DNA of 41,683 nt from Coriobacteriales bacterium (lineage in GTDB: Bacteria; Actinomycetota; Coriobacteriia; Coriobacteriales; UBA8131): assembly GCA_031279835.1 (NCBI GenBank), contig JAITHV010000005.1, positions 1-41,683 on the forward strand. The letters run 5' to 3'. Positions within the stretch are counted from its first letter, which is position 1. The number at the start of each line of letters is the position of its first letter. This document shows positions 1-41,683 of the stretch, piece by piece. A program made the position numbers and the translations under genes. Under the pieces are notes generated by a model, which saw only the letters and a list, made by a program, of their open reading frames with translations, had not been told where the DNA came from and ran no database searches.

Positions 1-1
1 A

Positions 2-1372
2 AGCGAGCTGCCCCACTGGGAAGAGCTGCGTTGTGCCGGCCGGGCCATCAAGGACCGCACGCTTCGACACCTGGACTCCTATCTCGTGCAATTTGAAGAA
101 AACCTCACCGCTCATGGAGGCCGGCTGCATTGGGCCACAGACGCAGACGAGGCGAACCGCATAGTCTTGGGCATCGTCAAGTCGCAAAGCGCAGACGAGG
201 TGGTCAAGATAAAGTCCATGGTCACGCAAGAAGTCGGCCTCAACGAGGCTCTGGAGTCAGAAGGCATTGCCGCCTGGGAGACCGACCTGGCCGAACTGAT
301 CGTCCAGCTCGGGCACGACCGTCCTTCTAACATCCTCGTGCCAGCGATTCACCGCAACCGCGACGAGGTCCGCGAGATCTTCATCCGCGAGATGGGGCGC
401 TACGGGCGACCGGCACCTGACGGGCTGAGCAACGACCCCGCCTGCCTTGCTGCCGCAGCGCGCGCGCACCTGCGGGAGAAGTTCCTGCGCGCAAGGGTGG
501 CCGTCTGCGGCGCGAACTTCTGCGTCGCCGAGACCGGCACCGTCGTGATCGTCGAGAGCGAAGGCAACGGCAGGATGTGCCTCACGCTGCCTGAAGTGTT
601 GGTGGCGGTGACTGGGATCGAGAAGCTGGTCCCCACACTCGCCGACCTTGAGGTGATGCTCCAGCTGCTCCCCCGCTCTTCCACCGGCGAGCGCATGAAT
701 CCCTATACCTCAATGTTCACGGGTGTAACCCCTGGTGATGGGCCGCAAGAGCTGCACGTGGTGCTCGTGGACAACGGGCGGACCCGAGCGCTTGCCGACG
801 CCACGGGGCGCGAGGTGCTCCGCTGCATCCGCTGCGCCGCCTGCATGCACGCTTGCCCCGTGTACGCCCTCGTAGGCGGGCACGCCTACGGGTCAGTCTA
901 TCCCGGGCCGCTCGGCAGCGTGCTGACGCCCCTGCTTCGCGGTCTTGACTCTCAAATCGACAAGTCACTCCCCTATGCCTCGACCCTCTGCGGCGCCTGC
1001 GCTGAAGTCTGTCCCGTCAAGATTCCTTTGCCTGACCTCTTGGTGCACCTGCGCCACAAGGTGGTCGAGGAGAAGAAGCGCGGGCACCTTGGCCTCGAGC
1101 AGCTGCTCATGCGGGTCTTCGGCTGGGCAATGGGCTCAGGCAGGCGCTTTGCGGCACTTGGGGCCTGCGCCTCGGCCGCCCGTCGGCTCCTTAGGCGCCC
1201 GCGCCTCAGGCGGCTGCCCTGGCATGGGAGGCGCTGGACTGACGGGCGCGACTTGCGCATGCCTGCTGCGCGGACGTTTCGTTCAGTATGGAACAAAGGG
1301 ACAAGGACGCACGGCCACATGCCGCCAGCTAACGACAGGCCAGACGCGACGGGAGGCCAACATGACCAGTGA
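2..1372 (+). CDS. lutB: LutB-like iron-sulfur lactate-utilisation protein (5' partial)
   Basis: Part of the LutABC complex that oxidises L-lactate to pyruvate in the cytoplasm; LutB is the iron-sulfur electron-transfer subunit. The frame is open from base 2 with family-like sequence, so the true start lies outside the window and the GTG at 86 is internal. About 456 codons are visible. The LUD domain fills the first two thirds. Two ferredoxin-type motifs follow, CIRCAACMHACP near base 823 and CGACAEVCP near base 988, each able to hold a 4Fe-4S cluster. The C-terminal tail is Arg-rich and poorly conserved. The stop overlaps the lutC start by 11 bases, indicating translational coupling. LutA would be expected just upstream. 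The family (LutB/YkgF/LldF) is clear; the substrate is inferred from the family. Confidence 0.9.
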   Translation, partial: SELPHWEELRCAGRAIKDRTLRHLDSYLVQFEENLTAHGGRLHWATDADEANRIVLGIVKSQSADEVVKIKSMVTQEVGLNEALESEGIAAWETDLAELIVQLGHDRPSNILVPAIHRNRDEVREIFIREMGRYGRPAPDGLSNDPACLAAAARAHLREKFLRARVAVCGANFCVAETGTVVIVESEGNGRMCLTLPEVLVAVTGIEKLVPTLADLEVMLQLLPRSSTGERMNPYTSMFTGVTPGDGPQELHVVLVDNGRTRALADATGREVLRCIRCAACMHACPVYALVGGHAYGSVYPGPLGSVLTPLLRGLDSQIDKSLPYASTLCGACAEVCPVKIPLPDLLVHLRHKVVEEKKRGHLGLEQLLMRVFGWAMGSGRRFAALGACASAARRLLRRPRLRRLPWHGRRWTDGRDLRMPAARTFRSVWNKGTRTHGHMPPANDRPDATGGQHDQ

Positions 1373-2030
1373 GGCCCAAAGAGCCAAAGACGCCGTGGTT
1401 GCTCGCGTTCGCACGGCCTTGCGAGACGTCTTGGACAAGGACCCCGCCACCGACGTGCCTCAATACTGGGCATACGGGCAGCCGACACCAGTCTTAGACC
1501 CCCTAGAGACGTTCATCGACCGCCTCAAGGACTACCGCGCCCACGTTAAGCGCACGACCGAAGAGGCAGAAGTCCCCGCGCTGGTACTTGCTTGCCTCAC
1601 CGACGCTCAGGCGACGAGCTGCTGCATGCCGCCAGGGCTCGACTCCGGCTGGCTTGCCGAGGCCCCGTCACATGGGATACGCACCTATATCGACGACCCT
1701 CCCCTTGCCACCGCAGACCTCGACCGCATCTCGGCGGTCGTGACCTGCTGCGCTGTCTGTGCGGCAGAGACCGGCACCATCATGCTCGACCACCGGCCTG
1801 ACCAAGGGCGGCGCCTCTTGACGCTCCTGCCTGACACACATGTCTGCGTCGTGAGGGACGACCAGGTGCTCACCGACGTGCCTGAGGCATTAAAGCGCTT
1901 GAGCCCGTCGCTCAAGGAAGGCCGCCCGGCCACCTGGGTGTCTGGTCCGTCCGCCACTTCCGACATCGAGCTCGCGCGCGTCGAAGGGGTACACGGCCCA
2001 CGCAACTTATACGTGATCGTCGTTGGCTGA
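1362..2030 (+). CDS. lutC: LutC-like LUD-domain protein
   Basis: Third subunit of the LutABC-type lactate oxidation system. The protein has 222 residues, usual for LutC. The C-terminal half carries the LUD-domain hallmarks: an AAETGTI segment and GPSATSDIEL followed by GVHGPRNLYVIVVG at the very end. The frame is open much further upstream, but the ATG at 1362 is chosen because it is preceded by GGGAGG at good spacing and overlaps lutB by only 11 bases. Cysteines are unusually frequent in the middle (near CCAVCAAE). It runs tail to tail with menG, 67 bases away, and no convincing terminator was seen between them. Family assignment is strong. Confidence 0.9.
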   Translation: MTSEAQRAKDAVVARVRTALRDVLDKDPATDVPQYWAYGQPTPVLDPLETFIDRLKDYRAHVKRTTEEAEVPALVLACLTDAQATSCCMPPGLDSGWLAEAPSHGIRTYIDDPPLATADLDRISAVVTCCAVCAAETGTIMLDHRPDQGRRLLTLLPDTHVCVVRDDQVLTDVPEALKRLSPSLKEGRPATWVSGPSATSDIELARVEGVHGPRNLYVIVVG

Positions 2031-2097
2031 CGCCTAGCGCGCTCGTCGCTGGTCACGCAGTGTCCCGTCCGACAACGAGTACTGGCCTATCGGGACT

Positions 2098-2856
2098 CTA
2101 CGGCTTTCTCCCCTGATGCAGTGCCGCAGCTCCAAGCAGAAAACTGCGATAGCTCACGTGCGAGAAACCCGCTGCCTCGAAAAGGGCGGCAAGCTGCGGC
2201 TTGCTCACGAAGGCCTCGGTTGAGTCGTTGAGCCATCGGTATTCTTTTGTCCGCTTGGTCACTATGCCGCCGAGCAGCGGAAGCAAGTGCTTGAAGTAGA
2301 CCCGAAACACCGGGCGCACAACGGGCGCAGTAGGGTACGAGGCCTCGAGACACAAAAGCTTGCCGCCAGGACGCAGCACCCGGTAGGCCTCGGCGAGCAC
2401 CTGGGCGTAGTCGGCCATGTTGCGCAGCCCGAACGACATGGTGGCGACGTCGAAGCTCCCGTCGCCAAAAGGGATGGCAGAAGCGTTGCCCTCGACGAAC
2501 GTGAGGCGGCCATGCGCTGCGCCGCCGCGCATCCTCGCCTGTGCGACCTGGAGCATATTGGCTGAGAAGTCGAGCCCGACGATGCGCGATCCTGTGAGTG
2601 CTCGCGCTAGTGCCAGCGCGATGTCTCCCGTCCCACAGGCTATGTCGAGCACGTCGCTTGGCACGCCGCGCGACGCGCGGCGCACGAGCTCCCGCTTCCA
2701 GAGTCGGTGGAGCCCAAAGCTCTCCAAGTCGTTCATGAGGTCGTAGCGATCGCTGATGCCCTCGAACACCGTGTGGACCCACTGCTCCTTCTCGCCATAG
2801 CGTCCCACGCTGTCAGCAGCTTCCTTGCCGTCATGCCGCCTCGGGCTGCCGCTCAT
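2098..2856 (-). CDS. menG: Demethylmenaquinone methyltransferase MenG/UbiE
   Basis: Uses S-adenosylmethionine to methylate demethylmenaquinone, the last step of menaquinone synthesis. The 252 residues match the usual UbiE length. Visible hallmarks are FEGISDRYDLMND near the N terminus, the SAM-binding loop VLDIACGTGD, the acidic strand IVGLDFSANML, and the UbiE signature region around FKHLLPLLGGIV. The ATG overlaps the menA stop by four bases (ATGA type), so the two are probably co-translated. As the organism appears to respire with menaquinone, MenG rather than the ubiquinone role is expected. It is the last gene of the run aminotransferase-serA-menA-menG. Confidence 0.93.
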   Translation of the reverse strand: MSGSPRRHDGKEAADSVGRYGEKEQWVHTVFEGISDRYDLMNDLESFGLHRLWKRELVRRASRGVPSDVLDIACGTGDIALALARALTGSRIVGLDFSANMLQVAQARMRGGAAHGRLTFVEGNASAIPFGDGSFDVATMSFGLRNMADYAQVLAEAYRVLRPGGKLLCLEASYPTAPVVRPVFRVYFKHLLPLLGGIVTKRTKEYRWLNDSTEAFVSKPQLAALFEAAGFSHVSYRSFLLGAAALHQGRKP

Positions 2857-3827
2857 CTTATTGCCCCTACAAGCAGCAGCACGAGCGTCCAGGCCGCCAT
2901 CGCCAGCGCCGCAAGCCGCCCGGCGTTGCGCATCTGGGCCGAACGGCCTTTGCGGTCATAGCGCCCAAGCGCCATGCGCCGCACTGCGAGGGCGCCGGGC
3001 ACGGCGGCAACGGCCACGACCACAGCACCCCATGGCCAGAATGCCAAGCTCCAGCCCGCCATCCACACAAAGACAAGGGCCTCAGCGAGCACCATCATGC
3101 GCACGCTGGCCCGCCGCCCCATGAGCATGGGCAGCGTGCGGCGACCGTGCATGCGGTCGCGCTCGATGTCACAGGTGTTATTGGTCTGCATGATGAGCGC
3201 CACGGCAACAAAAGGCACGAAGCACGCCACCACAGACCACAACGAGACCTGCCCGACCAGGGCAAGGCAGGTGGCCAGAGGTATGAGCGCGCCCATGAAC
3301 AGCCCCGAGACCACCTCGCCAAGCGGAAGAGAAGCTATCGGGCGCGGGCCGCCAGAGTACAGCACTACCGCTGCGGCGCCGAGGACGCCCACTAGCAGGA
3401 GCACCGGGGTGCTCAGCATGACGACGGCGAGACCAAGAGCGCCTGCGACCGCCAGGCAGCCAACCGCGACGAGCAGCGCGCTACGCGGACGCAGCTTGTG
3501 GTAGACAATTGACGCATCGGTAACATCAACCACCGTGTCTGCGGTGTCTAGCCCGCTGAGGTAGTCATGGTAGTCGTTGTAGGTGTTCACCGCCCCTTGA
3601 AGCAACACTGAGCAGGCGAGCATGAGCAGCCAGACGAGCGCCTCGCGCACGCCGAAGCCACACCACGGCACAGGCCCAAAGGCAACTGCGGTCGCGCCGC
3701 CGACGCATGTTGGCCCGACGGCGGCCACCCAAGTCTGGGGCGCGACAAGCTCGACGACGGCGCGAGGCGTCAGGCGCCCATAACCGGCAGCGCCCCCGCC
3801 CTCGTCACTGCTCGTCGGAGGCGCCAT
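2853..3827 (-). CDS. menA: 1,4-dihydroxy-2-naphthoate polyprenyltransferase MenA
   Basis: Membrane UbiA-family enzyme that attaches the polyprenyl chain to 1,4-dihydroxy-2-naphthoate to give demethylmenaquinone. At 324 residues it has about eight to nine hydrophobic spans. The first Asp-rich motif reads NTYNDYHDYLSG and the second TCDIERDRMHGRRTLP, both typical of MenA and needed to bind Mg-prenyl diphosphate. The start ATG is four bases past the serA stop, and the 3' end overlaps menG by four bases. Pairing with MenG makes the menaquinone role secure. The N terminus (about 25 residues, Gly/Ser/Pro-rich) is less conserved, and a slightly later start is possible. Confidence 0.92.
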   Translation of the reverse strand: MAPPTSSDEGGGAAGYGRLTPRAVVELVAPQTWVAAVGPTCVGGATAVAFGPVPWCGFGVREALVWLLMLACSVLLQGAVNTYNDYHDYLSGLDTADTVVDVTDASIVYHKLRPRSALLVAVGCLAVAGALGLAVVMLSTPVLLLVGVLGAAAVVLYSGGPRPIASLPLGEVVSGLFMGALIPLATCLALVGQVSLWSVVACFVPFVAVALIMQTNNTCDIERDRMHGRRTLPMLMGRRASVRMMVLAEALVFVWMAGWSLAFWPWGAVVVAVAAVPGALAVRRMALGRYDRKGRSAQMRNAGRLAALAMAAWTLVLLLVGAIR

Positions 3828-3831
3828 CCGC

Positions 3832-5418
3832 TTAGAGCTGCACGAACCAGCCGTCGGTCACGCCGACAACCGAGCACAGTTTGGCGTACACGTCGTCCGG
3901 CACGGGATCATCGACGTTCATCAGCACAATGGCCTCGCCGGCGCCCTCGTCGCTCACGCCAATCTCCATCGTCGATATGTTGATGTTCGCGTCGCCGAGC
4001 ACCGTGCCGATGCGGCCGAGCTTTCCGGGAGTGTCCTCATACTTCATGATGAGGATGTACTTGCGCGGGATAAGGTCGAGCCGGTACCCGAAGATCGAGA
4101 CGATGCGCATGACGTTCGCATGCCCCGATATGGTGCAGCCAACCTCGAGCGTGCTCTCGCCCGCTTTTGCCACAACGCTCACTACACTAGCGTATTCGTA
4201 GCGGAGCGGGTCAGTCGTGATGGTGAGAGGGACTCCCCGCTGCTCGGCGATATACGCCGCGTTCACGAGGTTCACCGGGTCGTCACTGCTTTGCGAGAAG
4301 ATGCCGCGCAGCGTCGCAGTGCCGAGAAGGGCCACGTCGTGTTGCGCCAGGTCGCCAATGACCCGCACCTCGACCGACTCGATCGCCTCGTCGGCAAGCT
4401 GGGCGAGGATGACGCCACAGGTCTGGCAGGCCGTGATGAAGGGCGCGACGGCAGACATGACGTTTTCGGGCACCAGCGCCACGTTGACCGCCGTCGGGAC
4501 CATCTTGCCCTCAAGGCCAAGCAGCACGTACTCGGCGATTTGCTCGCCTGCCCGTGCCTGGGCCTCCTTGGTCGAGGCTCCGAGGTGCGGCGTGAGAATG
4601 ATGTTCTCATGGGCGTGCAGCGGCGAGTCGGTGCAGGGCTCCTTCTCGTACACGTCGATGCCCGCGCCCGCAACCTTGCCTGAGGCCACGAAGTCCGCCA
4701 GCGCTTCCACGTCGTAGATGCCGCCTCGTGCGGTGTTCACGAGGTAGACGCCTTGCTTCATGCGGGCGAACTGGTCGGGACCGAACATCCCGATGGTCTC
4801 CTTGGTTTTGGGCAGGTGCACGGTGATGAAGTCCGCCTGTGGCAGGATCTCGTCAATGTCCTCGAACAGCGTGACGCCCAGGTGCGCGGCGCGCTCGGGC
4901 GTGCAGTAGGGGTCGTACCCGACGAGGCGCATTCCAAAGGAGCGCGCCCTCTCGGCGACAAGGCCGCCGATACGCCCGAGCCCAAAGATGGCGAGCGTCT
5001 TTTGGTACAGCTCGTTTCCCGAAAACTTGCCGCGGTCCCACGCATGCGCCTTCATAGAGGCGTTGGCCTGGGGGGTCCTGCGGGCAGAGGCGAGCATGAG
5101 CGCCATAGTCTGCTCGGCTGCGCTTACCACGTTGGACGTTGGCGCGTTGCAAACGATGACGCCGCGCTTGGTCGCCGCGGCAACGTCCACGTTGTCTACC
5201 CCTACGCCGGCGCGCCCAATGATCTTGAGGTCCTTGCCCGCCTCAATGACCTCGGCGCTTGCCTGGGTCGCGCTCCTCACGATGAGGGCATGGTACCCCG
5301 GGATGGTCTCGATAAGCTGCTCAGGGCTCAAGTCGAGCAGCACGTCAACCTCGTGCCCGCTCTCTTGCAACAGCTTTATGCCCGCGTCTGCGATCTTTTC
5401 TGCCACTAGTATCTTCAT
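3832..5418 (-). CDS. serA: D-3-phosphoglycerate dehydrogenase SerA (long form)
   Basis: Oxidises 3-phosphoglycerate to 3-phosphohydroxypyruvate with NAD, the first step of serine synthesis. The 528 residues are the long form with a C-terminal ACT domain. Seen in order: an N-terminal substrate-binding part starting MKILVAEKIAD, the Rossmann loop GLGRIGGLVAERA, the NTARGGI segment, catalytic His in HLGASTKEAQ, an intervening domain, and an ACT domain beginning near YILIMKYEDTPGKLG. ACT domains in this family bind serine for feedback control. The frame is open further upstream, but the ATG at 5418 is preceded by GGAAGG and begins at the conserved family start. It lies 67 bases after the class V aminotransferase gene. 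Confidence 0.95.
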   Translation of the reverse strand: MKILVAEKIADAGIKLLQESGHEVDVLLDLSPEQLIETIPGYHALIVRSATQASAEVIEAGKDLKIIGRAGVGVDNVDVAAATKRGVIVCNAPTSNVVSAAEQTMALMLASARRTPQANASMKAHAWDRGKFSGNELYQKTLAIFGLGRIGGLVAERARSFGMRLVGYDPYCTPERAAHLGVTLFEDIDEILPQADFITVHLPKTKETIGMFGPDQFARMKQGVYLVNTARGGIYDVEALADFVASGKVAGAGIDVYEKEPCTDSPLHAHENIILTPHLGASTKEAQARAGEQIAEYVLLGLEGKMVPTAVNVALVPENVMSAVAPFITACQTCGVILAQLADEAIESVEVRVIGDLAQHDVALLGTATLRGIFSQSSDDPVNLVNAAYIAEQRGVPLTITTDPLRYEYASVVSVVAKAGESTLEVGCTISGHANVMRIVSIFGYRLDLIPRKYILIMKYEDTPGKLGRIGTVLGDANINISTMEIGVSDEGAGEAIVLMNVDDPVPDDVYAKLCSVVGVTDGWFVQL

Positions 5419-5485
5419 GTCTGGCCCTTCCTGCCGCCCAGCGGCGGCATCATCGATGTTGCGAAATGATGCGCCCCAGCGGCCG

Positions 5486-6631
5486 CTATCCGATAAGAGC
5501 CTTCTCGGCAGCCTTGATGCCGCTGCCTGGCTCAAAGTCATACCCGAGCTCGACCAAGGTCATCTCGAGCGCGGCCAAGGTGGTGATGATGTCGAAGTCG
5601 CCGAAATAGCCCAGGTGGCCTACGCGGAAGATGCGCCCGGCATAGTCGTCTTGGCCGCCGGCGACCGTCACCCCGTGGCGGTTCTTCATGATGCTCACGA
5701 GCTTCTTGCCGTCCAGGCCCTCAGGCACCCACACCGGGGTCACGGCGTTCCCGCGCCCTTCGGCGGGAGCAAAAAGCTCAAGCCCCAGCGCCTCGCACCC
5801 CTGGCGCGTCGCCTCGGCGAGGCGGGCGTGGCGGGCGATGATGTTCTCGATCCCCTCTTCGCGCATGAGGCGCAGCGACTCGGCAAGGCCTATCATGAGC
5901 GAGACGGCAGGGGTGAACGGCGTCGTGTCTTTCTCAAGGCTCTTTGCGTGCTTCTTCCAGTCGAAGTAGAACTTCGGCAGCGTGGAGCGCTCGCAGGCTC
6001 GCCAGGCCTTAGGGCTTACCGAGACTGCCGCCAGCCCGGGCGGGAGCATGAGCCCCTTTTGCGAGCCGGTCATAACCACGTCCAGACCCCACGCGTCAGT
6101 CTGCACGTCCACGGCGCCGATGCCGGTGATGCTGTCGACGATCAATACGCAGTCCGGATAATCCTTGACAACGCGGGCGATGGCCTCCACGTCGTTGAGG
6201 ACGCCGCTTGAGGTCTCGGACTGGGTGACAATGACGCCGCGCGCGTCAGGGTTCGCTGCGAGGTAGGCGGCGATGTCGGCGGGGTCAACCACCTTTTGCC
6301 AGCCGTACTCGAGCTTAGTAACCTCAAGGCCGTAGGTTTTTGAGATCTGCTCCATGCGCTGGCCGAACTTGCCGTTATACCCGACGACTACCTTGTCGCC
6401 TGCGCAAAAGCAGTTGACGACCGCAGACTCCATCGCACCGGTACCCGAACAGGCAAAGAGGAGCACGTCGCTTTGCTCGGTCTGAAAAACGTACTTGAGG
6501 CCTTCGACGCACTCGCGCACGACCTGTTCAAAGTCTGGGGTGCGGTGGTGGATCATGGGGCGCGCCTGGGCAAGCAGAACCTCGCTCGGGACCGGCGTCG
6601 GCCCCGGGGTCATGAGATACTTTTTACGCAT
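5486..6631 (-). CDS. Class V PLP aminotransferase (serine-glyoxylate/phosphoserine type)
   Basis: A fold-type I aminotransferase of 381 residues in the alanine-glyoxylate/serine-pyruvate family. The opening KKYLMTPGPTPVP is the classic substrate-loop start, and the PLP lysine lies in MTGSQKGLMLPPGLA. The ATG at 6631 has AGAGGAG eight bases upstream, whereas the in-frame GTG three codons earlier would abut that site, so the ATG is preferred. Directly preceding serA, it is a good candidate for the phosphoserine aminotransferase step, because no classical serC is seen here; that is inference. Serine-glyoxylate or alanine-glyoxylate exchange is the alternative and cannot be separated by sequence alone. 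Confidence 0.85.
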   Translation of the reverse strand: MRKKYLMTPGPTPVPSEVLLAQARPMIHHRTPDFEQVVRECVEGLKYVFQTEQSDVLLFACSGTGAMESAVVNCFCAGDKVVVGYNGKFGQRMEQISKTYGLEVTKLEYGWQKVVDPADIAAYLAANPDARGVIVTQSETSSGVLNDVEAIARVVKDYPDCVLIVDSITGIGAVDVQTDAWGLDVVMTGSQKGLMLPPGLAAVSVSPKAWRACERSTLPKFYFDWKKHAKSLEKDTTPFTPAVSLMIGLAESLRLMREEGIENIIARHARLAEATRQGCEALGLELFAPAEGRGNAVTPVWVPEGLDGKKLVSIMKNRHGVTVAGGQDDYAGRIFRVGHLGYFGDFDIITTLAALEMTLVELGYDFEPGSGIKAAEKALIG

Positions 6632-6654
6632 GGTAACCACTCCTCTTCGCGTGA

Positions 6655-6660
6655 ATCATA
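6655..6660 (-). promoter_or_regulatory. Candidate -10 box for the aminotransferase-serA-men run
   Basis: TATGAT on the minus strand, 23 bases before the ATG at 6631, lies in an AT-rich 63-base gap after argH. No good -35 box is visible at 16-18 bases. It may give independent transcription from the upstream arg operon. Confidence 0.35.
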
Positions 6661-6694
6661 GATCGAGTAGAAATTCTTATTGTATACCACTCAC

Positions 6695-8221
6695 TCATGG
6701 ACGGATGAGGGCAGTGGCGGCATCTGAGTCTGCCGCAAGCTGCTCGCGCGCAAGGCCGATCTGCTCGGCGACGCAGGCTGGCGCCGTTCCTCCCACAGTG
6801 GTGCGCCGGGCAACCACCTCACTGATGTCGCAGGCTAGCGGCGCATCGTCCCCAAAGCGCGCGTCAAACGCACGAAGGTCCTCAGCGCCCAGTTCCTGCA
6901 ACGTGCGGCCTGTGCGCTCACAGTCAAGCACCACGCGCCCCACAACCTCGTGCGCCTCCCGGAAGGGCACGCCACGCGCGGCCAGGTGGTCGGCGAGGTC
7001 GGTGGCCGCCATAAAGCCGCCCTGCGCGCCGGCGAGCATCGCCGCAGAATTCACACGCATGGTCGCAAGCATGCCGCTCATGGCCGTGAGACACATACTC
7101 AGCGTGTCCACGGCGTCAAAGACGCCTTCTTTGTCTTCTTGGAGGTCTTTGTTGTACGCAAGCGGCAGCCCCTTGAGCGTCATGAGCATCCCCATGAGGC
7201 CGCCAACCACACGACCGGCCTTGCCACGCGTGAGCTCGGCGAAGTCCGGGTTCTTTTTTTGAGGCATGATGGACGAGCCGGTCGAGAACGCGTCGTCAAG
7301 GGTGACAAACCCGAACTCCTCGCTCGACCACAGGATTATCTCCTCGCTCAGGCGCGAGAGGTGCACCATGGCAAGCGAGCAGGCGTAGAGCAGGTCGCAG
7401 ACGAAGTCGCGGTCGCTCACTGCGTCAAGCGAGTTCGGGCTTGTCTGCGAGAAGCCGAGCTCTGTGGCCACCGAGGCGCGATCGAGCGGGTACGTCGTCC
7501 CTGCAAGCGCGGCCGAACCGAGCGGCATGACATCGGCCGCGCGACATGCGGCCAGCAGCCGCGTGAAGTCGCGCGCGAGCATCCATTGGTATGCAAGCAT
7601 ATGGTGCGAGAAGAGCACTGGCTGCGCCTTTTGCAGGTGCGTGTATCCCGGCATGATGACACCGAGATGGTCGTTGGCCAGGCCGATCAGCACGCCGCGC
7701 AGTCGGTTGACCTCGGTGGCGAGCCCTGCGGCATGGGCACGGCAAAACAGTCGCGTGTCGGTCGCAACCTGGTCGTTTCGGCTGCGCGCGGTGTGCAGCC
7801 GCCCGCCTGCAGGGCCGATGCGGCGCGTGAGCTCACGCTCGATGCTCATGTGGATGTCCTCGTCGGCGAGGTCGTAGAAGCCGTGGTCGCCGGACGCGAG
7901 GTCGCGCGCGATGGACGCAAGCCCCTCGTCGATGGCCGCAGCGTCCTCGGGCGCTATGATCCCCTGGCGGGCGAGCATGTGCGCATGCGCCTGAGAGCCT
8001 TGGATGTCCCAGCGCCACAGGCGGCGGTCTACCGGCAAAGAGGCACCGAAGGCGAGCATCGCCTCAGAGACCTCGCCTTCAAAGCGGCCGCCCCAAAGCG
8101 CCGCAGGAGGCTGCCTCGAGAAGGCGCCCGGCTGCGTCCCGGCGCCCGGCTGCCTCGAGAAGGCGCCCGGCTGCGTCCCGGCGCCGTCGCGGCTGGAGCT
8201 GTCATGATCGGTCGTGGGCAT
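6695..8221 (-). CDS. argH: Argininosuccinate lyase ArgH with repeat-bearing N terminus
   Basis: Splits argininosuccinate into arginine and fumarate, the final step of arginine synthesis. The fumarase-superfamily signature GSSIMPQKKNPD and the family start ALWGGRFEG are plain. The ATG at 8221 is taken because AGGAAGGA lies just upstream; it gives 508 residues, about 40 longer than usual. The extra N terminus holds two exact copies of a 13-residue unit (GAGTQPGAFSRQP, residues 13-25 and 26-38), encoded by a 39-bp tandem repeat. The conserved enzyme starts right after it. Last gene of the arg operon, 22 bases after argG. The frame runs further upstream over argG but lacks a supported start there. 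Confidence 0.94.
   Translation of the reverse strand: MPTTDHDSSSRDGAGTQPGAFSRQPGAGTQPGAFSRQPPAALWGGRFEGEVSEAMLAFGASLPVDRRLWRWDIQGSQAHAHMLARQGIIAPEDAAAIDEGLASIARDLASGDHGFYDLADEDIHMSIERELTRRIGPAGGRLHTARSRNDQVATDTRLFCRAHAAGLATEVNRLRGVLIGLANDHLGVIMPGYTHLQKAQPVLFSHHMLAYQWMLARDFTRLLAACRAADVMPLGSAALAGTTYPLDRASVATELGFSQTSPNSLDAVSDRDFVCDLLYACSLAMVHLSRLSEEIILWSSEEFGFVTLDDAFSTGSSIMPQKKNPDFAELTRGKAGRVVGGLMGMLMTLKGLPLAYNKDLQEDKEGVFDAVDTLSMCLTAMSGMLATMRVNSAAMLAGAQGGFMAATDLADHLAARGVPFREAHEVVGRVVLDCERTGRTLQELGAEDLRAFDARFGDDAPLACDISEVVARRTTVGGTAPACVAEQIGLAREQLAADSDAATALIRP
8109..8186. repeat. 39-bp tandem duplication inside argH
   Basis: Two adjacent copies, 8109-8147 and 8148-8186, differ only at the last base. 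The unit is a multiple of three and encodes GAGTQPGAFSRQP twice, just before the conserved ArgH domain. Confidence 0.95.
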
Positions 8222-8243
8222 AGAGGTCCTTCCTGACAGGTCT

Positions 8244-9449
<1,206 letters not shown>

Positions 9450-9531
9450 GTTGGTCCTTTCTGGTCGGTGCCGGCTGCCTGGGCGCCAGGCGCAGGCGGT
9501 CGGCGGATGTCTGATGGGTGCGCGCCCGCGC

Positions 9532-9966
9532 CTATGCGCCAGCCTCGCGAAAGCCGCGCAGCCGGGCCACGATCAACTGGGCGCTGCTCTCATCGGCTGC
9601 CACCATTAAAATGGTGTCGTCGCCGGCGATCGTGCCGAGCAGCCCGGGCAGCACGGCCTCCTCGAGCACGGCGGCTACGCCTTGGGCCATGCCGCTGCGC
9701 GTCTTGACGATGACCTGGTTGCCGACATAGGCCACGTCGGTCATCAAGTCCTCCGACACGCGGCGCAGCAGCTGGTCCTCGCGCAGGGCATACGAGCCGT
9801 TGGGGAGCTTTTGGAGGTCCAGGCTGCTGACGTCGCGCGAGACGGTTGCTTGGGTGCAAACGATGCCCCGCCGGTCGAGCTCTTCCACGAGCTCCTGCTG
9901 CGTCTTCACCGGCATTTCTCGGATGATGTCTTTTATGGCCTCTTGTCGGATGGATCGCTTTATCAT
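9532..9966 (-). CDS. argR: Arginine repressor ArgR
   Basis: Arginine-binding hexameric DNA-binding regulator of the arg genes. The 144 residues show the N-terminal winged helix (RQEAIKDIIREMP, then TQATVSRDVSSLDLQKLP as recognition part) and the C-terminal arginine-sensing oligomerisation part with GTIAGDDTILMVA. The start ATG overlaps the argF stop in ATGA fashion and begins at the conserved MIKRSIRQ; the open frame upstream is unrelated sequence over argF. Having argR inside the operon it presumably controls gives autoregulation. Family call is firm; the operator is not proven. Confidence 0.95.
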   Translation of the reverse strand: MIKRSIRQEAIKDIIREMPVKTQQELVEELDRRGIVCTQATVSRDVSSLDLQKLPNGSYALREDQLLRRVSEDLMTDVAYVGNQVIVKTRSGMAQGVAAVLEEAVLPGLLGTIAGDDTILMVAADESSAQLIVARLRGFREAGA

Positions 9967-11009
9967 CGTGGACAAGACCTCTCTGTGTCGGCGCCACGCC
10001 CTGCAGTAGCTGCCATGACCAGCGACATGAGCGCCTTTTGGACGTGCAGGCGGTTTTCTGCCTCGTCGTAAATCGCCGACTGTGGGCCGTCCATCACCTC
10101 GTCGGTGACTTCCTCGCCGCGATGAGCAGGGAGACAATGGAGAAACATGGCGCCAGGCGCGGCCTTGCGCATCGTCGCAGCGTCTACCGTGTACGAGGCG
10201 AACGCCGCGCGCCTGCGGGCCACGTCGTCTTCCTTGCCCATGGAAGTCCAAGTGTCGGTGATCACCACGTCGGCCCCGGCAAGCGCCGCCTCGCGGTCCT
10301 CATCCACGCGGATGCGCCTTGGGTCGGCAGCCTGTGCCCGGCACGCGTCGATGATCGACGGGTCGGGCGCGAAGTCGAGGGGCGTCACGAGGTGAAGCTC
10401 CATGCCGATAAGCGCCGCTGCCTCGGCATAGGTGTGCGCCATGTTGTTGCCGTCGCCGATGAACGCCACCTTGAGGCGCGAGAGGTCGCCTTTGTGCTCG
10501 TGCATGGTCAAAAGGTCGGCAAGCCCTTGGCAGGGATGGTAGTCGTCTGTCAGGGCGTTGATGACCGGGACTGACGCCCAGTGCGCCACCTCGGCAAGCC
10601 GTGCCTGCTCGAAGGTCCGCAACACGATGCAGTCAGCGAACCGTTCCAGCACCATCACCGTGTCTTTGATGCTCTCGCCCCGGCTGAATGCCGATTGCTT
10701 GTCGCTCATGACGGCGGCGTGCGCGCCGAGGCGCACGGCGCCTACCTCAAAAGAGATGCGCGTGCGCAACGAAGGCTTCTCGAGGATCACGGCCACCGTG
10801 CTTCCGCGATACGGGGCGCTGGCCGCCTCGGCCGCAGGGTCGAGCCGCCAGGCGGCCTTCTGCCGCATTGCCACCGACAACACGAAAAACAGCTCTGAGG
10901 GCGTTAGGTCAAGAAGCCGCAGGAGGTCGCGCCCCGCCAGCGGGTTGCCGGCCAAGGAGCTGTCGGCGGCGGCGTCAAGACGCGCCCAGTCACAGGTGTC
11001 GTTTGTCAT
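9963..11009 (-). CDS. argF: Ornithine carbamoyltransferase ArgF
   Basis: Forms citrulline from ornithine and carbamoyl phosphate. The 348 residues carry the carbamoyl-phosphate loop as SLRTRISFE (STRTR in many homologues), the ornithine motif DTWTSMG, and the C-terminal HCLPAHRGEEV with the catalytic Cys. About 20 N-terminal residues precede the usual family start. It overlaps argD by four bases upstream and argR by four bases downstream. A catabolic role in the arginine deiminase pathway is less likely, because the gene sits among synthesis genes and no arcA or arcC is seen. Confidence 0.95.
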   Translation of the reverse strand: MTNDTCDWARLDAAADSSLAGNPLAGRDLLRLLDLTPSELFFVLSVAMRQKAAWRLDPAAEAASAPYRGSTVAVILEKPSLRTRISFEVGAVRLGAHAAVMSDKQSAFSRGESIKDTVMVLERFADCIVLRTFEQARLAEVAHWASVPVINALTDDYHPCQGLADLLTMHEHKGDLSRLKVAFIGDGNNMAHTYAEAAALIGMELHLVTPLDFAPDPSIIDACRAQAADPRRIRVDEDREAALAGADVVITDTWTSMGKEDDVARRRAAFASYTVDAATMRKAAPGAMFLHCLPAHRGEEVTDEVMDGPQSAIYDEAENRLHVQKALMSLVMAATAGRGADTERSCPR

Positions 11010-12229
11010 TCTCCTGCCTTCCTTGTGAGCACGCCGTCAAGGATCTCTAGTGCCTCGTCCACGTCTGCCTCAGTGCAAATAAGCGGAGGCAGCAGCCGCA
11101 GAATGCTGTCGCCTATGGCGTTGACCACGAGCCCGGCTGCAAGCGCCGCATCGGCCGCCTCCTGCGCCACCGGCACGGCGAGCTGCGCGGCGAGCATGAG
11201 CCCCCTGCCACGCACCTCAGTGACCAAGGCGCACTGCTGCAAGGCCTCGGCAAGACAAGCCCCTACCCGTGTCACCGACGATGCCACGTCTCGTGCCTCT
11301 AGCTCGTCGAGCGTGGCATGGGCGGCAGCCACGGCCAAGGGGCTTCCGCCGAAAGTCGAGCCGTGCTCGCCCGGGCACAGTAGCTCGGCAGCATCGCCGC
11401 ATGCCGCCACGGCGCCCATGGGCATGCCGTTTGCGATGCCCTTGGCAAGCGTCACCACGTCAGGGACGACGCCGTGGTGCTGATACGAGAAGGGGTGCGT
11501 CCCCGTGCGGTAAAAGCCTGTCTGCACCTCGTCGCACATGAGCAGCATGCCGCGCTCGGCCGTCATGGCGCGCGCGGCTGCGAGGTACTCGGGCTCACAA
11601 GGCCAGACGCCGCCCTCGCCCTGGATGCCTTCGAGCAGCACAGCGCAGGGCGCGCCCTCGCCTCGCGCGTCCAAGGCCGCCCGCAGCGCCTCAACGTCGT
11701 TGAGGGGCACGTGGACAAACCCCTGCGGCATGGGGCCGAACGCATCCTGTTTGGCAGCCTGGCCAGTGGCGGCAAGCGCCGCAAGCGTGCGCCCATGAAA
11801 CGACTTGCGCGCCGACACGACGGCGAACGCGCCGTCGAGGTTTTGTGTGCCGTGCTTGCGGGCGATCTTAATCGCCCCTTCGACTGCCTCGGCGCCGCTG
11901 TTGGCAAAGAAGAGCTTCCATGAAGGCCCCATGCCGGCCGGGCCTGAGAGCAGCTGCCCAAGCCGGCCAGCCAGCTCCCCGCGCCCCTCGACATAAAAAT
12001 AGTTGCCCACATGCACGAGACGCGCCGCCTGCTCGCTGAGCGCCTGCGCTACTCGAGTGTTCGCGTGCCCGACGCTGACCGCGCCGACGCCTGCGAGAAA
12101 GTCGAGGTAGCGCCTGCCCTCGTCGTCATACAAGCGCATGCCTTCGCCGCGCACAAACATCACCGGCTTGCGGCCATAGGTCTGCATGACGCTGTCGCGC
12201 TCGAGCTGTTGCTGGCTTTGTAAACCCAT
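11006..12229 (-). CDS. argD: Acetylornithine aminotransferase ArgD
   Basis: PLP-dependent class III aminotransferase converting N-acetylglutamate semialdehyde to N-acetylornithine; homologues often also act on succinyl-diaminopimelate. At 407 residues it shows FLAGVGAVSVGHA near the N terminus, FFANSGAEAVEGAIK for phosphate binding, and the PLP lysine in VVTLAKGIANGMPMGA. AAGGAGG is placed well before the ATG. It follows argB by 23 bases and overlaps argF by four. Confidence 0.95.
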   Translation of the reverse strand: MGLQSQQQLERDSVMQTYGRKPVMFVRGEGMRLYDDEGRRYLDFLAGVGAVSVGHANTRVAQALSEQAARLVHVGNYFYVEGRGELAGRLGQLLSGPAGMGPSWKLFFANSGAEAVEGAIKIARKHGTQNLDGAFAVVSARKSFHGRTLAALAATGQAAKQDAFGPMPQGFVHVPLNDVEALRAALDARGEGAPCAVLLEGIQGEGGVWPCEPEYLAAARAMTAERGMLLMCDEVQTGFYRTGTHPFSYQHHGVVPDVVTLAKGIANGMPMGAVAACGDAAELLCPGEHGSTFGGSPLAVAAAHATLDELEARDVASSVTRVGACLAEALQQCALVTEVRGRGLMLAAQLAVPVAQEAADAALAAGLVVNAIGDSILRLLPPLICTEADVDEALEILDGVLTRKAGE

Positions 12230-12252
12230 GTGCGTCCTCCTTGTCTTTGTCT

Positions 12253-13224
12253 TTATCCGTGAAGCTTGCTAGCAAGATTGTCGAGCGGGTAGCTGCTGAA
12301 GTCCTCCGGGACGTAGTCCTCGTCGTCAGGAAGGATCATGGTGCCCACGCCCTGGTCGGTGAAGATCTCAAGGAGAAGGGCGTGGGGGATCGTGCCGTTG
12401 AGGATGTGGGCGCGCGGCACGCCGGCCTGGAGCGCCTTGATGCATGCCTCCACCTTGGGGATCATGCCGGATGCGAGCGCGCCCGAGGCGCGCATCGCCT
12501 CGGCCTGCGAGAGCTGCATGCGCATGATGAGCGAGGACTTGTCTGCAAAATCTCCATACAGGCCGTCGACGTCGGTCAGGAAGATGACCTTATGGGCACC
12601 GATCGCCGCAGCTATCTCGCCCGCCGCCGAGTCGGCGTTGACATTGTACGAGCGACCGTCGGAGCCCACGGCCACACTAGCGATGACAGGGATGTAGTCG
12701 TCGGAGACCAGGTCCCGCAGCAGCGTGGTGTCTACCTTCTCCACACTGCCGGCAAGCCCCATGTCGGGAGCAAGCTGATGCGCTTTGACGATGTGGGCGT
12801 CAGCGCCGTTGAGGCCGACCGCGATGTGCCCGTGCTGGTTCATCTGCGCAACGAGCTCCTGGTTGACCTTGCCGACGAGCACCATCTTGACGATCTCCAT
12901 GACTTCGGGCGGAGTGACGCGAAAGCCGTCCTTGAACTCGACCGGCAGCCCCAGGCGCTCGCACAGGCTCGTGATGTCCTTGCCGCCGCCATGCACGATG
13001 ATGGGGTTTATCCCGATGATCTTCATGAGCACGATGTCGCTCATGACGTCGGCGCGCAGCTTCTCGTCCGTCATCGCGGCGCCGCCGTACTTGATGACGA
13101 CGGTCTTGCCGGTGGACTGCTTGATCCAGGGCAGCGCCTCAATGAGCAGCTGCGTCTGCCCCACAGCCTGGGCGCGCATAGCCCGTATGTTCTCGAGCTG
13201 TTTTTCTGAGGTCATTTGACTCAT
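12253..13224 (-). CDS. argB: Acetylglutamate kinase ArgB
   Basis: Phosphorylates N-acetylglutamate, often the arginine-inhibited step. The 323 residues show the amino-acid-kinase fold with VVIKYGGAAMT, the glycine-rich HGGGKDI, the NVNADSAAGEIA segment and FLTDVDGLY. The N-terminal helix before the kinase core (LENIRAMRAQAVGQTQ) is of the kind found in arginine-sensitive hexameric forms, which suggests feedback inhibition. GAAGGGA precedes the ATG at 13224; a second in-frame ATG three codons on is possible. Confidence 0.95.
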   Translation of the reverse strand: MSQMTSEKQLENIRAMRAQAVGQTQLLIEALPWIKQSTGKTVVIKYGGAAMTDEKLRADVMSDIVLMKIIGINPIIVHGGGKDITSLCERLGLPVEFKDGFRVTPPEVMEIVKMVLVGKVNQELVAQMNQHGHIAVGLNGADAHIVKAHQLAPDMGLAGSVEKVDTTLLRDLVSDDYIPVIASVAVGSDGRSYNVNADSAAGEIAAAIGAHKVIFLTDVDGLYGDFADKSSLIMRMQLSQAEAMRASGALASGMIPKVEACIKALQAGVPRAHILNGTIPHALLLEIFTDQGVGTMILPDDEDYVPEDFSSYPLDNLASKLHG

Positions 13225-13242
13225 GGCGGTCCCTTCTTTGTG

Positions 13243-14583
13243 TCAGGTGCGGTAGTCGCCGTTTATGCTGATGTACTCGTGTGTCAGGTCGCAGGTCCAG
13301 ATGCGCGTTGATGCCTCGCCGGCCCCGAGGTCTGCCTCGATGACTATCTCGTCGAGCTGCTCGAAGCGCCTGAGCGCCTCATCCTCGTCAAACGGCACCG
13401 GGAGCCCGTGGCGGCATACGGGAAGGCCCATGATGGAGATGCACACGTCCTCTTGCCGAAACTCGGCGCCGCTCTTGCCGAGCGCCATGGCGATGCGGCC
13501 CCAGTTCGCGTCATGCCCGGCCAGGGCAGTCTTCACAAGCGGGGAGTCCGCGACGGCGCGCGCGGCGCAGTCGGCGTCTGTCTCGTCGGCGGCGCCGCGC
13601 AGCTCGACGGTGACCAGCTTGGTGGCGCCTTCCCCGTCTTGGGCTATCTGGCGCGCTAGGTCCTCGCATACCGAGCACAGCGCCGCTTGCAGGTCGTCAA
13701 AGCACGCGCTTGCCGGCGTAATGGCATGCGGGCAGGCGGGGGGACTGGGGCAGGCGGCAGCATCGCCCGCGTCAAAATGCCCGGCGGCATGCCCGCCCGA
13801 CGCAGCGCCCGTGGCAAGCAGGATCGCCGTGTCGTTCGTCGAGGTGTCGCTGTCGATGGTGACTTTGTTGAAGGAGACGCCCGCAGCGACGCGCAGCGCC
13901 TCGTCTGCCGCCTCGACGGTGAGGGGGGCGTCGGTCGCTAGAATTGCTATCATAGTCGCCATGTCAGGCGCTATCATGCCTGAGCCCTTGCAGATGCCGC
14001 CGACGGTGCAGACGAGCTCGGTCCCGTCGTCAAGCGTCACCTCCACCTTGGCCGCAGAGAGCTTCGGCTTGGTATCGGTCGTCATTATCGCCTCTGCGGC
14101 CGCAAGTCCAGAGCCTGCGTCAGTGCCGTCTGTAGCCCCAAGGCTTGCGAGCGCCTGGGGCAGCCCGGCCTCGAAGCGCCCCTCCGGCAGGTTCACGCCG
14201 ATGACGCCCGTTGACGCCACAAGCACCTGGTGGGGCCTGCAGCCGAGCCCCTGGGCAGCAAGCGCGGCCGTCGCCCTCGCTGCCTGCTCGCCCGGAGCGC
14301 CGGTCGCGGCGTTGGCGTTGCCTGAGTTGACGACGACGGCAAAGCACGGGTCATGAGCAGCCCTTAGCTGCTCGAGGTGCTCCCGCGACACGGTGACCGG
14401 GGCAGCGCAGAAGGTGTTTTGGGTGAACACCCCTGCTGCTGCCGCGCCCTGCGGCGCGGCTACCACCGCGAGGTCGCGCTGGCCGGGCCTCTTCCTGAAC
14501 CCGGCCCAGACGCCTGCGCACGCGATGCCGCCGACAGCTGCGATGCCGCCCTCGATGTGCGTTATGCGTGTTGCTGGTGCCAT
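13243..14583 (-). CDS. argJ: Bifunctional ornithine acetyltransferase/N-acetylglutamate synthase ArgJ
   Basis: Transfers acetyl from N-acetylornithine to glutamate, and in bifunctional forms also uses acetyl-CoA. The 446 residues are about 40 longer than typical. The self-cleavage region reads DSDTSTNDTAILL, with the nucleophilic Thr usual for the family (TND). Shortly after it lies an extra Gly/Ala/Cys/His-rich stretch (from ASGGHAAGHF through CPSPPACPH) not expected in ArgJ. The start ATG at 14583 matches the conserved N terminus; the longer open frame upstream has no family likeness. Because argJ recycles acetyl groups, no separate argE or argA is needed for this route. Confidence 0.93.
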   Translation of the reverse strand: MAPATRITHIEGGIAAVGGIACAGVWAGFRKRPGQRDLAVVAAPQGAAAAGVFTQNTFCAAPVTVSREHLEQLRAAHDPCFAVVVNSGNANAATGAPGEQAARATAALAAQGLGCRPHQVLVASTGVIGVNLPEGRFEAGLPQALASLGATDGTDAGSGLAAAEAIMTTDTKPKLSAAKVEVTLDDGTELVCTVGGICKGSGMIAPDMATMIAILATDAPLTVEAADEALRVAAGVSFNKVTIDSDTSTNDTAILLATGAASGGHAAGHFDAGDAAACPSPPACPHAITPASACFDDLQAALCSVCEDLARQIAQDGEGATKLVTVELRGAADETDADCAARAVADSPLVKTALAGHDANWGRIAMALGKSGAEFRQEDVCISIMGLPVCRHGLPVPFDEDEALRRFEQLDEIVIEADLGAGEASTRIWTCDLTHEYISINGDYRT

Positions 14584-14677
14584 GGCTGTCCTTTCCTGGG
14601 TCGTGCCGTAGTTGTTGCCTGCGCTGGTGTCGAGACTGGTGCTTCTATGGCCTGATTGCGTACACACTGCCATCTGG

Positions 14678-15751
14678 CTACACGAGGGGAGGCAGGGAGA
14701 CAAGCCCGGCGTCCTCGGGCAGGCGCAGAGCGAGGTTCGCGTTTTGGACCGCCTGGGAGGCGGCGCCCTTGCCGAGGTTGTCGATGGCGCACGAGGCTAC
14801 GAGGCGCCCGGCCCGCTCGTCGACTGCAATGCCCACAAGCGCGCGGTTCGTGCCTGCGACATGGGCCGAGTGGGGCATGGTGCCAAAAGGCATCATGGCC
14901 ACGAAGGGCTCGTCGGCGTAGCGCTCAGCGTAGGCCTCCTCGACCTGTGCAGGCCCTATGCCTTGGGCCAGCGGGGCAACGACGGTCGAGACCATGCCCC
15001 GCTTGAGCGGCGCAAGGTGCGGTGTGAACACCACTGAGACGGGCCGGCCGGCCGCCTGCGCGAGCGCCTGCTCGATTTCGGGAGTATGGCGGTGCGTGGC
15101 GGCGCCGTAGGCGGCAAGGTCGCTGTCGGCGCTGCAAAAGTGCGTGGTGGACGTCGCGGCGCGCCCTGCGCCTGAGACCCCTGAGATGGCGTTGGCCACG
15201 AGGGGGGCGTCTTCGAGCAGTCCGGCTGCAAGAGCGGGCAAGGCGGCGAGCGTCGTGGCCGTAGGGTAACAGCCCGGGTTGGCTATAAGCGCGGGCGTGC
15301 CTTCAGCGACGCCTGCGGCAACCGAGCGCAGTTCCTCGCGGCAAAGCTCAGGCAGGCCATAGACGGCCGTGGCGAGGAGCTCCTGTGCCGTGTGCGGCAC
15401 GCCGTACCACCGCTCATAGGCCTGCGCGTCCTTGAGGCGAAAGTCCGCGCTCAAGTCGATGACCGTCGTGCCTCGCGCCAGCAGCGTGCCGGCAACCTGC
15501 TGCGCGGCCGTGTGCGGGACCGCCAAAAACGCGAGCGCGAGCCCCTTGGCCGACGCCGCCTGCTCATGCGTGACCAGGGCAAGCGACCCGGCGCCGGTGC
15601 CGAGCAGGCCAGGATACAACGACGAGACAGCGCGCCCGGCGTCGGCGTCTGAGCTCGCGGCGACCAGGTCAAGGCAGGGGTGCGTGGCAAGCCACCGCAC
15701 AAGCTCCACACCTGTGTAGCCTGCTGCGCCGATTATTGCGGTAGGGATCAT
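14678..15751 (-). CDS. argC: N-acetyl-gamma-glutamyl-phosphate reductase ArgC
   Basis: NADPH-dependent reductase making N-acetylglutamate semialdehyde. The 357 residues open with the dinucleotide loop IIGAAGYTGVELVRWL, and the active-site Cys lies in NPGCYPTAT. AAAGGAA lies five bases before the ATG. It is the first gene of the arg run and sits behind an AT-rich promoter region. The gap to argJ is 94 bases. Confidence 0.95.
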   Translation of the reverse strand: MIPTAIIGAAGYTGVELVRWLATHPCLDLVAASSDADAGRAVSSLYPGLLGTGAGSLALVTHEQAASAKGLALAFLAVPHTAAQQVAGTLLARGTTVIDLSADFRLKDAQAYERWYGVPHTAQELLATAVYGLPELCREELRSVAAGVAEGTPALIANPGCYPTATTLAALPALAAGLLEDAPLVANAISGVSGAGRAATSTTHFCSADSDLAAYGAATHRHTPEIEQALAQAAGRPVSVVFTPHLAPLKRGMVSTVVAPLAQGIGPAQVEEAYAERYADEPFVAMMPFGTMPHSAHVAGTNRALVGIAVDERAGRLVASCAIDNLGKGAASQAVQNANLALRLPEDAGLVSLPPLV

Positions 15752-15776
15752 GCGGTTCCTTTCGGTTAGGTCATTG

Positions 15777-15804
15777 AATCTAACAGATGTTCAGGTGATG
15801 TCAA
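15777..15804 (-). promoter_or_regulatory. sigma-70 promoter of the arg operon
   Basis: On the minus strand, TTGACA (15799-15804) and TAGATT (15777-15782) are separated by 16 bases, about 26 bases before the argC ATG. Just upstream, an AT-rich stretch around 15815-15834 (minus strand AGAATAATGCATAA) loosely resembles half of an ArgR box; that operator is only a guess. Confidence 0.7.
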
Positions 15805-15940
15805 TAGTATTTCTCAGATTATGCATTATTCTATAAATTTCTTTCGTTTTCATGCAGGTTTTATTGAGCACCTCATATGCACGCTGTTGCAGCGCGCGCT
15901 CGGCGGCAACCGTCGCAAAGACGAAACGGCAACACAGGCG

Positions 15941-15949
15941 TGGTATGAT
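15941..15949 (+). promoter_or_regulatory. Extended -10 promoter, probable leaderless start
   Basis: TGG followed by TATGAT ends six bases before the ATG at 15956. Transcription would then begin at or next to the start codon. No Shine-Dalgarno sequence precedes this ATG and no clear -35 box is seen. Confidence 0.55.
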
Positions 15950-15955
15950 CTTGCC

Positions 15956-17272
15956 ATGGAACCGTCAGAAAGCACACGCAGGGACGCGCTGCGGGCAGCG
16001 AGGCAGCCGTGCGCGACACCTGTGCCACACAGCCAAGCCGCCCCGCGCGTCGCCGTCATCACCATGGGCGTCAAGCTCGGCGCAGAGACCAAAGGCTACA
16101 CACGCTTCTTGACCATTGCCGAGCAGCTGGCCGGGGCAGGGCTTTCCGTCGAGCTCATCACGTCAAGCTTCCAGCATTGGGAGAAGGCCCATCGCGACAC
16201 AGCCGCTGCCGAATACCGTGCCTACCCGTTTGACGTGAGCTTCATCGACGAGCCTGGCTATAAGAGAAACATCGACCTCTCGCGCGTGCGCAGCCACCGT
16301 CGCGCGGCCAGTGCCCTTCACAGCCATCTGCAAAGCCAGCACAAGGCATGTGGCTACGACCTCGTCTACTGCGAGATACCCCCCAACGACGTGGCACGCG
16401 CGGCCGCGGAGTTCGCGTCTGCGGCGGGCATCCCCTTTGTGGTGGACGTGAACGACCTGTGGCCAGAGGCCATGCGCATGGTGCTCGACGTGCCGGTGAT
16501 CAGCCAGCTGCTGTATCGCCCGCTCGCCCGAGACGCCAAGGCGACCTATCGCCGGTGCAGCGCCGTCGTGGGGACCTCCGACGAGTATGCCGAAAGGCCG
16601 TTTGCCGACTGCGCCCCCGAGACGACACGACTGACCGTCTACGTGGGCGGCAACAAGGAGGAGTTTGACGCCGGGGCAGCTCTTGGCCGCGCGGCTGCTC
16701 AAAAGCCGGCCGGTGCCTTTTGGGTCACCTATGCCGGCACGCTTGGCACAAGCTACGACCTCGAGACACTCATCAACGCGTCAGTGCTGGCGCAACAACA
16801 CGGCGTCGCCTCGCTCGAGCTTCTGCTCATCGGCGACGGGCCCGACCTGGCCAAGCTCGAGCGCCATGTCCAAAAACAAGGCGCGCCTGTGCGGTTTCTC
16901 GGTTATCAAGACTATTCCAAGCTGGCAGACTGGCTCGTCGCCTCAGATGTCGTCGTCAACTCACTGGTGCGCAAGGCGCCGCAGTCCATCGTCAACAAAG
17001 TAGGCGACTACCTGTTCTCAGGCAGGCCGATGATCAACACCGGCCTCAAAACAGAGCTGCGCAATCTCGTGACACAAGAGAAGGTGGGGCTCAACGTCGT
17101 GCCAGGAGACCCCGGGCTGCTTGCCGCTGCGATAGAGCGACTGGCCAGCGACGCGGAGCTGCGGGCCTTGATGGGCGCCAACGCCCGTCGGCTCGCCGTT
17201 GAGCGCTTTGACCGCGCGCGCTCATACGCTCCCATCGTCGAGCTGGTCATGGGGCTTGTCGCCCGGCGTTGA
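15956..17272 (+). CDS. GT4-family glycosyltransferase
   Basis: A cytoplasmic retaining glycosyltransferase with a GT-B fold, 438 residues from the ATG at 15956. The N-terminal domain starts with RVAVITMGVKLGAETKGYTR and the C-terminal nucleotide-sugar domain has LLLIGDGPDLAKLE, then FLGYQDYSKLADWL and later SGRPMINTG, all usual for GT4. The open frame extends 45 codons upstream, but that part is AT-rich and the downstream ATG has a promoter right against it. Donor and acceptor are unknown; the neighbours point to cell-surface polysaccharide. Its 3' end overlaps the facing sugar-transferase gene by 51 bases. Confidence 0.85.
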   Translation: MEPSESTRRDALRAARQPCATPVPHSQAAPRVAVITMGVKLGAETKGYTRFLTIAEQLAGAGLSVELITSSFQHWEKAHRDTAAAEYRAYPFDVSFIDEPGYKRNIDLSRVRSHRRAASALHSHLQSQHKACGYDLVYCEIPPNDVARAAAEFASAAGIPFVVDVNDLWPEAMRMVLDVPVISQLLYRPLARDAKATYRRCSAVVGTSDEYAERPFADCAPETTRLTVYVGGNKEEFDAGAALGRAAAQKPAGAFWVTYAGTLGTSYDLETLINASVLAQQHGVASLELLLIGDGPDLAKLERHVQKQGAPVRFLGYQDYSKLADWLVASDVVVNSLVRKAPQSIVNKVGDYLFSGRPMINTGLKTELRNLVTQEKVGLNVVPGDPGLLAAAIERLASDAELRALMGANARRLAVERFDRARSYAPIVELVMGLVARR

Positions 17273-17953
17273 AGGCGCAGTCGCGTCACTTTCGTAGACG
17301 TCTTTTTGGGAGAAGACCGTAAGGAAGGTCTTGAAGAAGATGCTGGCGTCGAGCAGGAAGCCTTGTCTTCTCACGTACTCGACGTCGAGGGCAAGACGGG
17401 AGCGCCAAGGTATCGCGTTGCGGCCATGCACCTGCGCGTAGCCCGAGAGGCCTGGCTTGACCAGGAGCTTCAGATGCTCGTCTCCCTCATAAAGCTCCAC
17501 CTCGTTTGCGAGGTCGGGCCGAGGGCCGATGAAGCTCATATCGCCCTTCAAGACATTGAGCACCTGGGGCAGCTCGTCGAGGCTCAAAAGGCGCAGCCGG
17601 GCCCCCACGCGCGTCTGACGAGGGTCGCTAGCAGAGCTGTAGGTTGATCCGTCCGGCTCCTTGAGGTCAGGCGCGCCCACGTGCATGGTGCGAAACTTGT
17701 ACATGACAAACGGCCGCCCGCCCCTGCCCACGCGCTCTGCGTTGTAAAACACCGGGCCGCCGTCCTCGCGGCGGATGAGCACGGCTATCACTGCGAAGAC
17801 AACGGCGACAAGCGGCAAGGCCACGATGCCGAGCATGAGGTCGAGCAGGCGCTTTACGACGCGAGGGTACAAACCGTAGCGCGGGTTGCGCCTGCCGCGC
17901 GCCTTGTCTTCTTCCCTTCCTTTGCCGTTCGTTCCCATTCTCGCCGCCATCAT
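17222..17953 (-). CDS. Undecaprenyl-phosphate sugar-phosphate transferase (initiating, WbaP/PglC class)
   Basis: Membrane-attached enzyme that moves a sugar-1-phosphate from a nucleotide sugar to undecaprenyl phosphate, priming a glycan repeat. The 243 residues hold one N-terminal hydrophobic helix (about residues 35-58) and the bacterial sugar transferase domain: PVFYNAERVGRGG, MYKFRTM, LDELPQVLNVLKGDMSFIGPRP and KPGLSGYAQVHGR. The short form lacks the multi-span domain of WbaP and so resembles PglC. It overlaps the DegT gene by four bases, which suggests one mRNA with the aminotransferase and production of an amino- or diamino-sugar primer. The sugar itself is inferred only. Confidence 0.9.
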   Translation of the reverse strand: MMAARMGTNGKGREEDKARGRRNPRYGLYPRVVKRLLDLMLGIVALPLVAVVFAVIAVLIRREDGGPVFYNAERVGRGGRPFVMYKFRTMHVGAPDLKEPDGSTYSSASDPRQTRVGARLRLLSLDELPQVLNVLKGDMSFIGPRPDLANEVELYEGDEHLKLLVKPGLSGYAQVHGRNAIPWRSRLALDVEYVRRQGFLLDASIFFKTFLTVFSQKDVYESDATAPSTPGDKPHDQLDDGSV

Positions 17954-19260
17954 CTCGCCAGTCCACAGTGCCCCAGCACCTCGGCGAGGCTGCCTGCGAC
18001 ATAGGCTACGTCCTCGTCAGAGAGCAGCGTGTACAGCGGGAGGGTCAGCTCGTTGGCATACTGGGCGCGCGCGTTGGGAAAGTCGTCGATGCAAAAGCCG
18101 AGCGCACGGTAGGCGCTCAGCAGGGGCAGCGGCTTGTAGTGCACGTTGCAGGCAACGCCAAGTGCGGCCATGTGCGCGATGCACGCGCTGCGCTGCTGCT
18201 CGGTGGCGCCTGCAAGGCGCGTTATGAGCAAGTGACAGCTCGACGAGCGCTGTGGCAAAAAGTGGTCGTATACCTCGACGCTCTCAGAAAGCCCTGCGGC
18301 CTCAAGCGCGTCAAGATAGCCGCGCACGAGACCACGCCGGCGCTCAAGCAGCTCAGGGTAGCGCGCAAGCTGCACCAGGCCGAGCGCTGCCTGGATGTCG
18401 GTCATGTTGCACTTCCAGGCCGTCTCCACGATGTCGTACTCCCAGGCACCGGGGGCAAGCTTGCTGAGAGCGTCTTTGGTCTGGCCGTGCAACGCAAGCA
18501 ACATGACGCGACGGTACAGCTCGTCTGCGTCCACAGACAGCCCCGTGCGCCACGTGAGCGCGCCGCCCTCGCCCGTGGTGAGGTTCTTGACAGCGTGGAA
18601 GCTGAAGGCGGAGAAGTCCGCGACGTTGCCGCTCGCACGCTCCGGCTGCCCTGGCTGCTCCGGCTGCCCTGGCTGCTCCGGCTGCTCCGGCTGCCCTGGC
18701 TGCTCCGGCTGCCCTAGGCGCTTCGTTGCCCCGAACGAGTGCGCTGCGTCGGCTATGACAACGACACGCCGAAACGCCTCCTGGAGCGTGCCTGCGGCCG
18801 GCTGGTAGGCGTCTTTCTCCCTCTCAAGCACTGCGAGCAGCTTGTCGTAGTCGCACATGCGCCCGGCCAGGTCAACGGGGATCACCGCCTTCGTGCGCGG
18901 CGTGAGCGCCGCGCCGAGCGCGTCATAGTCCATCTCAAACGAGCCGGGCGCCGTGTCTACCAGCACCGGCCGCGCACCCACGTGGCAGATGACGCTGCAG
19001 GTGGCCGTGTAGGTGTACGGAGTGGTGACAACCTCGTCGCCGGGGCCGATGCCAAGGAGGCGCAGGCAGGTCTCCAGCGCCGCCGTCGCCGACGACAGGC
19101 ACACGGCCGCAGGAGTCCCGCACCATGCGGCCAGGCGGCGCTCAAGGTCCTTTGTGAGCGGGCCGGTGGTGATCCAGCCGCTGCGCAAGACGTCGGCAAC
19201 GGCCTCAATCTCGGCCTCGGTTATGTCGGGGGGCGAAAACGCAATGGGTGTGGCGCGCAT
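17950..19260 (-). CDS. DegT/DnrJ/EryC1-family sugar aminotransferase with repeat insert
   Basis: PLP enzyme expected to aminate a keto nucleotide sugar. From the ATG at 19260 (GGAGA upstream) it has 436 residues. It starts FSPPDITEAEIEAVADVLRS and shows TSTAT-like SSATAAL, the PLP-ring aspartate in DAAHSFGA (D171) and the PLP lysine in SFHAVKNLTTGEGG (K225). Between them, residues 183-210 are a Gln-Pro-Glu/Gly repeat tract absent from the family's usual short loop. Coupled to the sugar transferase behind it, it probably makes the amino sugar that is primed onto undecaprenyl phosphate, as in PglE/PglC pairs. Function by family is sound; the exact sugar is unknown. Confidence 0.88.
   Translation of the reverse strand: MRATPIAFSPPDITEAEIEAVADVLRSGWITTGPLTKDLERRLAAWCGTPAAVCLSSATAALETCLRLLGIGPGDEVVTTPYTYTATCSVICHVGARPVLVDTAPGSFEMDYDALGAALTPRTKAVIPVDLAGRMCDYDKLLAVLEREKDAYQPAAGTLQEAFRRVVVIADAAHSFGATKRLGQPEQPGQPEQPEQPGQPEQPGQPERASGNVADFSAFSFHAVKNLTTGEGGALTWRTGLSVDADELYRRVMLLALHGQTKDALSKLAPGAWEYDIVETAWKCNMTDIQAALGLVQLARYPELLERRRGLVRGYLDALEAAGLSESVEVYDHFLPQRSSSCHLLITRLAGATEQQRSACIAHMAALGVACNVHYKPLPLLSAYRALGFCIDDFPNARAQYANELTLPLYTLLSDEDVAYVAGSLAEVLGHCGLAR
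18641..18718. repeat. Short tandem repeats encoding a QPEQPG tract in the DegT gene
   Basis: Alternating 6- and 9-bp units (forms of GGCTGCCCT and GGCTGCTCC) run for about 78 bases without breaking the frame. They code for 26 residues of Gln/Pro/Glu/Gly between two conserved active-site segments. Confidence 0.9.
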
Positions 19261-19310
19261 GCTGGTCTCCGTCGTGGGGTGTCTGAGTGGCAAGATGATG
19301 GGTGTGACCC

Positions 19311-19323
19311 TGCTATGGTATCA
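19311..19323. promoter_or_regulatory. Overlapping divergent extended -10 boxes
   Basis: Reading right, TGC-TATGGT (19311-19319) faces the exporter genes. Reading left, TGA-TACCAT (19315-19323) faces the DegT gene. The two boxes share bases, so polymerase binding would be mutually exclusive. No strong -35 box is seen on either side. Confidence 0.35.
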
Positions 19324-19448
19324 TGACAAGGGAGGCGCCGAAAAACCCATTGCCATACCTGTGGACGCGCGCTGGCACAGCGCTGGCGCATCATGGGCTT
19401 TTCGCTGCCTCGCCAAGAAACCAACCGTCAAACGAGGACACACTACCT

Positions 19449-20243
19449 ATGCGACAACTGTTTGCCACGGCGCAAAAGGACTTCTTCATCCTCTCGTCAC
19501 TGGTGACCAAAGACTTCAAGCTCAAGTACCGCCGCAGCATACTCGGCGTCCTCTGGAGCGTTCTCAACCCGCTGCTCATGATGCTCGTGCTCACGGCCGT
19601 GTTCAACTTCATGTTCAAGTGGAACGTCCCGCACTACTCCTTGTACCTCATATTGGGAACCATACTGTTCAATTACGTGGCTGCCTCGACCACCAGCGGC
19701 ATGACCTCCATCATCGACGCGGCGCCGCTCATCAAGAAGATCCGCGTCAACAAGACCTTGTTCCCTTTGGAGAAAGTCGTCTTCGAGCTGCTCAACTTCT
19801 CGATCTCCCTCGTCGCCGTGGTCATTGTCGTGGCTGTCACGGTGCTCGATCCTGAAAGCACCCTTGAGATAACAGCAAAGGTCGCGTTTCTGCCTCTGCT
19901 GCTGTTCTACGTCATGTTGTTCTCTGCCGGGCTCAGCCTGTTGCTGTCGGCGCTGGCGGTGTTCTTCCGCGACGTCATCCACCTCTGGGGGGTCTTCACC
20001 CTTGCCTGGACCTACGCGACGCCGCTGTTCTATCCCTTTGACATGCTGGACAGCTGGATGCAGTCGGCCATGCGGTTCAACCCCATGTACCATTATGTGT
20101 GCTACTTTCGCAATATCGTCTTGTACGGGTACACGCCCGACCTTACCCTCAACCTCCAATGCCTCGCCATGGCACTGGTTTCGTTCGCGCTGGGGCTTTT
20201 TGTGTTCTCACGGCTCCAAAAAAAGTTCATTCTCTACGTCTGA
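19449..20243 (+). CDS. ABC-2 polysaccharide export permease (Wzm type)
   Basis: Inner-membrane half of an ABC exporter that flips lipid-linked glycan. From the ATG at 19449 (GAGGA upstream) it has 264 residues with about six hydrophobic spans. The amphipathic N-terminal portion VTKDFKLKYRRSILGVLWSVLNP is the family hallmark, and the C terminus PMYHYVCYFRNIVLYG matches Wzm/TagG permeases. The ORF is open from 19323, but that upstream part is not family-like. The ATPase partner follows after 12 bases. Confidence 0.9.
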   Translation: MRQLFATAQKDFFILSSLVTKDFKLKYRRSILGVLWSVLNPLLMMLVLTAVFNFMFKWNVPHYSLYLILGTILFNYVAASTTSGMTSIIDAAPLIKKIRVNKTLFPLEKVVFELLNFSISLVAVVIVVAVTVLDPESTLEITAKVAFLPLLLFYVMLFSAGLSLLLSALAVFFRDVIHLWGVFTLAWTYATPLFYPFDMLDSWMQSAMRFNPMYHYVCYFRNIVLYGYTPDLTLNLQCLAMALVSFALGLFVFSRLQKKFILYV

Positions 20244-20255
20244 CGGGAGCCTTTG

Positions 20256-21134
20256 ATGATAAAGCCCGCCAAAACCGCGCCCGGACTGACTGCTGACGAG
20301 CAGGCGTTGCTCGACGCCGCCTGCAGCACCGGGCACGGCCGGCCAGGCACCGGGACGACGCAGGGCGTGCGGTCGCGCGACCTCAGCAACCCTTTTGCCA
20401 TCAAGGTCGCAGGCGTCGACATGGTGTTCAACATGGCCAACGAGCAGCTGAACAGCCTCAAGGAGTACTTCATTAAAGTCGTGCGGCGCGAGCTGTTCTT
20501 CAAGGAGTTCTGCGCGCTGCAAGGCATATCGCTCGAAGTCAGGCACGGCGACGTGTTCGGCATCGTCGGCACCAACGGCTCGGGAAAGTCCACCCTCCTC
20601 AAGATCATCGCCGGCGTGCTCGAGCCCACCAGGGGCAGCTGCGTGATCAACGGCAGCATCGCCCCGCTCATCGAGCTGGGGGCAGGCTTTGACCACGAGC
20701 TCTCTGCCCGCGAGAACATCTACCTCAACGGCTCGCTGCTCGGCTACTCAAAGAGCTTTCTCCGCGAGCATTTTGACGCGATCGTCGAGTTTGCCGAGCT
20801 GCGCGACTTCCTCGACCTGCCGCTCAAAAACTACTCTTCGGGCATGGTCGCTCGCATCGCCTTCTCCATCGCCACCGTCATCGTGCCCGACATCCTCATT
20901 GTCGACGAGACGCTCTCGGTCGGCGACATGTTCTTTCAGGAGAAGTGCGAGAACCGCATCAACGAGCTGATCAGCGACCATGGCACCACGGTGCTCTTCG
21001 TGTCGCACGACATCACGCAGGTCGAGCGCATATGCAAGAAGGCGCTATGGGTAGACAAGGGCAAATGCCGCATGATCGGCACCGCCAAGCAGGTCTGCGA
21101 GGCGTACAGCCATCATCAAGAACGGGACGGATAA
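20256..21134 (+). CDS. ABC polysaccharide export ATPase (Wzt/TagH type, short form)
   Basis: Energy subunit of the glycan exporter. The 292 residues include Walker A GTNGSGKSTLL, the TagH/Wzt-type segment GAGFDHELSARENIYLNG, signature YSSGMVARIAFSIA, Walker B ILIVDETLSVGD and the switch histidine in LFVSHDI. About 50 N-terminal residues precede the ATPase core, and there is no C-terminal carbohydrate-binding domain, so the export signal recognition of long Wzt proteins is missing. GGGAG precedes the ATG at 20256. The 3' end overlaps the facing GT2 gene by 19 bases. Confidence 0.92.
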   Translation: MIKPAKTAPGLTADEQALLDAACSTGHGRPGTGTTQGVRSRDLSNPFAIKVAGVDMVFNMANEQLNSLKEYFIKVVRRELFFKEFCALQGISLEVRHGDVFGIVGTNGSGKSTLLKIIAGVLEPTRGSCVINGSIAPLIELGAGFDHELSARENIYLNGSLLGYSKSFLREHFDAIVEFAELRDFLDLPLKNYSSGMVARIAFSIATVIVPDILIVDETLSVGDMFFQEKCENRINELISDHGTTVLFVSHDITQVERICKKALWVDKGKCRMIGTAKQVCEAYSHHQERDG

Positions 21135-22396
21135 GGCTCCGGCTGCTGCGCCTGCTCCCAGGTGACGCAGCCGAGGGCCCCGGCCGCTTGAGCCTTCCGG
21201 TAGGCAGCGTCAAGCGCTGCCCGCGCCTCCTGGTTCGTCGCCTCCTCGGCACTGGCATGGCGGGCGGCCGTCCGTAGGCGACGCGCCTTGAGCGGCGGCA
21301 CCACGCCAGCAAGGGCATGCGGCAGACGGGCAGGCGCGGCAAGCATGCGCGCGAAGGCCGTGCCCATGTGGCGCTGCTCCACATACCACCCGTACACGAG
21401 CAATGGGCTCAGGCGCGATGCTGGACCAGTGGCGGGAGTCGCTTCGACGCACGCGCAAAGCCTGCGGGTCAGGGCGCTCGTCTCGGGGCGCTCAAGAGGG
21501 CTCACGCCGTCAAAGGAATCAGCTAAAACCTGCTTGAGGCGCCGCAACAGCCTGCCTTGCTCTGGGGGACCAAGGCGCATGATGTCGTGGCACACGAAGT
21601 AGAGCGCCCAGACGAGCATCTTTGGGGCATGGTGCCCCAAGATGCCCAGCGTCTTCCAGTCTTCGAGCACATGTGCGACTATAGTTATATGGTCGTTTGT
21701 CTTTGCGGCGGCGTCATGGCTGCGCCCTTCCATGAGCGAGCCGGCCCTCCCCTGCCGGTACACGTACAGCCTCTCGGAGAGAAGCACGGTCTTGTGTGCG
21801 CGAGGGTAGGCCGCGAAGTGCATTACCTGGTCTTCTCCAAAAGGGACCGTCTCGTCAAAAGCCAGCCCGGCGCGCGCCACGAAGGCCGCGCGCAAGGCGG
21901 TGCGCCATATGTAAGGACGCGAGCGCTCCTTGAACAGAAGGTCGAGGCCAAACCCGTCATAGACAGCATCGCGTGGCGAGAGCGCACGGGCAAGCCATAC
22001 GTCGCCAGAGCCCGGCGGGCTCAGGCGCGCGCCGAAGGTGACGATGTCGGCGTCGTGGTCGCCGAATGCGGCAGTGACCGTCTCGCAGGCATGCGGCTCG
22101 AGCATGTCGTCGGAGTCCACGAACATGACGACGCGCCCGGTTGCGGCAGCCATGCCGGCGTTGCGCGCCGATGAGAGCCCGCCGTTGTGCTTGCGCAGCA
22201 GGCGCAGGCGCCCGTCAAGTGCCGCGGCCTGCTCCAAAACGCCGGCCGAGCCGTCAGTGGAGCCGTCGTCCACACACAACACCTCTATGTTCGCAAGGCT
22301 TTGTGCACATATGCTTGCCAGACAGGCTGGCAGGTAGTCCTCGACGTTGTAGACAGGCACGACGAGTGAGACGTCTGGCCGGCAGGGCTCGTGCAT
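21116..22396 (-). CDS. GT2-family glycosyltransferase
   Basis: Cytoplasmic GT-A-fold enzyme of 426 residues. The N-terminal domain has VSLVVPVYNVEDYLPACL, the nucleotide-sugar site VLCVDDGSTDGSA, NAGMAAATGRVV, and the metal-binding MFVDSDDML. The C-terminal 180 residues are Arg/Leu-rich and not recognised. The start is four bases after the stop of the preceding GT2 gene, so the two form a pair. The open frame upstream of 22396 reads unrelated sequence. The Arg/Glu-rich tail ends near the facing Wzt-type gene. The acceptor is unknown. Confidence 0.87.
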   Translation of the reverse strand: MHEPCRPDVSLVVPVYNVEDYLPACLASICAQSLANIEVLCVDDGSTDGSAGVLEQAAALDGRLRLLRKHNGGLSSARNAGMAAATGRVVMFVDSDDMLEPHACETVTAAFGDHDADIVTFGARLSPPGSGDVWLARALSPRDAVYDGFGLDLLFKERSRPYIWRTALRAAFVARAGLAFDETVPFGEDQVMHFAAYPRAHKTVLLSERLYVYRQGRAGSLMEGRSHDAAAKTNDHITIVAHVLEDWKTLGILGHHAPKMLVWALYFVCHDIMRLGPPEQGRLLRRLKQVLADSFDGVSPLERPETSALTRRLCACVEATPATGPASRLSPLLVYGWYVEQRHMGTAFARMLAAPARLPHALAGVVPPLKARRLRTAARHASAEEATNQEARAALDAAYRKAQAAGALGCVTWEQAQQPEPYPSRS

Positions 22397-22400
22397 GGGC

Positions 22401-23507
22401 TTATCCCCGCATGTGCCGCAGGCGCCTGCGCGCCGCATGGGCAAGGCCGCCGACACCGTGGCGCCTGAGGTAGTGCAGCGTCTTGCGCACAACGTTCTCG
22501 CGCCGCGCGCCGGTTTTGTGCTGCTCGTGAAACGCAAGGGGGTCATCGAGGATCAGGCGCAGGTCGTCGCGCTTCCATGGCTCGAGCAGGCCCCAGTCAA
22601 GCGAGCCGTCGGCAGCCTCCTTGGCAAGGTCCTGTGAGAAGCGCTCGACAAAGCTGGGCCGAAGCTCTGGCGCCAGGCGCTCGTAGTTCCAGCGGTAGGA
22701 GTCGTAGCGCATCTTTGCCTTAATGGGAGCCAGGGCCGCCTTTGCCTCTGGCCGCCCCTCGAGGAAGGCGTCTATCGCCTCGTACTCGTCGCAGACGCAG
22801 AACGCCTTTCCGGGGCTGTTGACTGACGACGACAGGTTGTCTTGCCGGTAGCTCAGCACCGGCTCAGCAATGCAGGCAACGCGACGGGCAGACGCCCAGA
22901 CCTTGAAGTGAAAGCCGGCGTCTTGGAAGGAGGCGCCGGGGGTCTCGGTAAAAGCTATGCCGTTTTGCGCGATGAAGTCGCGCCGGTACAGGCCAGACCA
23001 GATGGAAGGCTTCTCATAAAACATCAAGGTGTCTTCCCAGGGGTCCACAACGCGTCCTGCCAGCGCGGGGGGCACTACCTCGAACAACTCGCGCCGCTCG
23101 CGCGGCTTTGACCAGTACAGCCAAAAATTGGCCTTCGCCACCTCGGTGTTGTTGTGTGACGCCGCGCCTACGAGCAGCTCGAGGGCGTCGGGCTCAAAGA
23201 AGTCGTCGGACTCGAGGATGGCGACGTACATGCCCTGCGCCTCAGACAGGCCGCGGTTCATGGTGGCGCCGTAGCCTGAGTTCGGCTTGTCGACAAGCCT
23301 GAATCGCGCGTCACGGGCAACGTAGTCCTCGACGACAGCCCGCGAGCCGTCGGTCGAGCCGTCGTTGATGCACAGTGCCTCAAAGTCGCCGAAACTCTGC
23401 GCACACACCGAGTCGAGGCAGTGCGCAAGGTAGCGCTCGACGTTGTAGACGGGAATGAGCAGCGACACTGTGGGAGACGCGCCGTTGGTTTTGGGGACAT
23501 GAGTCAT
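22401..23507 (-). CDS. GT2-family glycosyltransferase
   Basis: Second GT2 enzyme, 368 residues, with VSLLIPVYNVERYLAHCLDS, ALCINDGSTDGSR, NRGLSEAQGMYVAILESDDFF and a C-terminal part beginning near KPRERRELFE that resembles the SpsA-like glycosyltransferases of capsule clusters. It is close in sequence to the following GT2 gene in its first 120 residues, as expected for serial sugar transfer. The ATG follows a TATACT box by seven bases and has no Shine-Dalgarno, so a leaderless message is likely. Probable surface glycan assembly; acceptor unknown. Confidence 0.87.
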   Translation of the reverse strand: MTHVPKTNGASPTVSLLIPVYNVERYLAHCLDSVCAQSFGDFEALCINDGSTDGSRAVVEDYVARDARFRLVDKPNSGYGATMNRGLSEAQGMYVAILESDDFFEPDALELLVGAASHNNTEVAKANFWLYWSKPRERRELFEVVPPALAGRVVDPWEDTLMFYEKPSIWSGLYRRDFIAQNGIAFTETPGASFQDAGFHFKVWASARRVACIAEPVLSYRQDNLSSSVNSPGKAFCVCDEYEAIDAFLEGRPEAKAALAPIKAKMRYDSYRWNYERLAPELRPSFVERFSQDLAKEAADGSLDWGLLEPWKRDDLRLILDDPLAFHEQHKTGARRENVVRKTLHYLRRHGVGGLAHAARRRLRHMRG

Positions 23508-23514
23508 AGCCCCC

Positions 23515-23520
23515 AGTATA
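23515..23520 (-). promoter_or_regulatory. -10 box of the GT2 pair, probable leaderless start
   Basis: TATACT on the minus strand ends seven bases before the ATG at 23507. The seven bases between are GGGGGCT. No -35 box is apparent. Confidence 0.5.
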
Positions 23521-23570
23521 GCGCAAGGCAGCCCTGGCGCTCGGCTCCCAGAAGAGGGCCTGAGCGCTTA

Positions 23571-23579
23571 TGGTAGTCT
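23571..23579 (+). promoter_or_regulatory. Extended -10 box, probable leaderless start
   Basis: TGG-TAGTCT ends six bases before the ATG at 23586, the same arrangement as at 15941-15949 (TGG-TATGAT). No Shine-Dalgarno precedes the ATG. Confidence 0.45.
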
Positions 23580-23585
23580 GGTTGC

Positions 23586-24293
23586 ATGATAAAAACGCTC
23601 GTGGTCATACCTGCCTACAACGAGGAGCAGAGCATCGTCTCGGTGGTCTCTGGGCTGGTGGCGTGCTGCCCCGGGCTTGACTACCTCGTGGTCAACGACG
23701 GCTCGACCGACGGCACCGCGCGTCTGTGCGCAGATCAGGGCTTCGCGCTTCTCGACCTGCCGACGAACCTGGGGCTCGCCGGCGCCGTGCGGGCGGGGAT
23801 GCGCTTTGCCTGCGACCAAGGCTACGACGCGGTGGTCCAGTTTGACTCCGACGGCCAGCACCGCCCTGAGTACCTGCCCTCCCTCTTGGCGCCGCTCGAC
23901 GACGGCTACGACATAGTCTGCGCGAGCCGCTTCCTCGACGCACGCAAGCCGCTCAGCATGCGCATGATGGGAAGCCGCCTCATCGCGCTTGCCATACGCC
24001 TCACTACGGGCGTGCGGCTCACCGACCCCACAAGCGGCCAGCGAGCCTATCACCGGCGCGTCTTTAAGCAGTTTGTAACCGAGCCGAACATGACCCCGGA
24101 GCCAGACACCGTGAGCTTTCTCATCAAATGCGGCGCACGCGTGACCGAGGTCCCGGTGAGGATGGACGAGCGCCGGTTCGGCTCAAGCTACCTGACAGCT
24201 CTGCGCTCGACCAAGTACATGCTGCGCATCGCCATCTCTATCATCATCTTGCAGCCGTTTAGGCTGCGTTGTGACCTGGGGAGGCAGCAATAG
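23586..24293 (+). CDS. GT2 glycosyltransferase, polyprenyl-phosphate sugar (DPM1-like) type
   Basis: A 235-residue GT2 enzyme of the dolichyl-phosphate mannose synthase group: TLVVIPAYNEEQSIVSVV, YLVVNDGSTDGTARLC, GLAGAVRAGMRFA, and FDSDGQHRPEYLPSLL. These enzymes load a sugar onto undecaprenyl phosphate as a membrane donor. It lacks the C-terminal membrane spans of GtrB/ArnC. The next gene is a DUF2304 membrane protein, the usual companion in such loci and a probable membrane partner. A GtrA-like protein is found 3.7 kb further on. Confidence 0.88.
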   Translation: MIKTLVVIPAYNEEQSIVSVVSGLVACCPGLDYLVVNDGSTDGTARLCADQGFALLDLPTNLGLAGAVRAGMRFACDQGYDAVVQFDSDGQHRPEYLPSLLAPLDDGYDIVCASRFLDARKPLSMRMMGSRLIALAIRLTTGVRLTDPTSGQRAYHRRVFKQFVTEPNMTPEPDTVSFLIKCGARVTEVPVRMDERRFGSSYLTALRSTKYMLRIAISIIILQPFRLRCDLGRQQ

Positions 24294-24296
24294 GCT

Positions 24297-24746
24297 ATGG
24301 GCCAGGCTGACGTTTTGCCGATCGCATTGCGCGCGCTGCTTATATTGGGGGCCGTCGGCATCCTCGTCTACTTCATCGCCCAGATACGCGCACGAAGGCT
24401 GCAGATCGACTACGCCGTCTTTTGGGTGCTCTTCAGCGTGCTGCTGGTCTTTTTTGCGGCACTGCCTGACGTCTTGGTCATGGTCTCGCACCTGCTCGGC
24501 TTTGCCTCGGCGGCAAACCTCGTGTTTGTGCTGGTGATCTTCCTGCTCATACTGCGCCTCTTTTCTGTGAACCGGCGGCTCTCACGCAGCGAGCAGCGCA
24601 TAGAGGACTTGACGCAGCGTCTTGCCCTGCTCGAGAAGCGACTGGCCGAGCAGCCGCAGCAAGCCGAGCACGGTGACGAAAAGCAAGTCGAGTGCTGTGA
24701 CACGCACGGTGGCGAGCGCTGTGACACGCACGGTGGCGAGCGGTAG
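24297..24746 (+). CDS. DUF2304 membrane protein
   Basis: A 149-residue protein with three hydrophobic helices (about residues 10-28, 38-55, 65-85) and the DUF2304 core IRARRLQIDYAVFWVLFSVLLVF. A charged helix with heptad spacing follows (SRSEQRIEDLTQRLALLEKRL), probably a coiled coil. The last 16 residues are CDTHGGER twice, from a 24-bp DNA duplication. Members commonly sit behind a short GT2 as here and are thought to anchor or partner it; exact function is unknown. Starts three bases after the GT2 stop. Confidence 0.85.
   Translation: MGQADVLPIALRALLILGAVGILVYFIAQIRARRLQIDYAVFWVLFSVLLVFFAALPDVLVMVSHLLGFASAANLVFVLVIFLLILRLFSVNRRLSRSEQRIEDLTQRLALLEKRLAEQPQQAEHGDEKQVECCDTHGGERCDTHGGER
24694..24741. 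repeat. 24-bp tandem duplication at the 3' end of the DUF2304 gene
   Basis: Two exact 24-base copies, 24694-24717 and 24718-24741, encode CDTHGGER twice. Confidence 0.95.
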
Positions 24747-24760
24747 GACCCCGACCGCCC

Positions 24761-24799
24761 AGCGTGAGCCCTCAGCGCGAGCCTTCAGCGCGAGCCCTC
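24761..24799. repeat. Three 13-bp tandem repeats over the rpiB stop
   Basis: Copies at 24761-24773, 24774-24786 and 24787-24799 (consensus AGCGCGAGCCCTC) differ by one base each. The stop codon of the leftward rpiB part (24785-24787) lies in them. The unit is not a multiple of three. Confidence 0.9.
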
Positions 24800-25228
24800 A
24801 AGCTGCTTGAGCTTGTTCAGGCGCTGCGTGTGCCGGCCGCCCTCAAACGAGGCCGCCAAGAAGGCGTCGAGTATGCGGCAGTTCTCCTCGAGCGACACGA
24901 AGCGGCCCGAGAGCGTCAGGATGTTCGCGTCGTTGTGCCTGCGGGCCATCTCGGCCAGCTCAGGCGACGTGACGTTGGCCGCTCGCGCGCCTGCTATCTT
25001 ATTAGCTGCCATCGCCATGCCGATCCCCGTCCCACAGACGAGCACGCCAATCCCGCCGTCGGAAGCGGCGACTTCCTGGGCGACCTTCTGCGCGACGTCA
25101 GGGTAGTCCACGCGACCGCTGTCGTACGGACCGAGGTCCACTACCGTGTGGCCGTGCTTGCGCAGGTGGTTGGCGAGTGCCGCCTTCTGCTCGAACCCTG
25201 CGTGATCGCTTGCAATGCTGATGGTCAT
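24785..25228 (-). CDS. rpiB: RpiB portion with its own ribosome site (alternative product)
   Basis: Ribose-5-phosphate isomerase B interconverts ribose 5-phosphate and ribulose 5-phosphate. From the internal ATG at 25228 the product is 147 residues, the normal RpiB length, with the catalytic Cys in CGTGIG and His in the RRHNDANIL region. The bases just before the ATG read GAGGAGTCGGCC, a good ribosome site at seven-base spacing. That site also encodes Glu-Glu-Ser-Ala of the linker in the longer frame. This is listed separately because the sequence supports both readings: independent initiation or a fused C-terminal domain. Confidence 0.7.
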   Translation of the reverse strand: MTISIASDHAGFEQKAALANHLRKHGHTVVDLGPYDSGRVDYPDVAQKVAQEVAASDGGIGVLVCGTGIGMAMAANKIAGARAANVTSPELAEMARRHNDANILTLSGRFVSLEENCRILDAFLAASFEGGRHTQRLNKLKQLEGSR

Positions 25229-26752
25229 GGCCGACTCCTCGTCGTCTTTCCGCTGCCGCTCGTTGCTGGCAGCCCGGTACTCCTTTGGTCCCCCCGCCCC
25301 TGCGCGCAGGAGAGTAGGATCGTCGCCTACACAGCTTAGTATGGTCGAAGGCACGCCCGGCACCGCCCCTGCGTCCACGACGACGGCCGCCTTGGCAGCG
25401 ATCGCCGCGTCAAGACTCTCGACGCTCAGAGCGGGCGGCTGCCCCTGGAGGTTTGCGCTCGACGCAGCGATCGGCACACGCAGCTCAGCCAGCACGGCCA
25501 GCGCCACGGGATGGTCGGGCACCCGAAGGGCAATGGTGCCGTCGGCGGCGGCGAAGCCCTCGGGCACGTCGCGACCGGCCTTGAGCACGAGGGTGAGCGC
25601 GCCGGGCAGATACGCGGCGGCAAGGTCGAGCGCCTTGTGAGAAATGTCGGCAGCGTAGCGCGCAATCGCCTCGGTGCTTTCAACAAGCCAGGCAACCGGC
25701 TTCTCGCGGTCGCGTCCCTTGAGCTTAAAGACCTTGTGCGCGTTGCCTGAGGCCGTGACGGCCACGCCGAGGCCATAGACCGTGTCGGTCGGGAATACGA
25801 CTGCCTCGCCTGCCTTGAGCGCCTCGACGGCCGGGCAAAGCCAGCGGCTTGCGTGCCAGTCAGCCTTGACCACGCCCCGACGACACGCCACGATGAACCG
25901 CTCGCGCCCGGTGAGGTCGCGCCGTATGCCGACGCCGAACCACAGGCCATGCGCCTTGCAGGCCTCAGCCGCGACCGTCAGTGAGTCTTCGTGGAGCTCG
26001 CAGGCGAGCATGCCGCCGGGGCGCAACAGCGCGCCAGCCTGGTCCAGGATGCGCCTGAAGAGGCCAAGGCCGTCTGCTCCCCCGTCGAGGGCGAGCGCCG
26101 GCTCGTGGTCGGCTACCTCGCGCGGCAGCTCCGCAAGCAAGGCAGTCGGGATGTAGGGCGGGTTTGACACAACCACGTCGAAGCTCGCGTGAGCAGCAGG
26201 GTCTGCCACGAGCGACGACGCGAGGTCGTCCACAAAGACTGTGAGCTGGTCATTCAGAGAGATCCCGAGCTCAAGAGCGTTCTCGCGGGCGAGGTTGACC
26301 GCCTCTTGGCTGATGTCGGTGGCAACAACCACTGGATGGGTTTCTCCGGCCTCTTTGAGCAGCGACAAGGCGACGCATCCGCTGCCGGTGCACAGGTCGA
26401 GCACCTTAGGCCGAGGCAGCGGCTCCCCTGAGCAAGCACGCGTCAGCCGTTCCAAGACGACGTCAACGAGCACCTCAGTCTCTGGCCGAGGGATAAGCAC
26501 GCCTGGCCGTACCGTGAGCCTCACGCGCCTAAACCATGCATGTCCCACGATGTACTGAGCCGGCTCCCCTGCCAGATGCCGTTCGACCCATTGATCCAAG
26601 AGCTGGCGGCTTTCGTCATTTGACCTACTTGCAGGCGTCAAATGCAGGCAATCGACAAAGATCTTCGCGACGGCTTCAGGACACGCCGCCCCGCCCAATC
26701 GCAGCTTGTTGGCAGCAAGTTGAGTGAACTCGCTGAACGATCCGTCTTTCAC
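24785..26752 (-). CDS. prmC: PrmC-Sua5/TsaC-RpiB triple-domain frame
   Basis: One uninterrupted frame of 655 codons joins three normally separate proteins. Residues 1-291 are PrmC, which methylates the GGQ glutamine of release factors (SAM loop VLDLCTGSGCVALS, catalytic NPPY at 197-200). Residues about 302-495 are Sua5/TsaC, which makes threonylcarbamoyl-AMP for the tRNA t6A modification (PTDTVYGLG, KGRDREKPVAWL, ASSANLQGQPP). Residues 509-655 are ribose-5-phosphate isomerase B (SDHAGFEQKAAL, VCGTGIGMAMAANKI, HNDANILTLSGR). The GTG start is three bases after prfA, fitting PrmC acting on RF1. No stop separates the parts. An ATG at 25228 with GAGGAG upstream opens the RpiB part, so RpiB may also, or only, be made separately. 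Confidence 0.9.
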   Translation of the reverse strand: MKDGSFSEFTQLAANKLRLGGAACPEAVAKIFVDCLHLTPASRSNDESRQLLDQWVERHLAGEPAQYIVGHAWFRRVRLTVRPGVLIPRPETEVLVDVVLERLTRACSGEPLPRPKVLDLCTGSGCVALSLLKEAGETHPVVVATDISQEAVNLARENALELGISLNDQLTVFVDDLASSLVADPAAHASFDVVVSNPPYIPTALLAELPREVADHEPALALDGGADGLGLFRRILDQAGALLRPGGMLACELHEDSLTVAAEACKAHGLWFGVGIRRDLTGRERFIVACRRGVVKADWHASRWLCPAVEALKAGEAVVFPTDTVYGLGVAVTASGNAHKVFKLKGRDREKPVAWLVESTEAIARYAADISHKALDLAAAYLPGALTLVLKAGRDVPEGFAAADGTIALRVPDHPVALAVLAELRVPIAASSANLQGQPPALSVESLDAAIAAKAAVVVDAGAVPGVPSTILSCVGDDPTLLRAGAGGPKEYRAASNERQRKDDEESAMTISIASDHAGFEQKAALANHLRKHGHTVVDLGPYDSGRVDYPDVAQKVAQEVAASDGGIGVLVCGTGIGMAMAANKIAGARAANVTSPELAEMARRHNDANILTLSGRFVSLEENCRILDAFLAASFEGGRHTQRLNKLKQLEGSR

Positions 26753-26755
26753 GCG

Positions 26756-27832
26756 TCAGACCGCCTGTTCAAGCCTCTTTGCACGGTCTGCGGCTATGAG
26801 CGCGGTGATAAGCTCTTCGAGGCCAGCGCCTCCTGCTCCGAGCAGGATGCTGTTGTACGTGCCGTTGAAGCCGATGCGGTGGTCGGTCACGCGGTCTTGC
26901 GGCCCGTTGTAGGTGCGGATCTTCTCAGCACGGTCGCCGGTGCCGATTTGGCTGCGGCGCTGTTCTCCCAGCTCCTCTTGTTGCTCTGCGAGCATACGGT
27001 CATAGAGACGCGCGCGCAGCACCTGCATGGCCGCCTCTTTGTTTTGCAGCTGCGACTTCTGGTCTTGCGACTGGACCACGAGACCGGTGGGCAGGTGCGT
27101 GATGCGCACGGCCGAGTCTGTCGTGTTGACACACTGGCCGCCCGGGCCGCCTGCCCGGTAGACGTCAATGCGCAGGTCGCCCGGGTTTATCTCCACCTCT
27201 ACCTCGTCTGCCTCAGGCAAGACGGCGACCGTCGCCGTCGAGGTATGTATGCGCCCCTGGCTCTCGGTCTTCGGGACGCGCTGGATGCGGTGGACGCCGC
27301 TCTCGAACTTCATGTAGGAGTAGACCTTGCTGCCGGTGACCTTGAACTCGATCTTGTTGAAGCCCCCGGCGTCAGAGGGCGACGAGTCCAGCTGCTCGAC
27401 CTTCCAGCCCTTCTCGTCGGCGTAGCGCAGGTACATGCGGTAAAGGTCTCCAGCGAAGATTGACGCCTCGTCGCCGCCCGCGCCGGCGCGCAGCTCCACG
27501 ATGATGTCTTTCTCGTCGTTGGGGTCGCCCGGCACGAGCATGACCTTTATGCGCTCCCCCATCTCTTCGAGCGCGGTTTGGAGCTGCTCGATCTCTGCCT
27601 GGGCGAACTCCTTCATATCGGCGTCGCTCTCGGTGCGCAGCAGGTCGCGCGCCGCGGCCAAGTCGTCGGCAGCCTTGAGGTAGCCACGCGCCTCACGCGC
27701 GAGCTCGGCCTGCGAGGCGTGCTCTTTGGCAAGCCGGGTGTATTCTTTCTGGTTGCCTAGGACGGCAGGGTCGCCGAGCCTGGACTCCAAGTCTTCGTAC
27801 GCGGCCGTGATCTGCCGCAGCTTCTCTTGCAT
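26756..27832 (-). CDS. prfA: Peptide chain release factor 1
   Basis: Recognises UAA and UAG stop codons and releases the peptide. The 358 residues are normal. The stop-reading and GGQ regions are visible: [23 protein letters not shown] contains the family signature and [25 protein letters not shown] holds the catalytic GGQ that PrmC methylates. The ATG at 27832 is preceded by GAAGG; the open frame upstream is short and unrelated. Its neighbour is the prmC part of the next frame, a usual pairing. RF1 matters for the TAG-interrupted sigma gene at 32.3 kb, since RF1 is what would end translation there. Confidence 0.96.
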
Positions 27833-27877
27833 GGGGATAAGACCTTCTATCTCGTGACGGTTCGGGCAAGTCACGCT

Positions 27878-27886
27878 ATAGTAGCA
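27878..27886 (-). promoter_or_regulatory. Extended -10 promoter of prfA
   Basis: TGC-TACTAT on the minus strand, about 46 bases before the prfA ATG. An AT-rich dip in GC surrounds it. It gives a leader of roughly 40 bases. Confidence 0.45.
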
Positions 27887-27973
27887 CATGCACGCGGGCC
27901 ATAACGGCGCTTGGCCGCGTGCTTCCGCGCGTCAGACGGCGCCGCGGCCGGCCAGCGCCAGATTGTGAGAAGA

Positions 27974-28369
27974 ATGGGCGTCTCAACCGAGCGGCAACAG
28001 TCGTTGTCGCAGATCGCATGCTACTTGTTCGTCGGCATCTCCACGGCAGCCATAGAGCTGACGGCCTTTGTCGTGCTCGATGCCGTGCTCGCGGGCAACG
28101 TGGTTGCCGCAAACGTCATTGCGGTGTCGGGAGCGACCGTCTACAACTTTCTCCTCAACCGAAAGGTCACCTTCAAGGCAAGCTCGCACCTCGTGCGAAG
28201 CGCCGTCCTGTTCCTGTTGCTGTTTGCCGCCAACCAGCTGTTCTCGTCGGCAACCATCGTGGCACTCGGGACACTCGGCATGCCCTCGGCGCTCGCCAAG
28301 GTGCTCACCATGTGCTGCATCACTGCTTGGAACTTCGTCTTGCTGCGCCGCGTCGTGTTTAAGCCGTAG
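27974..28369 (+). CDS. GtrA-like membrane protein
   Basis: A 131-residue protein with four hydrophobic helices and the GtrA-family pattern YLFVGISTAAIELTAF near the start and ATVYNFLLNRKVTF in the middle, ending LLRRVVFKP. GtrA proteins are thought to help move polyprenyl-linked sugars across the membrane, often with a DPM1-like GT2 such as the one at 23586. The ATG at 27974 starts just before the first helix; a GTG three codons earlier is equally possible, and neither has a strong ribosome site. The gene stands alone on the plus strand. Confidence 0.82.
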   Translation: MGVSTERQQSLSQIACYLFVGISTAAIELTAFVVLDAVLAGNVVAANVIAVSGATVYNFLLNRKVTFKASSHLVRSAVLFLLLFAANQLFSSATIVALGTLGMPSALAKVLTMCCITAWNFVLLRRVVFKP

Positions 28370-28373
28370 GGCG

Positions 28374-28487
28374 CTATAGCGGCAACACCGAGCCCACCTG
28401 AGTGATCGCCCAGACTTGGGCGTTGGTGCCGTCGTAGGCGCCGGTGTCGCTCACGTCGATCTGCTTGTTGGCCGCGAGTCGTGTCAT
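28374..28487 (-). pseudogene. 37-codon frame resembling a ricin-type lectin repeat
   Basis: The ATG overlaps the DUF554 stop (ATGA), then 37 codons follow to a TAG at 28374. The middle reads NKQIDVSDTGAYDGTNAQVW, which looks like one lobe of a beta-trefoil lectin repeat (DV-x-G-x-NGT-x-VQ-x-W). A full domain needs about three such lobes, so this looks like the end of a degraded gene, or a chance translationally coupled peptide. The lectin likeness is by eye. Confidence 0.35.
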
Positions 28488-29317
28488 TGCCCTAGTAGGC
28501 CACCCAGTATGACTGCCGCCACAAGTGACGGGAGCATGTTGCCGGCCTTGAGCTTCTTGATGCCGATGATCTCGATGCCAAGCGCTATGAGCATGATGCC
28601 GCCCACCAGCTCGATCGAGGCAATCATGGCAGGCGTGACGTAGGGGCCTGCCAGCCCTGCGAGCAAGACCAGGCCGCCTTCGACCGCAAACACGGTGACA
28701 GCTGAGGCGCCGACGCCGACGCCCAGTCCCGTGGCGAGCGCTACAGAGGTGACGCCGTCGAGCACAGACTTGAGGTACAGCGTGGACGGGTCGCCGAGAC
28801 CGGCCTGAAGGGACCCCATGACGGTCATCGCCCCCACACAGAAGAACACCGACGCCGCGACGAAGCCCTCAGCGAACCGCGCATTGCCCTCGCCGCCGCC
28901 CTCGGTGCCACCCTCGGTGCCGCCGCCCTTACCGTCGCCCTCGCCGCCGCCCTCACTGCTGGCGACCGCGCCGCCGCCGCCCTCGCCGCCGCCGCCGACC
29001 GGGCTGCGCGAGCGGCTGGCAAGTCGGTGCATCAGCCCGCCCAGCCCCTCCAGGCGCTCCTCGATGCGCAGCGCCTCACCGCACAGCGAGCCGGCCACCA
29101 AAGAGACGACCAGGACGACTGCGGCAAGGCTGCCTACCTTCGTGGCGCCAAGATCGCCGAAGCCGCCTACGGCAATGACAGCCCCGAGGCCAATCGTGCA
29201 TGACCCAATGGCAAAAAACACCACCTGTCGAAGGCGCTCGGCTATCAGGCGCCCAAAGACGACGCCTATGAAAGTGCCGAGTATAACGGTCGCAACGTTG
29301 AGCAGTACTCCAGTCAC
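28484..29317 (-). CDS. DUF554 (YqgA-like) membrane protein with Gly-rich loop
   Basis: A polytopic membrane protein of unknown function, 277 residues from the GTG at 29317, which has AAGGGGGG at usable spacing; a GTG two codons earlier abuts that site. The two halves match DUF554: GVLLNVATVILGTFIGVVFG and GSCTIGLGAVIAVGG first, then FCVGAMTVMGSLQAGLGD, LKSVLDGVTSVALA and GGIMLIALGIEI. Between them the cytoplasmic loop carries about 37 residues of Gly/Glu/Ser/Thr repeats that are not part of the family. The stop overlaps the small lectin-like frame downstream. Function unknown. Confidence 0.87.
   Translation of the reverse strand: MTGVLLNVATVILGTFIGVVFGRLIAERLRQVVFFAIGSCTIGLGAVIAVGGFGDLGATKVGSLAAVVLVVSLVAGSLCGEALRIEERLEGLGGLMHRLASRSRSPVGGGGEGGGGAVASSEGGGEGDGKGGGTEGGTEGGGEGNARFAEGFVAASVFFCVGAMTVMGSLQAGLGDPSTLYLKSVLDGVTSVALATGLGVGVGASAVTVFAVEGGLVLLAGLAGPYVTPAMIASIELVGGIMLIALGIEIIGIKKLKAGNMLPSLVAAVILGGLLGQ
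28888..28999. repeat. GCC/CTC triplet-rich low-complexity tract in the DUF554 gene
   Basis: Irregular repeats of GCCGCCGCCCTC-like units encode a GGGE/GGTE-type linker. Length steps are multiples of three and the frame is kept. Confidence 0.85.
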
Positions 29318-29356
29318 CGCCACCCCCCTTTAGACGCCCGTATGTGCGAGGTGCCC

Positions 29357-30898
29357 TTAGTCTGCATCGACCGGATACTCGTGCAGGTTGCGGTAACTTT
29401 CCGCAAAGAGCGCATCCGCTGCAGAAGCGTCAGGACGCGGCGAGACGAGGCTCACAAGCGGCACGATAACCAGCCCGCCGACCATCGCGATGGCGCCGGC
29501 GTTGATGGGCGAGTTGATGAACCCGAACACCATGTTGGAGCACACAAGCCCGACCGCAAAGACGAAGCACGCCCAGACACTGGCCGTGGTGGTCCTCTTC
29601 CAGTACAGCCCGTACAAGAACGGCGCGAGGAAGGAGCCGGCAAGCGCGCCCCACGAGATCGACATGAGCTGCGCGATAAAGGTCACTGACGACGAGTACT
29701 GGAACAGCGCGATGACGGCAGAGATGGCAACAAACGCAACGAGAAGAGCGCGCATGGTCAAAAGCTGGGCCTTCTCCCCCATCCTCTTCACAAAGTTGCC
29801 TTTGATGAAGTCGAGCGTCAGCGTTGACGAGGAAGTCAGCACCAGCGACGAGAGGGTTGACATCGAGGCCGAGAGCACCAGCACGACAGTCAGCCCAATG
29901 AGCAGGTCGGGCATGTTGGACAACAGCGTGGGCACGACCGCGTCGTAGACCGGCACGCCGGTGGGCGTCAGCGGCACGTCGGCGCCGACGAGGCGCCCGA
30001 AGCCACCGAGGAAGTAGCTGCCGCCAGCGACCACCAGGGCAAAGACGGTCGAGATGATGGCGCCGCGCTTGATGGAGCTCGTGCTCTTGATGGCATAGAA
30101 CTTCTGCACCATCTGAGGAAGGCCCCAGGTGCCCAGGGATGTGAGCACGATGACGCCGAGAAGGTTGGGCAAGTCGGGCCCAAACATCGAGATGAACGTC
30201 CCCTGCATGCCTTGGCCAGCACCGCCCGCCGCGCCGTCGCCCGAGACCTGCGAGAGCTCGACGACCGCCTCGGCAAAGCCGCCGTGCCCGGCGAGCACCG
30301 CTGCAATGACCGCGATGACGCCCACAAGCATGATGCAGCCCTGCACGAAGTCATTGACCGCCGTTGCCATGTACCCGCCGAGCACCACATACAGGCAGGT
30401 GAGAAGCGCCATCGCGACGATGCACCACTCGTACGGGATGGCAAACGCCATGTAGAATAGCCGCGAGAGGCCGTTGTAGACGCTTGCCGTGTAGGGGATG
30501 AGAAAGACGAAGATGATGCCGGCCGCGGCGACGCGCAGCGGCTTGCTCTTGAAGCGCGCGCCGAAGAACTCAGGCATGGTCTGCGCGTTGAGATGATGTG
30601 TCATGGCGCGCGTCCGCGCCCCGAGCACGTACCAGGCAAGCAGGCTTCCGACAAACGCGTTGCCGAGGCCTATCCACAGGGCGGCCATCCCGTACTTCCA
30701 GCCGAACTGCCCCGCGTAGCCGATGAACACCACGGCGGAGAAGTACGAGGTGCCGTAGGCGAAGGCCGTAAGCCACGGCCCGACCTTGCGTCCTCCGAGC
30801 ACAAAGCCGTCAACGTCCATAGCGCGCTTACGGGTGAAAAAGCCGATGGCGATGGTGACAACGATAAACAGCACCATCATGACAATCTTCATAGCCAT
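29357..30898 (-). CDS. Sodium:solute symporter (SSS family)
   Basis: A secondary transporter of 513 residues with about 13 hydrophobic spans, using sodium to import a small organic solute. Family marks include DGFVLGGRKVGPWLTAFAYGTSYFSAV near the N terminus, NAQTMPEFFGARF, and the sodium-site helix around VLVLSASMSTLSSLVLTSSSTLT, as in PutP-type proteins. The substrate (proline, pantothenate, other acid) cannot be told. The ATG at 30898 or the one two codons later may start it; neither has a strong ribosome site. A structured leader and a promoter with two dyads lie upstream, suggesting tight control. Confidence 0.9.
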   Translation of the reverse strand: MAMKIVMMVLFIVVTIAIGFFTRKRAMDVDGFVLGGRKVGPWLTAFAYGTSYFSAVVFIGYAGQFGWKYGMAALWIGLGNAFVGSLLAWYVLGARTRAMTHHLNAQTMPEFFGARFKSKPLRVAAAGIIFVFLIPYTASVYNGLSRLFYMAFAIPYEWCIVAMALLTCLYVVLGGYMATAVNDFVQGCIMLVGVIAVIAAVLAGHGGFAEAVVELSQVSGDGAAGGAGQGMQGTFISMFGPDLPNLLGVIVLTSLGTWGLPQMVQKFYAIKSTSSIKRGAIISTVFALVVAGGSYFLGGFGRLVGADVPLTPTGVPVYDAVVPTLLSNMPDLLIGLTVVLVLSASMSTLSSLVLTSSSTLTLDFIKGNFVKRMGEKAQLLTMRALLVAFVAISAVIALFQYSSSVTFIAQLMSISWGALAGSFLAPFLYGLYWKRTTTASVWACFVFAVGLVCSNMVFGFINSPINAGAIAMVGGLVIVPLVSLVSPRPDASAADALFAESYRNLHEYPVDAD

Positions 30899-30913
30899 GC
30901 TGCACTCTTATCC

Positions 30914-30945
30914 GGGGACGCCTCGATTCTCGAGGAGCACTCCCC
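30914..30945 (-). promoter_or_regulatory. Leader stem-loop before the symporter start
   Basis: The inner stem is CCTCGA-GAA-TCGAGG, extended outward by GGGGA/TCCCC. The hairpin ends 15 bases before the ATG and could affect ribosome access. No T-run follows, so a simple terminator is unlikely. Confidence 0.5.
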
Positions 30946-31022
30946 TTATGACGCCCATTGCGGCTCCGCACGGCTGGGCTGCCCGTAGTGCGGTCGAAGT
31001 ACGCCGGGCGCGTAGTGGATCA

Positions 31023-31056
31023 ATTGTAACAATTTGGTGAACAAGCACAAGTGCTT
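31023..31056 (-). promoter_or_regulatory. Symporter promoter overlapped by two inverted repeats
   Basis: Minus-strand TTGTGC (31045-31050) and TACAAT (31023-31028) are 16 bases apart. The -35 lies in AAGCAC-AA-GTGCTT (31043-31056) and the -10 in AATTGT-A-ACAATT (31022-31034). Both dyads could be repressor sites; the transcript would have a leader of about 118 bases. Confidence 0.5.
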
Positions 31057-31079
31057 TTGGCAAGATAGGCTTATACGCT

Positions 31080-31263
31080 GGCGTGACTGCGCGTGCTGGC
31101 TGCGCGTGCTGGCTGTGCGTTCTGGCCGCGCGTGCTGGCTGTGTGCGTCGGCCGCGCGTGCTGGCTGCGCGTTCTGGCTGCGCGTGCTGGCCGCGCGTGT
31201 CAGCCGCGCTCATCCGTGCGCATGTTGGCCGCGCGTGTCAGCCGCGCTCATCCGTGCGCATGT
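31080..31263. repeat. GC-rich tandem repeats downstream of the anti-sigma gene
   Basis: From about 31080 to 31187 there are imperfect units of about 15 bases (forms of GCGCGTGCTGGCTGT). These run into two exact 38-base copies, 31188-31225 and 31226-31263. The stop codon of the anti-sigma gene (31248-31250) lies in the second copy. Several frames stay open across the block by repetition only, and no gene is called in it. It fills much of the 349-base gap 30899-31247, the rest being the symporter promoter and leader. Confidence 0.9.
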
Positions 31264-32159
31264 GCATTCTCTCTCTCGCCATGCCCGTCATGACCTCCCC
31301 TCATGGGCATGTCCATGCCTCCGGCTTCGTGCACTTCTTCGTCGCGCCCTCCAGCGTCGTGCCCTCCTTCTCCTTGCCCTCCTTCGCCGTGCGTTCCAGC
31401 GTCTTGCGCCTCAACGTCGTGCGCCTCTTCGGCGAGCACGCCTTCTTCGTCGTGCTCTTCAACGCCATGCTGCCCGTGCGCCTGCTGCTCTATCTCGGCA
31501 ATAGAGTGGTTGCGGCAGTTATCAAAGGTGACGGTAGGGTCAATTTCCTGCAAGGCAAGTATGGCGAGGTACTTGGCAGGCGTCAGGTTCTCACCATGGG
31601 CATGGAGCTTGGTCGCTGCGTCAACCGAGAAGACTTCCTGCTCTGTGCTGCGCCCGCCTGCCTGCAAGAGGGAGCCGATGAGAGCCCTGAGCGCGTCGAG
31701 CCTCTCAGCATCAGCCTCGCCGTCGTTTGCCTGCATGGTCAGGGTGAACAATCCGGAGTCCTCAAGATAGCCAAGCTTGTCCATGACGCCAACAAGCTCT
31801 GCGAGCGCGTCCTCGTACGGCCTGTTGAGCAGGTCCACCTCGTCGAGGACGCTTTGCCCGTCCTCATTGTAGGCGTACACGCCTATTACGCGGTCAAACG
31901 GGTTGAGCGTCAGCTCGATGCTTGGATTGACGTCAAGGTCAAGAAAGACGCTCTCGCTGTAGTACACGTTGTACGAGAACACGACCGCAAAAACCGCCAG
32001 GCCAAGCGACGCGAGCGCCACGACAAGCCGCCGAGGCGATGCTCCCTGCCTTTTTTGACGTGCCTTCTCGCGCACATAGGCCATCGTGCTGCGCTTCAGC
32101 TGCTCTTCTGCCGTGACATGACTCAAAGCGTCAAGTAGCCGGTTCTTCAAACGGCTCAC
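31248..32159 (-). CDS. RsgI-like anti-sigma factor with His-rich extracytoplasmic tail
   Basis: A single-span membrane protein of 303 residues expected to hold its neighbouring sigma factor inactive. Residues 1-44 are the cytoplasmic sigma-binding part (RLKNRLLDALSHVTAEEQLK), 45-63 a membrane helix, and 70-110 match the RsgI outer domain, with DLDVNPSIELTLN containing an Asn-Pro bond of the kind reported to self-cleave in clostridial RsgI proteins. Residues 218-303 hold twelve histidines among Gly/Glu/Asp; four are exactly ten apart (247, 257, 267, 277), and the end reads AHAHG. Such a tail could bind metal ions. The GTG at 32159 overlaps the sigma frame by 29 bases. Family call good; metal sensing inferred. 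Confidence 0.82.
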   Translation of the reverse strand: MSRLKNRLLDALSHVTAEEQLKRSTMAYVREKARQKRQGASPRRLVVALASLGLAVFAVVFSYNVYYSESVFLDLDVNPSIELTLNPFDRVIGVYAYNEDGQSVLDEVDLLNRPYEDALAELVGVMDKLGYLEDSGLFTLTMQANDGEADAERLDALRALIGSLLQAGGRSTEQEVFSVDAATKLHAHGENLTPAKYLAILALQEIDPTVTFDNCRNHSIAEIEQQAHGQHGVEEHDEEGVLAEEAHDVEAQDAGTHGEGGQGEGGHDAGGRDEEVHEAGGMDMPMRGGHDGHGERENAHAHG

Positions 32160-32625
32160 CCCCCAGGCTTGATCTAAGCTGCTTCTTTGCGCGCGAGAGC
32201 CAGGTGTAGACCGTGTTCTCGTTCCTGTGCAGCATGGCTGCGATCTCGACGGCAGAGTAGCCTTCAAAGTAAAACAGGTAGACGACGTTCTTGTAGTTCG
32301 GCGGCAGCCGCAACACGGCATCGAGCACCTAGCGGTGTCTGTCTTCGAAGACAGGCAGCTCGCTCGCCAAGTCGTCTAGTGACTTGGCGTTCTTTTTGAA
32401 GAAGCTCTTCAATGTGTCCTTGCAGGCGTTTATGGTCACACGGACGAGCCATGCCCGCTCGTGCTCGTCACTATAAAACGGGGCGTCGTGGAGAAGGTAT
32501 TTGACGAAAACCTCCTGAAACACGTCCTCGGTGTCATGGTAGTTCTTGAGATGGACAAAGCATATCCTACGGACTGTGTCCGCGTGTTTTTCTAGTGCGC
32601 GATTAGTCTCCTGCTCGCTTCTCAC
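32131..32625 (-). pseudogene. ECF-type sigma factor interrupted by an in-frame TAG
   Basis: Codons 1-98 (32625 to 32332) give sigma region 2, with HDTEDVFQEVFVKYL and WLVRVTINACKD. A TAG stands at codon 99 (32329-32331). The same frame then continues for 65 codons with region 4: LPPNYKNVVYLFYFEGYSAVEIAAML and ENTVYTWLSRAKKQLRSSL. Read through, the 164 residues are the normal length and order of an ECF sigma factor, with the TAG in the linker between regions. A GTG follows the TAG directly, so a separate region-4 peptide could be started by re-initiation. The GTG start at 32625 is 15 bases after the secreted-protein gene, and the anti-sigma gene overlaps its end. It may be a mutation, a sequencing error or a genuine split or recoded sigma factor. 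Confidence 0.85.
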
Positions 32626-32640
32626 CGCAGGCGCCTGCTG

Positions 32641-33102
32641 CTAATGATGACCTCCTCCGTGCCTCGGCTCGTGCCCGCCGGCCATGCCTGCGTGATGGTG
32701 CGCGCCGGCCAAGGAGCACCCAGGCTCGCCGCATTGGCTCACTGGCGCAGGCGGGGCATAGGCAGGTGCTGCAGGTGCTGCAGGTGCGGGCGCTGCAGGT
32801 GCTGCAGGTGCTGCAGGTGCTGCCGCTGCGGGCGCTGCAGGTGCTGCCGCGACAGGCGCTGCTGCCCTGTGGCCGTGGCCGTCGTCTTGATGATGCGCAT
32901 AATAGCCGATGCCGTCATGCCAATGGCTGTCTGGCGCCGTGCAGTCTTCCACCGGGCAGACAACATGGGCGTGCGGCGAGCTCTGTGCGCATTCGGGAAG
33001 CTCGCACACAAAGGCAACATTCGCATTGTGCTGGGCGACTGCTCCACCCGTAGCGAGCGTGGCTAGAACTGCGGCAGCAATGGACAAAATAACCAGTTTC
33101 AT
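32641..33102 (-). CDS. Secreted Cys/His-repeat protein, possible metal binder
   Basis: A 153-residue protein not assigned to a named family. Residues 1-23 form a signal peptide (MKLVILSIAAAVLATLATGG, then AVA before the likely cut). Three motifs share one exact spacing, C-x4-C-x5-H-x-H: C33/C38/H44/H46, C49/C54/H60/H62 and C124/C129/H135/H137. More histidines follow the second and third (YYAHHQDDGHGH; GGHEPRHGGGHH). Residues 80-120 are an Ala-Pro linker from short DNA repeats. The ATG at 33102 has GAGGAG eight bases upstream. It leads the run to the sigma and anti-sigma genes. Binding of zinc, copper or nickel outside the membrane is inferred from the ligands only. Confidence 0.75.
   Translation of the reverse strand: MKLVILSIAAAVLATLATGGAVAQHNANVAFVCELPECAQSSPHAHVVCPVEDCTAPDSHWHDGIGYYAHHQDDGHGHRAAAPVAAAPAAPAAAAPAAPAAPAAPAPAAPAAPAYAPPAPVSQCGEPGCSLAGAHHHAGMAGGHEPRHGGGHH
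32763..32866. repeat. Ala/Pro-coding short repeats
   Basis: Units of nine bases such as GGTGCTGCA repeat with small changes and encode the Ala-Pro linker of the secreted protein. Frame is kept throughout. Confidence 0.85.
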
Positions 33103-33125
33103 GGGGCACACTCCTCACTCGAAAT

Positions 33126-33131
33126 CTTATA
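33126..33131 (-). promoter_or_regulatory. Candidate -10 box for the secreted-protein/sigma run
   Basis: TATAAG on the minus strand, 24 bases before the ATG at 33102, in an AT-rich stretch. No standard -35 is evident; an alternative sigma factor (perhaps the one encoded here) may use it. Confidence 0.35.
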
Positions 33132-33200
33132 CCTTTAATACGAGCAACTGGAGCCAATCCTTTCACTCTGCGCGAAAAAAGCGCTATTCCGACTCGCCTC

Positions 33201-33250
33201 CCGGCAACTCCCGGCAACTCCCGGCAACGCCCGGCGACGCCCGGCAACGC
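33201..33250. repeat. Five 10-bp tandem repeats between divergent operons
   Basis: Five contiguous decamers (CCGGCAACTC twice, then CCGGCAACGC, CCGGCGACGC, CCGGCAACGC) lie in the 325-base gap between the secreted-protein gene and the dmsA-like gene. The period is close to one DNA helical turn. Apart from these, the TATAAG box and a ribosome site before 33428, nothing else was identified in the gap. Confidence 0.92.
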
Positions 33251-33427
33251 GGTTTTAGCTGTCTGGTGACGGCTGTTGCCAACCCGCAACCCTTTCTCGA
33301 CAGCTTCTTTTTGAGCGCCATGCGTGTCTTAGTCTCGTAATCACCCGTATCGTGTGACAGACCAGGCGACCGGGGCGCCTAGACTCGTCGGCGATGAGAA
33401 GTAACCGACGTCCTAAGGAGGAAGACC

Positions 33428-35839
33428 ATGCATGCTCATCTAGACAGGCGAAGCTTCGTGAAGGGCACCGGGGCGCTTGCCGCCCTGGCAGCGGCAGGCG
33501 CAGGCGGCGCCTCGGCCACGGCCCTGTTTGCCGCAGGCGCGCCCCCGGCGTGCGCCGCAGCGGACAGCGGCACTGAACGGGTAGTCTGGAACCACTGCGC
33601 CATCAACTGTCCGGGCAGGTGCGCGCTCAAGGTCTATGTCAGAGACGACGAGATCGTGCGCGTCGACACGTACGCTGCCGACACCGACGACCTGGACGAC
33701 ATCCAACCGCGGGCATGCCTGCGCGGGCGGTCCTACCGGGCCTGGGTGTATCACCCCGACCGCATCAACTACCCGCTCAAGCGCGCGGCAGGCACCCGTC
33801 GCGGCGAAGGCAAGTACGAGCGCATCAGCTGGGACGAGGCCATCGCGACCATCGCGGAGAACTACCGCTCCGTCATCAAGAACTACGGCCCTGAGGCGGT
33901 CTACCTCAACTACTGCACAGGCAACTACGGCGTCACCGCGCGCCCCTGGTCGCGGCTTCTCAACGCCATCGGCGGCGGGCACCTCTCGTTTTACGGCAAC
34001 TACAGCCTCGCGCAGCTCATGTGGATAACCCCCTACATCTTCGGCAGCTCGGTCAGCGCCGGCTCGACGCTCAACGTCGCAGAAGACGCCGGCCTCGTGC
34101 TCGTGTTCGGCTCAAGCCCCGTCGAGACGCGTCAAGGCGGGGCCGTCTCGCACCACGACTACGTGGCGATGCGCGAGCGCACGAAGGGCAAGATCTATGT
34201 CATAGACCCGCGGCTCAACGACTCGCTGCTCGGGCACTCGGACGAGTGGCTGCCCATCAACCCCGGCACGGACGCGGCGCTCGTGGCCGGCATCGCCTAC
34301 GAGCTTGTCAACAACGGCTGGACGGACGAGGAGTTTCTCCATGACTACTGCGTAGGCTACGACGAGGAGAGCCTGCCCGAGGGGGCAAAAGGGCAGGGCT
34401 TGTCGTACAAAGACTACCTTCTTGGCACCGGCTACGACAAGGTGGCAAAGACCCCCGAGTGGGCCGCTGCCATAACGGGCATCGCCGCGGCCAAGATCCG
34501 CTCTCTCGCCAAAGAGGTAGGCACCACCAAGCCCCTGTTCGTCGTGCAAGGCTGGGGCTCTCAGCGGCGCAGCAACGGCGAGCTGACCGGGTGGTCCATC
34601 TGCATGCTTCCCATCCTCACCGGGAACATCGGCCTGCCCGGCACGAGCAACGGGCTGCGCGAGGGGTCGTACGCCATCGCGCTCACCGGCCTGCCGGACG
34701 GCGACAACAGCGTGGACGCGATGATATCCGTCTTCTCGATGGTCGACGCCATTGACCGCGGCAGCTCCATGACCGAGGCGGCAGACGGCGTGGTCGGCGT
34801 CGAGCGCCTGCCCTATGACATCAAGTTCGTCGTCAACTGGGCGGGCAACTGCATCACCAACCAGAACAGCGACATCAACTGGGTCCATGACGTCATGGCA
34901 GACGAGGACAAGTGCCAGTTCGTGCTCGGCTCAGACATCCTCATGACTGACTCGCTCAAGTACTCCGACATTATCCTCCCCGACTTGTTCCGCCTTGAGC
35001 AGACGTCGCTTATCGGGACCGGCGGCGACGGCGCCTACATGATAGCCGGAAGCGAGCCCTACGCCCCCAAGTTCGAGCGCAAGTCCGCTTACGACGCCGC
35101 AACACTCATCGCGCGCGCCCTTGGCAAGGAGCAGGAGTTCACCGAGGGACGCACGCAAGAGGAGTGGCTGCGGCACCTCTACGGGCTCTCCCGCGAGAAG
35201 GACCCGTCGCTTCCTGGCTACGACACGGCCATGCAGCAAGGCGTCTACACACGCAAGAACCCCAAGAAGAAGACCGTCGTCATGGAGGCGTTTCGCAGCG
35301 ACCCTGCGGCCAACCCGCTCAAGACGCCCTCCGGCAAGATCGAGATCTACTCTGAGAAGCTGGCCGCCCACATCGCCATGCACACGTTCGCGCCGGACGA
35401 CAAGGTGACGCCCATCCCCACCTACGTGCCCGAGTGGCACGGCGTCGAGACGACGACGAAGGAGAACCCGCTGGCCTTGAGCGGGTTTCACTACCGGGGC
35501 CGCCTCCACTCGAGCTGGGGCGCCGTCGAGCAGCTCAAGCTCCTCAACCCCCAAGAGCTGTGGATAAACCCCGCAGACGCCCAACCGCGCGGCATCTGCC
35601 AAGGCGACACCGTCCGGGTGACGAACCAGTTTGGCGCCATGGAGCTGCTCGCCAAAGTGACGCCGCGCACCGTGCCGGGCACGGTCTGCACTCCACAAGG
35701 CGCCTGGCATGACGCCAACATGGCCGGCGACCGCGTAGACAAGGGCGGCTGCATCAACACGCTCACGACGCACCGTCCTTCTCCCTTTGCCAAGGGAAAC
35801 CCGCAACACACGAATATCTGTCAGGTAACAAAGGTATAG
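33428..35839 (+). CDS. Molybdopterin oxidoreductase catalytic subunit (DmsA-like)
   Basis: A Tat-exported reductase of the DMSO reductase family, 803 residues. The twin-arginine signal is DRRSFVKG with an Ala-rich helix after it. Four cysteines for a 4Fe-4S cluster are C57, C61, C65 and C97. The probable molybdenum ligand is Ser193 in YGNYSLAQ, as in DmsA rather than the Cys or SeCys types. Molybdopterin contacts include GWGSQRRSNGE and the C-terminal ALSGFHYRGRLHSS and PQGAWHDANM segments. AAGGAGG precedes the ATG. With DmsB, DmsC and TorD behind it, it should pass menaquinol electrons to an S- or N-oxide or another acceptor; the substrate is not determined by sequence. Confidence 0.92.
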   Translation: MHAHLDRRSFVKGTGALAALAAAGAGGASATALFAAGAPPACAAADSGTERVVWNHCAINCPGRCALKVYVRDDEIVRVDTYAADTDDLDDIQPRACLRGRSYRAWVYHPDRINYPLKRAAGTRRGEGKYERISWDEAIATIAENYRSVIKNYGPEAVYLNYCTGNYGVTARPWSRLLNAIGGGHLSFYGNYSLAQLMWITPYIFGSSVSAGSTLNVAEDAGLVLVFGSSPVETRQGGAVSHHDYVAMRERTKGKIYVIDPRLNDSLLGHSDEWLPINPGTDAALVAGIAYELVNNGWTDEEFLHDYCVGYDEESLPEGAKGQGLSYKDYLLGTGYDKVAKTPEWAAAITGIAAAKIRSLAKEVGTTKPLFVVQGWGSQRRSNGELTGWSICMLPILTGNIGLPGTSNGLREGSYAIALTGLPDGDNSVDAMISVFSMVDAIDRGSSMTEAADGVVGVERLPYDIKFVVNWAGNCITNQNSDINWVHDVMADEDKCQFVLGSDILMTDSLKYSDIILPDLFRLEQTSLIGTGGDGAYMIAGSEPYAPKFERKSAYDAATLIARALGKEQEFTEGRTQEEWLRHLYGLSREKDPSLPGYDTAMQQGVYTRKNPKKKTVVMEAFRSDPAANPLKTPSGKIEIYSEKLAAHIAMHTFAPDDKVTPIPTYVPEWHGVETTTKENPLALSGFHYRGRLHSSWGAVEQLKLLNPQELWINPADAQPRGICQGDTVRVTNQFGAMELLAKVTPRTVPGTVCTPQGAWHDANMAGDRVDKGGCINTLTTHRPSPFAKGNPQHTNICQVTKV

Positions 35840-35853
35840 GGAGGTTGTTAAAA

Positions 35854-36474
35854 ATGAGTCAGCTAGCGTTCTTCCTTGACGGCACACGCTGCACGGGCTG
35901 CAAGACCTGCGTGTTCGCCTGCAAGGACATCAAAGACCTTGAGGCCAAACACGCTTATAGGCATGTGTACGAATACACTGGTGGAGAGACCTTAAAAGAC
36001 GCGCAGGGGGCGATTGCAAGCACGTGCTTCACGTACGCGCTCTCGGTTGCGTGCAACCACTGCAGCAGCCCGATTTGCGCCCAGGTATGCCCGACCGGCG
36101 CCATGCACAAGTCAGAGTCTGACGGGTTGGTGACCGTGGACGCCGCGCGCTGCATCGGGTGCGGCTACTGTCATATGGCCTGCCCCTACAACGCGCCGTA
36201 CGTGGACCGCGCGAAGGGCCACTCGGTCAAATGTGACGCCTGCGCCGACCTCGTGCGCGCGGGTGACAAGCCTGCCTGCGTCATGGCGTGCCCGGCGCGC
36301 GCCTTGCGCTTCGACACCATGGAGGCGTGCAGCGCTCGTGGCGAGCGTGCCAACACGGCGCCGCTTCCTGATCCGTCGTACACCGAGCCGAACCTGTACC
36401 TGAAACCCGCGCGCGACGCCCGCCCTGCTGCCAGCAGCGAGGGACGCGTCGCCAACCCCTTGGAGGTGCGCTGA
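35854..36474 (+). CDS. Four-cluster ferredoxin subunit (DmsB-like)
   Basis: Electron-transfer subunit linking the membrane anchor to the catalytic subunit. The 206 residues carry four cysteine groups: CTGCKTCVFACKD, CNHCSSPICAQVCP, CIGCGYCHMACP and CDACADLVRAGDKPACVMACP, enough for four 4Fe-4S clusters as in DmsB. GGGAGG lies nine bases before the ATG at 35854; a TTG three codons earlier is less likely. Its stop shares one base with the start of the anchor gene. Confidence 0.93.
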   Translation: MSQLAFFLDGTRCTGCKTCVFACKDIKDLEAKHAYRHVYEYTGGETLKDAQGAIASTCFTYALSVACNHCSSPICAQVCPTGAMHKSESDGLVTVDAARCIGCGYCHMACPYNAPYVDRAKGHSVKCDACADLVRAGDKPACVMACPARALRFDTMEACSARGERANTAPLPDPSYTEPNLYLKPARDARPAASSEGRVANPLEVR

Positions 36475-37337
36475 TGTTGGAGAACGCGATCTCGGAGCTT
36501 CCACTTGTCTTGTTCACCACCCTGGCGCCCCTTGGTGCCGGGGCGTTCGTCGCCCTTGCCGTCTCGCTGCTCGCCGTGCCTCTTGACGAGCGGCAGTCCC
36601 GGCGTCTTGACCGCCTCTCGTTTGCCCCCCTTGCCGTGGTGGCGGCAGGCTTTGCCGCGTCGGTGGCGCATCTCGCAAGCCCAGGCAACGCCTTTCACGT
36701 GCTCAACAACCTCGGCGCCTCCCCACTCTCAAACGAGATCGCGGCCGGCGGCGTGTTCTTTGTCGCAGCACTGGCCTACTGCGTCCTCGCCGTCTTCGGG
36801 CGGCTCAAAGGCGCGGCGCGCAAGGCTGGCGCCGTCGTGGTGGCGGTGCTCGCGCTTGTCTTTGTGCTCTTTGTTGGCTGTGCCTACCTTATCGAGACCA
36901 TCGCCTCATGGAACCACCCTGCAACACCGGTGACGCTTTTGGGCTACGCCCTGCTCGGCGGCTGCGTGGGGGGCACGCTCCTCACGCGGATTGCGCTCGG
37001 CATCGGCGCGGCTGTTCCGCCGGCGCGTTTTCGGGTTGTCATGGGCGGGCTTGGAGCCGTTGGCGCCGCCTGCGCCATAGGCGGCCTGCTGACGCAAGGC
37101 GCGCTCACCAATACTTTGCATGCGAGCATAACAGCAGGTTCGGCTCTGGTCGACGCCGCTGTGCCACTTACGGGCATAGCTGTCGCCGGCCTCGCGCTGG
37201 CCATGGCGACCCACCTGGTCTCGCTCGGGGTCTCGTGGGGCGTCTACGCGTCCGCAGTGAGCCTGGTCGTCGCCGCAGCCGCCACGTTTTTGGGACGCAT
37301 GGTGTTTTACGCGTTGCAGCTTAACATAGGGCTATGA
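36474..37337 (+). CDS. DmsC-like membrane anchor (first)
   Basis: Polytopic quinol-binding anchor of 287 residues with about eight hydrophobic spans. It shows the DmsC features ELPLVLFTTLAPLGAGAF at the start, SVAHLASPGNAFHVLNNLGASPLSNEI in the second and third spans, and FLGRMVFYALQLNIG at the end. It anchors the reductase and oxidises menaquinol. It is joined by one base to the dmsB-like gene and by a four-base ATGA overlap to the chaperone gene. Confidence 0.9.
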   Translation: MLENAISELPLVLFTTLAPLGAGAFVALAVSLLAVPLDERQSRRLDRLSFAPLAVVAAGFAASVAHLASPGNAFHVLNNLGASPLSNEIAAGGVFFVAALAYCVLAVFGRLKGAARKAGAVVVAVLALVFVLFVGCAYLIETIASWNHPATPVTLLGYALLGGCVGGTLLTRIALGIGAAVPPARFRVVMGGLGAVGAACAIGGLLTQGALTNTLHASITAGSALVDAAVPLTGIAVAGLALAMATHLVSLGVSWGVYASAVSLVVAAAATFLGRMVFYALQLNIGL

Positions 37338-38128
37338 TGCCGTCACACTCTGCCGCGCCGACTTGTGCGGAGCAGGCCACTGGCTCAGGCAGCGGGTTGG
37401 ACCGGGCAAACTGGGCACCGGACATCGCCTTTGTCGGGCAGACACTCGGGCCGTGGTACCTCTTCGAGCCGCACGACTCCTCGCTTGCGGCGTTGCGCGA
37501 TGCCTTTGCGGGTCTCGACGTGACTGGCGCCGCGCAGGCCTGGCCGTTCGTCGCCTGCCACGTGGCGCAGCGCTCGCTGCGGCTGATGCACCAGGGGCTG
37601 CTTCCCGGCAGCCCCGGCAGCCCCGGCGGCCCCGGCGCCCTTGGCGGCCTCGGCGACACCGGCGGCCTTGGCGGCCTCGGCGACACCGGCGGCCTCGCGT
37701 CCGAGAACGAGCACGCGCTGCTCTGGGAGTTTCGCCGCCTCTTCAGGGGGCCGGACCCCATGCCGGCTCCCCCCTGGGGCTCGGTGTACACCGACAAGGA
37801 CTGCGTGGTCTTCGGCTCTAGCTGCCTTGAGCTGCGCGCATGGCTGCGCGCGGAGGGCATCGTGCGCCAAGGAGACGGCCACGGGCCGGAGGACCACCTC
37901 GGCGAGCTGCTGCTTCTAATGGCGTGGCTGGCAGAAAGCCGCCCGAAGCTGCTTGCAGGCTTCTTGCGCCTGCACCTGCTCACCTGGTCGTCCCACATGC
38001 TCGGCCAGCTGGCCGCAGGCGCGGCGCACCCCTTTTACCGAGGGCTTGCACTGCTCACGCAGCAAAGCCTTGAAGGCATTGGGAGGCACCTCGGGCTCGA
38101 GGTCAGCTACCCGACCTATTATCGATGA
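37334..38128 (+). CDS. TorD/DmsD-family maturation chaperone with Gly-rich insert
   Basis: Cytoplasmic chaperone that guards the Tat signal and cofactor loading of molybdoenzymes. The 264 residues contain the TorD signature GPEDHLGELLLLMAWLAE and an all-helical pattern. Around residues 90-121 is a Gly/Ser/Pro/Leu/Asp/Thr tract (GSPGSPGGPGALGG, then GGLGDTGGL twice) inside the domain, encoded by a 27-bp duplication; the usual family length is about 200-220. Starts within the DmsC stop (ATGA). Operon position identifies the dmsA-like protein as its client. Confidence 0.85.
   Translation: MMPSHSAAPTCAEQATGSGSGLDRANWAPDIAFVGQTLGPWYLFEPHDSSLAALRDAFAGLDVTGAAQAWPFVACHVAQRSLRLMHQGLLPGSPGSPGGPGALGGLGDTGGLGGLGDTGGLASENEHALLWEFRRLFRGPDPMPAPPWGSVYTDKDCVVFGSSCLELRAWLRAEGIVRQGDGHGPEDHLGELLLLMAWLAESRPKLLAGFLRLHLLTWSSHMLGQLAAGAAHPFYRGLALLTQQSLEGIGRHLGLEVSYPTYYR
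37643..37696. repeat. 27-bp tandem duplication in the chaperone gene
   Basis: Copies at 37643-37669 and 37670-37696 differ by the last base and encode GGLGDTGGL twice. A related GGCAGCCCC repeat lies just upstream at 37606-37630. Confidence 0.93.
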
Positions 38129-38152
38129 GAGGAGAAGGCGCTGGCTGGCCTG

Positions 38153-39040
38153 GTGTCACTGCTCGGCCAGGGGCTTGGGTTTGCCGTCAGTGAGGCGACC
38201 CTGGCCCTGTTCACGTCGGTTGCGCCGTCGGGCACCTGTGCCTACCTGGTGCTGGCGGCGCTTGCCATGCGCCATGCGCCTGGGTCAGCTTCGCGCGCCG
38301 CGGCAGACCGGCTCATGGTCGTGCCCCTGGCTGTCGTCTTGACCGGTCTTGTTTCCTCGGCAACGCATCTCGGGAGCCCTGCCAACATCCTGTACGTTTT
38401 TAGCCGCATCGGCTCCTCGCCGCTTTCTACTGAGGTCTTTTGCACCGTCATGTTTCTCTGTATGGGAGGCCTCTACTGGCTGCATTCCTTCGCGCTGCGC
38501 CGCCGGCCGCGCCTTGAGACAGCATGGCTCGTCTTGAGCGTGGCCGCAGGAGGCGCCTGCATCGGCTCGATTGCCTGCGCCTACCAGATACCGACCATAC
38601 CGACTTGGAACGCGCCTGAGCACGTGCTTGCCCAATGCTTGGGCGCCTTGACCGGCGGGCTGCTGCTCGTCGCCTGCCTTCTAGCGCTGACGCGTCCTTT
38701 GCCTTGCAAGAAGGCCTTCCTTCGGTTGCTTGTGGCATTTGCCGCCATGGCGCTCACGCTTGGCGTCGTGGTGCTCGCGCTGCTTCAAGCACGCGTAGGC
38801 GCATTGCACAACGCGCTCGTGTCGGTCCAAGACCTGGTGCCGCACTATGCGCACGCCGTCGCGCTGTACGCTTTGTGCGGGGTTGTCGCCTGCCTGCTTG
38901 TTGCTTCGGCCATGTCGCAGGCACCGAATACGCGGCCAGCCGCACGGTATGGCGCTGCCATGGCGCTCATGCTCGTCGGCACGTTCTCGCTGCGCTTTGT
39001 CTTCTATATGTCGCATCTCACCGTCGGACCGGCGTTCTGA
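38153..39040 (+). CDS. Second DmsC-like membrane anchor
   Basis: A 295-residue protein with about eight hydrophobic spans and clear likeness to the DmsC anchor encoded 1.7 kb upstream: SSATHLGSPANILYVFSRIGSSPLSTEVF matches SVAHLASPGNAFHVLNNLGASPLSNEI there. It ends LRFVFYMSHLTVG. The start is uncertain. The GTG at 38153 is the first standard codon, but the only good ribosome site (AGGAGAAGG, 38130-38138) suits an in-frame CTG at 38141. It may serve an alternative complex with the same DmsAB, or the regulator behind it; both are guesses. Confidence 0.82.
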   Translation: MSLLGQGLGFAVSEATLALFTSVAPSGTCAYLVLAALAMRHAPGSASRAAADRLMVVPLAVVLTGLVSSATHLGSPANILYVFSRIGSSPLSTEVFCTVMFLCMGGLYWLHSFALRRRPRLETAWLVLSVAAGGACIGSIACAYQIPTIPTWNAPEHVLAQCLGALTGGLLLVACLLALTRPLPCKKAFLRLLVAFAAMALTLGVVVLALLQARVGALHNALVSVQDLVPHYAHAVALYALCGVVACLLVASAMSQAPNTRPAARYGAAMALMLVGTFSLRFVFYMSHLTVGPAF

Positions 39041-39047
39041 GGCCTGC

Positions 39048-40619
39048 TTGCCCGCTTCTCGCCTCACACGCCGCCCCTCGCTTGCTGCCCTCGGCTATGC
39101 GTTGTTCCTTGCGGTCAACGCCACGGGAGCATGGGGCGGGGTCTTTCCGTTCTTGCCTTTGGAGCACCAAGGCGACGAGGGTCTCCGGGGCTTTTTTCTC
39201 GCCCAGTCTCCGGTGTTTTGCCTGAGCCTGTTCGTGCACACCCTGCTTGCGTACCGGTCTCCCGCTGCCTTCAAGCAGGCCTCGCTCGTGGTGGCGTGCG
39301 CGGGGTACGTCCTCGGCTGGTCGTGCCTCATCGCTGGATGCTACCTGCCAGGCCTCTCCCTTTTGTTCATGACGCTTGGCGGGGCATTGATCGGCCTTGG
39401 CGCGGCAGGGTATAGCCTGCGCTGGCAGAGCCTGTTTGCCGCACAGGACGCCAACGAGGGGATCCGCAACCTCATCTGGGGCACCGCGCTTTCTGCGGTG
39501 TTGTACTACGCGCTGTATCTTATTCCTTCGGCAATCACCTGCTATCTTATGGTGTTAGTGCTTCTTCCTCTGTTCACGCTCAGCATCGTGCTCGCAACCC
39601 GCACAACGGATCGCACGCAGCCGCTGCTCGTCAATAGCCCGCAAGCTCATGCGACTGTTTGCCGACATTCGCTTATTGATTGCTGGAGAAGCGCTGCGTG
39701 CGTCGGCGCGATCGGCTTTGGCTGCGGCTTCGCGCGCGCGCTGGCCATCAGCGACCCTGGCGCAGGAGCGACGGTCAACGCGCTTTCGATGCTGGGAGCC
39801 CTTATGGCAGCGCTAGTCCTCCTGCTGCTGTGGCGCCTGCGCGGCATCCGTCTTGACGTGGCCCTCGCCTACCGTTACTTGTTCCCTTTTTTGATCACGG
39901 CCTTCTTGCTAGTGCCGGTGCTCGGCAGCGCGTATGCCGGCCTGTTCGCCGGGTTGTCAAACGCATTTTTCAGCTGCTCGGCCATACTCATGATGATCCA
40001 GTGTGCGCAGGTCTCCCGCGACCGGGAGATACCTCCTGTGTTCGTCTTTGGGGCCATCGCCGGCGTCGTCTTTTTGTGCAACGACCTGGGGTTTGTGGGC
40101 GGCAGCCTGGCCGGAGTGCTTCACGTGATTGACATGCGCCCGCTTGCGGCAATGGCCCTCGTGACCGTCTACCTGCTCGCGCTCGTGTATTTCTTGGCGC
40201 AAGGCGGCTGGCGTGGCAGCGCCTCACGGGCCGGTCAAGCGGGCGGGCACGCCGGGCACGCCGGGCACGCCGGGCACGTCGCAGCGGCGGATCAAAGCGA
40301 GAAGGCCAGCACGCGCAGGCCTGGCGGGGTTGGCGGGGTTGGCGGGGTTGGCGGGGTCGGCGGGGTCGACGGCGAGCCGCGCTACTTCGACCGCGTCTCA
40401 AAGCAGTGCGTCCTGTTGCAAAAGCACTACTGCCTCTCTGCACGGGAGGCCGAGGTCATGGAGCTCATCGCGCGAGGCAACAGCATGCCGCGCATCGCCG
40501 AGAAGCTTGTGGTGTCAGAGAACACGGCACGCACGCACGCGAAGCGCATCTACGCCAAGCTGGCGATCCACAAAAAACAAGAGCTTCTCGACCTCGTGGC
40601 TCTCTTTGAGCCTCAGTGA
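39048..40619 (+). CDS. Membrane-anchored LuxR-family regulator
   Basis: About 523 residues: an N-terminal membrane part of roughly ten to twelve hydrophobic helices and a C-terminal LuxR HTH (CLSAREAEVMELIARGNSMPRIAEKLVVSENTARTHAKRIYAKL). Regulators of this build commonly sit beside respiratory reductase operons in Eggerthellaceae, so it probably controls the dms-like genes in answer to an acceptor. The TTG at 39048 (GAGG upstream) is the likeliest start; the frame is open further upstream over the preceding gene, but that part is unlike the family. The linker between membrane part and HTH is built of two 9-bp repeat blocks (GHA and GGV units). Confidence 0.85.
   Translation: MPASRLTRRPSLAALGYALFLAVNATGAWGGVFPFLPLEHQGDEGLRGFFLAQSPVFCLSLFVHTLLAYRSPAAFKQASLVVACAGYVLGWSCLIAGCYLPGLSLLFMTLGGALIGLGAAGYSLRWQSLFAAQDANEGIRNLIWGTALSAVLYYALYLIPSAITCYLMVLVLLPLFTLSIVLATRTTDRTQPLLVNSPQAHATVCRHSLIDCWRSAACVGAIGFGCGFARALAISDPGAGATVNALSMLGALMAALVLLLLWRLRGIRLDVALAYRYLFPFLITAFLLVPVLGSAYAGLFAGLSNAFFSCSAILMMIQCAQVSRDREIPPVFVFGAIAGVVFLCNDLGFVGGSLAGVLHVIDMRPLAAMALVTVYLLALVYFLAQGGWRGSASRAGQAGGHAGHAGHAGHVAAADQSEKASTRRPGGVGGVGGVGGVGGVDGEPRYFDRVSKQCVLLQKHYCLSAREAEVMELIARGNSMPRIAEKLVVSENTARTHAKRIYAKLAIHKKQELLDLVALFEPQ
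40245..40280. repeat. Four 9-bp repeats, LuxR linker block 1
   Basis: GGGCACGCC three times and GGGCACGTC once, encoding repeating Gly-His-Ala residues between the membrane part and the HTH. Confidence 0.95.
40323..40367. repeat. Five 9-bp repeats, LuxR linker block 2
   Basis: GGCGGGGTT three times and GGCGGGGTC twice, encoding repeating Gly-Gly-Val residues just before the HTH domain. Confidence 0.95.
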
Positions 40620-40655
40620 GGTTATGAACTCTCAGATTGCCTAAGGCTTCCTGGT

Positions 40656-40677
40656 GAGTCTTTGGCAAAGAAGACTC
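40656..40677. other. Hairpin after the LuxR gene
   Basis: GAGTCTT and AAGACTC are separated by eight bases. No T-run follows, so termination is doubtful. Confidence 0.35.
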
Positions 40678-40785
40678 CGAGCATGCTTGGCAGCGCGCCG
40701 ATCCTCGGACGCCTCGATGGCGCTAGCTCCCCGTATCGGCTACTATCTAGAGCGCTGGCTTTTTGACGATCCAGAAAGGCGAGAG

Positions 40786-41604
40786 ATGCAGTGCCCGTCA
40801 TGTGGTCTTCATGTGCTCGAAGGGAGCAATTATTGCCCCTCCTGTGGATATAGAATTAATGCTGGGCTGTACCAGCTGCAAGGGGTGAAGCCGTCATCCC
40901 TTGCGCCCTCATCGGCACTGGCCATCCCTGCAAAGATGACCCCCGTCGTATGTCACGGCAGAGAGCGGACCTGGGGGCTGTTTTTGATTATCGCAGGCAT
41001 TTTGATGACTCCGGTGTACTTTCAATGCATCATGGCCGTGTTCTTGTCGAGGTACGCACCAGCCCTTTGGCCACTGACACTTACCTATGTTCCCTTGCTG
41101 CTTGTTTTAGGCGTCACAGGTTTTTATGGCCAGCGGTTTGTTAGACGCCCCGATGTTGTCACAAGAACCGGCCGGCCAATGTACCGGCTGGCATTGCCTG
41201 ACATAATTGTCAGTGCCGCTACCTTATTTGCTTTATTGTCTTATACATTATATGACATATATGTTTATATCTTCCAGTCGAATGCATCGGGCTCTTCGCT
41301 CCTCCCTATCGTTTCGCTGATTGTCTCAATCACTGCCTTAGGCTCCGCATTGTTTCTCGTGTGCTGGTCACTAGCAATCTTCAAACAGGTCAGAGGCATG
41401 GGCGCATGGTGTGTGTCGATCTGCTCGCTCATTCTCGCCTTGTTTGTGCTGCTTGGCCTCTTGGGAGACCAGCTTTATGAACTCGACGCCATCCTGTACC
41501 AAGGCTTATCACTTGTATTGGAATTCCATTATTATCTATTGATTTTTAGTATATTTATTAGTATAAAAATCCCCCCTTGCAGTGCGGATACTATCTCAAC
41601 GTAG
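40786..41604 (+). CDS. Zinc-ribbon membrane protein
   Basis: A 272-residue protein beginning MQCPSCGLHVLEGSNYCPSCGYRI, a two-CxxC zinc ribbon, then about seven hydrophobic spans and no recognised domain. The ATG at 40786 is chosen because it opens the zinc ribbon and has AAAGG near by; the frame is open from 40654. Base composition falls towards the 3' end, where AT-rich codons (TAT, ATT, TTA) are common, unlike the neighbours, which may mean recent acquisition. Function unknown. Confidence 0.7.
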   Translation: MQCPSCGLHVLEGSNYCPSCGYRINAGLYQLQGVKPSSLAPSSALAIPAKMTPVVCHGRERTWGLFLIIAGILMTPVYFQCIMAVFLSRYAPALWPLTLTYVPLLLVLGVTGFYGQRFVRRPDVVTRTGRPMYRLALPDIIVSAATLFALLSYTLYDIYVYIFQSNASGSSLLPIVSLIVSITALGSALFLVCWSLAIFKQVRGMGAWCVSICSLILALFVLLGLLGDQLYELDAILYQGLSLVLEFHYYLLIFSIFISIKIPPCSADTIST

Positions 41605-41624
41605 TGCAACCCCTTCCTTGATCC

Positions 41625-41630
41625 TATAAT
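41625..41630 (+). promoter_or_regulatory. TATAAT box near the window end
   Basis: A perfect -10 hexamer in an AT-rich stretch after the zinc-ribbon gene; only TAGTGC lies 17 bases upstream. Its gene would lie beyond the window. Confidence 0.35.
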
Positions 41631-41683
41631 GTTAGTACTGAACTGTTTTACAGCTACGAATGGTCGAGTTGGCGGCGGTGTTC

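Follow-up and report, generated by a model that had tools for sequence, protein, structure and literature searches.

A single reading frame for PrmC, TsaC and RpiB in a Coriobacteriales genome, joined along a conserved gene order

The enzymes PrmC, TsaC and RpiB share one uninterrupted reading frame in a metagenome-assembled genome of the Coriobacteriales. The frame lies on the minus strand of the window (the whole 41,683-nucleotide stretch of DNA that was analyzed), a strand absent from the preliminary description of this DNA, and runs through 655 stop-free codons from a GTG start to a TGA stop (26752..24785). Our preferred reading, to which we assign a probability of about two in three, is that the conserved order prfA-prmC-tsaC-rpiB has here lost both of its inner stops, the first join being one that recurs in the order and the second arising by loss of a stop, and that the products would be a protein of ~70 kDa together with free RpiB. 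What is new is the TsaC-RpiB join, observed once; the PrmC-TsaC fusion and the constituent enzymes are already known.

Comparison with Pfam and NCBIfam profiles places the three domains in succession and without overlap along the 655-residue translation, each above its curated cut-off, which bears out the proposal of a single stop-free triple frame. The PrmC/HemK domain (residues 1 through 294; 25871..26752, minus strand), a release factor N5-glutamine methyltransferase, matches TIGR03534 over residues 38 through 287 (223.5 bits; cut-off 199.1) and has its S-adenosylmethionine (SAM) and NPPY motifs in place (DLCTGSG at residue 119 and NPPY at residue 197). It is followed by the TsaC/YrdC/Sua5 domain, a threonylcarbamoyl-AMP synthase (residues 295 through 488; 25289..25870, minus strand), which matches TIGR00057 over residues 302 through 488 (162.1 bits; cut-off 123.2) and carries PTDTVYGLG at residue 321, the KxR motif within KGRDREKP at residue 345, and the SxN motif as SAN at residue 432. 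The RpiB domain (residues 509 through 655; 24788..25228, minus strand) matches TIGR01120 over residues 511 through 651 (146.6 bits; cut-off 138.65); alignment with solved RpiB chains and the motifs SDHAG, CGTGIG, HND, and GGRHTQR (pattern GGRHxxR) account for the catalytic Cys and His, the SDH motif, and the C-terminal Arg. The catalytic motifs of all three enzymes are thus intact in both the motif reading and the alignments, as had been claimed from the sequence. The rpiB stop codon sits within a 3.2-copy tandem repeat of 13 nucleotides (24760-24800).

Immediately upstream on the same strand lies prfA (26756..27889), encoding peptide chain release factor 1 with PCRF and RF-1 domains and the GGQ motif. 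It ends three bases 5′ of the prmC GTG in the same frame, one stop away (TGA-CGC-GTG). The four genes prfA, prmC, tsaC, and rpiB are therefore successive coding units in one frame, and the lone stop among them is the one after prfA. The position of prfA and its GGQ motif agree with the earlier suggestion that it provides the substrate of the PrmC part; that RF1 is this substrate is expected from the sequence, and the role is a prediction.

The first join is widespread. A search of 399 genomes of the order gave stop-free PrmC-TsaC matches in 19 other genomes, and the shared open frame was verified at every locus that was fetched. On a tree of the PrmC and TsaC domains (58 rows) the label fused or separate changes eight times, at least four of these changes being forced by well-supported branches; judged from these sequences, the join has therefore come or gone repeatedly. 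Within the window's own family, one other genome among the rows in the tree (G004) is also fused; along 2,043 bases it matches the Coriobacteriia MAG Nt197P3bin131 at every position, which places the window in the Coriobacteriia as well. By sequence, the PrmC-TsaC fusion is thus an ordinary and common feature of the Coriobacteriales. Matches in Cutibacterium that seemed to span both domains proved to lie in separate frames and were rejected.

The same two-domain arrangement has been studied in Mycoplasma pneumoniae, where MPN362 is a HemK-YrdC/Sua5 fusion that appears as one full-length protein by western blot; its TsaC part is essential, whereas its PrmC part is dispensable (PMC12494982). Our frame resembles MPN362 in that PrmC is N-terminal to TsaC, both domains occupy a single open frame, also found in the relatives, and this frame is directly downstream of the RF1 gene (PMC12494982); MPN362 differs in lacking an RpiB part and comes from an unrelated lineage. 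The fusion of PrmC with Sua5/TsaC that the preliminary description had put forward is consequently well founded, although it is common in the order and has experimental precedent in M. pneumoniae (PMC12494982). Closer counterparts are the PrmC-TsaC fusions of other Coriobacteriia (for example at loci L002/L031, from MAG Nt197P3bin131, L005, and L173), which have the same two domains in the same order, usually with rpiB next; in these, however, rpiB begins after a stop. PrmC is also the N-terminal part of another bifunctional translation-related enzyme, PrmC-TrmB (NCBIfam NF002421), whose partner is different; with 100 bits, the window falls short of that family's cut-off of 567.

The second join behaves otherwise in our comparisons. 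Genome comparison shows the order prmC-tsaC-rpiB to be conserved across the class Coriobacteriia and part of the phylum, and RpiB is, on this gene order, an old operon neighbor of PrmC and TsaC rather than a surprising partner. Among 72 distinct TsaC-to-RpiB neighbor pairs, 44 share a frame; exactly one stop separates the two genes in 21 of those 44, and the pair in the window stands alone in lacking a stop (0 of the 71 other pairs). Across 400 genomes of the class and 397 of the phylum, no stop-free TsaC-RpiB spanning match was found besides that in the window, all others having at least one stop, including all 21 other spanning matches in the class sample. Long frames that hinted at further TsaC-RpiB fusions (in G019, G144, G163, G073, G551, G520, G571, G086, and others) were rejected, as the domains were separated by at least one stop or lay in different frames. 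No relevant paper on a TsaC-RpiB or other RpiB fusion was found in the literature, as judged by titles and search matches. The idea that RpiB was the least expected member of the fusion therefore holds for the join and fails for the association, and the database search for the same domain order that had been proposed recovers PrmC-TsaC elsewhere and TsaC-RpiB nowhere else in the genomes searched.

The relatives nevertheless indicate how such a join could form. The distance from the TsaC core to RpiB is 66 nucleotides in the window, close to the 72 nucleotides at L111/L112, where one stop intervenes, so loss of a single stop would suffice. At L160:1216-3381 (G053), prmC, tsaC, and rpiB are all in the same frame, each separated from the next by a single stop; losing both stops would produce the arrangement in the window. 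Most likely, then, the TsaC-RpiB join came about by loss of the single in-frame stop typical of the relatives, with the spacing and the rpiB start retained.

As it stands, the join is rare, is seen here alone, and rests on one draft genome. The source assembly, a single MAG of 2.02 Mb (~91% complete), has 134 contigs, the window being number 37; it is the only genome of its genus in the comparison set, and the absence of the stop is therefore documented by this one sequence. An error in the assembly or base calling is the obvious concern, and the sequence offers a place for it: the only homopolymer of six or more bases in the ORF (25290..25295, C on the plus strand and G on the coding strand) falls where the TsaC core ends, at the TsaC-RpiB joint. 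One base fewer in this run, by computation, would end TsaC exactly over the rpiB ATG in an ATGA overlap, a common layout of coupled genes, and would leave rpiB as a separate gene behind a PrmC-TsaC fusion of the ordinary kind; that the join occurs in no other genome searched fits this account too. The linker itself (residues 488 through 508; 25229..25291, minus strand) argues against it. Scored by the codon preferences of genes in the window, it fits frame 0 better than any shifted frame, the one that the artefact would impose included, with a lead of 9.4 nats over the best of them; 1.25% of coding stretches read out of frame attain such a lead. With base-composition models per locus, which set one linker against spacers of divergent genomes, its score is 0.31 nats per codon; the 35 spacers from relatives average −0.07 (SD 0.21), and a single one lies above 0.3. 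Because its periodicity is coding-like and unlike that of the relatives' spacers, a frameshift at the joint is the less likely explanation on sequence grounds, and the tight in-frame spacing of the relatives supplies a ready route by loss of one stop; we regard an artefact as unlikely overall, while giving it real weight.

Under the preferred reading, stop loss along the conserved operon, the frame would be used from two starts. Ribosomes initiating at the GTG at 26752 (Shine-Dalgarno duplex energy −5.3 kcal/mol) would make a ~70 kDa beads-on-a-string protein in which the three enzymes act independently. RpiB retains its own ATG (residue 509; 25228..25226), with the Shine-Dalgarno sequence GAGGAG six bases 5′ of it, within the linker; at −8.2 kcal/mol this is the strongest among the in-frame starts, and some ribosomes probably also initiate here to give free RpiB of ~16 kDa. 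Sua5/TsaC had been described as having no ATG of its own; that is correct, but the in-frame codons GTG288 and GTG294 are candidate starts, albeit with weak Shine-Dalgarno energies (−2.3 and −2.1 kcal/mol). Given the contrast between these starts and that of rpiB, TsaC is probably made only within the fusion and RpiB both ways.

It is conceivable instead that the join is real and that RpiB is produced solely at the C-terminus of the fusion protein, its ATG and Shine-Dalgarno sequence being relics, with a selected advantage such as dimerization of PrmC-TsaC through RpiB. The coding character of the linker would suit this, as would the AlphaFold2 model, in which a helix of moderate confidence (residues 489 through 506) runs into RpiB; model quality is good in the PrmC and RpiB domains but poor in TsaC (residues 380 through 490 below 50, with 15 rows covering the domain). 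MPN362, similarly, yields full-length PrmC-TsaC alone by western blot (PMC12494982). Against this, the relic would be the strongest Shine-Dalgarno sequence among the in-frame starts, and the comparison set includes no close relative in which constraint on the linker would show. We consider exclusive production within the fusion improbable.

The functional copies are probably those in the fusion. In the ~91% complete assembly, a genome search found no second RpiB, no match to RpiA, and no YrdC domain other than one within HypF, and thus the fused copies would probably have to function. We know of no chemistry that connects the PrmC, TsaC, and RpiB reactions; the only link of RpiB to PrmC and TsaC known to us is neighborhood. 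Co-expression is the simplest reading of the fusion, and its benefit, if any, would be production at a fixed ratio rather than substrate channeling. RpiB is an oligomeric isomerase, and one could imagine that it gathers PrmC-TsaC units and couples both t6A synthesis and the methylation of release factors to the state of the pentose phosphate pathway, internal initiation supplying free RpiB in addition, a scheme that we find very improbable. As a general caution, fused genes need not share function.

Stop loss in the operon, as we favor, would give a route from operon neighbors to one protein: in relatives a lone stop divides tsaC from rpiB within a common frame, whereas here it is lost and the downstream start survives. 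For annotation, the genome's TsaC and RpiB, each the sole copy found, are hidden inside a gene that could be named as PrmC alone. A triple fusion of TsaB, RimI, and TsaD has been reported from Coriobacterium glomerans (PMC3571937); it resembles our frame in joining three domains from operon neighbors, in touching the t6A pathway, and in coming from the same class, although the genes differ. The same TsaB-RimI-TsaD fusion occurs in the window's own genome as an 817-residue protein on contig 25 (L232:79-2532), and fused translation-modification genes thus recur in the class.

Two further features of the window lie outside the frame and prfA. Two 24-nucleotide repeats (24689-24742) encode the C terminus of a DUF2304 protein (CDTHGGER twice), and a Gly/Glu-rich low-complexity stretch (28886-28997) lies within the gene for a DUF554 protein (28484-29323, minus strand).
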